From Chitinophaga pinensis (GTDB taxonomy: Bacteria > Bacteroidota > Bacteroidia > NS11-12g > UBA9320), in the NCBI GenBank assembly GCA_945897885.1, contig CAMDGU010000014.1, forward strand, positions 1 to 56,318: a stretch of 56,318 nt of DNA, written 5' to 3'. Made by a program: the position numbers and the translations under genes. How positions within the stretch are numbered: position 1 is the first letter of the stretch; every line of letters starts with the position of its first letter. A model generated the notes under the pieces. It saw nothing but the letters and a program-made list of their open reading frames with translations. It ran no database searches and was not told the origin of the DNA. This document shows, piece by piece, positions 1-56,318 of this stretch.

Positions 1-3000
1 TCACCTTCCTTCACTTTTGTATTAAAATGTCAAGGTGATTCAGCAATATTTACCGACAATACTGTTTATGCTTGTGGAGCAGGTTCAGGTTTAGTATTTA
101 GTTGGGATTTTGGAGACGGAACCAAATCTAATGTTCAAAATGCACGTAAACGCTATAACTCTTCAGGAACGTATAATGTGAAATTTAAAATTTCATTACC
201 TGGTGGATTTAAAGATTCAATAACTAAAACGGTTGTATTTAATATTAAATCAACTCCAAGTTTCACTGCTACCAATAATTGTTTCCCTGATGCCACAACG
301 TTTACAAACAGTTCAACCAATTATGCATCTTTGGCATGGTCATTTGGCGATGGCACAACAAGTACAACAACAAGTTCATCATTTACTAAAACCTATTCTG
401 TAGCTTCTACATACAGTGCTAAGTTAGTTGCAACCTCTACTTTTGGGTGCAAAGATTCTATAGTAAAAACAGTAAATGTATTTAGTAAACCAAAAGCTGT
501 ATTCTCAGTTTCTAATAACTGTATAGGAACTTCAACTACCTTTAATAATTCATCAAGTGGTGCAGTTAGTTATCTATGGAGTTTTGGAGATGGTAATAAT
601 TCATCAAATGTAAATCCTAGTAATACTTATGCCAGCGCCAATACTTTTAGTGTTAAATTAAAAGTAACTTCAAGTAATGGATGTATAGATTCAGTTGCAA
701 ATACAGTAACAATCTATCCTAATCCGGTTGCAAATTTTACAACTGCAAATGTTTGTAATGGTTTTGCAAGCACATTTACAAACAGTTCAACCGGAGCAAG
801 TACTTATTCTTGGAATTTTGGAAATGGAAATAGCTCTACTGCAACCAATCCTACCTATACCTATCCTACAGCAGGAACGTATACTGTTACTTTAACGTCT
901 ACATCTTCCAATGGCTGTGTCAATACAGTTGCAAAATCGTATACCGTTAATAGTTCACCAAAAGCGGCCTTTACTGGAGGTAACACCTGTTTAGGAAATA
1001 GTATAACATTTAATAATACAAGTACGGGAGCTGCTAGCAACAGTTGGAATTTTGGGGATGCTACAACTTCAACGGTTGCTAGTCCATCAAAAACTTATAC
1101 AGCAGCTGGAAACTATACTGTGAAACTTGTAATTACAAATTCTTTTGGATGTAAAGATTCAGTTACAAATGCCATAACGATTTTTGCCAAGCCAGTGCCT
1201 GCTTTCACAGCTTCTAATCAATGCTTGGGTAATGCAGTAACTTTTACAAATCAATCAACAGGAGCTAATTCTCAGGTTTGGGTATTTGGGGATGGAAAGT
1301 CAAGTGCTGCCAACTCTCCAACTTATACTTATGCCAGCGCAAATACCTATAGCGTTAAATTAGTTCTGACCTCAGTTAATAGCTGTAGAGACTCTATTAC
1401 CAAAACTGTTACGGTATTTCCTCGTCCTTCGGTATCATTCACTGCTTCTCCTGATCCTATTTGTCGCGGAGGCTTGATGAGTTTTACAAATACTACAACT
1501 AATGGTGCCACTTATAGTTGGACTTTTGGGAATGGAAGCACAAGCACAAGCACAAGCCCAACTAATATCTATAATGTGGCTGGAAATTATAATGTAAAAT
1601 TAGTTTCAGTTAGTACCAATGGCTGCAGAGATTCATTGTCAAAAACGGTAACAGTATGGCCTAGGCCGGTTGCTTCTTTCAAAGTAGATAATGGCTGTAC
1701 AGGTGATGCTTTATCTTTTGCAACCAACTCTGTAGGTGCTGTAGGTCATGAGTGGACTTTTGGAGATGGGAATACTTCTACTGCTGCAAATCCTTCAAAA
1801 GGATATACTGCCGCTGCAACATATAGTGTAAGATTAATTGTTACTTCTGTGAATGGCTGTAAGGATACAACTAGTTCTAATGTAACGGTTCATCCCCGGG
1901 CTTCGGTTTCATTTACCAATCCAACTAATTTCTGCGTTGGGCTGAGTGCAACCTTTGCTAATACGTCTACCTTATCTTCAGGAACAATGACCTATCAATG
2001 GAATTTTGGAGATGGTAATTCAGGAGGTGCCACTAATCCTACAAATACCTATGCGTCAGCTGGAAATTATACTGTAAAACTTACAGCTACAACCGATAAA
2101 GGGTGTATTAATACTGCCTCAAGTTCAGTGTTAGTATTTGCAAAGCCAACAGCTAATTTTAATGCAAATGCAGCATGTGCCGGCAATACGGTTACGTTTA
2201 ATAATACAACTACAGGAGGCACAACGTATGCATGGGATTTTGGGGATGCAACGACATCAACACTAGCCTCGCCAACAAAAATATATGCTACAGCAGGAAC
2301 CTATACAGTTAAACTGACCGCAACAAATGCTAACAGTTGTTCAGATGTGTTTACCAAAACAATTGTAATTTATGCAAATCCAACAGCTAATTTCTCTGCT
2401 ACTGATCGCTGTGTAGGTCAATCTATATCTTTTACCAATACTTCAACCGGAGCCAACGATGTTTTATGGCAGTTTGGTGATGGAGGTAGTTCAAATAGTT
2501 ATAACCCGAGCTACACTTATGCTAATGCCGGTGCATTCAATGTTGTATTAAATGTAGAGTCTATCAATGGTTGCTTAAGTTCTGTTACTAAAACAGTTAA
2601 TGTATTTGCCTCGCCAAAGGTTGCATTTAGTGTAAATGATGCCAGCCAATGTATAAATGGCAATACCTTTGTTTATAATGATAATTCTACAATTGCATCA
2701 GGAACATTAACCAGATTATGGAGTTTTGGGGATGGAAGTAATTCAACGGCAACTAATCCTACAAAAGTATATAGCACTTCTGCAAACTTTACTACTAAAT
2801 TGGTTGTCACCAGCTCAAATGGTTGTAAGGATTCAACATCAAGTTCAGTAACTGTTAATCCTAAGCCAACAGCTAATTTTACAATTAATAAATCTACACA
2901 ATGTTTAAACGGTAATTTGTTTTCATTTTCAGATGCATCATCGCTATCTCAAGGTTCATTAAATCATAACTGGGCTTTAGGCGACGGATCGGTGGCTAGC

Positions 3001-3885
3001 GGAACCAACGCTGTTAGAAAATACAATTCAGCGGGAACTTATACCATAAGATTAGGCATAGCTTCTGATTTGGGATGTATTGACAGTATTTCTAAGACAG
3101 TTACCGTTTATCCAAGTCCTTTGGCTTCTTTCACTGTTAATGATGATATTCAGTGCTTAAACGGTAACAACTTTAGCTTTACAAATACGTCATCAGGTGC
3201 AACCGGATACAGCAGTCTTTGGAATTTAGGTGATGGTTCTACTATTACTACTCCAAATGCATCTCGCACCTATACCATAAAGGGTAATTATAAAGTTACT
3301 TTGAACGTGAGCACACCTTTTGGTTGCAAAGATTCAGCTTATTACACCATGAAAGTTTTGGCCAATCCATCTGCAATTACAATCTCTGGTCCTAATACGG
3401 CAGCCAACGGCAGTACCCAAATTTACAGTGTTACAGCTACACCGGGTTCAACTTATAATTGGTTAGCAACAAATGGAACTGTATTGTCTAACGGAGCGGA
3501 TAGAATTCAAATTAGATGGAATGCTGCAGGAACTACAGGTGTAATTTCAGTTACAGAAACTGGTGAAAACGGATGCCAGGGAAATCCGGCTAATTATAAT
3601 GTGACTCTTTCTCCTACAAACAGTGCTTATAACCTATCGCGAAATGCGTTTGCTGCTAATCTTTATCCAAATCCTAGTACCAGTAACTTTACAATCGAAG
3701 TAGGTACAGGCGATATGGTAAATCTGAGCGTTTATGATCAATTAGGACGAGAAGTTATGGGTGGAAAACGCTTTAGCACATCCATAACCGTAAGTGATCA
3801 CAATCTTGCATCAGGAATATATACGGTAAAATTGGTAACTGATAAAGGACGAACTACTATTTTAAGATTTGAGGTTAAAAACTAA
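1..3885 (+). CDS. PKD-repeat surface protein with T9SS sorting domain (5' truncated)
   Basis: The frame is open from base 1, so the start lies upstream of the window; about 1,294 residues are visible. I count 14 PKD-like repeats of about 85 residues, each centred on a W-x-FGDG or FGNG core (for example WSFGDG, WNFGNG), the first encoded before base 178. Most repeats carry a Cys near their start (NNC, NTCLG, NQCLG) and a second in an NGCKDS-like motif, suggesting a disulfide per repeat. An Ig-like module follows, and the last 75 residues (LYPNPSTSNFTIEV ... GIYTVKLVTDKG) match a type A T9SS C-terminal domain. The protein is therefore probably exported by T9SS and held on or released from the surface, perhaps as an adhesin of the SprB kind. 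The ligand is unknown. A rho-independent terminator follows directly. Confidence 0.9.
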   Translation, partial: SPSFTFVLKCQGDSAIFTDNTVYACGAGSGLVFSWDFGDGTKSNVQNARKRYNSSGTYNVKFKISLPGGFKDSITKTVVFNIKSTPSFTATNNCFPDATTFTNSSTNYASLAWSFGDGTTSTTTSSSFTKTYSVASTYSAKLVATSTFGCKDSIVKTVNVFSKPKAVFSVSNNCIGTSTTFNNSSSGAVSYLWSFGDGNNSSNVNPSNTYASANTFSVKLKVTSSNGCIDSVANTVTIYPNPVANFTTANVCNGFASTFTNSSTGASTYSWNFGNGNSSTATNPTYTYPTAGTYTVTLTSTSSNGCVNTVAKSYTVNSSPKAAFTGGNTCLGNSITFNNTSTGAASNSWNFGDATTSTVASPSKTYTAAGNYTVKLVITNSFGCKDSVTNAITIFAKPVPAFTASNQCLGNAVTFTNQSTGANSQVWVFGDGKSSAANSPTYTYASANTYSVKLVLTSVNSCRDSITKTVTVFPRPSVSFTASPDPICRGGLMSFTNTTTNGATYSWTFGNGSTSTSTSPTNIYNVAGNYNVKLVSVSTNGCRDSLSKTVTVWPRPVASFKVDNGCTGDALSFATNSVGAVGHEWTFGDGNTSTAANPSKGYTAAATYSVRLIVTSVNGCKDTTSSNVTVHPRASVSFTNPTNFCVGLSATFANTSTLSSGTMTYQWNFGDGNSGGATNPTNTYASAGNYTVKLTATTDKGCINTASSSVLVFAKPTANFNANAACAGNTVTFNNTTTGGTTYAWDFGDATTSTLASPTKIYATAGTYTVKLTATNANSCSDVFTKTIVIYANPTANFSATDRCVGQSISFTNTSTGANDVLWQFGDGGSSNSYNPSYTYANAGAFNVVLNVESINGCLSSVTKTVNVFASPKVAFSVNDASQCINGNTFVYNDNSTIASGTLTRLWSFGDGSNSTATNPTKVYSTSANFTTKLVVTSSNGCKDSTSSSVTVNPKPTANFTINKSTQCLNGNLFSFSDASSLSQGSLNHNWALGDGSVASGTNAVRKYNSAGTYTIRLGIASDLGCIDSISKTVTVYPSPLASFTVNDDIQCLNGNNFSFTNTSSGATGYSSLWNLGDGSTITTPNASRTYTIKGNYKVTLNVSTPFGCKDSAYYTMKVLANPSAITISGPNTAANGSTQIYSVTATPGSTYNWLATNGTVLSNGADRIQIRWNAAGTTGVISVTETGENGCQGNPANYNVTLSPTNSAYNLSRNAFAANLYPNPSTSNFTIEVGTGDMVNLSVYDQLGREVMGGKRFSTSITVSDHNLASGIYTVKLVTDKGRTTILRFEVKN

Positions 3886-3902
3886 AATTTTAAAACATTT
3901 AT

Positions 3903-3940
3903 AAAAAAAATCCCGGAGCAATTGTTCCGGGATTTTTTTT
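3903..3940 (+). terminator. Rho-independent terminator of the PKD gene
   Basis: TCCCGGA (3911-3917) pairs perfectly with TCCGGGA (3926-3932) around an 8-base loop, the stem is extended by eight A-T pairs, and the transcript would end in a run of eight U. It sits 18 bases after the stop codon. Confidence 0.9.
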
Positions 3941-3990
3941 GTCATTTTTTGTGATATGAGAATTATATTTAGTATTAGAATAAAAAAATT

Positions 3991-4455
3991 ATGAACAAAA
4001 CCATTACACTTAAATAATTTTAATGCTTTTTTTTATCCAAGGCACAAAAGATTAGTTACACCACTTATTTTTATGATCCAATAAAGTTAACAAACCATTA
4101 GCTTTTTTTAGATTCAGTGACAAGGTTCCTGCAAAAAAATACAAAACATATAGTTTAAGAGGTGGATTAATGATATACAGAAATACTATTATCGGAAATA
4201 AAGATAACCCATTTAGATCTTTCAATACAATAATTTAACTTTTGATATTGAGGATACAAAGAGATCCAATGTGGTTATAGAGTAGGTTGGGAGTGCGAGG
4301 AAAATGGAACACTTACATGTTTTGAAATGGGTAATCGTCCCGTATTTAATGGTACATCTATGCTGTTTAACTATGTAATGTTAACTTTTGGATTTAGAAT
4401 TTACGGTAAAGAAAATTTTATTTTTACCGATAACAGAGACGAAAAAAAGAAATAA
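3991..4455 (+). pseudogene. Decayed small exported-protein gene
   Basis: No open gene is present, but protein-like sequence runs through all three forward frames in order. In frame 1 from the ATG at 3991 comes MNKTITLK, two stop codons, then CFFLSKAQKISYTTYFYDP, which resembles a signal peptide and its cleavage site. It moves to frame 3 near 4095 (KPLAFFRFSDKVPAKKYK, later GGLMIYRNTIIGNKDNPF), to frame 2 near 4220 (FQYNNLTFDIEDTKR), and back to frame 1 near 4264 (QCGYRVGWECEENGTLTC ... GKENFIFTDNRDEKKK), ending at TAA 4453-4455. That is two in-frame stops and three frameshifts in a product of about 150 residues. The family is not recognised. It occupies most of the 550-base gap between the PKD terminator and the HerA-like gene. 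Confidence 0.7.
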
Positions 4456-4491
4456 AAGGGTAGATATGCTTCAACAAAAAATCTAAAAACT

Positions 4492-6078
4492 TTAAAGCTT
4501 TTGGATTTTTTTTTTTAAAAACCAACCGGATGTTCTTCGCGTAGTTCGGCGGCGTGTTCCACCTATCCCTAACATACCTAATAAACCGCGGGTTACTTCT
4601 CTTACCACTGTGCGTGTAACACTGCTTTCTGCTACTTTTTCGAATACTGATTTTTCCTGTCGGCCTGAGGTTGTTTGTTTTTCTTCTTGTTTTTCTTCCG
4701 CTTGCTTTTTATTCGATTCTTCCAGTTCTGATAGTTTTGCATTTAACAATTCGTAGGCACTTTCACGGTCAATAGTTTTATTATATTTATCAATAATTTT
4801 TGATTTTGAAACTAAATGTTGCTGCTCCGATTCAGTTATTATGTCCATGCGCGTAGATGGTGGACTCATCATGCAATGAACCAAACTGGTTGGAATACCT
4901 TTTTCATTTAAAACAGTAACCAAAGCTTCACCAATACCAAGTTGGGTAATTATATCGTCGGTTTTGTAGTAATCGGATAACGGATAATTTTCGGCAGCTA
5001 TTTTTATGGCTTTTCTATCTTTTGCTGTAAAAGCCCTCAATGCATGCTGGATTTTCATACCCAACTGAGCCAATACAGACTCTGGAATATCATCTGGACT
5101 TTGAGTGATAAAGAAAATACCTACTCCTTTACTACGAATTAATTTTATAATGGTTTCAATTTGTGAAAGCAATGCTTTGGATGCTTCATTAAAAATCAAA
5201 TGCGCTTCGTCAATAAAGATAACCAGTTCAGGTTGCTCAATATCTCCTTTTTCGGGCAGGCTTTCGTAAATTTCAGCCAACAAGCAAAGCATAAACGTGC
5301 TAAATAACCGCGGTTTGCCTTGAATATCGGTTAGTCTTAAAATGTTAATATAACCGTACCCATTTTCATCCAAGCGCATCAGGTCATCTACATCAAAAGA
5401 GGGTTCTCCAAAAAATGCATCGGCACCTTGTTCTTCTAAAGCTATTAAATTTCGGAGAATGGCTCCCACTGAGGACGTGCTTATTAATCCATATTCTTTT
5501 TCGGTTTCTTCTTTTCCTTCATTACTTAAAAATTGAAGTGTTTTTCTAAAATCTTTAATATCCAGTAAAGGAAGTTTTTTGTCATCACAATATTTAAAAA
5601 CCAAAGAAACTACGCCACTTTGGGTGTCGTTTAACTCCAGCATTTTACTAAGCAATACCGGCCCAAATTCACTAATGGTGGCTTTAAGTTTTACGCCCGG
5701 TTCGGATGATATGGAAAGTAACTCAGCCGGGCATTGACGGGGTTTCCACTCCTCGCCAATAATTTTTATTCGGTCTTCAATTTTAGGATTTAGGGTTCCC
5801 GGTTGCGATAAACCGCTTAAATCTCCTTTAATATCCATGACCAAAGTAGGTACACCGTTTAATGATAATTTTTCGGTAAGAACTTGAAGAGATTTTGTTT
5901 TACCGGTTCCTGTGGCTCCGGCTATTAATCCATGCCGATTAAAGGTTCGCAAAGGTGCTTTTACCAAATTCTTTTCATTTGGAATTCCATCCAAAACGGA
6001 TGTTCCTAAAATTATGGAATTGCCTTTGAAGCTGTAGGATTCAGCAATTTCTTCGATAAACTTTTCTCTGTTTGACAT
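4492..6078 (-). CDS. HerA-like ATPase, DUF853 family
   Basis: This 528-residue protein has a Walker A motif GATGTGKTKS at residues 54-63 and a Walker B/DEAH motif (VIFIDEAHLIF) near 286-296, followed by a sensor-like FFITQSPDDIP. The layout matches the DUF853 branch of the HerA/FtsK-type ATPases (E. coli YjgR is a member). Its cellular role is not established; DNA translocation or a DNA-end-processing role is only inferred from HerA. The last 60 residues turn to low-complexity Q/K/E and then strongly basic (TRRRTTRRT), which could bind nucleic acid. The ATG at 6078 gives the usual N-terminus. It is divergent from the CNNM-type gene and has no partner nuclease (such as NurA) beside it. Confidence 0.85.
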   Translation of the reverse strand: MSNREKFIEEIAESYSFKGNSIILGTSVLDGIPNEKNLVKAPLRTFNRHGLIAGATGTGKTKSLQVLTEKLSLNGVPTLVMDIKGDLSGLSQPGTLNPKIEDRIKIIGEEWKPRQCPAELLSISSEPGVKLKATISEFGPVLLSKMLELNDTQSGVVSLVFKYCDDKKLPLLDIKDFRKTLQFLSNEGKEETEKEYGLISTSSVGAILRNLIALEEQGADAFFGEPSFDVDDLMRLDENGYGYINILRLTDIQGKPRLFSTFMLCLLAEIYESLPEKGDIEQPELVIFIDEAHLIFNEASKALLSQIETIIKLIRSKGVGIFFITQSPDDIPESVLAQLGMKIQHALRAFTAKDRKAIKIAAENYPLSDYYKTDDIITQLGIGEALVTVLNEKGIPTSLVHCMMSPPSTRMDIITESEQQHLVSKSKIIDKYNKTIDRESAYELLNAKLSELEESNKKQAEEKQEEKQTTSGRQEKSVFEKVAESSVTRTVVREVTRGLLGMLGIGGTRRRTTRRTSGWFLKKKIQKL

Positions 6079-6216
6079 GGACTATATTAGAACAACAAAC
6101 CAACACGAATAAAATGAATTTACCAAGGAAGTGTTTTTACTTAAAACCTAGAAAAGTAAAAATTTTTAAAGCTTTTTATAACAATTTGAATGTTTAAAAA
6201 AATTAGTAGTTGCGTG

Positions 6217-6250
6217 TTTTGTTTGTAAACCTTGCTATTGAGTATATTTG
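6217..6250 (+). promoter_or_regulatory. Bacteroidota-type promoter for CNNM/CorC-like gene
   Basis: TTTTG (6217-6221), a 21-base spacer and TATATTTG (6243-6250) match the Bacteroidota consensus TTTG / TAnnTTTG. The -7 box ends 11 bases before the ATG at 6262, so the predicted leader is only a few bases. Confidence 0.65.
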
Positions 6251-6261
6251 CAATTAATAAA

Positions 6262-7512
6262 ATGGTTACTCCTGTTGTTGTTATATTGGTTTCATTGGCT
6301 CTGGCCGCCTTTTTTTCGGGGTTGGAAATTGCCTTTGTTTCGGCCAATAAATTGCGTATTGAATTAAAAAGCAAACAAGGAAGTGCTTGGGCTGTCTTGA
6401 TTTCAGATTATTACAAATCTCCTTCCCGGTTTATCAGTACTATATTGGTGGCCTATAATGTGGTTTTGGTTATTTATGGTATTTTTATTGGTAAAGAATT
6501 GAGCGATTTTTTGGAACCTTACCATTTTTCAAGGGTTTCAAATCTATTAATAAGTACCGTTATAAGCACTATTATAGTGTTGTTCACTGCTGATTTTTTG
6601 CCCAAGGCATTGTTCCGAATTAATCCAAATTTTATACTTTCTATTTTTATATATCCTTTTCAGTTATTCTATTATTTGCTTTGGCCTATTGTTCAGTTTA
6701 CAATATGGTTATCAAAAAAAGTATTACGATTGCTTACTTCTCAGGTTTTTGTAGAAACTGCTCCGGCCTTTACCAAAGTTGATTTGGGGCATTTTATTTC
6801 TGAAACTTTGCAGGATAACAGAAAGAGTGAGGTAGATGCTGAAATTTTGAAGAATGCTTTAGATTTTAGTACCGTAAGAGTTAGAGATTGTGTGGTGCCC
6901 CGAACGGATTTGGTAGCCATTGATATAGAAGACGGTATGGAGAGTTTGATAGCACTTTTTCTCGAATCACATCATTCCAAAATACTGGTTTATAGAGATT
7001 CAATAGATAATATTATTGGTTATGTGCATCAGATTGATATGTTTAAAAAACCTAAATCTATCAAATCAGTTTTGATGCCTATTCTTATAACTAACGAAAG
7101 CCGCACTGCTCAGCAAATGCTTAATGAATTTGTGAAAAAGCGCAAAAGTATAGCCTTGGTTGTAGATGAATTTGGTGGAACTGCCGGCATAATAACTGTT
7201 GAAGATATTATGGAAGAAATATTGGGTGAAATAGAGGATGAGCATGATGATGACAACCATATAACCGAAAAGCAGATTAGTGAAAATGAATATGAATTAT
7301 CGGCTTCATTAGAGGTAGATTATTTAAATGAAAAGTATGCTTTTAATATTCCTGAAGGGGAGTATGAAACCCTTGCAGGATATATCATTGCCGAGCATGG
7401 CAGTATTCCTTCGGTAGGAGAAAATTTAAACATACAACGTTTTAAGGTTAAGATTTTAAAATTTGACGAAGCCCGAATTGATTTGGTAAGAATGTTGGTG
7501 AATGATGAGTGA
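6262..7512 (+). CDS. CNNM/CorC-type transporter-associated protein (hemolysin family)
   Basis: The protein of 416 residues has an N-terminal CNNM (DUF21) membrane domain of three to four hydrophobic helices (residues 1-150), a pair of CBS domains (about 180-310, including VPRTDLVAIDI and GTAGIITVEDIMEEILGEIEDE), and a C-terminal CorC/HlyC domain (about 330-410). This is the full family architecture, linked to Mg2+/Co2+ efflux or resistance; in Bacteroidota the GldE gliding protein also belongs to it, and orthology cannot be settled here. A TTG 30 bases upstream is also open, but I chose the ATG at 6262 because the promoter box ends just before it and the N-terminus then begins at the first membrane helix. 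It is convergent with trhO. Confidence 0.87.
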   Translation: MVTPVVVILVSLALAAFFSGLEIAFVSANKLRIELKSKQGSAWAVLISDYYKSPSRFISTILVAYNVVLVIYGIFIGKELSDFLEPYHFSRVSNLLISTVISTIIVLFTADFLPKALFRINPNFILSIFIYPFQLFYYLLWPIVQFTIWLSKKVLRLLTSQVFVETAPAFTKVDLGHFISETLQDNRKSEVDAEILKNALDFSTVRVRDCVVPRTDLVAIDIEDGMESLIALFLESHHSKILVYRDSIDNIIGYVHQIDMFKKPKSIKSVLMPILITNESRTAQQMLNEFVKKRKSIALVVDEFGGTAGIITVEDIMEEILGEIEDEHDDDNHITEKQISENEYELSASLEVDYLNEKYAFNIPEGEYETLAGYIIAEHGSIPSVGENLNIQRFKVKILKFDEARIDLVRMLVNDE

Positions 7513-7540
7513 TTAATTAGGAATAATTAATTTTCAAAAT

Positions 7541-8554
7541 TTACCCCCCAAATCTCCCTTTCGAAAAAATCCGAATCCCGCTGTCTTTATTTCTGCGATA
7601 TTCTTTTTGCTCGTCTTCGGGCAAATGATAAATGTTTTTGCATTCATCTGAGCAGCATCCATCATATTTTTCAGAACAAGCAGGGCATTGTATGAAGAGT
7701 AAATTACAGCCTACATTTTTGCAATTAACATGGGTGTCCCATGAGGTTCCGCATTGGTGGCAATGGGCTATTACATCTTCGGTTATTCGTTCACCAAGGC
7801 GCTCGTCAAACACAAAGTTTTTTCCAATAAATTTATTAGGTAGCCCTTGTTCTTTGGCATCTCGGGCATATTTTATTATACCGCCTTCCAACTGATACAC
7901 ATCTTTAAAGCCATTGTGCTTGAGCCAAGCACTTGCTTTTTCGCATCGTATACCGCCGGTGCAATACATTACTACAGGTTTGTCTTTTTTATCCGCCAAT
8001 AAATCTACCACATAATCCAGTTCTTCCTTAAAGGTATCTACATCCGGAATTATTGCGTTTTCAAAATGCCCAACTTCACTTTCGTAATGGTTTCGCATAT
8101 CTACCAAAATAGTTTCTGGTTCTGAAATTTTTTGGTTGAAAGCCTCCGCTGATAAATGTTGACCGTAATCCCACGAATTAAAATCAGGGTCGTTTAGTCC
8201 ATCGGCCACAATTTTAGGCCTTACCTTAACAATTAATTTTATAAAGGATTTGCCATTATCTTCTACAGCGGTATTAAGCCTTACTCCATCCAAAAAGGTA
8301 ATTTGAAACAGTGTTTCTTTGAAAATTTGAAGATTAGAGGTAGGGACACTTATTTGTGCATTTATACCTTCATTGGCTACATATATGCGGCCAAGCACCG
8401 CAATAGGGTCGAGCGAAAGGTACAAATGGTCACGAAATAATTGTGGATTTCCTATAGGCCAGTATTTATAAAAAGAAATAGTGGTTCGAGGCTCGGCCGA
8501 CTGTAGAATAAGTTGTTTAAGGATGTCTTTGTTTTCCTTGTTATGCAATTTCAT
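7541..8554 (-). CDS. trhO: tRNA uridine(34) hydroxylase TrhO
   Basis: The 337-residue product matches TrhO (YceA/UPF0176), which makes 5-hydroxyuridine at the wobble position of some tRNAs. It has an N-terminal acylphosphatase-like domain (about 20-115), a rhodanese domain (about 140-235) with the catalytic cysteine in CTGGIRC (Cys198), and a C-terminal Cys-rich zinc-ribbon-like region (CHQCGT, CKNVGCN, CPAC, CCSDEC). The longer, Cys-rich tail fits the Bacteroidota version. A good reverse-strand promoter box lies 25 bases upstream of the ATG. It ends 28 bases from the CNNM-type gene, which comes from the other direction. Confidence 0.9.
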
Positions 8555-8579
8555 GTTACACGAAGGGATTTATGAGCCG

Positions 8580-8587
8580 CAAAGATA
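8580..8587 (-). promoter_or_regulatory. Promoter -7 box for trhO
   Basis: The reverse strand reads TATCTTTG, an exact TAnnTTTG match, 25 bases before the trhO ATG. A TTTG lies 20 bases further upstream, inside the 8597-8614 repeat arm, and could be the -33 element. Confidence 0.55.
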
Positions 8588-8596
8588 AGGGGTGTC

Positions 8597-8665
8597 TCGC
8601 AAAGACGCAAAGTCTCAAAGTTTTATATAAGGTAAAATAAATATAGCGACTTTGCGTCTTTGCGA
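8597..8665. repeat. Perfect 18-bp inverted repeat
   Basis: TCGCAAAGACGCAAAGTC at 8597-8614 is the exact reverse complement of bases 8648-8665, with a 33-base loop. It fills the gap between the LuxE-like gene stop and the trhO promoter. There is no clear U-tract, so it may be a dispersed intergenic repeat rather than a simple terminator. Confidence 0.8.
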
Positions 8666-8670
8666 AATAA

Positions 8671-9690
8671 TTAAACCGCCATCAAATTACATCCCCTTAC
8701 ATCGCTACTATCAAATCTGCCCAAAACTTCAAATGAGCCATTATCAAATAACCGTCCCAAATCAGATGTGCTAATAAAACAACAGCTATCAAGATTGGCC
8801 AAATCAATAATTTTAAGAGTCCCTGTTTTGCCTGGTTTTTCCCAACCAAAAGGATCCGTAGTTTGACCAATGCTTATTTTCATCCAAGGCGGACAATTAA
8901 AAATTCCATCTTTTAAGGAATAGGCTTGTGATAAAAGTTCGGTCATGCCATATTCTGAGGCTATTTGGTTTACATTTAAATTTTGTTGTAAAAAATTATG
9001 CAGTTCCGGACGGGTTATTTCTTTACGTCGTCCTTTCATACCACCGGTTTCCATAACGGTTAAACCTGATAAATCGTTTTTAAAAGCTTCAGCAAAATCA
9101 ATAAGGGCAAAGCTTACCCCCAGTAATATAGTTTTCCGTTCATTCTCTTTATCACTTAATAAATCTTCGCTCAGTTGTTTAAAATTATTTAAGTAAAAAC
9201 CACCTTTGCCTGATAGTTTTAATAGTTTTTCTGCCATATAAACTAATGACGAGCCATTGCGTTCCATATAGGAAGGCAGTAAAAAGCGAAAGGTATAATC
9301 TTCAATTTTTCCAAAATGGAATTCAAATTCTTTAATAAAAGAAGTTTCATACAGATTTAAATCTGCTACATAGTGATTGCTGGTGCCAACTCCAGTGGTG
9401 GAACTACTAGTAAAAATAGTGGTTTGGTCATTTACCGGCGAGCAACTTACCACATGATTTTTAAAAAACTCAATGGGTAAATAAGGGATTTTGGATATTT
9501 CTAAAACCGTTTCAGGACGGATATTAATTAACTGTAAATATTTAGAGTAAACTGGGTTATTTTTGGCCTGATAATAAAATATATCCAAAGCCAGGTCGTT
9601 AAAACTGTCAGGAGTTGCTTTAAAAATTTGTTGCTTGAAACTATTTTTCAATATATCGGTATTACTGTTGTTGCTTTTGAATAATTGCAA
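8671..9690 (-). CDS. LuxE-like acyl-protein synthetase
   Basis: The 339-residue protein resembles the LuxE branch of the adenylating enzymes: an S/T-rich nucleotide loop (FTSSSTTGVGTSNHY, about residue 92), the central segment SEYGMTELLSQAY (about 240), and a C-terminal DVRGCNLM with a Cys six residues from the end. In luminous bacteria LuxE takes an acyl group onto a Cys near the C-terminus; here no lux genes are present, and the acyl substrate is unknown. Such stand-alone LuxE-like genes occur in many Bacteroidota. The longest reading starts at TTG 9690; a second TTG at 9651 would give an N-terminus (MKNSFKQQIF) more like relatives. Either start overlaps the lipoprotein gene on the other strand. 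Confidence 0.8.
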   Translation of the reverse strand: MQLFKSNNSNTDILKNSFKQQIFKATPDSFNDLALDIFYYQAKNNPVYSKYLQLINIRPETVLEISKIPYLPIEFFKNHVVSCSPVNDQTTIFTSSSTTGVGTSNHYVADLNLYETSFIKEFEFHFGKIEDYTFRFLLPSYMERNGSSLVYMAEKLLKLSGKGGFYLNNFKQLSEDLLSDKENERKTILLGVSFALIDFAEAFKNDLSGLTVMETGGMKGRRKEITRPELHNFLQQNLNVNQIASEYGMTELLSQAYSLKDGIFNCPPWMKISIGQTTDPFGWEKPGKTGTLKIIDLANLDSCCFISTSDLGRLFDNGSFEVLGRFDSSDVRGCNLMAV

Positions 9691-10150
9691 TACCGACCCC
9701 GTTGTATCAGAAATTCCTGAAATGAATTTTGAGTCGGTAACACTTTACAAAAATAGATCAGGGAAGGATAGTATGATAATTTTAACGCTAAATTATAAAG
9801 ATGGTGATGGAGATGTTGGTTTATCGGAGGCTGATTCGTTACCTCCCTTTAATTTTGGGAATGCAGGATTTTATAATCTTTTGGTAGGGTATAAAGTTAA
9901 AAAAAATGCGATTTGGCAAAACATTATTATTCCGGGAGGGGCGGATACATTGAATTTTAACCAACGGTTTCAAAGACTCAATAGAACTAACAAAAATAAA
10001 ACGGTAACAGGTACAATAGACTTAAGAATTCCTGCCTCTCCATACCCTGGAATATTTCCGGATACAATAAAATTAATAAGTCAAATGGTAGACAGAAAGC
10101 TTCATAAAAGTAACATTACAGGAAGTAGCGCAATAAATTTGAAACATTAA
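9635..10150 (+). CDS. Small lipoprotein with DGDGDVGL motif
   Basis: The 171-residue product starts with a short charged end and a Leu-rich segment ending LLLNNC, which looks like a lipoprotein signal with Cys18 as the lipidated residue. The mature part carries YKDGDGDVGLSEAD (about 55-68), a calcium-site-like acidic loop seen in many uncharacterised Bacteroidota lipoproteins, followed by a beta-rich remainder. No function is known. The only reasonable start is TTG 9635, which lies inside the 5' end of the LuxE-like gene on the opposite strand, so the two genes overlap head to head by 17 to 56 bases. No promoter box is evident in front of it. Confidence 0.7.
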   Translation: MKLFFNISVLLLLLLNNCNTDPVVSEIPEMNFESVTLYKNRSGKDSMIILTLNYKDGDGDVGLSEADSLPPFNFGNAGFYNLLVGYKVKKNAIWQNIIIPGGADTLNFNQRFQRLNRTNKNKTVTGTIDLRIPASPYPGIFPDTIKLISQMVDRKLHKSNITGSSAINLKH

Positions 10151-10223
10151 GTGTCTAGAATTAACTTCAACCCGAAGGGGTATGCAAAAAGGAATATTTT
10201 TTTTTGAACCCCCGAAAAATATG

Positions 10224-10231
10224 TATGTTTG
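10224..10231 (+). promoter_or_regulatory. Promoter -7 box for the OmpH/Skp pair
   Basis: TATGTTTG matches TAnnTTTG exactly. A T-run ending TTTTTG lies 17 bases upstream and may be the -33 element. The leader to the chosen ATG is about 60 bases. Confidence 0.55.
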
Positions 10232-10297
10232 CCGTTTATTTGAGAGAATAACTTTTTGGGCAAACGAATTGTAAGTTCAATAACAACAAATAAAAAC

Positions 10298-10918
10298 ATG
10301 AATATGAAATCAGGTCTTCAAAAATTAGCACTAACCCTTGCCATGGTGGTTATGATACCGATGGTAAACTATGCACAAAAGTTCGCCTATGTAGATACCG
10401 AATATATTTTGTCATTATTGCCCGATTACAAATCGGCACAAAAAAAACTTAATGAGATTGCCGAACAGTGGCAAAAAGAGGTGGATGGCAAATATGAAGG
10501 TATTGATAAAATGTACAAGGAATATCAAGCTGAAAAAATTCTTTTAACACCTGAACAACAAAAGGTACGCGAAGATGAAATTATTAGCAAGGAAAAAGAA
10601 GCCAAAAAATTTCAACAGGATAAATTTGGATACGAAGGTGAATTGTTTAAAAAACGCCAAGAGTTGGTTAAGCCAATACAGGATAAAGTTTTTGAAACCA
10701 TTCAAAAAATAGCCAAAGATGATGCCTTGGATTTTATTTTTGACAAATCAAGCGATATGACCATGCTTTTTAGTAATGCCAAGTACGATAAAAGCGATAA
10801 CGTGCTTACCGCACTTGGCGTAGCACCAACCAAGGAAGAAAAAGAAAAGACAAAAGAAAAGCAAAAATCCGATTTGCCACCCGCAGGAGATGGAGGAGAT
10901 TTGCCACCAAGACGATAA
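10298..10918 (+). CDS. OmpH/Skp-family periplasmic chaperone 1
   Basis: The gene encodes a 206-residue OmpH/Skp-family protein: signal peptide (LALTLAMVVMIPMVNYAQ), then FAYVDTEYILSLLPDY, the usual Skp opening, a long charged helical arm (about 45-130) and a closing beta strand (LDFIFDKSSDMTMLF). Skp proteins hold unfolded outer-membrane proteins in the periplasm. A longer reading from 10256 is possible, but the ATG at 10298 (or 10304) starts directly at the signal peptide. The C-terminus has an extra low-complexity Lys/Glu then Pro/Gly tail (DLPPAGDGGDLPPRR). A second, shorter Skp gene follows after 32 bases, the tandem arrangement typical of Bacteroidota. Confidence 0.88.
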   Translation: MNMKSGLQKLALTLAMVVMIPMVNYAQKFAYVDTEYILSLLPDYKSAQKKLNEIAEQWQKEVDGKYEGIDKMYKEYQAEKILLTPEQQKVREDEIISKEKEAKKFQQDKFGYEGELFKKRQELVKPIQDKVFETIQKIAKDDALDFIFDKSSDMTMLFSNAKYDKSDNVLTALGVAPTKEEKEKTKEKQKSDLPPAGDGGDLPPRR

Positions 10919-10950
10919 ACAACAAAATTTAAAATAAAACAGATAATTAA

Positions 10951-11454
10951 ATGAAACGATTAATTTTAACAGCATTTGCAGCCATCACAATGTTTTTAGG
11001 TGCCAGTGCACAAAGCAAAATTGCTCATATCAATTCTTCGGAACTGATGAATGCAATGCCTGAAATGAAAGATTTTGAAAAAAAATTGAAGGACTATGAA
11101 GGTGTACTTCGTGCACAGTTAGAAACTATGCAAACTGAACTTCAAACCAAGTATCAGGAATATGTAACCGATACAACTTCACCTCCTGCTATTATGGAAA
11201 TTAAGAAGAAAAAATTGGAAGATTTGCAAGCCGATATTCAACAGTTTAGCCAATCAGCAGAGCAGGATATGATGAAAAAGAAAGAAGAATTATATATGCC
11301 AATTTACAATAAGGCTAAAACCGCAATTAATGAGGTAGCAAAGGCTAAAGGTTATGACTATGTGTTGGATAGTTCTGAAGGATTGGGTGTATTGATGACA
11401 AACAGCGCCAATGATTTGATGAATGATGTTAAAAAGAAATTATTAATTAATTAA
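10951..11454 (+). CDS. OmpH/Skp-family periplasmic chaperone 2
   Basis: This 167-residue protein has a signal peptide ending GASAQ, then KIAHINSSELMNAMPEM, the characteristic Skp/OmpH start, and a long coiled-coil arm (about 40-125) rich in Lys and Glu. It ends with the family beta strand (YDYVLDSSEGLGVLM). It is expected to chaperone outer-membrane proteins in the periplasm with its neighbour. It is in one transcription unit with the upstream OmpH gene and is followed by a clear terminator. It lacks the Pro/Gly tail of the first copy, so the two are not simple duplicates. Confidence 0.88.
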   Translation: MKRLILTAFAAITMFLGASAQSKIAHINSSELMNAMPEMKDFEKKLKDYEGVLRAQLETMQTELQTKYQEYVTDTTSPPAIMEIKKKKLEDLQADIQQFSQSAEQDMMKKKEELYMPIYNKAKTAINEVAKAKGYDYVLDSSEGLGVLMTNSANDLMNDVKKKLLIN

Positions 11455-11475
11455 AGGTTTAAAATTATAATATTT

Positions 11476-11509
11476 AAAAGCCTTGGTATTAAAATATCAA
11501 GGCTTTTTT
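11476..11509 (+). terminator. Terminator of the OmpH/Skp operon
   Basis: AAAAGCCTTG (11476-11485) pairs with CAAGGCTTTT (11498-11507), the stem continuing inward through GTAT/ATAT to a four-base loop, followed by a U-run. Confidence 0.88.
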
Positions 11510-11536
11510 AATTATAAAAAAATAAAAACCCTTACC

Positions 11537-11544
11537 TATTTTCG
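11537..11544 (+). promoter_or_regulatory. Possible promoter -7 box for murI
   Basis: TATTTTCG differs from TAnnTTTG at one base. It ends 42 bases before the proposed ATA start. The same TTCG variant precedes the tRNA-Gln gene. Confidence 0.35.
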
Positions 11545-11586
11545 TGAGCCTAATTAAAACTCGAAATCGTAAATCTTAAAACTGAA

Positions 11587-12411
11587 ATATTAGCACCCGG
11601 GCCAATAGGCGTATTTGACTCGGGCTATGGAGGGCTAACCATATTGAAAGAATTGGTAACCCAATTACCTCAATATGATTATATTTATTTGGGTGATAAT
11701 GCCCGTTCGCCTTATGGTAATCGCTCATTTGAAACAGTAACTCATTATACGCAACAATGTGTTCAGGCATTATTTGACAAAGGGTGTAATTTGGTAATAT
11801 TGGCGTGCAATACAGCTTCAGCCAAAGCCTTGCGGTCTATTCAGCAAAATTATCTACCTGTGGTAGCCCCCAATAGACGAGTATTAGGAGTAATAAGACC
11901 AACTACCGAAATCTTGGGAAATTACACTCAAACCGGCCATGTTGGAATATTAGGAACAGCAGGAACCGTTGCTTCACAATCCTACCCAATTGAAATAGAA
12001 AAGTTTTTTCCGGAAATAAAGGTTTTTCAACAAGCTTGCCCCATGTGGGTTCCATTAGTTGAAAACAATGAGTACCTGGGTGAAGGTGCTGATTATTTTA
12101 TAAAAAAATATTTGGATGATTTGTTAGCTCAATCGGCCGATATAGATACAATTGTTCTTGGTTGCACACATTACCCATTGCTTCTTGATAAAATTAAAGA
12201 GTATTTACCTGCTCATATCAAGATAATTTCTCAAAGTGAAATAGTTGCTGCAGGGTTAAAGGATTATTTAAACAGGCATCCTGAAATGGAAAAAAACTGT
12301 ACTAAAAACGGTTTGCGAGCTTTTTATACTTCCGATGATCCAAGTGCCTTTGATGGCGTGGCAACCTTATTTTTTAAATCACCTGTGAAATCAACACATC
12401 TCGAGGTATGA
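11587..12411 (+). CDS. murI: Glutamate racemase (non-AUG start)
   Basis: This enzyme converts L- to D-glutamate for peptidoglycan. All key motifs are present: PIGVFDSGYGGLT with the catalytic Asp, ACNTASA with the first catalytic Cys (about residue 74) and GCTHYP with the second Cys and His (about 193-195). The first ATG/TTG-type start in frame is at 11644, but that would delete PIGVFDSGYGGLT, which is essential. The frame is open back to 11554 with no ATG, GTG or TTG before it. I place the start at ATA 11587, giving ATA-Leu-Ala-Pro-Gly-Pro-Ile-Gly and 274 residues, the normal length; it looks like ATG changed to ATA. A sequencing error is the main alternative. Confidence 0.85.
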   Translation: MLAPGPIGVFDSGYGGLTILKELVTQLPQYDYIYLGDNARSPYGNRSFETVTHYTQQCVQALFDKGCNLVILACNTASAKALRSIQQNYLPVVAPNRRVLGVIRPTTEILGNYTQTGHVGILGTAGTVASQSYPIEIEKFFPEIKVFQQACPMWVPLVENNEYLGEGADYFIKKYLDDLLAQSADIDTIVLGCTHYPLLLDKIKEYLPAHIKIISQSEIVAAGLKDYLNRHPEMEKNCTKNGLRAFYTSDDPSAFDGVATLFFKSPVKSTHLEV

Positions 12412-12523
12412 CCCACGGGTTGATGCTCATAATCAAAATAGAATAATTCTTGATTGTTATCCCGCTAATAAATCACATCAATACCTTTGGTCAATTAAAT
12501 AGTATAGTTTATCGACAGGGTGT

Positions 12524-12531
12524 TATTTTTG
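12524..12531 (+). promoter_or_regulatory. Promoter -7 box for SerA-like gene
   Basis: TATTTTTG is an exact TAnnTTTG match 21 bases before the ATG at 12553. A second exact match, TACCTTTG (12482-12489), lies 35 bases upstream and could be an alternative start site. Confidence 0.45.
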
Positions 12532-12552
12532 AATTGAATTTTAAATTGCAAA

Positions 12553-13551
12553 ATGGCAAGTAATAAAATAAACATATTGGTAATTGATGATTTGCATCCC
12601 TGTTTTTTTGAACAGGAAGGATTGCAAAACTTTGAAATTACTTATTTGCCAAATATCAATCCTTCAGAAATTTCTAAAGCTTTAGAAAATAAACATGTTT
12701 TGGTAGTAAGAACCAAAGTGAATGTGGATGCGGAACTTTGTAAATATGCCAATTTATTGCAACTTGTCGCCAGAGCAGGTTCAGGCGTTGATAATTTGGA
12801 CACCAACTGGTTGGATAGTAAGGGAATAGAATATATAAATACACCTGAAGCGAATAGTCAGGCAGTGGCCGAGCAAGCCTTGGGAATGCTATTAAGTTTG
12901 ATGGCCAATATTACAAAAGCCGACAAAGAAGTTAGAAATTTTATTTGGGATAGAGAAGGAAACAGAGGCGATGAATTAGAAGGCAAAACTATAGGGATAA
13001 TTGGTTATGGAAATACAGGAAGTCGATTTGCCAAAATATTGAGCGGTTTTGATGTAACCATATTAGCCTATGATAAGTATAAATCAGGATTTGGGACTAA
13101 AAATATTAAGGAAACCAAGATGGATGCAATTTTTGAAAAGTCGAATATTGTTTCATTACATATTCCATTAACCGATGAAACAAAAAATTTGGTAAATACG
13201 AATTTCATCAACCAATTTAAAAAACCAATCCGATTATTGAATCTTTCTCGCGGGGCAGTTACCAATACAAAGGATGTATTAGCTGCCATTGAGGCAAAAA
13301 AAATCATCGGCTTTGCAGCCGATGTATTAAAAAACGAACGAATCAACCAACTTAATAATTCAGAAATGGCCGAATTTGAAAAATTACGGTCTTTGTCAAA
13401 TGTGGTTTTAACACCTCACATTGGAGGCTGGACTCACCAATCGTATCAAAAAATATCGATGAGTTTGGCTTCAAAAATTACAGAATTTTATACCGGGCAA
13501 TCCACCTTTGAAGAAGGTTTTAAAGAAGCTCAAATTGAAGATTCGTCATGA
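12553..13551 (+). CDS. D-2-hydroxyacid dehydrogenase, SerA-like
   Basis: The 332-residue protein has the D-isomer 2-hydroxyacid dehydrogenase layout: substrate domain (1-105), NAD-binding Rossmann domain with GIIGYGNTG, and the active-site Arg (LNLSRGAV), Glu/Asp region and His (LTPHIGGWTHQS). The pattern ARAGSGVDNLD and the closing TPHIGG favour 3-phosphoglycerate dehydrogenase (first step of serine synthesis). It has no ACT domain, so it belongs to the short forms without the usual serine-feedback domain. No serC lies beside it, so the substrate is an inference. It stands alone with its own promoter; 178 bases without a clear gene separate it from the receptor operon. Confidence 0.82.
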   Translation: MASNKINILVIDDLHPCFFEQEGLQNFEITYLPNINPSEISKALENKHVLVVRTKVNVDAELCKYANLLQLVARAGSGVDNLDTNWLDSKGIEYINTPEANSQAVAEQALGMLLSLMANITKADKEVRNFIWDREGNRGDELEGKTIGIIGYGNTGSRFAKILSGFDVTILAYDKYKSGFGTKNIKETKMDAIFEKSNIVSLHIPLTDETKNLVNTNFINQFKKPIRLLNLSRGAVTNTKDVLAAIEAKKIIGFAADVLKNERINQLNNSEMAEFEKLRSLSNVVLTPHIGGWTHQSYQKISMSLASKITEFYTGQSTFEEGFKEAQIEDSS

Positions 13552-13729
13552 AAATTTATAATGAGCTAAACGTGAAGTCGAAGATTTATCAATAGATTTA
13601 GATAAAAAAATAGATATAAATTAAAGAATAAAAATTCCCTTGATAATTTACTCAAAAAAGGCAATTATTGAAGTTTGGTAAAAAAATCGTTGAACCCTTG
13701 TTAAATAATAGATAAAAGACAAAAAAATT

Positions 13730-16700
13730 ATGAGTTTAAAACATTACTTAAGCGCTTTAGTGCTATTTCTCTTAACCAATTTTGGATATTCACAATCTAA
13801 TTACGGTGAGATAAGAGGAAAAGTTACAGACAAAAAAACCCGTTCCGTGCTTGATTACGCCACTGTGGTTGTAAGAAAAGAAGGGATTCTAAAAGCCTCT
13901 ACATCCAGTGATGATAATGGTGATTATTACATTAAGGGTATTGATCCGGGGGAATATGATGTAGAAGTAACCTTTGTTGGATACAAGAAATACCAGGCTA
14001 CAGGAATTAAAGTAACTAGTGGTACCATTACATTTTGGAATATTGAAATGTCAGTAAAAAGTGACGATGGTGAGGAATTGGGAGGTGTTGATGTTATTCG
14101 ATTTAAAAAGAAACTTGTAGAAGAAGATGGTAATAAAAATACATTGACATCAAAAGATATTTTAAAACTTCCCCAACGTGGTGTTGGCGCGATAGCCAAT
14201 ACATCTTCAGGAACCAATACATCCGGTGGTGGAATTTCTTTTTTAGGTAGCAGAACTGACGGAACACGTTTGTTTATTGATGGTGTTCCGGTAATTGGAA
14301 ATACTGCGATGCCTACTGTAGGCCAGGAGCAAATTGATTTAATACAAAGTGGTGTGCCTGCCATGTTTGGTGACCTTACCGGGGGTGCCATAAACATTAC
14401 CACCAAAGGACCTAGCCGCAGAAGATCTCAATATTATGAATATGTAACCTCAAGCCTTTTTGATAAATGGCATTATAATACACTTGAGTTAGCATACTCC
14501 GGTCCTATAAAAATTATAAACAAAGGTGGTGGCGATAAGGAAAGAGTACTTTTTGGCTACCAAATTTCAGGCCATTTAGAATATCAAAAGGATAATAGCC
14601 CAACCGTTCTTGGTTCATGGACTGTAAAGGATGATGTGCTTGATAATATCAAAGAAAATCCGTTATCCGTAAACCCAAATGGAGGAGGATTTATTCCAAC
14701 TTCTTCATTTCTTACCAAGGACGATTTGGAACTTCAGAAAGCACGTCAAAATGTACCTTTTTATTTAGGTGTTGTTAACGCAAAATTTGAGTACACACCT
14801 ACAAAATCATCTGTTCTAACTTTCTATGGAAGTGCAAGTACACAGCAATCAAGAGGATATGGTTACACCTCATCATTATTAAATTTTGATGAATATGCCT
14901 TAGCCACTAACCAAACCTACCGTACCTATTTAAGATATACTCAAAAAATAGGATATCAAAGTGGAGACAAACGTGAAAAGGATGCTAAAAAGCCATTGGT
15001 TTCGGATGCGTTCTACTCAATCCGTGCCGATTATCAAACCAGTATTGGTAAGAGTCAGCACAATACGCATAAAGATAAAATTTTTGATTATGGCTATGTA
15101 GGTAAGTTTACTAGATATCGTGCTCCTGTTTATGAATACAAAACAGAAGCTCAAAAATATATTATTACCAAGGATGGTAAAAGTGATACCGTTGTTCGTC
15201 AGGGTTATTATGAATTAACAGGTTTTAGAGATACCATGATTACCTATGAAGCGGGAACACAAAATCCATTACGAAGCAGATATACTGAAAATGCTTACGA
15301 TTATTTTAAAGACAACTTTGGTTTGAGAGGGGCTTTAAGCGATGGAATGATTGCTACATTTAACGGTGTGCTAAATGGTAATAATCTGCCTGGAACATAC
15401 TCCTTATGGTTAAACCCTGGAACTCTCTTGGCAGGATATAGCAAGAGCCAACAAGAACGTTTTTCAGCTTACGCAATTGGAGAAGCATCTATTAATACAG
15501 GTAAAAAGAAAGAAAATAAACATGATATTCAGTTTGGTATGACTTATGAGCAAAATATTCTTAGTTCATATGGGTTAAGTGCCAGTAGTTTATGGATATT
15601 AATGCCTCAATTGGCTAATAGACACATTGCTAATTTGGATCAGGTAAAACAAGGCGATTATATTTTAAACAGTACTCAGTCGTTTGATAATGATGGTAGA
15701 TTTTTGGATACCGTAAACTATAACATTAGAGTAGATGCTGATCAACAATCAAATTTCGACAAAAATCTGAGAGCTAAATTAATGGCTCAAGGTCGCACCG
15801 ATGCTTATGGTAATAAAATTGGAGAAACAACCTTTATCGATGTAAACTCCTTATCACCCTCAGATTTGGAACTTAAAATGTTTAATGCAGATGATTTAAA
15901 TAATAAAAATAACCAATTTGTAAGTTATAATGGGTATGACTATTTAGGAAACAGAACACGTAAACGTTTTGGAATTAATGACTTTTTGTTAGACAAACAG
16001 AATAGAAGCTTAGGTTCATTTGCTCCAATATATAGTGCCGCATGGTTGCAAGATAAATTTGCGGTTAAAGATATGATTTTTAGGGTAGGGGTGAGGATTG
16101 AGCGTTATGATGCCAATCAGCCAACTTTGAAGGATCCTTATTCGCTTTACCCTATTAAAACGGTAGGTGAAGTAGGGGAATTAAATGGATTAGCAATTAA
16201 TCACCCTGACAATATCGGTGATGATTATGCCATATACGTTAACAATGCAAAAAATCCAACAAAGGTTTTGGGCTATAGAAAAGATAATACATGGTATGAT
16301 GCTCAAGGAGTAGAAGTGTCAAACCCTGAAATATTAGCTCAGCAAACTGCAAGTAATATTATTCAACCGTATTTATTTGATGCAAACAATAAGGAAATTG
16401 TTAAAGAAGCCTTTAAAGATTATGAACCACAAGTGAATGTTTTACCACGTGTATGGTTTTCATTTCCTATTAACAAAGAAGCATTGTTCTTCGCTAATTA
16501 TGATGTGTTAACACAACGCCCAACAGATGGAGCTACATTTACACCGGTAAGTTCATATTATTTCCTTGAATCTGACCAAAGCAGATTTTTGCCTAATGCA
16601 GCCTTAAAGCCACGTATCAAAACGATGTATGAATTGGGTTACAAACAAAAATTGAGTAATGTATCTGCAATAAGCGTTATCATGTCTTATTCTGAAGTTC

Positions 16701-17512
16701 GTAATGATTTTGGACAGTATCGCTACAATCAGGCATATCCTGTTTCCTACACCAGTTATTCTAATATTGATTTTTCTACAAATAAGGCATTCCGCGCTGA
16801 ATACCAATACAGAGGATTAAAGAACTTCCAAATGTCAGCAAACTACACATTGTTATTTGCTGATGGTACAGGATCCAACATTAATGCTCAATCGGCATTG
16901 ATTCAAGCTAATCAGCCAAACCTGCGTTCACTTTATCCTTTGGATGTTGATTTTAGACATAATTTCAATACCACATTTACTTATGGTTATGAAGGAGGAA
17001 AAGATTACAAAGGTCCAATTTGGTTTGGAAAAAGAGTATTTGAAAATGCGGAAGCCAGCTTTATTGTTTTAGCTCGTTCAGGCGCTCCATATACAGCTAA
17101 CTTAAGTCCTACTGCTACTGCAATGGGAGCACTAGGGACTGTAACACGTAGCCAAATTAAAGGAAACCCTTATGGTTCTCGTATGCCTTGGCAGTTTAAG
17201 GCCGACGTTAACATCAGTCGTTCTTTTGAGTTTAAGAAAAAACAAGTTAAAGAAGATAGAATTAACGTCACAGGAATGACCGTTTTCTTCTGGGTGCAAA
17301 ATCTATTCAATGGTAAAATAGTGCAAGGCGTTTATGCCTTTACAGGTTTACCTGATGATGATGGTTACTTAAGTTCTCCAGAGGGACAACAAAAAATTTC
17401 ACAACAAGTTAGTCAGCAGTCCTTTATCGACTTGTATAATATTAGCGTAAATAATCCCTTTAATTATGGCGCACCACGTATGATGCGTTTAGGGGTAAGA
17501 TTTCAATTATAA
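13730..17512 (+). CDS. TonB-dependent receptor with carboxypeptidase-regulatory domain
   Basis: This 1,260-residue outer-membrane protein has a signal peptide (LSALVLFLLTNFGYSQ), an N-terminal beta-sandwich (GEIRGKVTDKKTRSVLDYAT ..., about 25-112), a plug domain (about 130-225, with GTRLFIDGVPVIG and GDLTGGAINITTKG), and a long barrel ending in the aromatic strand MMRLGVRFQL. Such receptors import a substrate using TonB/ExbBD energy. It is not followed by a SusD gene, as SusC receptors are, but by a 1.3-kb-residue exported protein and a PorV/PorQ-like barrel, six and 23 bases apart, which implies one transcript. The substrate cannot be told from sequence. No standard TAnnTTTG box is visible upstream. 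Confidence 0.9.
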   Translation: MSLKHYLSALVLFLLTNFGYSQSNYGEIRGKVTDKKTRSVLDYATVVVRKEGILKASTSSDDNGDYYIKGIDPGEYDVEVTFVGYKKYQATGIKVTSGTITFWNIEMSVKSDDGEELGGVDVIRFKKKLVEEDGNKNTLTSKDILKLPQRGVGAIANTSSGTNTSGGGISFLGSRTDGTRLFIDGVPVIGNTAMPTVGQEQIDLIQSGVPAMFGDLTGGAINITTKGPSRRRSQYYEYVTSSLFDKWHYNTLELAYSGPIKIINKGGGDKERVLFGYQISGHLEYQKDNSPTVLGSWTVKDDVLDNIKENPLSVNPNGGGFIPTSSFLTKDDLELQKARQNVPFYLGVVNAKFEYTPTKSSVLTFYGSASTQQSRGYGYTSSLLNFDEYALATNQTYRTYLRYTQKIGYQSGDKREKDAKKPLVSDAFYSIRADYQTSIGKSQHNTHKDKIFDYGYVGKFTRYRAPVYEYKTEAQKYIITKDGKSDTVVRQGYYELTGFRDTMITYEAGTQNPLRSRYTENAYDYFKDNFGLRGALSDGMIATFNGVLNGNNLPGTYSLWLNPGTLLAGYSKSQQERFSAYAIGEASINTGKKKENKHDIQFGMTYEQNILSSYGLSASSLWILMPQLANRHIANLDQVKQGDYILNSTQSFDNDGRFLDTVNYNIRVDADQQSNFDKNLRAKLMAQGRTDAYGNKIGETTFIDVNSLSPSDLELKMFNADDLNNKNNQFVSYNGYDYLGNRTRKRFGINDFLLDKQNRSLGSFAPIYSAAWLQDKFAVKDMIFRVGVRIERYDANQPTLKDPYSLYPIKTVGEVGELNGLAINHPDNIGDDYAIYVNNAKNPTKVLGYRKDNTWYDAQGVEVSNPEILAQQTASNIIQPYLFDANNKEIVKEAFKDYEPQVNVLPRVWFSFPINKEALFFANYDVLTQRPTDGATFTPVSSYYFLESDQSRFLPNAALKPRIKTMYELGYKQKLSNVSAISVIMSYSEVRNDFGQYRYNQAYPVSYTSYSNIDFSTNKAFRAEYQYRGLKNFQMSANYTLLFADGTGSNINAQSALIQANQPNLRSLYPLDVDFRHNFNTTFTYGYEGGKDYKGPIWFGKRVFENAEASFIVLARSGAPYTANLSPTATAMGALGTVTRSQIKGNPYGSRMPWQFKADVNISRSFEFKKKQVKEDRINVTGMTVFFWVQNLFNGKIVQGVYAFTGLPDDDGYLSSPEGQQKISQQVSQQSFIDLYNISVNNPFNYGAPRMMRLGVRFQL

Positions 17513-17575
17513 TTAAAAATGTTAAAAATTATGAAATCGAAAATGTATAAAAATCATAAGTTAAATAATCATAAA

Positions 17576-20500
17576 ATGAGTTACAAATTGAAATATATAG
17601 TTTTTTCATTATTTGCATTTGGTGTTATTACCAGCTCAACTGCAAGAGAAAATGTTGGCGAAAAATTGGTGAAGCCAACCACGCCATCTCACAAATTAAT
17701 GAAATTAGCAGCAGCTTGCGAACCGGCAACGGCAAGTGCTGATTTGGATGTAAATAACGTTCGTACCAAAATACTTAATGGTGGCGATATGTGGTGGGAT
17801 TTATCCAATCCAAAATATGAGATACCTAAAATAGCTACTAATGTAAACTCAGTAAGAAAGCACTCTTTGTTTTCAGGTGCTATTTGGGTTGGGGGGTATG
17901 ATGGTAAAGCAGGTTCAGGAAGTTTGAAACTTGCTGCTATGACCTATAGACAAGGTGGTTCAGATTTTTGGCCGGGTCCTTTGGACAATGAGTCGAATAC
18001 AGATGAAGCTACTTGTAAAAAGTGGGATAATATTTACAAAATAAAGCGCCAAGAGATTATTGAGCATTATTCAAATATCGTAAACGGCACACCTTCTTTA
18101 TCAGAAAATGTTGGTGGTTGGCCAGGAAATCCATCAGTAAATACGCCACCTATGGCTCCTTATTTTGATTATGACAATAATGGTCAGTATAACCCTATTG
18201 GAGGAGATTATCCTGTATTGCAAAATGATTGTCGTGGAAAAAAGTTAACTGCCTATAAGGATAACAGGCCAGAAGATCAGCCTGATGAAATGTTATATTT
18301 TGTTTATAATGATAAAGGAAATAACCATGCTGAGTCAGGAGCTTTGCCTATTGGGTTAGAATTACATACTATAGCATTTGCCTATGCATCTAATGATGAA
18401 ATAAATAACATGACGTTTTATACCACCCGTATTATAAATAGAGGTGCAAGTACTTTGTATGACACCTATTTTGGAGAGTGGGTTGATGCGGATTTAGGAA
18501 ATTACAAGGATGATTATGTAGGATGTGATGTAAAACGCAGTTTAGGTTTTGCCTACAATGGAGATGATAATGATGAAGGTATTTTAGGTTATGGATTAAA
18601 TCCGCCTTCAGTTGGGGTTGATTTTTTTGAAGGACCTAAAAAGGATACGTTAATGAACGGGCGTGATACTGTGATAGAATTAGGAATGAGCAAGTTTGTT
18701 TATTATGATAATGATTTCACGGTTTTTGGAAACCCAGAAAGACCCATTCATTATTACTATTACCTTACCGGCAGATGGAAAAACGGGACATGTATGACAA
18801 ATGATGGTAAAAGTGGAAGAACCGGAACCAATTGTACCAATTATCTTTTTCCATTTGATACAGACCCTAAGGTTACTGGAAACTGGAATGAACGCTCAGC
18901 CGGAAATCCGCCGGCAGATAGACGTTTTTTACAAACAAGCGGACCGTTTACCTTAAAATCCGGAGCTGTAAATAAACTAACAGTTGGTGTTGTTTGGGCT
19001 AGAGCAAGTACAGGAGGTGCGGAAGGTTCTCTAGCTTTACTTAAATTGGCAAGTGATAAAGCTCAAACATTATTTAATAACTGTTTTAATCCTGTAGATG
19101 GTCCGGATGCACCTATAACAACTGTTCAAGAATTGGACAATGAACTTATATTTATGTTTGGAGATACCAAACGTATAGAAGGTTTTAATGATACAGTTTT
19201 AGATGAAAATAACAAACCGCAGTTATATAAATTTGAAGGATATAGAATATTTCAGTTAAAGGATGGTTCAGTAGGTACAGGCGATTTGGATGACATTGAT
19301 AAGGCACGTGAAATTTTTACCTCAGATATAAAAAATAATATTATTCGTTTAGTAAATAAACCATTTGATGCAACTTTGGGTCAAAGGTTGCCTAAATTGA
19401 TGATTGATGCGCCCAATAAAGGATTAGTTCATTCACTAGCAATTACTGAGGATGCATTCGCAACAGAATCCAATAAATCATTATTAAATTTTAAAACATA
19501 TTATTATTTGATAATTTCTTACGCTGCAGAGCCTAATAGTAATCAGGATCAATATTTGGCAGGAAGATTTATTCAGCGTGTGGTGGCAACACCAAGAAAC
19601 CCTGAGCCAAGATTTGGTGGTTCTAAAATCAAAGGAGGATATGGCGTAGGTCCTCGAATTAAGAGAATGGAAGGAAGTGGCAACGGTGGAAACATAATTA
19701 ATTTAACTAAAGCAAGTGAATTAGAGATTATAAGTAATCCGCCTTATAAAATGGCTAATCCTGTGTATGAAGTAGGAGGTGGTCCGGTAAAAGTAAGCAT
19801 TGTTGATCCTTTAAAAGTTCCTCAGGGTGAATTTGAACTTGTGGTAATTGAATTGAAGGATTCAATAAATTTGAGCGGAACCGCTTCTGCAATTCGCAGA
19901 CGTGAAGCAGGAGTTAAAGGGCATGTTACCAGATGGATATTAATTAAAAAGGGTGCTGATGGTATACCAGATACAATCTTTTCTGAAGAAAAAATAAACG
20001 TAGCCAACGAGCAAATCATTACCAAAAATAATAAATGGCAGTTTAAGACTCAAAGAACTGATACAGCATGGTATAAGGATGTAACGAAGTTATCAGATTG
20101 GGGAATGGCCGTAACAATAAACCAAGTTTTAGATCCCGGGAATCCAGATATAGATGAAACCAATAGTTCACTCGGTTGTGAGGTGATATTTGAAGATGAA
20201 GGGAAAGAATGGTTGACTGCAATGCCAGATATAGACGGTAATCCTTTCTTTAATTGGATACATTCAGGCACTAATGGAAAGAGCAGCAATTATAATGATC
20301 CAACGGAACATGATTACGCTATTAACGGAAATGCCATGGATCCTTTCGATAGTTATGAAAAACTTTGGGAAGGTCGTGTAGCACCATATCGTTTGGCATC
20401 TCGTTTTACAGGAAATGCCGGAGCTAAATTTACTGCTACAGTTATTCAAGGTGTAGCCTACGATGCTACCCCAATAAATGCTACTTGGGGATTGAATCAG

Positions 20501-21547
20501 CTATCGGGTGTTGAGCTGGTATTAACTCCGGACAAAAGCAAATGGACCAGATCTTGTGTTCTGGAAATGAGCGATGATAATATACTTAGTGAAGGTTCAA
20601 ATAAAAAGTTCAATTTAAGGGCACATCCATCATTGGATATTGAAGGAAAGGAAATAGCTGGCGAAAATGGTCGTAGTTGGTTTCCAGGGTATGCTATTAA
20701 TGTTGAAACAGGTGAAAGATTAAATATAATTTTCGGTGAAGACTCACGCCAGTATTCAAATAACGGACGCGATTTAAAATGGAATCCTACTTCAGATGCA
20801 GGCTTTTATGCCAGCGCAGGAACAGGCATCTTGGCCAATGGTGGTCGTCACTATATTTATATTATGGGTTCATACCAGGGTGTTGGTTCTTCGCAGCCAT
20901 TTTTACCAAATTATGATCAGGGGCAGGCTTACCACGACCTATTAAAAACAGCTGATAATACTATGACGGAAACAGCCAGAAGTATTATTGTTAATAAAGT
21001 AATGTACCAATGTATGTATGCAATACCTGCCTATATGGCTCAAGGTTACAAAATGAAAGAAATAGGTGGAATGCCAACGCCTGAGACTGAGGTTAGATTT
21101 AAAATTAGAGTAAAAAAACCATACCGTTTTTATAAAACAATGGATAACTCTTTAAACAATGATAATCCTCGTTATACCTTTAATACAGATGAAGTATTTA
21201 CTGAGTACTCACCTAAGTTAGGAACTAAAGCGCTTGACCTAATAAATATAGTACCAAATCCATATTATGCTTATTCTGATTATGAAAACACATCAATTGA
21301 AAATAGAGTGAGATTAACTAATTTACCTCCACGATGTGATGTATCCATTTATACGATAGATGGTACATTAGTACGAAGAATTAAGAAAGATGATGAAAGT
21401 ACCGATCTTATGTGGGATATGAAAAATGATGCAAAAGTGCCTATTGCTAGTGGTGTATACTTAATTCATGTGAATGCCCCAGGCTTAGGTGAAAAGGTTA
21501 TAAAATGGATGGGTGTAATGCGTGAATTGGATTTGGATTCTTTCTAA
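17576..21547 (+). CDS. Large exported protein with T9SS-like C-terminus, receptor partner
   Basis: The mature protein is about 1,300 residues. ATGs exist from 17519, but MSYKLKYIVFSLFAFGVITSSTA at 17576 is the evident signal peptide. An N-terminal module (SLFSGAIWVGGYDG, then AAMTYRQGGSDFWPGPLD) matches by eye a module common in large Bacteroidota surface proteins of unknown function. The C-terminus has NIVPNPYY, a beta-rich FlgD/T9SS-like domain and GVYLIHVNAPGLGEKVIKW, then 12 extra residues (GVMRELDLDSF). It looks like a T9SS cargo but departs from the strict type A consensus. It lies between a TonB-dependent receptor and a PorV/PorQ-like gene, so I infer that it works on the surface with the receptor and is handled by the PorV-like protein. 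Confidence 0.78.
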   Translation: MSYKLKYIVFSLFAFGVITSSTARENVGEKLVKPTTPSHKLMKLAAACEPATASADLDVNNVRTKILNGGDMWWDLSNPKYEIPKIATNVNSVRKHSLFSGAIWVGGYDGKAGSGSLKLAAMTYRQGGSDFWPGPLDNESNTDEATCKKWDNIYKIKRQEIIEHYSNIVNGTPSLSENVGGWPGNPSVNTPPMAPYFDYDNNGQYNPIGGDYPVLQNDCRGKKLTAYKDNRPEDQPDEMLYFVYNDKGNNHAESGALPIGLELHTIAFAYASNDEINNMTFYTTRIINRGASTLYDTYFGEWVDADLGNYKDDYVGCDVKRSLGFAYNGDDNDEGILGYGLNPPSVGVDFFEGPKKDTLMNGRDTVIELGMSKFVYYDNDFTVFGNPERPIHYYYYLTGRWKNGTCMTNDGKSGRTGTNCTNYLFPFDTDPKVTGNWNERSAGNPPADRRFLQTSGPFTLKSGAVNKLTVGVVWARASTGGAEGSLALLKLASDKAQTLFNNCFNPVDGPDAPITTVQELDNELIFMFGDTKRIEGFNDTVLDENNKPQLYKFEGYRIFQLKDGSVGTGDLDDIDKAREIFTSDIKNNIIRLVNKPFDATLGQRLPKLMIDAPNKGLVHSLAITEDAFATESNKSLLNFKTYYYLIISYAAEPNSNQDQYLAGRFIQRVVATPRNPEPRFGGSKIKGGYGVGPRIKRMEGSGNGGNIINLTKASELEIISNPPYKMANPVYEVGGGPVKVSIVDPLKVPQGEFELVVIELKDSINLSGTASAIRRREAGVKGHVTRWILIKKGADGIPDTIFSEEKINVANEQIITKNNKWQFKTQRTDTAWYKDVTKLSDWGMAVTINQVLDPGNPDIDETNSSLGCEVIFEDEGKEWLTAMPDIDGNPFFNWIHSGTNGKSSNYNDPTEHDYAINGNAMDPFDSYEKLWEGRVAPYRLASRFTGNAGAKFTATVIQGVAYDATPINATWGLNQLSGVELVLTPDKSKWTRSCVLEMSDDNILSEGSNKKFNLRAHPSLDIEGKEIAGENGRSWFPGYAINVETGERLNIIFGEDSRQYSNNGRDLKWNPTSDAGFYASAGTGILANGGRHYIYIMGSYQGVGSSQPFLPNYDQGQAYHDLLKTADNTMTETARSIIVNKVMYQCMYAIPAYMAQGYKMKEIGGMPTPETEVRFKIRVKKPYRFYKTMDNSLNNDNPRYTFNTDEVFTEYSPKLGTKALDLINIVPNPYYAYSDYENTSIENRVRLTNLPPRCDVSIYTIDGTLVRRIKKDDESTDLMWDMKNDAKVPIASGVYLIHVNAPGLGEKVIKWMGVMRELDLDSF

Positions 21548-21570
21548 TAATAATTTTAAAATTAAAAGAC

Positions 21571-22644
21571 ATGAAATTACGAATATTAAATATATTAGGA
21601 TTTGGATTGCTAAGCATAACGGCTAATGCAGGAAACCCGGATAGAGGAGGTCAGGCAAGTGCCAATCAACTTGTAATAAATGGATGGGCTCGATCATCCG
21701 GTATAGGATGGGCTTCACAAAGCAGTGTAAAGGGAATTGAATCCATGTATATGAACATAGGTGGTTTGGTTAATACACCAAAAACGGATATCGCATTTGC
21801 CAGAACAAGCTGGTTATCTGGATCTGGGGTTAACATCAGCAGTTTTGGTTTTGCACATAATTTAGGGAATGATAATGCCATTGGTTTATCTGTAAGCTCT
21901 ATTGATTTGGGTGAAATTCCAATAACTACTGTTCAACAGCCAAATGGCGGTCTTGGCACTTTTTCACCAAGACTTACAAATATCGGTTTGGGATACGGTC
22001 GTAAGTTTACTGAACGTATAACTGGAGGAGTTTTATTACGAGTTTTTTCAGAAAATGCATCAAATATAAAGGCACAAGGCGTGGCAATTGATGCAGGAAT
22101 TCAATATAAAACAAGTTGGAAAACAGCAGATGATACACACTTTGGAGTTTCAATAAAAAATATAGGACCTGATGTAAAATATTCAGGTGACGGTATTTCT
22201 ATTAAAAGACTTAATCCAAAGGATAATCAGGAATCAACGGTTAATCAAAGAGTGGCAAAGTATAACATTCCTGCATTAATTAATATTGGAGGAGCGTATG
22301 ATATTAAACTTGACAAGAAGGGAGAAACGGATTTTCATACACTTACGATTTCAGGTAACTTCACCTACAATGCTTTTTCTTTAAACCAATTAACCTTTGG
22401 GGGTGAATATGTCTATAAAAAAATGTTTATGATTCGTGGAGGCTATGCCTACGAAGAGGGTATTATGAATTATGATACTCGCCGCACTGCCAGCACAGGT
22501 TTAATGGGTGGGGTTACATTTGAATTGCCTTTCGGTAAAGATGGAAATCGTTTTGCATTAGATTATTCATACCGTGATACTCGTCCCTTCTCCGGAACTC
22601 ATTCCATAGGCTTAAAAATGTCCTTGGGAGGTTCTGACGAATAA
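21571..22644 (+). CDS. PorV/PorQ-family outer-membrane protein
   Basis: The 357-residue protein has a signal peptide (ILGFGLLSITANAG) and the FadL-like barrel features of the PorV/PorQ family: an early conserved block (GIESMYMNIGGLVNTPKTDIAFARTSWL, about 48-75), repeated amphipathic strands, and a final strand HSIGLKMSLGG. PorV (LptO) shuttles T9SS cargo from the translocon to the surface attachment complex. This copy is not beside other por genes but directly downstream, 23 bases, of a large T9SS-like protein, suggesting a dedicated copy for that cargo. Whether it is the main PorV of the cell cannot be told here. Confidence 0.82.
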   Translation: MKLRILNILGFGLLSITANAGNPDRGGQASANQLVINGWARSSGIGWASQSSVKGIESMYMNIGGLVNTPKTDIAFARTSWLSGSGVNISSFGFAHNLGNDNAIGLSVSSIDLGEIPITTVQQPNGGLGTFSPRLTNIGLGYGRKFTERITGGVLLRVFSENASNIKAQGVAIDAGIQYKTSWKTADDTHFGVSIKNIGPDVKYSGDGISIKRLNPKDNQESTVNQRVAKYNIPALINIGGAYDIKLDKKGETDFHTLTISGNFTYNAFSLNQLTFGGEYVYKKMFMIRGGYAYEEGIMNYDTRRTASTGLMGGVTFELPFGKDGNRFALDYSYRDTRPFSGTHSIGLKMSLGGSDE

Positions 22645-22684
22645 TATATAGTTTACAAGAGCTAAAACTTCATAACAAAGAAAT

Positions 22685-22692
22685 TATATTTG
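22685..22692 (+). promoter_or_regulatory. Promoter -7 box for greA
   Basis: TATATTTG is an exact TAnnTTTG match. Transcription would start near 22698, almost exactly at the base of the hairpin at 22694-22728. No convincing -33 TTTG is present. Confidence 0.5.
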
Positions 22693-22693
22693 C

Positions 22694-22728
22694 AAAGTTG
22701 CATCAACCTTTAAAGTTGGTGCAACTTT
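22694..22728 (+). terminator. Hairpin between the PorV gene and greA; terminator or greA leader hairpin
   Basis: A 14-bp stem pairs 22694-22707 with 22715-22728 (one G-U pair) around a 7-base loop, followed by a T-rich stretch. It could terminate the receptor operon 50 bases after its last stop, or, since a promoter box ends two bases before it, form the 5' end of the greA mRNA, or both. Confidence 0.7.
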
Positions 22729-22762
22729 ATTTTTATACCATCATTAATAATTAGGATAGAAA

Positions 22763-23236
22763 ATGGCTATTAATTACATGACCAAAGAGGGCTACGATGC
22801 TTTAGTAAAAGAAATAGAGCAGTTAGAAAAAGTAGAAAGACGACGTATAAGCGGCCAAATAGCTGAGGCAAAGGAAAAGGGCGATCTTTCTGAAAACGCA
22901 GAATATGATGCTGCCAAGGAGGCTCAGGGTATGCTTGAAATGAAAATAGCAAAGCTTAAAAATATTTTGGGCGATAGCCGAATTTTAGATGGGTCAAAAG
23001 TGGATTTAAGTAAAGTTGGCATTCTTACCAAGGTAACAGTCCTTAATACCAAAACTAACTTAAATCTGAATTATACAATAGTTTCAGAAAAGGAAGCTGA
23101 TCTTAAAGTTGGGAAAATTTCTGTTAAATCTCCAATTGGAATGGGGCTAATGGGTAAAAAGGTAGGTGATATTGTAGAGGTAAAGGTTCCTGCTGGAATT
23201 ATTAACTTTGAAATAATTGAAATTTCAATAGCTTAA
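22763..23236 (+). CDS. greA: Transcription elongation factor GreA
   Basis: The 157-residue length and layout match GreA: N-terminal antiparallel coiled coil (1-75) whose tip carries GDLSENAEYDAAKEAQ with the acidic residues that reach the RNA polymerase active site, then an FKBP-like domain ending in PAGIINFEIIEI. It stimulates cleavage of backtracked RNA. It is followed after five bases by the HIT gene, so the two are probably cotranscribed, a common arrangement in Bacteroidota. A promoter box and a hairpin lie upstream and may regulate it. Confidence 0.95.
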   Translation: MAINYMTKEGYDALVKEIEQLEKVERRRISGQIAEAKEKGDLSENAEYDAAKEAQGMLEMKIAKLKNILGDSRILDGSKVDLSKVGILTKVTVLNTKTNLNLNYTIVSEKEADLKVGKISVKSPIGMGLMGKKVGDIVEVKVPAGIINFEIIEISIA

Positions 23237-23241
23237 AATTC

Positions 23242-23634
23242 ATGTCGACCATATTTACTAAAATTATTAATGGAGAAATACCATGCCATAAAGTAGCTGA
23301 GGATGATAATCATTTAGCTTTTTTGGATATAATGCCACTAAAATCAGGCCATGTTTTAGTAATACCTAAAAAGCAAGTGGATTATATTTTTGATATGCCT
23401 CCTAATGAATTGAGTGAATTAAATTTATTTGCTCAACAGGTGGCCAAAGGTATTAAGTCAGCTATTGATTGTAAAAAAGTGGGAGTTGTGGTTATAGGTT
23501 TGGAAGTGCCTCACGCCCATATTCATCTTATCCCAATTAGCACTGTAGCTGATATAGATTTTTCAAAAGAAAAATTAAAACTTTCTAACGAAGAACTTGC
23601 TGAAACAGCAAGTTTAATTCAACGATTTTTATAA
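23242..23634 (+). CDS. HIT-family nucleotide hydrolase
   Basis: The 130-residue protein has the histidine triad HAHIHLIP (about residues 92-99), with the nucleophile in the middle His, and the N-terminal FTKIINGEIPCHKVAED typical of bacterial HIT (HinT-like) proteins. Members hydrolyse nucleoside phosphoramidates or AMP conjugates. It is read from the greA transcript. Its last six bases overlap the end of the menF-like gene coming from the opposite strand, so there is no intergenic terminator between them. Confidence 0.9.
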   Translation: MSTIFTKIINGEIPCHKVAEDDNHLAFLDIMPLKSGHVLVIPKKQVDYIFDMPPNELSELNLFAQQVAKGIKSAIDCKKVGVVVIGLEVPHAHIHLIPISTVADIDFSKEKLKLSNEELAETASLIQRFL

Positions 23635-24609
23635 CCATTTTTTTAAAGTATCCATTTTGCGTTCAGTTTCCTGAAACTCATTTTCAGGCAAACTGTCTAT
23701 TACAATTCCAGCTCCGGCAAAAAAGGTAATCAGGGAATTAGTTATCTTGGCACATCTTAAATTTACCCAAAAATTAAAGTCTTTGTTTTTGTATACCGGC
23801 CCCAAAAAGCCTGAATAAAACTCTCTGTTCAAATTTTCATTTTCGGAAATAAAGTTGGTAGCTTCGTTTAATGGAGTTCCGCAAACTGCTGGTGTGGGAT
23901 GTAGTTTATTAATAATGGTAATTGGATTGGCTATTTTAAAGTTAATTTTATTTATCAAATGTTCAAGATTTCCTGTATTTATTTCAGACACTTCAGATAT
24001 AGTAATTTCCTCAGCATTATTTTCTTTTAACAAAGCTGTTATGTATTTTTTTACAAATTGTTGTTCATTACGTTCTTTTTCACCAAATGTAATTTCCTCA
24101 TTTGGTGTCTTGGTACCCGCTAGGGCATAGGTTAGTAATACATCATTTTCCTTTTTTAAAAAAACTTCAGGTGAGGCACCAATCCATATTTCATTATTTA
24201 AACAAAAGCAGTAAATGAATGCATTGTCGTATATTTCACAAAGCTTTTTAAAATAATTATTTAAGTTAAAATTTTCTGGAAGGCCTTGAGAGAAAGATCT
24301 TGCCAAAACTACCTTTTGAAAAACCCCATTTTTTATTTTTTCTATTCCTTTTTCAACTAATGAAACGTAATTATCTGTATTTGATATAGATACTAAATTT
24401 GTTTTAGAAAAGGATGTTAAAATGATTGAGTTTTGGCATTCAGAAATATTTCCTTCAAAGAAATAAGAAGGTTGTTTTTTGTTAAATCGAGCAAGAAAAA
24501 AACCTTCGGTGTCCAATTCTACTTCTGCAATTTGTTTGACAACAGGATTGGAAATTGTAAAAATTTCTTTTTTACCTGATTCTTTCCAATAGATAAATGG
24601 TTTTGTCAT
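23629..24609 (-). CDS. menF: Isochorismate synthase, MenF-like
   Basis: The 326-residue protein is a chorismate-binding enzyme. It has KVVLARSF with the general-base Lys region, the LHPTPAVCGTP segment and the FYSGFLGPVYKNK ... WVNLRCAKI block that lines the active site and Mg2+ site. Isochorismate synthases feed menaquinone or siderophore routes; the adjacent DHNA-CoA thioesterase-like gene favours menaquinone. The start is ATG 24609, which overlaps the upstream stop as TAATG, so translation is coupled; a longer reading from 24657 would run into the upstream gene and is rejected. No menD follows in this window. Confidence 0.87.
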   Translation of the reverse strand: MTKPFIYWKESGKKEIFTISNPVVKQIAEVELDTEGFFLARFNKKQPSYFFEGNISECQNSIILTSFSKTNLVSISNTDNYVSLVEKGIEKIKNGVFQKVVLARSFSQGLPENFNLNNYFKKLCEIYDNAFIYCFCLNNEIWIGASPEVFLKKENDVLLTYALAGTKTPNEEITFGEKERNEQQFVKKYITALLKENNAEEITISEVSEINTGNLEHLINKINFKIANPITIINKLHPTPAVCGTPLNEATNFISENENLNREFYSGFLGPVYKNKDFNFWVNLRCAKITNSLITFFAGAGIVIDSLPENEFQETERKMDTLKKWL

Positions 24610-25037
24610 TAATTTTTGGGTCTGTCTATTACCGCTACCGTTAATCGAGAAATACAAATTAAAGTATCAGAGGCATCTTTAATTTTAATTTCCCATACAT
24701 GGGTTCGGTTTCCTAAGTGCAAAGGAACAGCTTTACCAAATACAAATCCTGAACGAACGGATTTAATGTGATTGCCATTAATATCTAAGCCAACACAAGC
24801 CTTTTCATCGCTTATGGAAATATTTGCAGCCAAACTGCCAACAGTTTCAGCTAAAGCCATGCTGGCTCCTCCATTAAGCACTCCCATAGGTTGAATGGTT
24901 CTATGGTCTACCGGCATTTTCATAATTAAATAATGGTCGCCAAATTCAGTCACTTCCATTCCTAAATGAGATGCAAGAGTATTTTGAAGCCTTTTATTTA
25001 ATGATTCAAGTGTTATATTTTTGTGGTTGTAAAACAT
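24609..25037 (-). CDS. menI: Hotdog thioesterase, probable DHNA-CoA thioesterase MenI
   Basis: The 142-residue protein has a single hotdog fold with PMGVLNGGASMALAETVGS (about 70-88); the Glu in LAET matches the catalytic carboxylate of YdiI/MenI-type enzymes, though the usual HGG is NGG. In menaquinone synthesis this enzyme hydrolyses 1,4-dihydroxy-2-naphthoyl-CoA. The coupling TAATG to an isochorismate synthase supports the menaquinone role over a general PaaI-like thioesterase. It starts at ATG 25037 and is divergent from the histidine phosphatase gene, only 11 bases from that gene's chosen TTG start. Confidence 0.8.
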   Translation of the reverse strand: MFYNHKNITLESLNKRLQNTLASHLGMEVTEFGDHYLIMKMPVDHRTIQPMGVLNGGASMALAETVGSLAANISISDEKACVGLDINGNHIKSVRSGFVFGKAVPLHLGNRTHVWEIKIKDASDTLICISRLTVAVIDRPKN

Positions 25038-25048
25038 CGCTTTTCAAA

Positions 25049-25669
25049 TTGACTACAAAAAAAACAATTTACCTCATACGACATGGAGAAACTGAGTATA
25101 ATAAACGAGGAATTATTCAGGGAAGCGGTATAAATTCAGATTTAAATGACAAGGGCCGTCTTCAAGCCCGACTTTTCTATATGGCCTATAAGCATATTCA
25201 ATTTGATAAAATTTATATATCAAAGTTAAATAGAACCTATCAGAGCGTAGAACCATTTATAGAAAACAATTTGAAATACGAACAATTGGATGGTTTGAAT
25301 GAAATAAATTGGGGTGTAATGGAAGGTGCTATTCCTAATTCCTTAAACCAACTTCATTATCAAAAGATGATTGAGGATTGGAAAATGGGATATTTGGATA
25401 ATGCCATTGAAAATGGTGAAACTCCAAATCAAATGTTTATAAGACAAAAACTGGCTCTTGAAAAAATTATGGCTGCAGCAAATGAAAATACTATTTTAAT
25501 TTGTATGCATGGTCGAGCTATTCGCAGTTTCTTATGCTTACTATTAAATCAGCCATTGAGCAGAATGGAAGAATTTTACCACAGCAACTTGTGTCTGTAT
25601 GTTTTAAAGCATAATGAAAATGGGAGGTTTGATGTTGAAATTGAAAATTCAACAGAACATCTCTGGTAG
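25049..25669 (+). CDS. Histidine phosphatase family protein
   Basis: The 206-residue protein has the phosphoglycerate-mutase-like RHG motif (IYLIRHGETEYNKRG, residues 6-20) with the catalytic His, the acid Glu in NEINWGVMEG, and the second His in ICMHGRAIRS. Members dephosphorylate small metabolites such as alpha-ribazole phosphate, fructose bisphosphate or phosphoserine; the substrate here is not known. An open frame extends upstream to 24971 but would run through the menI gene and adds no family-like residues, so I start at TTG 25049. The gap of 245 bases after it contains no convincing gene. Confidence 0.83.
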   Translation: MTTKKTIYLIRHGETEYNKRGIIQGSGINSDLNDKGRLQARLFYMAYKHIQFDKIYISKLNRTYQSVEPFIENNLKYEQLDGLNEINWGVMEGAIPNSLNQLHYQKMIEDWKMGYLDNAIENGETPNQMFIRQKLALEKIMAAANENTILICMHGRAIRSFLCLLLNQPLSRMEEFYHSNLCLYVLKHNENGRFDVEIENSTEHLW

Positions 25670-25914
25670 CGTTTACATATACCCAAAAGGAACCTTTGAT
25701 TTTCTGTTACCATCACATCCTCTGCGGCTTTTAGCTGATGAACAAGAATCCAAAAGGATTAAAATCCCTAATGATAATATTACAATTTTTAAAAATTTAA
25801 AGCTTTTCATAATAATAATTAACTCTATTTGTTTGTTTTTGGTATTTGATAATTATTTTATGTTTATTTCTTATTTAATGGTATTATCGAATCTTCGATT
25901 TCAATTACTCAAAT

Positions 25915-27039
25915 TTACATATTTATTTTTTGAAAACCTCGCCAAAATCTTTCAGGCATTTCTCCTTTTGATGCGATAAGGTAGTCATTGTAGGAGCAAG
26001 GTACTAAAACACTATGCTCTCCATAATTATCAGGATAAGGAATCTCCATCCACCATCGGTCGCTTAATTTACTTTTATAAAATACCGCCTCTGGTTGGCC
26101 TTCTCCCAAGGTGCACCGGTATTTTAAAAATTCCTGGTGCATTACCGGATTATCATTTTTTCGATTATAATACCCATCTACAAAATACCAAGCCATTTGT
26201 GATGCGAGTTTGGCTGATTGGCAGTACTCATCATAATCGGGATTTAACTCATAAATTCCAAAAGTTTTTATTTTATCAGCTACTCCTGCGTACCAGGCTA
26301 TTTGGCAGGCTTCTTCACCCGAAAAGCCGTTGGGATTTCCATTGGCTTGTCCCGGGGCATCAGCTTGTTTAATGGCTGCCATGTTAAAAGTTAGCATATC
26401 TGCATTTCTAATCATTGGCTCGGTGTCAGTCATATCTTTTTTTAATGGTCCCAATCGATTGGCTTCAAAAAATAGTTTATGAATTACATTTAAGCTATCA
26501 TCTTCTACCAAATAGGTTTGGTAGCCAAGCACGTTAATGTTAAAAAGATAATTGGGCTGATAAGTGCATATTTTTCTTAGATAGGTTTCATTTTTTAAGT
26601 CAAAATCAGCACTAACACAAATGTATTCAAGATTTTTACAAATCTTTTCGTAGGCCATATATTGGCCATAAGATAGTTCAATAGTTCCTCCCAGAATGAT
26701 TGGAATAATATTTTCTTTGAGCAACGTCTCCGTTACTATTTTTAATGCTGCAAGGCTGTCTTCAAATGTGTCTCCAGCGGCAATATTTCCCAAATCACTT
26801 AACCGTAATCGCGTATTTTGTCGCACAAGTTTGTAAAACTCGTCTCGAATAGTATCGGGTGCCAATTTGCAACTTTCGTTGCCATGCGAATTTCTCCCAT
26901 CATTAATACCAATAATGGCAATATCTGTCTCAGCTAAATCAGGAATTTCGGTTTCAAAAAAGCATGTAAGATGACCAATAGAGGTTTCTTTCCAAATTGT
27001 AGGTTTGGGTATATATGGCCTTAAAAATTCTTTAAGCAT
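25915..27039 (-). CDS. Arginase-fold protein lacking most metal ligands
   Basis: The 374-residue protein has the ureohydrolase (arginase/formimidoylglutamase) fold, and its N-terminus (IAIIGINDGRNSHGNES) and spacing fit. The metal motifs are broken: the usual GGxH(D/S) is GGTIELS (117-123), the usual DAHxD is SADFD (143-147), and the usual SxDxD is TFNMAA (217-222). Of six Mn2+ ligands only one Asp seems kept. Flanking segments such as GFSGEEACQIAWYAG remain well formed, so this is not simple decay. It is best called a pseudoenzyme or an enzyme with another function. A good promoter box lies upstream. It ends after the histidine phosphatase gene, facing it. Confidence 0.8.
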   Translation of the reverse strand: MLKEFLRPYIPKPTIWKETSIGHLTCFFETEIPDLAETDIAIIGINDGRNSHGNESCKLAPDTIRDEFYKLVRQNTRLRLSDLGNIAAGDTFEDSLAALKIVTETLLKENIIPIILGGTIELSYGQYMAYEKICKNLEYICVSADFDLKNETYLRKICTYQPNYLFNINVLGYQTYLVEDDSLNVIHKLFFEANRLGPLKKDMTDTEPMIRNADMLTFNMAAIKQADAPGQANGNPNGFSGEEACQIAWYAGVADKIKTFGIYELNPDYDEYCQSAKLASQMAWYFVDGYYNRKNDNPVMHQEFLKYRCTLGEGQPEAVFYKSKLSDRWWMEIPYPDNYGEHSVLVPCSYNDYLIASKGEMPERFWRGFQKINM

Positions 27040-27064
27040 GAGTGGATTACTTGAACTAATTTAG

Positions 27065-27072
27065 CAAAGTTA
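27065..27072 (-). promoter_or_regulatory. Promoter -7 box for arginase-fold gene
   Basis: The reverse strand reads TAACTTTG, an exact TAnnTTTG match, 25 bases before the ATG at 27039. No clear -33 TTTG is seen at the right distance. Confidence 0.5.
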
Positions 27073-27083
27073 ATTTATAAGTA

Positions 27084-28100
27084 TTGCAACCCGTTTTAGT
27101 TACCGGTGCCACCGGCTTTTTAGGCTCTCATTTAGTATGTGCATTACTGCAAAAGGGCTATTTCGTGCAGGCTTTAAAACGGCCTCAATCTTCATTAAAT
27201 GAGTTTACTTTTATAGCAGGCCTATATTTTGGACAGGACCAAAGTTTGGTGGTTAAAAACTTGGAGTGGCTAGAGGGAGATATTACGGATTATAACAGCT
27301 TTGAGGATAAAGTTCAAAAGAATCAGATTGTCTTTCATTGTGCCGCTTTGGTCTCTTTTTATAAAACCGACCGTGAAAATCTCTACCGCACTAACGTAAT
27401 AGGAACGGAAAATGTTGTAAATGCTTGCCTTTATAATGGTTGTAAAAAACTGATATATGCCAGTAGTACAGCCGCTATGGGTAAGGCTGAAGGTGATTTA
27501 GTAACAAATGAAACTCACCAATGGGATGAAAAGGATAAACCTTCAAATTATTCAGTAAGTAAGTATTATGCTGAATTAGAGGTTTGGAGAGGTATCGAGG
27601 AGGGGCTGAATGCCGTAATAGTTAATCCACCAATAATTATAGGACCTTGTGACTGGCAAAAATCGACAGGCCGATTTTTTATTAATGGTTCAAAAAATTT
27701 CCCATTTTACACATCGGGTTCCAATGCGTTTGTTTATGTAAAAGATGTTGCCAATGCCATGATACAATTGGCTGAAAGCACTATTACTGCTGAGCGTTTT
27801 TTATTGGTGAGTGAAAACTTAAAGCTTCGCGATTTTATGAATCTCATAGCTGATGCTTTTGGCAAAAAAAGACCTTCTATAAAAGTATCGTCGCTACTTA
27901 CCCAATTGGCTTGGCGTTGGTTTAGTTTGGCCAGCCTTGTTACAGGAACCAAGGGATTAATAACAAAAGAATCAGCTGCAAGTAGTCTTAAAAAAACGCA
28001 GTATTCTAATGAAAAAATAAAAAAAACTTTAAAATTTCAATTTATTCCAATTGATAAAGCTGTAAAGGAAACCGTAGAAGCTTTTAAAAATAAATCCTGA
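27084..28100 (+). CDS. NAD-dependent epimerase/dehydratase family protein
   Basis: The 338-residue protein is an extended SDR enzyme: nucleotide loop VTGATGFLGSHL (residues 5-16), the substrate Ser region YASSTAAMG and the catalytic Tyr-Lys in YSVSKYYAE (about 153-161). The substrate domain (GPCDWQKSTGRFF) resembles dihydroflavonol-reductase-like members found alone in Bacteroidota, so a sugar-nucleotide role is not assured. It starts at TTG 27084, immediately in front of the Rossmann strand; no ATG would preserve that motif. It ends one base before the tyrS stop from the other strand. Confidence 0.83.
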   Translation: MQPVLVTGATGFLGSHLVCALLQKGYFVQALKRPQSSLNEFTFIAGLYFGQDQSLVVKNLEWLEGDITDYNSFEDKVQKNQIVFHCAALVSFYKTDRENLYRTNVIGTENVVNACLYNGCKKLIYASSTAAMGKAEGDLVTNETHQWDEKDKPSNYSVSKYYAELEVWRGIEEGLNAVIVNPPIIIGPCDWQKSTGRFFINGSKNFPFYTSGSNAFVYVKDVANAMIQLAESTITAERFLLVSENLKLRDFMNLIADAFGKKRPSIKVSSLLTQLAWRWFSLASLVTGTKGLITKESAASSLKKTQYSNEKIKKTLKFQFIPIDKAVKETVEAFKNKS

Positions 28101-29387
28101 TTATTCAGCAATCAGCAAATAATAATTTTTCTTGCCCTTTTGGGCAATAATGTATCTACCGTTAATAAGTTGAATGGCTGATATACTCATTTCGGCATCA
28201 GTCATTTTTTCTTTGTTAATACTTACACCACCAGCTTTTATTAATTCTCTGGCTTGTCCACGAGAACTGAAAATACCTGTTTTGTCAGCTAAAAGCTCCA
28301 CCACATTTATTCCTGTTTCCAATTCTGTTTTTGAAATTGGGCATTGAGGAACGCCGTCAAAAACATCTAATAAGGTTTGTTCGTCTATATCTTTAAATAC
28401 CTCCGAAGCGGCTTTGTTGAATAATATTTCTGAGGCGATAACAGCTTTCTCATATTCCTTATCAGAATGGACACGAGAGGTAATATCTTTGGCAAGCGTT
28501 TTTTGCAATAGCCGTAAATGTGGCTCTTTGGCATGTTCAGCTTCTAGAAATTCTATTTCTTCTTTACTGAAAAGTGTGAAAATTCGGATGTAATTTTTAA
28601 CATCTTCATCGGCTGCATTTAACCAAAATTGATAAAACTTATAAGGTGAGGTTCGTTTTGCATCCAACCAAATATTGCCACTTTCTGTTTTTCCAAACTT
28701 GGTACCATCGGCCTTTTTAATTAAGGGGGTAGTAAGTGCATAGGCTTCGCCTTGGCTTTTGCGGCGAATCAGTTCGGTGCCGGTTACAATATTGCCCCAT
28801 TGGTCGCTGCCACCCATTTGTAAATGAACATTTTTGTGCTGATTGAGCCAGTAAAAATCATAGCCTTGAACCAATTGGTAGCTAAATTCGGTAAATGACA
28901 TTCCGTTCTCCAATCTGTTTTTTACCGAATCTTTGGCAAGCATATAATTTACAGAGATGTGTTTGCCTACATCACGAATAAATTCAAGAAAACTTAATCC
29001 TTTAAACCAATCATAATTGTTTACTATTTCAGCCGAGTTATCTCCACAATTAAAATCTAAAAATTTTTCAATCTGCGCTTTTTGGCAAGCTAAATTATAA
29101 TTTAGTGTTTCTTCATCCAATAAATTGCGTTCCTGACTTTTTCCGCTTGGGTCACCCACCATTCCAGTAGCTCCCCCAACCAATGCCAAAGGTTTATGTC
29201 CGGCTCTTTGAAAATGCAAAAGCATCATAACTTGCACTAAATTGCCAACCCCAAGAGAATCGGCGGTTGGGTCAAATCCAATATACCCGATGACCATCTG
29301 CTTATTTAGCAAATCTTCTGTTCCGGGCATAATATCATGGAGCATATTGCGCCACCGCAATTCTTCTATAAAATTGTATTTGGGCAT
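28101..29387 (-). CDS. tyrS: Tyrosyl-tRNA synthetase
   Basis: The 428-residue length and motifs fit class I Tyr[21 protein letters not shown] (GVGN stands for HIGH, about 34-52), [24 protein letters not shown] for the tyrosine/tRNA pocket, KFGKTESGN as the KMSKS equivalent (about 230), and an S4-like RNA-binding domain at the C-terminus ([17 protein letters not shown]). It charges tRNA-Tyr. The upstream gap to recQ holds an 8-bp tandem repeat. Its stop abuts the convergent epimerase gene, with no room for a terminator. Confidence 0.95.
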
Positions 29388-29401
29388 TTTTATTGAAAAA
29401 A

Positions 29402-29433
29402 GTTATTGGGTTATTAAGTTGTTAGGTTATTGA
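29402..29433. repeat. 8-bp tandem repeat, four units
   Basis: Four consecutive octamers, GTTATTGG, GTTATTAA, GTTGTTAG and GTTATTGA, begin at 29402, 29410, 29418 and 29426. They lie 15-46 bases upstream of the tyrS start codon. GGTTATT (29425-29431) can also pair with AATAACC (29450-29456). Confidence 0.75.
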
Positions 29434-29468
29434 TAAGATTTGATAACTAAATAACCAAATAGACAATC

Positions 29469-31661
29469 TTAATTAGCAACATCAGAAATAAACTGAACTC
29501 TCATCAGGCCAAGTTCTTCGTGTGTAAATTCGCCATCAAAAGCAGCTACAACTTCATCTACATCATCCACCTGAGATTTTCTAAAATGATCGTAAATTTC
29601 TTTTTGTGTTGCTTCATCCATCAATTCATCAATAAAATATTTGATGTTTATTTTAGTGCCTGAATAAACAATATTTTCAAGTTCAGAAAGAAGTTCATCG
29701 AAGCCCATTCCAAGTGAAATACACAAATCTTCAAGGTCAGCTTTTTTGTCAATATTTTGAATGATTTGGATTTTTTTACCTGAGCGATTTGCTACAGTTT
29801 TAAGAACCATATCCTGAGGCCGTTCAATTTCATTTTCTTCAACATATGCGGCAATGGCTGCTACAAAAGGTGCCCCAAATTTTTTCGCTTTATTTTTCCC
29901 TACACCTTGAATGTTTTCCAGTTCCTCAAGTGTAATAGGGTATTTAGTAGCCATTTCTTCCAAGGCAGTCTCCTGAAAGATAACATAAGGAGGTAAGTTT
30001 TCAGCTTTTGCAACTTCCTTTTGCAGTTCCTTTAACCGAATAAAAAGTTCCTCATCATAAACATTTTCTATCTGAAACTGCTCAAAATCTTCATCCGAAA
30101 CTTTTTCAAATTCTTGATCTGCCGCTAATTTATGAGATTTTGGATTTTTTAGAAATTTTTCACCTAAATCAGTAAGACTTAGCAAACCATAGTTTTCAAT
30201 ATTCTTTTGAATGTAGTTTTCAAGCAATGCAAGCCTCACAACACTTTTCCAGAAGTTGGCGTCTTTCTCACTCCCTACTCCAAAAGAATCCAGATTTTCA
30301 TGCCTGTAAGCTTTTACTTCATCAGATTTTTCGCCTCTGATTAAATCAATAATGTGTTCCTGGTTCACTTTCCCGGCTGTTTCCTTCACAGCTTCCAGAA
30401 CATCGCTAAGTTCTTGTGTCACGTCGTGCATAGTTTTTGGGTGTCTGCAATTATCACACATTTTGTTGCAATTTTCCTCATCAAAATTTTCCCCAAAATA
30501 GTGCAATAGTATTTTTCGTCGGCATTGCGATGATTCTGCAAAGCTTGACATTTCAAAAATAAGCTGAGAGCCGATTTCCCTCTCGGCCACTGGCTTATCC
30601 TTCATAAATTTCTCTAATTTTTCAGTATCAGCGGGATTATAAAACAAAATACAGTCTCCATCCATACCATCTCTACCAGCCCGTCCAGTTTCCTGATAAT
30701 AGCCTTCAAGAGATTTTGGAACGTCATAATGAATAACACAACGAATATCCGGCTTGTCAATACCCATTCCAAAAGCAATAGTTGCAACTATTACATCTAC
30801 ATCTTCCTTTAAAAAGGCATCTTGATTTACTACCCTTGTTTTGGCATCCAATCCGGCATGATATGGCAATGCTTTAATACCGTTAGCCACTAATATAGAA
30901 GAAATTTCTTCCACCTTTTTTCGGCTTAGGCAATAAATAATTATGGACTTTCCTTTTCTGGCATTTATGATACCTAAAATATCTTTTAAGGTTTTATCTT
31001 TTTTACCCTTTTCTTTAACTTCATAATACAAATTTCCGCGGTTAAATGACGATTTGTAGACAATGGCATCATTCATGCCAAGGTTTTTTTGAATATCAGA
31101 TTGAACCTTTGGGGTAGCTGTTGCTGTTAAAGCTACAATAGGAACATCATCAATGGATTTTATGATTTGCTTTATACGGCGATATTCCGGTCTAAAATCA
31201 TGCCCCCATTCGGAGATACAATGAGCTTCATCTACAGCTACAAATGATACTTTAATGGAGCGAAGAAATTCTACTGTTTCCTCTTTTTTCAAGGTTTCAG
31301 GAGCTACATATAGTAATTTTGTTTTTCCTGAAGTAACATCAGCCTTAACTTTGGCTGAATCTGTTTTTGTTAACGAAGAATTAAGAAAATGTGCTACCGC
31401 ATCATTATCTCCAAATCCGCGAATTAAGTCTACCTGATTTTTCATCAAGGCAATAAGCGGAGAAATAATGATGGCAGTTCCATCTTGTATTAATGCCGGC
31501 AATTGATAACATAAGGATTTTCCGGCTCCGGTAGGCATAATTACAAAGCAATCCTCGCCCCGCATTATTGACTCTATAACCTTCTCCTGATTACCTTTAT
31601 AACTATCAAAACCAAAAAACTCTTTTAACTTATCCTTTAAATCCAACACTTCAACATTCAT
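29469..31661 (-). CDS. recQ: ATP-dependent DNA helicase RecQ
   Basis: The 730-residue protein carries the helicase motifs MPTGAGKSLCYQLPAL (Walker A), DEAHCISEWGHDFRPEY, and QETGRAGRDGMDG (motif VI), then the zinc-binding RQC part (Cys residues in CRRKILLHYFGE ... CNKMCDNC) and an HRDC domain (about 525-600). About 100 further residues form the helical tail usual in Bacteroidota RecQ. It unwinds recombination intermediates and stalled forks. It is divergent from kdsD and followed after 81 bases by tyrS. Confidence 0.95.
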   Translation of the reverse strand: MNVEVLDLKDKLKEFFGFDSYKGNQEKVIESIMRGEDCFVIMPTGAGKSLCYQLPALIQDGTAIIISPLIALMKNQVDLIRGFGDNDAVAHFLNSSLTKTDSAKVKADVTSGKTKLLYVAPETLKKEETVEFLRSIKVSFVAVDEAHCISEWGHDFRPEYRRIKQIIKSIDDVPIVALTATATPKVQSDIQKNLGMNDAIVYKSSFNRGNLYYEVKEKGKKDKTLKDILGIINARKGKSIIIYCLSRKKVEEISSILVANGIKALPYHAGLDAKTRVVNQDAFLKEDVDVIVATIAFGMGIDKPDIRCVIHYDVPKSLEGYYQETGRAGRDGMDGDCILFYNPADTEKLEKFMKDKPVAEREIGSQLIFEMSSFAESSQCRRKILLHYFGENFDEENCNKMCDNCRHPKTMHDVTQELSDVLEAVKETAGKVNQEHIIDLIRGEKSDEVKAYRHENLDSFGVGSEKDANFWKSVVRLALLENYIQKNIENYGLLSLTDLGEKFLKNPKSHKLAADQEFEKVSDEDFEQFQIENVYDEELFIRLKELQKEVAKAENLPPYVIFQETALEEMATKYPITLEELENIQGVGKNKAKKFGAPFVAAIAAYVEENEIERPQDMVLKTVANRSGKKIQIIQNIDKKADLEDLCISLGMGFDELLSELENIVYSGTKINIKYFIDELMDEATQKEIYDHFRKSQVDDVDEVVAAFDGEFTHEELGLMRVQFISDVAN

Positions 31662-31740
31662 ATTTTATATTCTCGTTTTGCAATTCTTATTAATGCCACT
31701 AAATTAATATTTTGGTTACTAAAGTTGCAAGCATTATATT

Positions 31741-31748
31741 TATTTTTG
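31741..31748 (+). promoter_or_regulatory. Promoter -7 box for the kdsD cluster
   Basis: TATTTTTG matches TAnnTTTG and ends 21 bases before the TTG start of kdsD. A TTTG at 31711 is 26 bases upstream, longer than usual. Confidence 0.5.
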
Positions 31749-31769
31749 CAGCCCAAATTTTAGGGTCAA

Positions 31770-32738
31770 TTGGAAAATTTCCGCGAAATAAAAGAAAATG
31801 GTATAAAAACCTTGCAGATTGAGGCAGAATCAATAAAAAATTTAATAAATTTTGTGAACAATGATTTTGCTGAGGCTGTAAATCATATTTTAAAATCGGA
31901 TGGCAGGCTTGTTATCACTGGTATAGGTAAAAGTGCCATAATCGCAAATAAAATTGTAGCTACCCTTAACAGCACAGGAACACCATCACTTTTTATGCAT
32001 GCTGCCGATGCTATTCATGGCGACTTAGGAATGATACAGAGTAAAGATATAGTACTTTGTATTTCCAAAAGTGGAGAAACACCTGAAATAAAAAATTTAG
32101 TTCCTTTATTAAAAAAGGGAGGTAATTTATTGATAGGCATGGTTGGAAATATAAATTCCTATTTAGCCAAACAAAGTAATTTTGTTATCAACACCACTGT
32201 AGAAAAAGAGGCATGCCCAAACAATCTGGCACCAACATCAAGTACTACCGCACAACTGGTAATGGGGGATGCACTAGCAGTTTGTTTACTTAACGCTCGA
32301 AAGTTTTCTTCAGACGATTTTGCACGTTATCATCCAGGTGGGGCCTTGGGTAAACAATTGTATCTTACCCTTAAAGATTTTATTTTTACCAACCCTAAGC
32401 CACAAGTAAAATCAGAGGATAATTTAAAAAGTGTAATTATGGAAATAACAAAAGGACGACTTGGAGCGACCGCTGTTATTGATGATAGTGGTAAAATTGC
32501 CGGGATGATAACCGATGGCGATGTGAGAAGAATGCTTGAAAAATATGATACCATTAAAGAGTTAAAAGCAAGGGATATTATGAGCATCAACCCAACAACT
32601 TTGGATTCGAGGTGTATGGCAATAGAAGCTGCAACGGTAATGAACGACCGTAAAATAACCCAAATATTAGTTACCGAAAATGGCGATTATGCAGGTATTG
32701 TTCATTTTCATGATTTGAATAAAGAAGGAATTAGTTAG
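31770..32738 (+). CDS. kdsD: D-arabinose 5-phosphate isomerase
   Basis: The 322-residue protein matches KpsF/GutQ-type arabinose 5-phosphate isomerases: an SIS domain (TGIGKSAIIANKIVATLNST, HAADAIHGDLGM) and two CBS domains in the last 120 residues. It makes arabinose 5-phosphate from ribulose 5-phosphate, the first step to Kdo for lipopolysaccharide. It starts with TTG 31770, before MENFREIKENG. manC follows ten bases later, so the genes share a transcript, and SGNH and MBOAT genes continue the cluster. Confidence 0.92.
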   Translation: MENFREIKENGIKTLQIEAESIKNLINFVNNDFAEAVNHILKSDGRLVITGIGKSAIIANKIVATLNSTGTPSLFMHAADAIHGDLGMIQSKDIVLCISKSGETPEIKNLVPLLKKGGNLLIGMVGNINSYLAKQSNFVINTTVEKEACPNNLAPTSSTTAQLVMGDALAVCLLNARKFSSDDFARYHPGGALGKQLYLTLKDFIFTNPKPQVKSEDNLKSVIMEITKGRLGATAVIDDSGKIAGMITDGDVRRMLEKYDTIKELKARDIMSINPTTLDSRCMAIEAATVMNDRKITQILVTENGDYAGIVHFHDLNKEGIS

Positions 32739-32748
32739 ATAGTTTTAG

Positions 32749-33828
32749 ATGAGTGAAAATTTTGCAGTAATAATGGCCGGTGGCATTGGAAGCCGGTTTT
32801 GGCCAATAAGCCGTAGCAATCACCCCAAACAATTTCTTGATATACTAGGAACGGGTAAAACCCTCATCCAAATGACTTACGATAGATTAAGTCATGTGTT
32901 TGACAACGATAAAATTTATGTTGTGACCAATGAAGATTATCTTGATTTGGTGAAAAAGCAATTACCTAAAGTTTTGGCAAACAATATTCTGTTGGAACCT
33001 GCTTTGAAAAATACGGCTCCTTGTATTGCTTATTCAGTTTATAAAATATTTTCGAAATGCCCGCAGGCTAATATTTCTATTCTTCCATCCGACCATCTAA
33101 TATCGGATGAAACTACTTTTTTACAAAAAATTAAAGAAGGATTGGATTTTGTGGATGGGAATGATGCGATAGTTACCCTTGGTATAACACCAACCCGGCC
33201 TGACACGGGTTATGGATATATTCAATACTATACCGATTTGGTTACCGAGAATATTTATAAGGTAAAAACGTTTACTGAAAAACCAACTTTGGAAATAGCA
33301 GAAACTTTTTTGCAAAGCGGCGATTTCTTGTGGAATGCCGGTATATTTTTGGCCAGTGCCAAAACGTGGATTGATGCCTTCGAAAAATATTTGCCAGAGA
33401 TAGGTGAATTATTTATGGCAGGCAAAAAGTTTTATAACACTTCGAAAGAAGAAGAATACATAGCACGCAGTTATCCTCTGTGCACCGTTATTTCTATTGA
33501 TTACGGGATTATTGAAAAGGCAAAAAACGTGTTTGTAATTCCTTCATCGTTTGGGTGGAGTGATTTGGGTACATGGCGTTCGGTTAAAGAAATAGCACCA
33601 ATTCAAGATGATGGCAATGTAATAATTGGTCAAAATATTATCAACCGCGATACCCAAAATTGCTTTGTTTACAATTCATCAAGGGGCTTAATCGTATTGC
33701 AAGGCGTAAATAACTTGATGGTGGTAGAAAGTAATGATGCTATCTTAATTTGTAATATGGAACATGAGCAGGAAGTAAGGCTTATTGTTTCGGATATTAA
33801 AGACAAATACAACGGAAAATATAACTAA
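32749..33828 (+). CDS. manC: Mannose-1-phosphate guanylyltransferase
   Basis: The 359-residue protein has the nucleotidyltransferase opening MAGGIGSRFWPISRSNHPKQ (residues 10-29), the ILPSDHL metal-site segment and FTEKP ... WNAGIF, typical of GDP-mannose pyrophosphorylases. It makes GDP-mannose for surface polysaccharide or lipopolysaccharide. It has no C-terminal isomerase domain, so it is the monofunctional form. It abuts the next gene: TAA is followed directly by the TTG of the SGNH gene. Confidence 0.92.
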   Translation: MSENFAVIMAGGIGSRFWPISRSNHPKQFLDILGTGKTLIQMTYDRLSHVFDNDKIYVVTNEDYLDLVKKQLPKVLANNILLEPALKNTAPCIAYSVYKIFSKCPQANISILPSDHLISDETTFLQKIKEGLDFVDGNDAIVTLGITPTRPDTGYGYIQYYTDLVTENIYKVKTFTEKPTLEIAETFLQSGDFLWNAGIFLASAKTWIDAFEKYLPEIGELFMAGKKFYNTSKEEEYIARSYPLCTVISIDYGIIEKAKNVFVIPSSFGWSDLGTWRSVKEIAPIQDDGNVIIGQNIINRDTQNCFVYNSSRGLIVLQGVNNLMVVESNDAILICNMEHEQEVRLIVSDIKDKYNGKYN

Positions 33829-35091
33829 TTGAGTGCTTGGAAAAAAATGATGAATAGCTCTCGGGTGATATTATTCAATATCGTTCTTATGCTGCTATTC
33901 ACTTCTTTTTCTGGTCGTCGTAATGAATTATCCATTTTTAAAGAGGTGTATTCATGTGTAAATTACGAAAAAAATACCATAGGAATGGGTACGGACAAGT
34001 ATCTCTTTTCATTCTTTAATCACCTCGATCATTTCTTAAAAACCCGAATGGGTAAAATTAATATTGTTCATATTGGTGATTCACATATTCAGGCGGATTA
34101 TTTGAGCAATGAAACCCGACAATTATTTCAGCAAACATTTGGTAACGGAGGCCGAGGTTTTATTTTCCCTTTTCGAGTTGCCAATACCAATAACCCAATA
34201 AATTATAGTGTTTCATTTGGTGGCAGATGGAATAATTGCAAGGCTACTCAATCAAGTGATGGGTGTACTTTGGGGTTGAATGGATTGGTTGTAAATACGA
34301 GGGATAGCAATTCATATATTATTATTGACCCCGATAGAAATGGCAGAACAGATTACAGCTACAATAGTTTAAAATTATTTTATCATACCGACGACGATAG
34401 CTATACCCCTGTATTTGAAAATAAAAAGGATAGAGATTTCTTTTTTGATGAACAACCGGTTGAAGAAGGATATTCACAGTTTTTTTTTAACAAACCTCAG
34501 GATAGTGTTATTATGAAATTATCAAAATCTTTTCCTGCTCAAAATCATTTTCAGTTTTATGGGATGAGTCTTGAAAACAATAATCCAGGGTTATTATATC
34601 ATGCTATTGGGCTTAATGGAGCTTTTACCAAATCGTTTAACAAAAGCAATTTGTTTACAAAGCAGCTTAGCGCTTTGGAGCCAGACTTAGTAATAGTTTC
34701 ATTGGGAACAAATGATAATTTTCAGCCTGAAAGTCGCTATTGCAGGTTTTGCATAAAAGATAATTTAAGAACCATGTTGGATAACATTAGAGCTTCCAAA
34801 CCCGGTGTTTCAATATTATTGGTAACTCCCGGTGATTTTTATACCAAAAACGGTACTCATAGCAACAACAATAATAGCTACCGTGCTGTACTATATGAAT
34901 TGGCTGAAGAGTATAATTGTGGCGTTTGGGATTTTAATGAAGTGATGGGAGGTGACTACTCTATTAAAAACTGGACCAAGCAGGGATTGGCTCGCAATGA
35001 TTATGTGCATTATTCAAAAAAAGGATACGAAGTACAAGGACAATTACTTTACAGGGCCATAATGGATGCTTATGAAAAAAGGTTTAATTGA
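33829..35091 (+). CDS. SGNH/GDSL-family exported protein, probable O-acetylation partner
   Basis: The 420-residue product has a membrane/signal segment (VILFNIVLMLLFTSFSG, about 12-28), then INIVHIGDSHIQADY with the nucleophile Ser (block I), IVSLGTNDNF (block III), and DYVHYSKKGYEVQG with the catalytic Asp-His. This is the SGNH fold in the arrangement used by acetyl-esterases and by periplasmic acetyltransferases. The MBOAT gene downstream strongly suggests the latter, as in AlgJ/AlgX-AlgI or PatB-PatA pairs: the MBOAT passes acetyl across the membrane and the SGNH protein puts it on a glycan. It starts at TTG 33829, or possibly ATG 33847. Confidence 0.82.
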   Translation: MSAWKKMMNSSRVILFNIVLMLLFTSFSGRRNELSIFKEVYSCVNYEKNTIGMGTDKYLFSFFNHLDHFLKTRMGKINIVHIGDSHIQADYLSNETRQLFQQTFGNGGRGFIFPFRVANTNNPINYSVSFGGRWNNCKATQSSDGCTLGLNGLVVNTRDSNSYIIIDPDRNGRTDYSYNSLKLFYHTDDDSYTPVFENKKDRDFFFDEQPVEEGYSQFFFNKPQDSVIMKLSKSFPAQNHFQFYGMSLENNNPGLLYHAIGLNGAFTKSFNKSNLFTKQLSALEPDLVIVSLGTNDNFQPESRYCRFCIKDNLRTMLDNIRASKPGVSILLVTPGDFYTKNGTHSNNNNSYRAVLYELAEEYNCGVWDFNEVMGGDYSIKNWTKQGLARNDYVHYSKKGYEVQGQLLYRAIMDAYEKRFN

Positions 35092-35103
35092 TTTTGGGTT
35101 AAT

Positions 35104-35131
35104 GTGAGGGTTCAAAATTTTGAACCCTTAC
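35104..35131. repeat. 28-bp palindromic intergenic element
   Basis: A perfect 22-bp palindrome, AGGGTTCAAAA then its complement (35107-35128), extends to 28 bp with one G-T mismatch and has GT and AC ends. It follows the SGNH gene stop by 12 bases, and there is no U-run after it. It shares ends and core with the element at 42706-42733. Confidence 0.8.
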
Positions 35132-35160
35132 AATAAGTTTAATACTCGTGCGTCAGCGGT

Positions 35161-35190
35161 CCCCCTTATGAAGGGGGTTAGGGGGATGTT
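35161..35190. repeat. GC-rich hairpin repeat in the SGNH-MBOAT gap
   Basis: CCCCCTT (35161-35167) pairs with AAGGGGG (35171-35177) around a 3-base loop, followed by TTAGGGGGATG. Its base composition differs sharply from the AT-rich surroundings. From memory it looks like a dispersed Bacteroidota intergenic repeat, which a genome search would confirm. Confidence 0.6.
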
Positions 35191-35255
35191 TTTTGGAAAT
35201 TGAAGAATTAAATTACATGGATTAACGATTTAAATTATAATAAGATTAATACTAT

Positions 35256-36773
35256 ATGCTAACCCTACGGGAAATATTTGTTTTTTCTGAAACATCGCCA
35301 CTGTTGTTCAGCCAGTATTTGTTTATTTTCATATTCACTATTATGTATGGTGTTTATGCATTTATTCATGATAGATTAAACCTACGAAGCTTTTACCTTT
35401 TGTGCTTTGGTGTGTTTTTTTATTGGAGAACGGGCGGTTGGTTTTTTTCTTTATTGGTGCTTTCTACCATTTATGATTTTTATTTGGCCAATGCCATTCA
35501 TTATTCCAAAAGCCAATTTAAGAAAAAGCTGTTTTTAATAACAAGTATATCGATAAACCTAGGGTTGCTGGTTTTCTTTAAATACACCAACTACTTTGCC
35601 AATTTGGCCAATGAATTATTTCATACCAATTTCCATCCTCAAAATATTTTCTACATCGCTTCCAACAATTGGTTTGGAACTGATTTTGACATAAATAAAA
35701 TTGTGCTTCCGGTGGGTATTTCTTTCTTTACCTTTCAGGCTTTAAGCTATACCATTGATGTGTATCGCAAACATATTGAACCGGCCAAAAATATTTTGGA
35801 TTATGGTTTTTTTGTAACCTATTTTCCGCAATTAATTGCAGGTCCAATTGTTCGAGCCGTTGATTTTATACCTCAAATAACAAAAAAATTCAGCCTTACA
35901 GAACGTGAATTTGGTCATGCCGTTTTTTTAATAATGGGTGGATTTATAAAGAAAACCGTGATTTCAGATTACATAAGCGTGAATTTTGTAGATAGGGTTT
36001 TTGATGACCCGCAACTGTATTCAGGATTTGATAACCTGATGGCAGTATACGGATATGCCATTCAAATTTATTGCGATTTTTCGGGCTATAGCGATATGGC
36101 AATAGGTATTTCCTTATTGCTGGGTTTCCGTTTGCCGCTCAATTTCAACTCGCCGTATGTTTCACTTTCCATTACCGAATTTTGGCGCAGATGGCATATT
36201 TCCTTAAGCACTTGGTTAAAGGATTATCTTTATATTTCATTGGGAGGAAACCGAAAAGGGAAATTTCGTCAATATGTAAACCTTATGCTTACCATGTTGC
36301 TGGGCGGCTTATGGCACGGTGCCGCCAATAAATTTATCATTTGGGGAGCCTTGCACGGTGGTGCTTTGGCTATACATAAAGCCTGGATGGAATATGTGCC
36401 TTGGGCAGGAAAACAAAATAGCAAACTTTACAATATCATAGCAGGACTAGTTACCTTTCATTTTGTATGCTTTTGTTGGATATACTTTAGAGCCGATGAT
36501 GTACCTTCCGTAAAAATGATGTTGAGCCGAATTTTTAACAATTTTTCATTGCCGGATGCTATGCTAAAAGCACAGTCCTATTGGAAAGTATTTAGCTTTG
36601 TGGTAATTGGTTATATCCTGCATTTTGTACCAAAACGTTTCAAACTAAACCTTGAAGAACGTTTTTCTATAATGCCATTGGTATTGCAAGTAGGTATTGT
36701 AGCTTTTATTATTATAGCTGCCTATCAGGTGGCTAGTAGCGAGGTTCAGCCTTTTATTTATTTTCAGTTTTAG
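35256..36773 (+). CDS. MBOAT-family O-acyltransferase (AlgI/DltB-like)
   Basis: The 505-residue membrane protein has about ten hydrophobic segments and the MBOAT signature: TEFWRRWHISLSTWLKDYLYI (about 309-329) and the catalytic His in GGLWHGAANKFIIWGALHGG (about 350-369). It moves acetyl groups from the cytoplasm to acceptors outside, as AlgI does for alginate. The upstream SGNH protein is the likely partner and the cluster's kdsD and manC suggest a polysaccharide or lipopolysaccharide target. The gene is 164 bases from its partner, a gap that contains two repeat elements. Confidence 0.9.
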   Translation: MLTLREIFVFSETSPLLFSQYLFIFIFTIMYGVYAFIHDRLNLRSFYLLCFGVFFYWRTGGWFFSLLVLSTIYDFYLANAIHYSKSQFKKKLFLITSISINLGLLVFFKYTNYFANLANELFHTNFHPQNIFYIASNNWFGTDFDINKIVLPVGISFFTFQALSYTIDVYRKHIEPAKNILDYGFFVTYFPQLIAGPIVRAVDFIPQITKKFSLTEREFGHAVFLIMGGFIKKTVISDYISVNFVDRVFDDPQLYSGFDNLMAVYGYAIQIYCDFSGYSDMAIGISLLLGFRLPLNFNSPYVSLSITEFWRRWHISLSTWLKDYLYISLGGNRKGKFRQYVNLMLTMLLGGLWHGAANKFIIWGALHGGALAIHKAWMEYVPWAGKQNSKLYNIIAGLVTFHFVCFCWIYFRADDVPSVKMMLSRIFNNFSLPDAMLKAQSYWKVFSFVVIGYILHFVPKRFKLNLEERFSIMPLVLQVGIVAFIIIAAYQVASSEVQPFIYFQF

Positions 36774-36831
36774 AAAATATATGTTGATTTAAAGTTAACT
36801 TGCTTAAAGCCCAACAGTTAATTTAATCCGC

Positions 36832-36839
36832 TACCTTTG
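36832..36839 (+). promoter_or_regulatory. Promoter -7 box for rnr
   Basis: TACCTTTG is an exact TAnnTTTG match that ends only five bases before the rnr ATG at 36845, so the mRNA would be essentially leaderless. The -33 element is not clear. Confidence 0.5.
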
Positions 36840-36844
36840 CGCCT

Positions 36845-38959
36845 ATGGCCAATGGCAATAAAAATCACAACGACTGGGTAGAGGCACAAATATTGGAAGT
36901 GCTGAATGAACGACCCGGCAAACGCATGAATTACAAACAAATTTCATCGCGATTGGGCTTTAATTCTAAGACTGACAGAGAACTTACTGGCGAAGCCCTA
37001 ATGGATTTGGTAAACAAAAAATTAATTATTGAGCAACCCAAAGGAAGCTTTTATGTAGAAGAAGTTTCTGAATTTTTAGAAGGTAAAATAGAATTTAATA
37101 AACGGGGTGCAGGGTATTTACTTACGGGTGAAGACGAGCCCGATATTCATATAACACCCGGAATGACCTGGCCAGCTTTGAATGGCGATATCGTTCAGGT
37201 TGAATTAGTTTCAACCAGACGAAAGGATAAACCTGAAGGCCGCGTTGTAAAAGTTGTAAAACGAGCCAAACTGGAATATGTTGGGGTGGTTCAGGTTTCG
37301 GACGGGTATGGTTTTTTTGTGCCTGATGATACCCGCAGTCATACCGATTTTTTTATTCCAAAAGATAAATTACGCGGGGTTAAAAATAATTATAAAGCCA
37401 TTGTAAGAATGACGGATTGGCCCAAGATGGCTAAAAATCCAAATGCCGAAGTGGTGAAAGTTTTAGGTAAGGCTGGCGAACACAACACCGAAATTCATGC
37501 CATATTGATGGAATTTGGATTGAATCCTGAATTTCCTAAAGAGGTGATGGATGAAGCCGATAAAATGCCGGTGATTATTCCTGAATCTGAAATTGCAAAC
37601 CGCAAAGATTTCAGACAAACCCTTACCATTACTATAGATCCGGCAGATGCCAAAGATTTTGATGATGCCATTTCCTTTAAAGTTTTAGGGGCTAATAAAT
37701 TTGAAGTCGGGGTGCATATTGCCGATGTTTCGCATTTTGTAACAGAAGGTTCCTTATTGGATAAAGAGGCTTATGCCAGAGCAACTTCCGTGTATTTGGT
37801 GGATAGAGTTGTTCCGATGCTACCTGAAAAAATTTCAAATGAATTATGTTCCTTAGTGCCGGATGAAGACAGATTGTGCTTTGCTGCCGTATTTGAACTG
37901 GATGGTAAAGGGAAAATTTTAAAGGAATGGTTTGGTAAAACCGTTATCCATTCACACCGCCGATTTAGTTATGAAGAAGCTCAGGAAATACTGGAAGCCG
38001 GTGAAGGTGAATTGGCAACAGAACTAACCACTTTAAATAAAATAGCCAAAAATTTAAAAGAGGAACGTTTCCGTCAAGGGGCTATTTCGTTTGAAACGGA
38101 GGAAGTGAAATTCAAGTTAGACAAACTTGGAAAGCCGATTGAAGTTTATAAAAAGGTAAGAAAAGATGCTCATAAATTGGTGGAAGAATTTATGCTTTTG
38201 GCTAATAAACGGGTAGCAACTTTGGTTAGCACAAAATACAAACCTTATTCTATTCCCTACCGTTTGCATGAGCCACCGGTTCCAAATAAAATGATGGAAT
38301 TTGCTGCCATTGCATCGCGGTTTGGGTTTCAAATAAATACAGATTCGGAAGATGAATATATTCAAAGCATCAATGCTATGACTACTGAAATAGAGGGAAC
38401 TCAAGCCTCAACTATTCTTCAGCCACTTGCCATTCGCAGCATGGAAAAGGCTTTTTACACTACAAAAAAATCGGGCCATTTTGGACTAGGCTTTGATTAT
38501 TACGCTCATTTTACCTCACCTATTCGCCGTTATCCTGATTTATTGGCTCACCGCCATTTATTCAAAATGTTGGATAAAGTTACTCCAATTGACCAAAGCA
38601 GTTTGGAAGCAGCCTGTAAATGGAGCAGCGACAGGGAACAAAAAGCTGTTGAAGCCGAAAGGGCGTCTATTAAATACAAACAAACTGAATACATTTCTCA
38701 GTTTATAGGAGAAGAATTTGAAGGGATAATTACAGGTATTACCGAGTGGGGTGTATATGTTGAGATTATTGAAAACAAATGCGAAGGCATGATTCGCTTG
38801 AAAGACATGACGGATGATATCTATGAATTTTTTGAAAAAGGCCGTTATGTATTAGGAATGCGAAAAGGAATAAAACACCAAATGGGTGATGTTACAAAAA
38901 TTCGTGTAAAACGGACAAATATTCCAAAGCGGTTGGTGGATTTTGAGTTTGTGATTTAA
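36845..38959 (+). CDS. rnr: Ribonuclease R
   Basis: The 704-residue protein has an N-terminal winged-helix part (MNYKQISSRLGFNSKTD, about 24-40), cold-shock domains (about 75-210), the RNB catalytic core with TIDPADAKDFDDAISFK (about 260-276) containing the acidic metal ligands, and a C-terminal S1 domain (EGIITGITEWGVYVEI). This is full-length RNase R, a 3'-5' exoribonuclease that degrades structured RNA. The C-terminus has no long basic tail. The polyprenyl synthase gene follows after 19 bases. Confidence 0.94.
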   Translation: MANGNKNHNDWVEAQILEVLNERPGKRMNYKQISSRLGFNSKTDRELTGEALMDLVNKKLIIEQPKGSFYVEEVSEFLEGKIEFNKRGAGYLLTGEDEPDIHITPGMTWPALNGDIVQVELVSTRRKDKPEGRVVKVVKRAKLEYVGVVQVSDGYGFFVPDDTRSHTDFFIPKDKLRGVKNNYKAIVRMTDWPKMAKNPNAEVVKVLGKAGEHNTEIHAILMEFGLNPEFPKEVMDEADKMPVIIPESEIANRKDFRQTLTITIDPADAKDFDDAISFKVLGANKFEVGVHIADVSHFVTEGSLLDKEAYARATSVYLVDRVVPMLPEKISNELCSLVPDEDRLCFAAVFELDGKGKILKEWFGKTVIHSHRRFSYEEAQEILEAGEGELATELTTLNKIAKNLKEERFRQGAISFETEEVKFKLDKLGKPIEVYKKVRKDAHKLVEEFMLLANKRVATLVSTKYKPYSIPYRLHEPPVPNKMMEFAAIASRFGFQINTDSEDEYIQSINAMTTEIEGTQASTILQPLAIRSMEKAFYTTKKSGHFGLGFDYYAHFTSPIRRYPDLLAHRHLFKMLDKVTPIDQSSLEAACKWSSDREQKAVEAERASIKYKQTEYISQFIGEEFEGIITGITEWGVYVEIIENKCEGMIRLKDMTDDIYEFFEKGRYVLGMRKGIKHQMGDVTKIRVKRTNIPKRLVDFEFVI

Positions 38960-38978
38960 AGATTTAAGACTTTTTAAA

Positions 38979-39944
38979 ATGCTAAAATCATACTCAGAAT
39001 TATTAAAAAAAATAGAACTAGAGATTCAAAAGAACCCATACCAAGGGTCTCCTCAAAATTTATATGATCCTTTAAATTATATTCTTGCTTTAGGGGGCAA
39101 ACGTATAAGGCCGGTGCTAGCTTTGATGGGATGTGAATTGTATTCCGGTGATATAGAAAAAGCTATTCCTTCTGCTATGGCAGTCGAGGTTTTCCATAAT
39201 TTTTCCCTCATCCACGATGATATCATGGACAAAGCCCCGGTAAGACGAGGCAAGCCAACCGTTCATGAAAAGTGGGATACCAATATTGCTATTCTATCCG
39301 GTGATTTAATGTTGGTAAAAGCATATGAAATGCTTCAAAAATCGGAACAAAAACATTTTCAAGAATTGTTTTCGGTGTTTAATAAAACAGCAGCCGAAGT
39401 TTGTGATGGTCAGCAAATGGACATGAATTTTGAAACACAAACCGATGTTACAGAGACAGAATATTTGGAAATGATACGTTTGAAAACTTCGGTTTTATTG
39501 GGTTGCAGCCTTCAAATGGGAACCATTGCAGCAGATGCCCCTAAAGAAGAAGCTTTAAAAATATATAATCTTGGCGTAAATATGGGTATCGGGTTTCAGT
39601 TGATGGACGATTATTTGGATGCTTTTGGGACCCCTGAATTGGTAGGCAAACAGCCGGGCGGAGATATTTTGGGAAATAAGAAAACCATTATGGTTATCAA
39701 AGCTATGCAAACTGAAAGAGAAAAGATACAGGCTTTATTTATGGATAAAAATATAAGTGATTCTGATAAAATTGAAGCCGTTAAAACTCTCTTTATTACA
39801 ACCGGTGCAGATGTTTATTTGAAACATTTATCTGAAAAATATTTTGATGTGGCTTCTAAAAATTTAAAGGATTTAAAGGTAGATGAATCAAAAAAATCCG
39901 ACCTAAACGAATTGTTGGTTTATTTGCAGAACAGAAGTTTTTAA
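38979..39944 (+). CDS. Polyprenyl diphosphate synthase
   Basis: The 321-residue protein carries the two Asp-rich motifs of trans-prenyltransferases: LIHDDIMDKAPVRRG (about 80-94) and QLMDDYLDAFG (about 206-216), plus GGKRIRPVL at the N-terminus. It lengthens isoprenyl diphosphates, either to farnesyl/geranylgeranyl or to the octaprenyl chain for menaquinone; motifs visible here do not decide which. It lies between rnr and rarA on the same strand, 19 and 39 bases away. Confidence 0.9.
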   Translation: MLKSYSELLKKIELEIQKNPYQGSPQNLYDPLNYILALGGKRIRPVLALMGCELYSGDIEKAIPSAMAVEVFHNFSLIHDDIMDKAPVRRGKPTVHEKWDTNIAILSGDLMLVKAYEMLQKSEQKHFQELFSVFNKTAAEVCDGQQMDMNFETQTDVTETEYLEMIRLKTSVLLGCSLQMGTIAADAPKEEALKIYNLGVNMGIGFQLMDDYLDAFGTPELVGKQPGGDILGNKKTIMVIKAMQTEREKIQALFMDKNISDSDKIEAVKTLFITTGADVYLKHLSEKYFDVASKNLKDLKVDESKKSDLNELLVYLQNRSF

Positions 39945-39983
39945 ACTTCTCATTCAAACCTTAAAGGTTTTAATAATAAAAAA

Positions 39984-41261
39984 TTGGAAACCCTTTTTTC
40001 AAATATCCCCTTAGCCGAAAGAGTCAGACCAATGACCTTGGATGAATTTATCGGGCAGGAACATTTGTTGGGTGAAGGTAAACCCGTTCAGAAATTAGCC
40101 GAAACCCATACCGCCAGAAGTTTGATTTTTTGGGGTCCACCGGGAGTTGGAAAAACTACTTTAGCGCAGCTACTTTCTCAATCCTGGCAATTACCATTTT
40201 ATAGTTTAAGCGCCATCAGTTCAGGGGTAAAGGAATGGCGGGAAGTAATTGATAAAGCCAAAGAACAGGGTGGTGCATTGTTATTTATTGATGAGATTCA
40301 CCGGTTTAATAAATCTCAACAAGACGCGTTACTCGGAGCCGTTGAAAAGGGCGTTATAACTCTTATTGGTGCAACTACCGAAAACCCAAGTTTTGAAGTC
40401 ATCAGCGCTTTGCTCAGCCGCTGTCAGGTGTATGTTTTAAAAGCATTTGAAGAAGAGGATTTGGATAAAATCCTGAATCGGGCAATTGAGAAAGATGCTT
40501 TTTTAAAGTCCTTAACCATTGATTTAAAAGAAAAAGAAGCCCTGTTTCGGTTTACGGGAGGAGATGGCCGCAAATTGTTAAATCTTTTTGATTTGGTGGT
40601 ACAAACCACTTTAAAGAATGGGAAAGTAACCATTACCAACAAGTCTGTGGAACTAGTGCTGCAACAAAAAATAGCTTTGTATGATAAGTCAGGCGAACAA
40701 CATTACGATATAATTTCAGCTTTTATCAAAAGCCTTCGAGGCAGTGACCCAAACGGGGCCGTTTATTGGCTGGCCAGAATGTTGGATGGCGGCGAGGATA
40801 TAAAATTTATTGCTCGCCGAATGGTTATTTTATCAAGTGAAGATATTGGCAACGCCAATCCCAATGCCTTACTTATGGCAACTCAGTGTTTCCAAGCTAT
40901 TCAAATGATAGGAATGCCTGAAGCTAGAATTATTTTAAGCCAGACTGCAATTTATCTAGCTACTTCCGCCAAAAGCAATGCCTCCTATATGGCTATTGAA
41001 ACAGCCATGGACTTGGTAAACAAAACCGGTGATCAGCCTGTACCATTGCATTTGCGAAACGCCCCAACCAAACTAATGAAAAACATGGGATATGGCAAAG
41101 ACTATAAATATGCCCATCAATACGACCAAAGTTTTGTGGATTTGGAATTTTTGCCCGAATCGTTAAGCGGCACTGTTATTTACAATCCCGGAAAAAACCA
41201 AAAAGAAGAGGAATTAAGAAAATATCTTAAACTGAGGTGGGGAGAGAAGTATGGGTATTGA
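39984..41261 (+). CDS. rarA: Replication-associated recombination protein A
   Basis: The 425-residue protein matches RarA/MgsA (eukaryotic WRNIP1): RVRPMTLDEFIGQEHLLG, Walker A FWGPPGVGKTTLAQLL (about 49-64), Walker B LLFIDEIHRFNKSQQDALL and the arginine-finger region GATTENPSFEVISALLSRC, then the tetramerisation domain (ALYDKSGEQHYDIISAFIKS). It works at stalled replication forks. It starts with TTG 39984; no ATG fits in front of the conserved N-terminus. It is last in the rnr-polyprenyl synthase-rarA run. Confidence 0.93.
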   Translation: METLFSNIPLAERVRPMTLDEFIGQEHLLGEGKPVQKLAETHTARSLIFWGPPGVGKTTLAQLLSQSWQLPFYSLSAISSGVKEWREVIDKAKEQGGALLFIDEIHRFNKSQQDALLGAVEKGVITLIGATTENPSFEVISALLSRCQVYVLKAFEEEDLDKILNRAIEKDAFLKSLTIDLKEKEALFRFTGGDGRKLLNLFDLVVQTTLKNGKVTITNKSVELVLQQKIALYDKSGEQHYDIISAFIKSLRGSDPNGAVYWLARMLDGGEDIKFIARRMVILSSEDIGNANPNALLMATQCFQAIQMIGMPEARIILSQTAIYLATSAKSNASYMAIETAMDLVNKTGDQPVPLHLRNAPTKLMKNMGYGKDYKYAHQYDQSFVDLEFLPESLSGTVIYNPGKNQKEEELRKYLKLRWGEKYGY

Positions 41262-41380
41262 CCTCACCCCCGACCCTCAAATCATGGTGATTGTCATGTC
41301 GAGGAACAAGACATATGTTAACTTTAAAGAGACCCCTCGTATCACTGGATGGCAAGAGCCCAAAAACTTTTAACTTCCTT
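41262..41380. repeat. Intergenic stretch with repeat-like sequence
   Basis: Between convergent rarA and pepP lies a GC-richer stretch with CACCCCCGACCCT (41267-41279) and a hairpin-like pair TCGAGG (41299-41304) with CCTCGT (41335-41340). The wording resembles dispersed intergenic repeats of Bacteroidota genomes. No good terminator or gene is seen. Confidence 0.35.
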
Positions 41381-42679
41381 CTATGAATTCATTACCGACT
41401 CTATTTCCTCTACCTCAATTGGCATTCCAATTTCGTCCATCAGGTCAATAGGGCTGGTGTTGGTAAGCAAAAGATTATTTTCAATGCGGATGCCGATGCC
41501 TTCTTCTTTTATGTAAATGCCTGGCTCGCAAGTAAACAGATTTCCAACTTGCATTGGTTCATAACGCATTCCTACATCATGCACATCAATCCCTAAGAAA
41601 TGCGAAGTGCCGTGCATAAAATATTTTTTATAAGCGGGCCAGTTGGGGTCTTCTTTTTTAATATCGTCCATAGTAAGCAAGCCCAAATCCACCAATTCTT
41701 TTTCCATTAATTCTTTACCCACTATTTTGTGGTAATCCATAAGCATGGTGCCTGGTACCAATAATTTTGAAGCTTCCCGCATGACTCTTAATACGGCATT
41801 GTAAACATCCTTTTGGCGTTGGGTAAATTTACCATTTACAGGAATTACACGGGTCATATCCGAAGCATAATTGGCATAGTCCACACCGCAATCTACCAAT
41901 AGCAAATCACCGTCTTTGCACTGTCGGTTGTTCTCCACATAATGCAGCACACAAGCTGATGGTCCGCTGGCTACAATGGGATGAAACGAATGACCACTTG
42001 CACGATTGCTCAAATATTCATGAATTAATTCAGCCTCTACTTCATATTCCCAAACACCGGGTTTTGTAAAATTTAAAAGTCTTTCAAATCCTTTTTTTGA
42101 AATGCTGATAGCCTTTCGAGTTAAATCTACTTCCAATTGTGATTTTACACTTCGTAAACGCTGAAGATGGGTGGAACTGCGTTCAAAATGATGCAAAGGG
42201 AAACGGGCTTTTACTTCATTCACAAAATCCAGTTCATTGTATGGTGATTTGTAAGCAAATCTATCGTTTTCGTTCAATGGCAAATAAACGGATTTGGCCA
42301 TATTGATAATAGGACGAATTTTATCCCAAAAGCCTTCGTTCCACTGAATATGTTTAATTCCTGAAACTTGGGTAGCATGTTCTTTGGTGTATTTATAGCC
42401 TTCCCACACCGCAATGGTTTCATTGGTTTGCTTTAAAAATAAGCATTCACGAAATTCCTCAATGGCACAATCCGGATACATCACCAATATACTATCTTCC
42501 TGATCGATACCGCAAAGCCAAAACAGATTTGAGTTTTGCTTAAAGGTATGCGAGGCATCGCCATTCAGCACAAATTCATAATTACTGGTAAAAATTGCAA
42601 TGCTGTTAGGCTTTAATATTTGTTTAAACCGTTTGCGGTTTTCAATAAATAGCTGACTGTTTATTTGTTCGTATTTCAT
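41381..42679 (-). CDS. pepP: Xaa-Pro aminopeptidase (M24)
   Basis: The 432-residue protein has the aminopeptidase P N-terminal domain (1-165) and the pita-bread M24B domain with the metal ligands: Asp in LLVDCGVDYANYASDMTR (both Asp), His in HGTSHFLGIDVHDVG, and Glu in CEPGIYIKEEG and GIRIENNLL. It releases N-terminal residues ahead of proline and lacks a signal peptide, so it is cytoplasmic. A 28-bp palindrome lies immediately upstream, between it and the small membrane protein gene on the same strand. Confidence 0.92.
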   Translation of the reverse strand: MKYEQINSQLFIENRKRFKQILKPNSIAIFTSNYEFVLNGDASHTFKQNSNLFWLCGIDQEDSILVMYPDCAIEEFRECLFLKQTNETIAVWEGYKYTKEHATQVSGIKHIQWNEGFWDKIRPIINMAKSVYLPLNENDRFAYKSPYNELDFVNEVKARFPLHHFERSSTHLQRLRSVKSQLEVDLTRKAISISKKGFERLLNFTKPGVWEYEVEAELIHEYLSNRASGHSFHPIVASGPSACVLHYVENNRQCKDGDLLLVDCGVDYANYASDMTRVIPVNGKFTQRQKDVYNAVLRVMREASKLLVPGTMLMDYHKIVGKELMEKELVDLGLLTMDDIKKEDPNWPAYKKYFMHGTSHFLGIDVHDVGMRYEPMQVGNLFTCEPGIYIKEEGIGIRIENNLLLTNTSPIDLMDEIGMPIEVEEIESVMNS

Positions 42680-42705
42680 TTTAAATGTTTTTGTTGTTTG
42701 GTTCC

Positions 42706-42733
42706 GTAGAAACGCAAAATTTTGCGTCTTTAC
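42706..42733. repeat. 28-bp palindromic intergenic element
   Basis: A perfect 16-bp palindrome, ACGCAAAATTTTGCGT (42712-42727), extends to 28 bp with one mismatch and one G-T pair and has GT and AC ends. It is between the small membrane protein gene and pepP and shares design with 35104-35131. Confidence 0.8.
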
Positions 42734-42742
42734 ATGTTGTTT

Positions 42743-43213
42743 TTATTTATTAGCAATAGGATGTGATTTTCCTTCTTTAAAAATTCGTTTCAGTAAATAA
42801 TAATTCCCAATGGCTATAGCCAGCCCCATCATGGCAATCAATACACCTATTATAGGATCGCGATTGCTTTCACCTTCGCTAAGGTTGTTTATTATTTTAT
42901 ATTGAAAAACCATTTCACTAAGCCACCACCAATCTGTAAGGGTAAAGGCTGAAAAAGTAATTCCAGTCCAAATAAAGGTGTCCCAATACCGGCTGCGGAT
43001 AAACATAAAATTGGCTACAAATAAAAGTATGACGAAAAGTATTGCATTAGCCGTAGTAAGATTATGTTGATTGTGATAAAAAAGCTCCACATTTACCTTA
43101 GCACTTGTATCAGCGGATAATTGATGTTTTGTTAAAAAAATGAAAATGAATAAAACCAAAATGCCGGTGAAAGCCAACCCGAAAAAAATAGTGTGAGACT
43201 TGATTTTTTGCAT
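42743..43213 (-). CDS. Small four-helix membrane protein
   Basis: The 156-residue product has four predicted membrane helices (about 10-28, 57-75, 81-98 and 120-142) and is not recognised. A segment with TDWWWLSEMVFQY between helices 3 and 4 is notable for its aromatic content, and the C-terminus is short and basic. It is upstream of pepP on the same strand and 120 bases from the divergent M13 peptidase gene. No function is proposed. Confidence 0.7.
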   Translation of the reverse strand: MQKIKSHTIFFGLAFTGILVLFIFIFLTKHQLSADTSAKVNVELFYHNQHNLTTANAILFVILLFVANFMFIRSRYWDTFIWTGITFSAFTLTDWWWLSEMVFQYKIINNLSEGESNRDPIIGVLIAMMGLAIAIGNYYLLKRIFKEGKSHPIANK

Positions 43214-43288
43214 ATGATTTTAAATTTCACTGCAAAAAACGTTAAAATCAATTATATCCGCTCAAGATTGCTAAAAACTTTAAGTATT

Positions 43289-43318
43289 TAGAGGGTAAAA
43301 AAATATATTTGCCCTCTA
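43289..43318. promoter_or_regulatory. Dyad around the M13 peptidase promoter, possible operator
   Basis: TAGAGGGTAAA (43289-43299) and TTTGCCCTCTA (43308-43318) form an 11-bp inverted repeat with one mismatch, and the promoter -7 box TATATTTG (43304-43311) overlaps its right arm. The box ends 22 bases before the ATG. Confidence 0.5.
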
Positions 43319-43333
43319 TTAGAAAATTTTATC

Positions 43334-45367
43334 ATGATTAAAAATTACACACTCATTTTAACAACAGTAACATTGGGACTAACCATTAATAGTTGCAAGC
43401 AAGACACTAAGGAAGGTAATGCCGGAATTAAGACCGAGTATATGGATACTGCGGTGGCACCAGGAGATGATTTTAATGAATATGCCAATGGTGTTTGGCT
43501 TAATAAAAATCCTGTGCCTGCTACCGAAAGCCTTTGGGGAAGTTTTAATGAAATAGAAGATCGCAATCAGGAGCGGTTGCGTTCTATTGTAAATGAAGTT
43601 TCATCTGATAAAGGTGCTGCAAAAGGAACCGACCGCCAATTGGTAGGAACTTTTTACCGTATAGCCCTAGATAGCACAAAGGTTGATAAAGATGGAATGG
43701 CCCCAATAAAGCCATTACAAGCTGAAATTAATGCCGTAAAAACAACGGATGATTTAATAAAACTCTTAGCACGATTTCATAAAAAGGGAATTCCCGGGGG
43801 ATTTAGCTTTTATGTGTATTCTGATCTGAAAGATAGTAAAAAAAATACTCAATATATAAGTCAGGGTGGTTTTAACTTACCTGATAAAGATTATTATTTT
43901 CAAGCCAAGCACGATAGCATACGAATAAAATATAAGCAACATATAAAAACCATGATGGATATGGTTACGGCAGCCAATCCTGATGTGAAAGTAAATTCTG
44001 AAGCCCCTTATAACATTGAGTTAAAATTGGCTTCAAAAGCTATGAACTCGGTTGAAAAGAGAGATATTCCGGCTCAGTATAACCCTATGAAATATGAGGA
44101 TTTTAAAAAGAAATATTCAAACATTAACTGGGATTTATACTTTAGTGAATTGGGCGCAAAAGCATTTACGGATGTGGTTATAGAACAATTAAATTTTGCT
44201 GCCGAATTAAATTCATTGATAAAATCGGTAAGTATTGAAGATTGGAAATCCTATATGCAATGGCAATTGGTTAATGCTAATGCCGCTTATTTAAGCAGCA
44301 ATTTTGATAAACAGGATTTTAATTTTTTTGAAACCGTATTGCGCGGAACTAAGCAAATGAAACCGCGCTGGAAACGTGCTTTAGATAAAACAGACGGATG
44401 TCTTGGCGAGCCTTTAGGAAAATTATTTGTTGAAAAATATTTTACTGCCGAAGCGAAAGCGAAAGTTAATACCTTGGTAGATAATTTAACCTTAGCATAT
44501 CGCGAAAGAATAAAGACTTTGGTATGGATGAGTGAGCCTACAAAAAAACAAGCCTTAACAAAACTGGATAAAATTATTCGTAAATTAGGATATCCTGATA
44601 AGTGGAAAGATCATAGCAAATTGGAAATAAATGATGACTCCTATTGCATGAATGTATTAAGAAGCAACGAGTTTGGATTTAACCAAATGCTTGATAAAAT
44701 TGGCAAACCGGTAGACAGAGCTGAATGGGGAATGAGTACCCCAACGGTAAATGCATATTATAATCCTTCAATTAATGAAATCGTATTCCCGGCAGGAATT
44801 ATGCAGCCGCCATTTTTTGATGCAAATGCTGATGATGCAGCCAATTATGGAGGAATAGGCGCTATTATAGGCCATGAATTAACCCATGGATTTGATGATC
44901 AGGGAAGCCAGTTTGACGGAGATGGGAATATGAACGACTGGTGGACAGAAGAAGATAAAAAACAATTCAAAGCCAGAACGGGTTTGTTGGTAAAACAATA
45001 TAGCGGATACGTGGCCATTGATACCTTAAAAGTAAATGGAGAACTAACCCTTGGAGAAAACATAGCCGATCTTGGGGGATTAACTATGGCATACTATGCT
45101 TACAAAAAATCTTTGAATGGAAAACCATCTCCTGTAATAAGTGGATTGACCGGCGAACAGCGTTTATTTGTATCATGGGCACAAGGCTGGAAAAACAATA
45201 TTAAACCAGAAGCACTTAAAACCCGCTTAGCCACCGACCCTCACTCTCCTGCCAAATTTAGAGTTTTAGGTCCGATGAGTAATATGAAGGAGTTTTATGA
45301 TGCCTTTAATGTGCAGGAGGAGAATAAAATGTATATGCCTGTTTCTCTTAGAAGTATTATTTGGTAA
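43334..45367 (+). CDS. M13-family metallopeptidase, lipoprotein
   Basis: The 677-residue protein is a neprilysin/PepO-type endopeptidase: zinc motif IIGHELTHGFDDQGSQFD (two His) about residue 513, and ENIADLGGL with the third ligand Glu about 575, plus NAYYNPSINEIVFPAGI upstream. The N-terminus is a lipoprotein signal (LGLTINSCKQDT, Cys21), so it is anchored in the envelope, probably the outer membrane. It cleaves small peptides in other bacteria. It is divergent from the small membrane protein and has a -7 box within an inverted repeat. C-terminal GPMSNMKEFYDAFNV is as in the family. Confidence 0.93.
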   Translation: MIKNYTLILTTVTLGLTINSCKQDTKEGNAGIKTEYMDTAVAPGDDFNEYANGVWLNKNPVPATESLWGSFNEIEDRNQERLRSIVNEVSSDKGAAKGTDRQLVGTFYRIALDSTKVDKDGMAPIKPLQAEINAVKTTDDLIKLLARFHKKGIPGGFSFYVYSDLKDSKKNTQYISQGGFNLPDKDYYFQAKHDSIRIKYKQHIKTMMDMVTAANPDVKVNSEAPYNIELKLASKAMNSVEKRDIPAQYNPMKYEDFKKKYSNINWDLYFSELGAKAFTDVVIEQLNFAAELNSLIKSVSIEDWKSYMQWQLVNANAAYLSSNFDKQDFNFFETVLRGTKQMKPRWKRALDKTDGCLGEPLGKLFVEKYFTAEAKAKVNTLVDNLTLAYRERIKTLVWMSEPTKKQALTKLDKIIRKLGYPDKWKDHSKLEINDDSYCMNVLRSNEFGFNQMLDKIGKPVDRAEWGMSTPTVNAYYNPSINEIVFPAGIMQPPFFDANADDAANYGGIGAIIGHELTHGFDDQGSQFDGDGNMNDWWTEEDKKQFKARTGLLVKQYSGYVAIDTLKVNGELTLGENIADLGGLTMAYYAYKKSLNGKPSPVISGLTGEQRLFVSWAQGWKNNIKPEALKTRLATDPHSPAKFRVLGPMSNMKEFYDAFNVQEENKMYMPVSLRSIIW

Positions 45368-45415
45368 ATTGGTTAAAATAAAAATTTCATTATGATGTAA
45401 CGTTTTTATTCGTGA

Positions 45416-45447
45416 TTTTGTCTAAGAATTAAATAACATTAAATTTG
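45416..45447 (+). promoter_or_regulatory. Strong Bacteroidota promoter for second PKD gene
   Basis: TTTTG (45416-45420), a 19-base spacer and TAAATTTG (45440-45447) fit the TTTG / TAnnTTTG consensus at its usual spacing. The leader to the ATG is about 16 bases. Confidence 0.7.
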
Positions 45448-45468
45448 AACTTTATAAATATTAAAAAA

Positions 45469-47598
45469 ATGAAAAAACTAGCCTCTGTTTTTATTGTTTT
45501 GTTCACTTTAACGTCATCGTTATTCGGTCAAACAAAGCCTACTTATTGTGACAGTATTAAATCTGAAATATATGTTCAGATTTCTGGAACAAAAGTTTAT
45601 TTAGGTGTAAAATCTACAGGAACCGTAGCTTCTCAAGAATGGGTTTTTAACGATGGTACGGCCAATTCTAAAGATGCTACTCCAACTCATGATTATGGCA
45701 AACCCGGAACCTATACACCATGTGTCTATGTGATTATTAAAAACCCTCGTGATCCGAATAAACCATGTACAACTAAAGTTTGTAAGACTATTACTATTGA
45801 AGATCCTTGCGTTAATTTTAATCCAGCAGCAAATATTACTTTGGGTAGTGATGGAACTACGGCAGTTTTTGAAGCATCAGTTAGTAATAGTACATCTAAT
45901 ACATATACCTACTCTTGGAATTTTGGTGACAGTACAAGAGGAACTGATCGAGTAGGTAAACATACCTATAAACCTGGTACCTACAAACCTTGTGTAACTA
46001 TTACTAGTTCAAATCCAAAATGTACAAAAACACTCTGCTTTGAGATTATAGTTAAAGAAAATGATCCATGCGCTAATTTTAACCCTTCAGCTGATATCAC
46101 AATTGATTCTAATGGATTGGCCTCATACAAATCAACTTCAGGTGCAGGTTTAACTTATTCCTGGAGTTTTGGAGATGGAACATCATCCTCAACCAACGAC
46201 GGGACACATCAATACAAACCAGGAACCTACAAGCCTTGTGTTACAATTACTTACACCAGCGGTACAACAAAGTGCAGCAAAACACTTTGTAAAGAAATAA
46301 CCTACAAAGTACAACAAGACCCTTGTCGTGATTTTAATCCAACATTTAGTTACAAAATTGGAGATAATGGTTTAGTTTATTTTTCAGGATCAAATACAAG
46401 TTCAACTTATACATACACTTGGAGCTATGGAGATGGTAGTTCAGGAACAGGTTTACAAAATACTCATACGTTTAAACCTGGAACTTATAAAGTTTGTGTA
46501 ACTATATATGATTCTAAAACAGGTTGTAAAAAAACGGTTTGTCAGGAAATAACAATTTCCGGCACAAATACAGATCCTTGCAAAGATTTTAATCCAACAT
46601 TTAACTATAAAATTGATGGTAATGTTGTGGCATTTGAAGGTCAAGGAACATCATATACATATAAATGGTCATTTGGAGGTGCAAATTACAGCACAGATAG
46701 AGTTGTTAAATTTGACTTCAAAAAACCTGGTACCTATAAAGTTTGTGTTGTAATCACTGATCCCAAAACAAAGTGTTCTAAGACAGTTTGTAAGGAAATA
46801 GTTATTAAAGCAAAGGAAACAGAAGATCCTTGTAAAAACTTTAATCCAACAGTTAGTTTCCAAACAGATGGTTTAAAAGTGAAATTGAATGTTGAAGGAG
46901 GAAAAGGTTCCACAATGTTATGGAATTTTGGAGATGGAACTAAAGGTTCTACTGACAAAACAGTAACTCACACATACACAAAGGCAGGTAAGTATACTAT
47001 TTGTGTAACAGTATATGATGCTAAACGTAAGTGCAAAAAAACAATTTGTTTTACAATAGGAGTTGAAGGTAAAACTCAAGATCCATGTGCAGATTTTAAA
47101 CCTGATTTTAGTATAACAATAAACGGACTAAAAGTAGTGGTTGCAGGTAGCAATTCAATATCTGGAAGTGTAGAATATAGCTGGAGTTGGGGAGATAAAC
47201 TAGGTGATAAAGGTCAGAAAGCAGACCATACTTATAAAGTAGCAGGTAAATATACTTTGTGTATGACAGCTTATGATCCTAAAACAAAATGTACCAAAAC
47301 TGTATGTAAAACAATTGAAGTAGGTGCACAGAGAATGATCGAGCAAGGTAATAAAGATAAGGAAACTCTAATGGTTTATCCTAATCCGGCCACAACAGTA
47401 ATTTCAGTTGTAACATTATCTGATAGCCCTGCTAAAATATCTGTTAAGGATGTTTATGGTGTTGAAGTAATAAGATATGATGCAACCCCTAATGAAAATA
47501 AATCCATTGATATGCTCATAAATGAACTACCAAAAGGTACTTATTATATAAATGTAGAGCAAGATGGTAAGATTGAAGCAACTAAGTTTGTGAAGTAA
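45469..47598 (+). CDS. PKD-repeat protein with T9SS sorting domain
   Basis: The 709-residue protein has a signal peptide (FIVLFTLTSSLFGQ), seven PKD-like repeats of about 85 residues with cores such as YSWNFGDS, YSWSFGDG, MLWNFGDG, and a C-terminal T9SS type A domain (LMVYPNPATTVISVV ... GTYYINVEQDGK). Six of the repeats open with a DPC motif followed by F-x-P, and most carry C-V-T/V and C-x-K-T-x-C, about four Cys per repeat, much more than usual PKD. It is expected to be exported by T9SS and surface bound. The ATG at 45469 is preferred over 45445 because it starts at the signal peptide. A good promoter and terminator bracket it as a single gene. Confidence 0.9.
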   Translation: MKKLASVFIVLFTLTSSLFGQTKPTYCDSIKSEIYVQISGTKVYLGVKSTGTVASQEWVFNDGTANSKDATPTHDYGKPGTYTPCVYVIIKNPRDPNKPCTTKVCKTITIEDPCVNFNPAANITLGSDGTTAVFEASVSNSTSNTYTYSWNFGDSTRGTDRVGKHTYKPGTYKPCVTITSSNPKCTKTLCFEIIVKENDPCANFNPSADITIDSNGLASYKSTSGAGLTYSWSFGDGTSSSTNDGTHQYKPGTYKPCVTITYTSGTTKCSKTLCKEITYKVQQDPCRDFNPTFSYKIGDNGLVYFSGSNTSSTYTYTWSYGDGSSGTGLQNTHTFKPGTYKVCVTIYDSKTGCKKTVCQEITISGTNTDPCKDFNPTFNYKIDGNVVAFEGQGTSYTYKWSFGGANYSTDRVVKFDFKKPGTYKVCVVITDPKTKCSKTVCKEIVIKAKETEDPCKNFNPTVSFQTDGLKVKLNVEGGKGSTMLWNFGDGTKGSTDKTVTHTYTKAGKYTICVTVYDAKRKCKKTICFTIGVEGKTQDPCADFKPDFSITINGLKVVVAGSNSISGSVEYSWSWGDKLGDKGQKADHTYKVAGKYTLCMTAYDPKTKCTKTVCKTIEVGAQRMIEQGNKDKETLMVYPNPATTVISVVTLSDSPAKISVKDVYGVEVIRYDATPNENKSIDMLINELPKGTYYINVEQDGKIEATKFVK

Positions 47599-47618
47599 TA
47601 CAATAAAATAATGCATTT

Positions 47619-47652
47619 AAAAAAGCGAAACTCACAAGGTTTCGCTTTTTTG
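47619..47652 (+). terminator. Terminator of second PKD gene
   Basis: AAAAGCGAAAC (47621-47631) pairs perfectly with GTTTCGCTTTT (47639-47649) around a 7-base loop, with a U-run after it. Confidence 0.9.
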
Positions 47653-47716
47653 TTTTTCAAAAAAATAAATCAAATAAAAATTAGGAAATATTGTGGCAAT
47701 TGAAAATTAATAATAT

Positions 47717-47724
47717 TAATTTCG
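47717..47724 (+). promoter_or_regulatory. Promoter -7 box for tRNA-Gln operon
   Basis: TAATTTCG is one base from TAnnTTTG. A TTG 23 bases upstream may be the -33 element. It ends ten bases before the tRNA. Confidence 0.4.
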
Positions 47725-47733
47725 CAGCCTTAT

Positions 47734-47806
47734 TGTCCGATGGTGTAACTGGCAACACGTCTGGTTTTGGTCCAGAAGAGTCTAGGTTCGAGCCCTAGTC
47801 GGACAA
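47734..47806 (+). tRNA. tRNA-Gln(UUG)
   Basis: A full cloverleaf of 73 bases: acceptor TGTCCGA with TCGGACA (perfect 7 bp), D-arm GTGT/ACAC, anticodon stem TCTGG/CCAGA with loop TTTTGGT (anticodon TTG), T-arm CTAGG/CCTAG with TTCGAGC, discriminator A. The CCA end is not encoded. The gene lies 53 bases before prs. Confidence 0.97.
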
Positions 47807-47859
47807 CTTAGTAATAAGTTTATGATAGTCGAACACCAGGGAGACGAAAGTAAAACAAT

Positions 47860-48831
47860 ATGGAAACTGTATCTAACAACGTAAAATTATTTACATGCCG
47901 TGGTTCACGGTATTTATCTGAAAAAATTGCTGAAGATTTTGGTCAACCTCTAGGTGATGCTTCATGTGCATTATTTAGTGATGGTGAGTTCCAAACAAGT
48001 ATTAATGAATCAGTAAGAGGTGCAGATTTATTTATTATTCAATCTACCAATCCTCCCCAGGATAATTTGATGGAGCTTTGTCTGATGATTGATGCGGCTA
48101 AAAGAGCTTCTGCTCATAAAGTAATAGCCGTAATTCCATATTATGGTTTAGCTCGTCAGGATAGAAAAGATAAACCCAGAGTACCTATTGCAGCCAAAAT
48201 GGTAGCGGACATTCTTACTGCTGTAGGTGCTGATAGAGTAATGACTATGGATTTACATGCTCCTCAAATTCAAGGATTTTTTAATATACCTGTTGATCAT
48301 TTAGATGCTTCTGTAATCTTTATTCCCTATATCCAAAGCCTAAAATTACCAAATCTAAAGTTAGCAGCTCCTGATGTTGGAGCATCTAAGAGGGTTAGAT
48401 TTTTTGCTCAGGCAATGAATGTGGAAATGGTTATTTGTGATAAGGAAAGAAAAATTGCCAATGAGGTGGCTTCAATGACAGTTATTGGTGACGTTAATGG
48501 TTATGACGTTGTTTTAATTGATGATTTATGCGACACTGCTAATACACTATGCAAAGCTGCACAGCTTTTAAAGGAAAAAGGAGCCAGGTCTGTAAGAGCT
48601 GTTTGTACACATCCTGTATTATCAGGTAAAGCCTATGAAAATATTGAAAATTCGCAGCTTGACGAGTTGGTTGTAACAGATACATTACCTATAAAACATA
48701 CAAGTAATAAAATAAAGGTTTTAAGTTCCTCAAAATTATTTGCAAATGCTATTCGTAATGTGATTGATCATAATTCAATCAGTTCGTTGTTTAGCATAGA
48801 AAAAGCGTTCCAACAAAAATTAAATGTATAA
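47860..48831 (+). CDS. prs: Ribose-phosphate pyrophosphokinase
   Basis: The 323-residue enzyme makes PRPP from ribose 5-phosphate and ATP. The N-terminal domain has PYYGLARQDRKDKPRVPIAAK and the Mg-ATP site with DLHAPQIQGFF; the PRPP loop is VVLIDDLCDTANTL, where most family members have DD-x-x-DTGGT, so the loop reads CDTANT. The start at 47860 is ATG. It comes 53 bases after tRNA-Gln with no other promoter visible between, and rplY starts seven bases after its stop, giving a tRNA-prs-rplY transcript. Confidence 0.93.
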   Translation: METVSNNVKLFTCRGSRYLSEKIAEDFGQPLGDASCALFSDGEFQTSINESVRGADLFIIQSTNPPQDNLMELCLMIDAAKRASAHKVIAVIPYYGLARQDRKDKPRVPIAAKMVADILTAVGADRVMTMDLHAPQIQGFFNIPVDHLDASVIFIPYIQSLKLPNLKLAAPDVGASKRVRFFAQAMNVEMVICDKERKIANEVASMTVIGDVNGYDVVLIDDLCDTANTLCKAAQLLKEKGARSVRAVCTHPVLSGKAYENIENSQLDELVVTDTLPIKHTSNKIKVLSSSKLFANAIRNVIDHNSISSLFSIEKAFQQKLNV

Positions 48832-48838
48832 AAAATAA

Positions 48839-49420
48839 ATGAAGACAATTGTTCTAAAAGGAGATGCCAGAAAAGATACTGGTAAAAAAGCAACAAAAGC
48901 GTTGCGTAGCGAAGGAAAAGTTCCTTGCGTTGTTTACGGCAAAAGTGGCAATAGTCATTTTGGGGTTTACGAATATGATTTCAAAAATTTGGTTTACACA
49001 CCAAATACCTACCTTGTTCAATTAAATCTTGAATCAGGAAAAAAATTGGCAAAATTACAGGATATTCAATTCCATCCTGTATCTGAAGCTATTATCCATG
49101 CTGATTTTATGGAAGTTGATTTAGGCATTCCATTAACAATTAGTATTCCTGTAAATGTTGTAGGAAATGCACCAGGTGTAAGAGCGGGTGGAAGACTTAT
49201 GATTAAAATTAAAAAATTGGTTGTAAAAGGAATGGTAAAAGATATTCCTGATTCAATTGAAATAAACGTTGATAAACTTGAAATTGGACAAAATATCAGA
49301 GTAGGAGACATTAAACTTAATGGTCTTGAATTACTAGATACCAAAGCCAATTCAGTAGTTTCTGTAACAGCCACTCGTGCTAGTATTAGTGCAGCAACAG
49401 AAGAAGCTAAGAAAAAATAA
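48839..49420 (+). CDS. rplY: 50S ribosomal protein L25 (CTC form)
   Basis: The 193-residue protein has the L25 5S-rRNA-binding domain (ALRSEGKVPCVVYGK near residue 21) and the CTC/TL5 C-terminal beta domain (about 95-175; IRVGDIKLNG), with a Lys/Ala-rich tail. It binds 5S rRNA in the large subunit. It is the longer, two-domain form found in Bacteroidota. It is cotranscribed with prs and followed by a terminator. Confidence 0.93.
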   Translation: MKTIVLKGDARKDTGKKATKALRSEGKVPCVVYGKSGNSHFGVYEYDFKNLVYTPNTYLVQLNLESGKKLAKLQDIQFHPVSEAIIHADFMEVDLGIPLTISIPVNVVGNAPGVRAGGRLMIKIKKLVVKGMVKDIPDSIEINVDKLEIGQNIRVGDIKLNGLELLDTKANSVVSVTATRASISAATEEAKKK

Positions 49421-49439
49421 TTTTAGTTAAACTTACTTT

Positions 49440-49472
49440 AAAAAGAGGAGGCCAAAAGCTTCCTCTTTTTTT
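49440..49472 (+). terminator. Terminator after rplY
   Basis: AAAAAGAGGA (49440-49449) pairs with TCCTCTTTTT (49461-49470) and is followed by further U residues. Confidence 0.88.
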
Positions 49473-49763
49473 ATCTTATTTTTTTAAAAAAATAAGGACA
49501 GCCAAATTATAAGGTATAATTTTCTTTATCAGCTTTATTTATAAAAACATGTTGAGCTAAATTACTTTATTAGTTAAAATTATTATAAATTAAAAAAGGG
49601 GTATTTCTGTGTATTTATAAAAATGGAAGTTGTTAACTTAAAATCTGAGATTATGTAAACTTGTTTTAACTTGGTAACCGAATTTTAATCCAAGTATCAT
49701 TAAACATGGTTATTTTATGCATAAGCTTTTGTTTAAATTTGCGCAAAATATTCAATACCATTT
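49473..49763. other. AT-rich gap upstream of aconitase
   Basis: I see no gene in this stretch. It holds a promoter -7 box TAAATTTG (49734-49741), overlapped by the palindrome TTTGCGCAAA (49738-49747), and an ACTTGG / CCAAGT pair of arms near 49672 and 49691. No -33 match is clear. Confidence 0.5.
49734..49741 (+). promoter_or_regulatory. Promoter -7 box for aconitase
   Basis: TAAATTTG is an exact match to TAnnTTTG, 22 bases before the ATG. The 10-bp palindrome TTTGCGCAAA covers its end and the likely start site and might be a repressor site. Confidence 0.55.
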
Positions 49764-52025
49764 ATGTTTGATTTAGAAATGATAAAAGCGGTGTATTCCC
49801 GCTTCCCAGAGCGCATAGCCGCTGCCAAAAAATTAATTAATAAACCTTTAACTTTAACTGAGAAAATTTTGTACACCCACTTGTGGGAAGGTTCTGCAAG
49901 TTCGGTTTATGAACGAGGTAAAAGTTATGTTGATTTTGCTCCTGATAGAGTAGCCATGCAAGATGCAACGGCACAAATGGCATTATTACAATTTATGCAG
50001 GCTGGGCGACCAACAGTTGCTGTGCCTTCAACCGTTCATTGTGATCATTTAATTTTGGCTAAAGATGGTGCAAAAGAGGATTTAGCTACCTCAAAGGAAG
50101 TGAATAAAGAGGTTTTTGATTTTTTGGCATCTGTATCAGATAAATACGGTATTGGATTTTGGAAACCGGGAGCTGGAATTATTCACCAGGTGGTTTTAGA
50201 GAACTATGCTTTTCCTGGAGGAGTAATGATAGGAACGGATAGCCATACTGTAAATGCAGGAGGATTGGGAATGGTGGCAATAGGAGTTGGTGGGGCTGAT
50301 GCATGTGATGTAATGGCAGGATTACCTTGGGAACTAAAATTTCCAAAACTTATAGGGGTTAAACTTACTGGAAAATTAAGTGGTTGGACTTCATCAAAGG
50401 ATGTAATATTAAAAGTAGCTGGTATTCTTACTGTAAAAGGTGGAACTGGAGCTATCGTTGAGTATTTTGGAGATGGAGCAAAAAGTTTATCCTGCACAGG
50501 AAAAGGAACAATTTGTAATATGGGAGCTGAGATTGGTGCCACAACTTCAGTTTTTGGATATGATGAAAAAATGTCGGAATATTTAAAAGGTACAGGCAGG
50601 GCTGAATTAGCCTCAGCCGCTGATGCCATAGCCGAACATTTAACAGGCGATTCAGAAGTTTATGCCAACCCAGAACTTTATTTTGATCAAGTAATTGAAA
50701 TTAACCTATCAGAATTAGAGCCTCATGTTAACGGGCCATTTACACCTGACATGGCTTGGCCTATTTCGCAGTTTGCACAAGCTGTAAAAGATAATAACTG
50801 GCCGGCCGAATTGGAAGTGGGGTTAATTGGCTCATGCACCAATTCATCTTACGAAGATATTACCAGAGCAGCTTCAGTTGCAAAGCAAGCTACTGATAAT
50901 GGTATAAAAGCCAAATCGGAATATACAATTACTCCTGGTTCTGAGCAAGTAAGATATACGGTAGAAAGAGATGGATACCTAGAAACTTTTGAAAAAATGG
51001 GTGGTGTGGTATTAGCTAATGCTTGTGGTCCTTGCATTGGTCAATGGGCAAGACATTCCAACGACCCAACCCGCAAAAATTCAATCATAACATCATTTAA
51101 TAGAAATTTTGCGAAGCGTAATGATGGTAATCCAAACACACATGCTTTTGTTGCTTCACCTGAAATTGTAACAGCATTAGCTATAGCCGGAGATTTAACG
51201 TTTAATCCGTTAACTGATTATTTAGTGAATGAGAAGGGTGAAAAAATAAAACTTAATGAACCATTGGGTATTGAAATGCCAATTAAAGGATTTGCGGTAG
51301 AGGATGCTGGATATCAGGCACCTGCTGAAGATGGAAGCAAAGTGGTTATTAAAGTTGCTCCTGATAGTAACCGTTTACAACTCCTTGACCCATTTAAGGC
51401 ATGGGAAGGAACAGATTTAAAAGGTTTAAAATTATTAATAAAAGCAAAAGGGAAATGTACTACTGACCATATTAGTATGGCCGGTCCTTGGTTAAAATTC
51501 AGAGGGCATTTAGATAATATTAGTAATAACATGTTAATTGGAGCTTTAAACTATTTTAACGAAAAGACAAACCTTGTAAAAAATCAATTGACGGGAGAAT
51601 ATGGTGAAGTTCCTGCTGTGCAAAGAGCTTACAAGGCTGCGGGAATTGGAACGATCGTAGTTGGAGATGAAAATTATGGTGAAGGTAGTAGCCGTGAACA
51701 TGCTGCTATGGAACCTCGTCATTTAGGAGTAAGAATTGTTTTAACAAAATCATTTGCACGTATTCATGAAACCAATCTTAAAAAACAAGGAATGTTAGCT
51801 TTAACTTTTGCTAATAAAGAGGATTATGATTTAATACACGAAGATGATACTATGACTTTGTTAGGATTGATAACTTTTGCTCCAAACAAACCTTTGCGTT
51901 TGGTATTGAATCATAAAAATGGCACTACAGATACCATCAATTGTAATCATACATATAATGAGCAGCAAATAGAATGGTTTAAGGCAGGTGGGGCACTAAA
52001 CATAATAAGAGCTCAAGTCAATTAA
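49764..52025 (+). CDS. acnA: Aconitate hydratase
   Basis: The 753-residue protein resembles the mitochondrial-type aconitase: [20 protein letters not shown] at the N-terminus, TVHCDHL, the three Fe-S Cys in [10 protein letters not shown] and [13 protein letters not shown], and the C-terminal swivel [17 protein letters not shown] with the active-site Ser/Arg. It interconverts citrate and isocitrate in the TCA cycle. The gene name acnA is a convenience; the family is the mitochondrial-type one. It is monocistronic, 343 bases after rplY. Confidence 0.93.
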
Positions 52026-52128
52026 TTAAATTGATTATCAAAAAATTTGTAGAGTAAGCTATACAATAAAATGGGGATTATGTAAGTTTATGCATTAATT
52101 GTGTAAATCGATAACCTACATTTTAACA

Positions 52129-52136
52129 TAACTTTG
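52129..52136 (+). promoter_or_regulatory. Promoter -7 box for coiled-coil protein gene
   Basis: TAACTTTG is an exact TAnnTTTG match ending 14 bases before the ATG at 52151. The -33 element is not clear. Confidence 0.5.
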
Positions 52137-52150
52137 AAAAAAAAATAATT

Positions 52151-53104
52151 ATGGATCACCAACAACAGATAGCCAAAGACAAGCGAACAAAAACCTACCT
52201 GATTATTATAATCGGTGTTTTATTTGTAATCAATTTTGCCTTATTATATAATCTAATAAGCAAAGATAAAATACTAGTAACTACCGAAAATAAGTTGGAA
52301 GATACAACAGCAGAGAAGCAGCAGCTTGATAAAATGCTAGACGAAACTGAAACTTTGTTATTGGAGTACAAGGGCAAAAACACGCAACTAGATAGTATTA
52401 TTGATGTTAAAAATGATGAGATAGCCATCAAGGTTGCCCAAATACGGAAGATGCTTTCTCAAGGTAACATCACCAAAGCACAACTAGAAGACGCTAAAAC
52501 TGAGATGTCAAAATTGAGAGCTAAAATTGCTTCAGCTACTCATATGATAGACTCTCTTTCAAAAGAGAATATGGATTTAAAAATAGCCAATTCAACATTA
52601 ACTGATGAAAATTCAACAGTAAAAGAAGAGGTAGAAACTCAAAAATCAATTAATTCATCCTTAACTGATCAAAACAAGAAGTTAGGTGAAAAAGTAAAGG
52701 TTGCTTCAAGACTAAAAGCAACAAACATTAAAACTGAAGGCATAATGATTAAGGGTTCTAAGGAAAAGGAAAAAAGTCGTTTAAGCAAAATTGATAGAGT
52801 TAAAGTTCAATTTAACATTGATAAAAATGAGATAGCTGATGCTGGTCAGAAATTGGTTTATCTAAGATTAATTGGCCCAAATGGTTCCACCGTAGCGAAT
52901 CAAAATGCTGGTTCTGGCACATTTGATGTTGCAGGAGAAAGTATACTATACACTTCAAAGGCTTCAGTTAATTTCAATAATATTGAAGGAAGCTTTGTAG
53001 TTATTTACTTTGATAAGATACCTGGAATGTCAACTGGAAATTATCGAGCTTTGCTTTATTGCGATGAATGGATGATTGGAGAAGGTAGCTTAAAATTGAA
53101 ATAG
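52151..53104 (+). CDS. Membrane-anchored coiled-coil protein, unknown function
   Basis: This 317-residue protein has one membrane helix (residues 16-36, IIIIGVLFVINFALLYNLI), a long coiled coil (about 45-190) rich in Asp, Glu, Lys and Leu, and a compact C-terminal domain (200-317) with beta-rich segments (VKVQFNIDKNEIADAG, GSFVVIYFDKIPGMS). I do not recognise the domain by name; it looks like the conserved Bacteroidota proteins of this shape with no known role. The N-terminus is cytoplasmic and the coil probably periplasmic, since positive residues precede the helix. It is convergent with purN and shares its terminator. Confidence 0.78.
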   Translation: MDHQQQIAKDKRTKTYLIIIIGVLFVINFALLYNLISKDKILVTTENKLEDTTAEKQQLDKMLDETETLLLEYKGKNTQLDSIIDVKNDEIAIKVAQIRKMLSQGNITKAQLEDAKTEMSKLRAKIASATHMIDSLSKENMDLKIANSTLTDENSTVKEEVETQKSINSSLTDQNKKLGEKVKVASRLKATNIKTEGIMIKGSKEKEKSRLSKIDRVKVQFNIDKNEIADAGQKLVYLRLIGPNGSTVANQNAGSGTFDVAGESILYTSKASVNFNNIEGSFVVIYFDKIPGMSTGNYRALLYCDEWMIGEGSLKLK

Positions 53105-53117
53105 AAACAGAAAATTA

Positions 53118-53158
53118 TATACTAAAAAAGGCCGCTTTTAGCGGCCTTTTTTAGTATA
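53118..53158. terminator. Two-way terminator overlapping the end of purN
   Basis: A perfect 19-bp stem (53118-53136 with 53140-53158) with a 3-base loop (53137-53139) has A-runs on one side and T-runs on the other, so it works for transcription from either direction. The last six codons and the stop of purN are part of the stem. Confidence 0.9.
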
Positions 53159-53719
53159 ATCCTTTATGTAATTTTCCACCGTTTCTGAGAAATAATCATA
53201 TTCTAATTGATGAATTTTTGCAGCCAAGGTATCAGCTGTATCTGATTCCAAAATTTCAACCCGTTCTTGAAGTAATATTTCCCCCTTATCATATTCCTCA
53301 TTTACAAGATGGATAGTGATTCCAGATTCATTTTGTTTGTCAGCAATTACTTTTTTATGCACATTCATACCATACATACCTTTTCCTCCGTAATTGGGCA
53401 GTAAGGCAGGGTGAATATTAATAATTCTGTTATTGAATTGCTTGATTATGTCTTTTGGTACTAACCACAAAAAACCGGCAAGAACAATAAAGTCGATTTG
53501 ATTATTAATTAGTGTTTGGCCTATATCACCTGATAACCAGTTTTCTTTTCCAAAAACGATACATCTAATATCAAGTGATTTTGATTTTTCAATAATACCT
53601 GCCTTAGGATTATTGCAATAAATGCCATCAATACTAATTGTTGGGTGGTTATGAAAATAGTTGTAAAGATTGATGGCATTAGAACCATTGCCAGAAGCGA
53701 AAATGGCAACCTTTATCAC
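53138..53719 (-). CDS. purN: Phosphoribosylglycinamide formyltransferase
   Basis: The 193-residue protein is GAR transformylase of purine synthesis, using 10-formyl-THF. It has the phosphate loop ASGNGSNA, the catalytic Asn-His in INIHPALLPNYGGKGMYG and the Asp in EEYDKGEIL. The start is GTG 53719, which overlaps the upstream stop as GTGA, so it is translationally coupled to the transglycosylase gene. The last codons form part of a two-way terminator hairpin shared with the convergent gene. Confidence 0.92.
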   Translation of the reverse strand: MIKVAIFASGNGSNAINLYNYFHNHPTISIDGIYCNNPKAGIIEKSKSLDIRCIVFGKENWLSGDIGQTLINNQIDFIVLAGFLWLVPKDIIKQFNNRIINIHPALLPNYGGKGMYGMNVHKKVIADKQNESGITIHLVNEEYDKGEILLQERVEILESDTADTLAAKIHQLEYDYFSETVENYIKDYTKKGR

Positions 53720-54972
53720 GAACTTTTTATAATAAGTTTTTGACCTGGATAAATTTTACTTGATTTTAATCCATTCCAAGATTTTAACTGCCAAACTTTG
53801 CAATCAAATTTTTTGGCAATGGATGGAAGCGATTCACCTTTTTTTACCTTATGAATGTTGGTTTTTGAAGATTTGAAGTTTGAAGCAATTGGCTCAGCAG
53901 TAACTGGTGCTTTCCATGTTTTAACTTTTAAAGATTCCTGATGGATGGTGTCTTCCAATTCCCAAAACATAATTGCTTTCTCGTAAGGTAAATTTAAATT
54001 AAAAGCCTTTGTTGTGCTTGGTAATACAGTTTTTCTTAATTCAGGGTTAAATGACCTTAATTCCTCTGCAGTTATGTCTAAGGTTGTACATATTGCATCA
54101 TAGGAATATTCTGGTTTGCAGATTACTCCTACCAATCTTGATTTATTGGAATTTACCGTTGACGGAGTTATACAATAACTATCATGAAAATTCATTAGGT
54201 AAGTCATCGCCATTAGTGCCGGTACATAATTTTGAGTTTCTTTTGGTAAATAGGGATAAATCTCCCAAAAGGTTTTTTTTCCTCCCGATTTTCTAATTGC
54301 TTTATTTACATTTCCAGGTCCACAATTATAGGAAGCAATTACTAATAACCAATCTCCATAGGTTCTATACATCCCTTTGAGATATTTACAGGCTGCTTCT
54401 GTTGATTTTTCAACATTTCTGCGTTCGTCAACATAATTATTGACCTCCAAATCAAACATCTTTCCGGTGGCATGCATAAACTGCCACAATCCGGCAGCAC
54501 CGCATTTAGAAGTTGCACTGGGATTAAGAGCGGATTCGATAACCGAAAGATATTTCATTTCCAGAGGCATATCGTATTTGTCAAATATTTCTTCATAGAT
54601 AGGGAAGTAATAATTTGAAACTACAATCATTTCTTTCAATTTATTTTGCCAGGTAGTGCCAAAATAATTAATCAATTTATGCACCTCTGCATTGTATTGC
54701 ATTGGTATTTCAGATTCAAGTAATCGGGCGTTATTTACAAATTCCGATTCACTTATAGGCATTTTATTGTTTTCAAATTCGATTTTCAGGTCATCACCTG
54801 CCTTAACGCAATGGGTTGGATGAACCTTGTCATATAGTCCTTTACTAAGATTTTCTATTCTGTTGATACGTTCAAAATCAACAGCTAAATCACTGGAATC
54901 CTTAATAGCAAACGCACTAAAAAAGCAGCCTATAGCAAGCGGAAAAAATAATAATGCTTTTTTATTAATCAT
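53716..54972 (-). CDS. MltD-like lytic transglycosylase with LysM
   Basis: The 418-residue protein has a signal peptide (LLFFPLAIGCFFSAFA), a lytic transglycosylase domain (about 95-260) with YLSVIESALNPSA, containing the catalytic Glu, and CGAAGLWQFMHATG, and a C-terminal LysM repeat (HKVKKGESLPSIAKKFDC, about 370-415). It cuts peptidoglycan glycan strands. It precedes purN with a 4-base overlap, an odd pairing. The start is ATG 54972; no ideal promoter box is seen, only a one-mismatch match near 55040 on the reverse strand. Confidence 0.9.
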   Translation of the reverse strand: MINKKALLFFPLAIGCFFSAFAIKDSSDLAVDFERINRIENLSKGLYDKVHPTHCVKAGDDLKIEFENNKMPISESEFVNNARLLESEIPMQYNAEVHKLINYFGTTWQNKLKEMIVVSNYYFPIYEEIFDKYDMPLEMKYLSVIESALNPSATSKCGAAGLWQFMHATGKMFDLEVNNYVDERRNVEKSTEAACKYLKGMYRTYGDWLLVIASYNCGPGNVNKAIRKSGGKKTFWEIYPYLPKETQNYVPALMAMTYLMNFHDSYCITPSTVNSNKSRLVGVICKPEYSYDAICTTLDITAEELRSFNPELRKTVLPSTTKAFNLNLPYEKAIMFWELEDTIHQESLKVKTWKAPVTAEPIASNFKSSKTNIHKVKKGESLPSIAKKFDCKVWQLKSWNGLKSSKIYPGQKLIIKSS

Positions 54973-55104
54973 ATTTAACTTACAAATAACGGTAAAATTG
55001 TTGGAAAACCCACTGTTTTAAGGCTAAGTAATGAACAGAGCCTGCAAAGGTGTATAGTTTTTAAAACTACAAAAAACACTTATTATTGTATAACGCTTAA
55101 AAGA

Positions 55105-56318
55105 ATGTCTCAAACATCTTATAATCCTTTTAGTGAACTTGCCAAAGAGGCAGAGCTTCAAACACAAGAAAAACTTCAATCTTTAAAGAAGAAAAACCAT
55201 GGGTTACAAATTGGTATTCCCAAGGAAACGACTTACCAGGAGAACAGAGTTCCTTTGTCGCCGCTCTCAGTGCAACTTCTTATTCATAATGGCAGTGAGG
55301 TTACAGTAGAATCAAATGCCGGGGTAGGTGCCAATTTTACTGATATTGAATATTCAGAAGCGGGGGCAAAAATTGTTTATACTCCGGAGGAAGTTTATCA
55401 ATCTGAAATTATTTTAAAGGTTGCGCCACTAACCGATAAGGAAATGAATCTTTTAAAACCAAATCAAATTTTAGTGTCGGCATTGCAACTTACCAATATA
55501 AGTGAGCAATATTTAAAGCAATTAATGGATAAGAAAATCATAGCGATAGGTTATGAGTTTTTAAGAGATAATTCCGGTGCATTACCAATAATAAGGGCAA
55601 TGAGTGAAATAGCTGGGCGAGCATCTATTTTAATTGCGGCCGAATATTTATCAAACAGCAATTACGGGAAGGGTGAATTATTAGGCGGAATTCCTGGTTT
55701 ACAACCGACGGATGTTGTGGTTATAGGGGCCGGTGCTGTAGGTGAGTATGCAACACGAGCTGCTTTAGGTTTAGGGGCACATGTAAAAGTCTTTGATCAT
55801 TCGCTTTATAAATTAAGACGATTGGAAGCTAATATTGGGCAACGGATTTACAGTAGTACAATAATCCCACAGATATTAGCAAAGGCGCTTAGCAATTGTG
55901 ATTTGGCTATTGGTGCTATGCGAAGTCCTGAAGGACGAAGCCCAAGTATTGTAACTGAAGAAATGGTATCTCATATGCGCCCCAAGTCATTAATAATAGA
56001 TGTAAGTATTGACCAGGGGGGGTGTTTTGAAACAAGTGAAGTGACAAATCACAAGCATCCAACATTTGAAAAACATGGTGTCATTCATTATTGTGTCCCA
56101 AATATTCCAAGCCGATTTGCCCGCACGGCCAGTTATGCTTTAAGTAATGTTTTTACGCACATGCTTATTGAATGGGGCGAAGAAGGAAGTTTTAAAGAAT
56201 TGCTTTGGGCACAAAAAGGAATCCGTCGTGGGGTTTATATTTATAAGGGGCATCTGACCAATTTTGGTTTGGGTAAACGCCTAAATTTGAAATCTAAAGA
56301 TATTGATTTTTTGTTGGC
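55105..56318 (+). CDS. ald: Alanine dehydrogenase (3' truncated)
   Basis: The gene runs off the right edge; 404 codons are visible. Translation gives a 35-residue lead rich in Gln/Glu/Lys, then IGIPKETTYQENRVPLSP and the NAD-binding VVVIGAGAVGEYATRAAL (about 210-227). The rest (VIDVSIDQGGCFET, YCVPNIPSRFARTASYALSN) is typical of alanine dehydrogenase rather than transhydrogenase. It oxidises alanine to pyruvate with NAD, or works in the reverse. The start ATG 55105 is the first in frame; the longer lead is common in Bacteroidota. It is divergent from the transglycosylase gene. Confidence 0.9.
   Translation, partial: MSQTSYNPFSELAKEAELQTQEKLQSLKKKNHGLQIGIPKETTYQENRVPLSPLSVQLLIHNGSEVTVESNAGVGANFTDIEYSEAGAKIVYTPEEVYQSEIILKVAPLTDKEMNLLKPNQILVSALQLTNISEQYLKQLMDKKIIAIGYEFLRDNSGALPIIRAMSEIAGRASILIAAEYLSNSNYGKGELLGGIPGLQPTDVVVIGAGAVGEYATRAALGLGAHVKVFDHSLYKLRRLEANIGQRIYSSTIIPQILAKALSNCDLAIGAMRSPEGRSPSIVTEEMVSHMRPKSLIIDVSIDQGGCFETSEVTNHKHPTFEKHGVIHYCVPNIPSRFARTASYALSNVFTHMLIEWGEEGSFKELLWAQKGIRRGVYIYKGHLTNFGLGKRLNLKSKDIDFLL

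Follow-up and report, generated by a model that had tools for sequence, protein, structure and literature searches.

In SusCD systems the gene of a TonB-dependent receptor adjoins the gene of a large surface partner, the lipoprotein SusD, and such sets are multi-copy in some lineages, multiplying with diet. In the T9SS attachment complex, a CTD protein is carried uncleaved on a barrel of the PorV/PorQ type: in P. gingivalis the CTDs of PorU and PorZ stay in place, on PorV and PorQ respectively, and cognate PorV-like barrels have been suggested to shield CTDs from cleavage (PMC10202324). Anchoring of a cell-surface protein by a cognate barrel is also found in SprB-SprF and PG1035-PorP-PorE (PMC9143113), where the CTDs are of type B and the barrels of the PorP/SprF kind. 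The locus analysed here shares features with each of these systems. It lies in a window of 56,318 nucleotides (the whole stretch of DNA that was analysed), where the open reading frames of a receptor, a large protein that we call the cargo, and a barrel form one operon-like run on the plus strand, spaced 6 and 23 bases apart, the arrangement that an earlier, sequence-only reading of this DNA had described. The features are as follows.

13730..17512, plus strand: TonB-dependent receptor, 1260 aa, with signal peptide, CarboxypepD_reg domain, plug and beta barrel
13811..14050, plus strand: CarboxypepD_reg-like N-terminal extension, receptor residues 28-107 (PF13620, 55.2 bits, cut-off 32.3)
17519..21547, plus strand: cargo, the large T9SS-type partner, 1342 aa as listed
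17714..19096, plus strand: conserved N-terminal domain, cargo residues ~66-526, a predicted beta-supersandwich (AlphaFold2)
21248..21520, plus strand: CTD, cargo residues 1244-1334, Ig-like and PorZ/PorU-like (PorZ model, Foldseek, fold Z)
21521..21544, plus strand: C-terminal tail RELDLDSF, past the end of the PorZ/PorU CTDs and specific to the core cargo family
21571..22644, plus strand: PorV/PorQ-family outer-membrane barrel, probably cognate to the cargo, 357 aa (NF033709, 143.5 bits)
22763..23634, plus strand: GreA and HIT genes, class-conserved neighbours not thought to be functional parts

Because the majority of cargo relatives begin at the position matching Met20 of the window cargo, the true start of this gene may lie near 17576, which would widen the gap between receptor and cargo to ~63 bases. 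Elsewhere in the window, positions 178-3885 encode a protein of 1235 aa in which about 13 PKD domains are combined with a clear CTD of T9SS type A, and the gene at 8674-9690 carries a LuxE-like acyl-protein synthetase domain, an unusual neighbour of an OmpH pair. A sequence search of the PDB gave nothing useful for receptor, cargo or barrel.

The first gene was correctly read as a TonB-dependent receptor. Its CarboxypepD_reg extension is clear, and plug and barrel are recognised by sequence models through the homologues, of which 21 of 23 match the Pfam Plug and 14 of 23 the TonB_dep_Rec barrel; the Plug match of the window copy itself is weak (E 0.51). The SusC/RagA model TIGR04056 found 11 of the 23 receptor homologues (best 5e-25); at E up to 1 it did not detect the receptor of the window. 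The Oar protein of Myxococcus also combines a CarboxypepD_reg domain with a receptor barrel, and works outward. With a secreted protein encoded next door, the receptor could similarly help the export or release of the cargo or of another protein; we consider this very improbable, as a T9SS CTD and a PorV-type barrel of its own already give the cargo a way out.

The third gene was likewise recognised from sequence as PorV/PorQ-like, and both its own score with the family model NF033709 (cut-off 90) and the matches of all 23 homologues bear this out. The barrel falls far under the cut-offs of the equivalog models for PorV (69 of 250 bits), PorQ (66 of 220) and PorV2 (29 of 325), and is therefore none of these three proper. 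A profile of the trio barrels scores these at 337-540 bits, and in 16 genomes of the class that have no cargo the subfamily was absent, the best score being 87 bits. On sequence grounds, the window barrel is thus assigned to a distinct PorV/PorQ subfamily. The earlier reading had taken it for a copy of the cargo shuttle. A dedicated PorV-like barrel is indeed encoded alongside the cargo, but a cognate anchor is more likely than another copy of the general shuttle, because the trio-barrel profile gives the genome's own true PorV, PorQ and PorV2-like proteins only 48-52 bits.

The T9SS-like C-terminus proposed for the protein of about 1,300 residues was recovered both by sequence models and in the predicted structure. 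The whole-protein models of PorZ (24.6 of 260 bits) and PorU (12.4 of 420) match it in the CTD only and stay below their cut-offs, so that the cargo is neither PorZ nor PorU. In the AlphaFold2 model the CTD adopts an Ig fold whose best Foldseek match is PorZ (5m11, E 9.3e-6), and fold comparison gave Z scores of 10.5 with PorZ (90 residues), 9.0 with PorU and 7.4 with the RemA, RemZ and NucA CTDs. By fold, therefore, it is a T9SS CTD in the broad sense, with the Ig fold of PorZ, PorU, RemA and RemZ. The narrower models TIGR04183 and PF18962 do not identify it (18 bits with the type A model TIGR04183, under the cut-off of 23), and 17 of 24 cargo homologues match one or the other at E up to 0.01. 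The CTDs of PorZ, and then of PorU, are thus the most similar to that of the cargo; unlike these proteins, the cargo has none of their sequence outside the CTD, its barrel belongs to a separate subfamily, it bears an extra tail and it is linked to a receptor. In comparison with SprB-SprF and PG1035-PorP-PorE, the trio has a PorZ-like CTD and a PorV/PorQ-type barrel, plus the receptor.

Aligned with the cargo, PorZ and PorU reach to about its residue 1334, leaving eight further residues at the cargo's C-terminus. The monomer model shows this tail as disordered (AlphaFold2 pLDDT about 48). The SG-x-Y motif was located in 89 complete core cargos. All of these end in F, Y, L or I, and the stretch that follows the motif measures 27-31 residues in nearly all, most often 28; a canonical CTD in this window has about 20. 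So strictly kept a tail would be hard to explain if the CTD were cut off and discarded, and we infer that the barrel or the receptor binds it. On the diverged cargos of other classes (see below), the tail was looked for in the loci read and not found.

The main body of the cargo belongs to no family and has no Pfam or NCBIfam model. Its conserved stretches are residues 51-700 and 1201-1342, with a variable middle. In an AlphaFold2 model of 1200 residues (45-1244; pLDDT 86, pTM 0.76), the predicted N-terminal domain resembles the supersandwich of GH15, GH65, GH94 and GH116 enzymes, with Z scores of 15-18. The alignment with the dextran dextrinase 9ju0 has Z 18.3 and rmsd 3.4 over 253 residues, structures of GH15, GH94 and GH116 score Z 16-18, and dextran dextrinase, glucodextranase, cellodextrin phosphorylase and GH116 glucosidase together give Z 17-18 over 233-270 residues at rmsd 3.2-3.8. 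The similarity is restricted to the supersandwich (model residues 22-482): downstream of it the predicted secondary structure is mostly strands and the catalytic helical barrel of the enzymes is absent. As neither the window cargo nor any of 24 homologues has a glycoside hydrolase match in Pfam, identity with GH94, GH65, GH15 or GH116 enzymes was rejected. Since the catalytic barrel is absent, sugar binding by the cargo is a lead and not a result; the predicted supersandwich fold alone does not show it. Relatives of this domain also occur by themselves. On another contig of the same genome (L032, 4499-5995), a 498-aa stand-alone relative is encoded away from any receptor or PorV-type barrel, and many related genomes hold short relatives of this kind. 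Another genome (G311, contigs C96 and C200) has tandem arrays of ~11 and ~7 proteins, mostly of 550-585 aa, every one of which matches just the N-terminal domain, and thus an expanded family.

The sequence-only reading had suggested a SusCD-like system. As an analogy this stands: a CTD protein takes the place of SusD beside a receptor, and no lipobox was seen in the N-termini of the cargo and its relatives. As a statement of membership it does not, and is ruled out by the family models and the predicted fold: the SusD models of Pfam match neither the window cargo at E up to 1 nor any of 24 homologues, the SusC/RagA model does not recognise the window receptor, and the trio adds a PorV-type barrel gene. 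The numbers of copies also differ. SusCD sets multiply, whereas in the window's class the trio is found mostly once per genome and is present even in genomes under 2 Mb; SusD copies range from 0 to 27 per genome. We rejected the idea that the trio occurs only where SusD is missing, as 21 of the 33 trio genomes have SusD and 12 do not.

Every one of 58 genomes from the genus, family and order encodes the cargo, and nearly all the loci examined show the same succession of receptor, cargo, barrel and GreA. With a phylum-spanning profile it was found in 305 of 396 evenly drawn genomes of the class, in 149 of 198 genera; an earlier phylum scan with an order-level profile (117 of 392) underestimates this spread. 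A scan of named genomes gave 551 cargo-encoding stretches. The best 80 of these come from Bacteroidales, Flavobacteriales (Cryomorphaceae, Crocinitomicaceae), Chitinophagales and others, mostly metagenome-assembled, and 64 of these best 80 have the receptor-cargo-barrel order and 62 have GreA downstream. In other classes, the loci long enough to judge keep the trio order and have no GreA beside it, and GreA and HIT are therefore old neighbours rather than parts. The earlier reading had pointed to similar gene orders elsewhere in Bacteroidota and proposed a check for conserved adjacency; the order turns out to be kept across the phylum, beyond what was expected, so that the adjacency is not a matter of chance. 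We found no description of the trio in the open-access literature, which is weak evidence, the search being of open-access texts only. Several whole families in the class sample of 396 genomes have no cargo by the phylum-spanning profile, and we guess that Flavobacteriaceae and Bacteroidaceae are among them. SprA is present in the genome of the window and in 59 of 60 genomes tested, so that co-occurrence with the T9SS is uninformative and serves as a consistency check at most.

Because the trio is mostly single-copy and widespread while SusD is so variable in number, a housekeeping surface complex is a serious rival explanation. The cargo would then resemble PorZ or a BamG/BamH canopy, the receptor would be mainly a scaffold or an energy input, and the task could concern a surface glycolipid, T9SS products or outer-membrane assembly. 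The presence of the cargo in all 58 relatives, small genomes included, and a CTD nearest to that of PorZ would fit such a role, for which BamG and BamH, essential surface subunits of BAM, provide a precedent (PMC12611786). However, the receptor retains the plug and the N-terminal extension typical of transporters, whole families live without the trio, and genomes of other classes hold several diverged cassettes, which fits different substrates. On balance, we regard a housekeeping role as unlikely, if the strongest of the alternatives.

The three genes also appear to have changed together. With the GreA and HIT distances removed, those of receptor, cargo and barrel show partial correlations of 0.71, 0.64 and 0.61 over 69 loci, values reached by 0 of 999 permutations; as GreA and HIT are short, these correlations may still carry some species signal from shared ancestry. 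In eight genomes of other classes, cargo, barrel and receptor were searched for separately and their positions compared. Barrels scoring at least 95 bits with the trio-barrel profile are preceded, in the same orientation, by a CTD protein and a receptor in 35 of 44 cases, compared with 3 of 31 PorV-family barrels of lower score, the threshold having been set after the scores were seen and adjacency playing no part in the score. The layout occurs several times per genome with different cargos. In the fifteen cassette loci that we read, most are tightly packed, with a receptor of ~850-1130 aa, a CTD protein of 710-1290 aa and then the barrel, and in ten of the diverged cargos Pfam gave weak CTD matches and nothing else. 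The repetition of cassettes with different cargos means that receptor, CTD protein and barrel form a reusable architecture, of which the window has the most conserved version. At three loci (L197, 4358-8341; L198, 1430-5337; L196, 5659-9569) the barrel comes straight after the receptor, with no CTD protein between. In five other-class loci (L075, 4428-6620; L077, 7867-10089; L079, 4371-6416; L080, 3831-5993; L082, 3547-5760) the barrel gene is followed by one for a multihaem-cytochrome and TPR protein of 680-740 aa, a neighbour that may hint at function there.

It could also be that cargo and barrel are a pair and that the receptor, though encoded next to them, touches neither. One contig (PACT01000037) would agree with this: it has two full-length cargos, one beside a receptor only (L141) and the other beside a barrel and GreA only (L146). 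But a receptor precedes 42 of the 44 barrels scoring at least 95 bits in the eight genomes, and it is adjacent across the phylum, and we find the pair without a receptor a rather improbable explanation. Some genomes also have extra cargos with neither receptor nor barrel (L093, L126).

We give a probability of roughly one half to the reading in which the trio encodes one outer-membrane surface complex, the cargo being tethered by its cognate barrel and gathering a ligand for import by the receptor. Gene order, families, predicted folds, conservation and co-occurrence were computed; from these we infer the secretion route, the retention of the CTD, the contact with the receptor and the ligand. 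According to this model, the cargo would be made with a Sec signal peptide and would cross the outer membrane through the T9SS translocon, after which the adjacent PorV/PorQ-type barrel would catch its CTD. By analogy with PorU on PorV and PorZ on PorQ, the CTD would probably be left uncleaved, and by the same logic the third gene would encode the anchor of the cargo, the barrel supplying to a protein without lipobox what SusD gets from its lipid. The N-terminal supersandwich and the variable middle would sit over the receptor, where the cargo might gather or present a ligand, possibly a glycan, for the receptor to import with TonB energy. A SusD-like role as a lid is plausible for the cargo; that receptor and N-terminal domain work as a transport part is the weakest step of this mechanism.

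With these findings in mind, one may tentatively see in the trio a possible phylum-wide class of TonB-powered surface machines, in which a subunit delivered by the T9SS is held uncleaved on its own PorV-type barrel. This would be a second route, beside the SusD lipoprotein, to a receptor-partner complex, represented by a single conserved core set in most of the class genomes sampled and by several diverged cassettes per genome in other classes, and perhaps overlooked because some well-studied families are without it. With the trio, the proposal that CTDs are protected by their cognate PorV-like barrels (PMC10202324) can be tested directly. If the reading is true, many uncharacterised PorV-family barrels would gain a role, that of holding a cognate partner, and most sampled genomes of the class would encode a core surface complex, the largest protein of which is covered by no Pfam or NCBIfam model over its main body. 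Two hallmarks of Bacteroidota, TonB-dependent uptake and the T9SS, would then be joined in a single unit.
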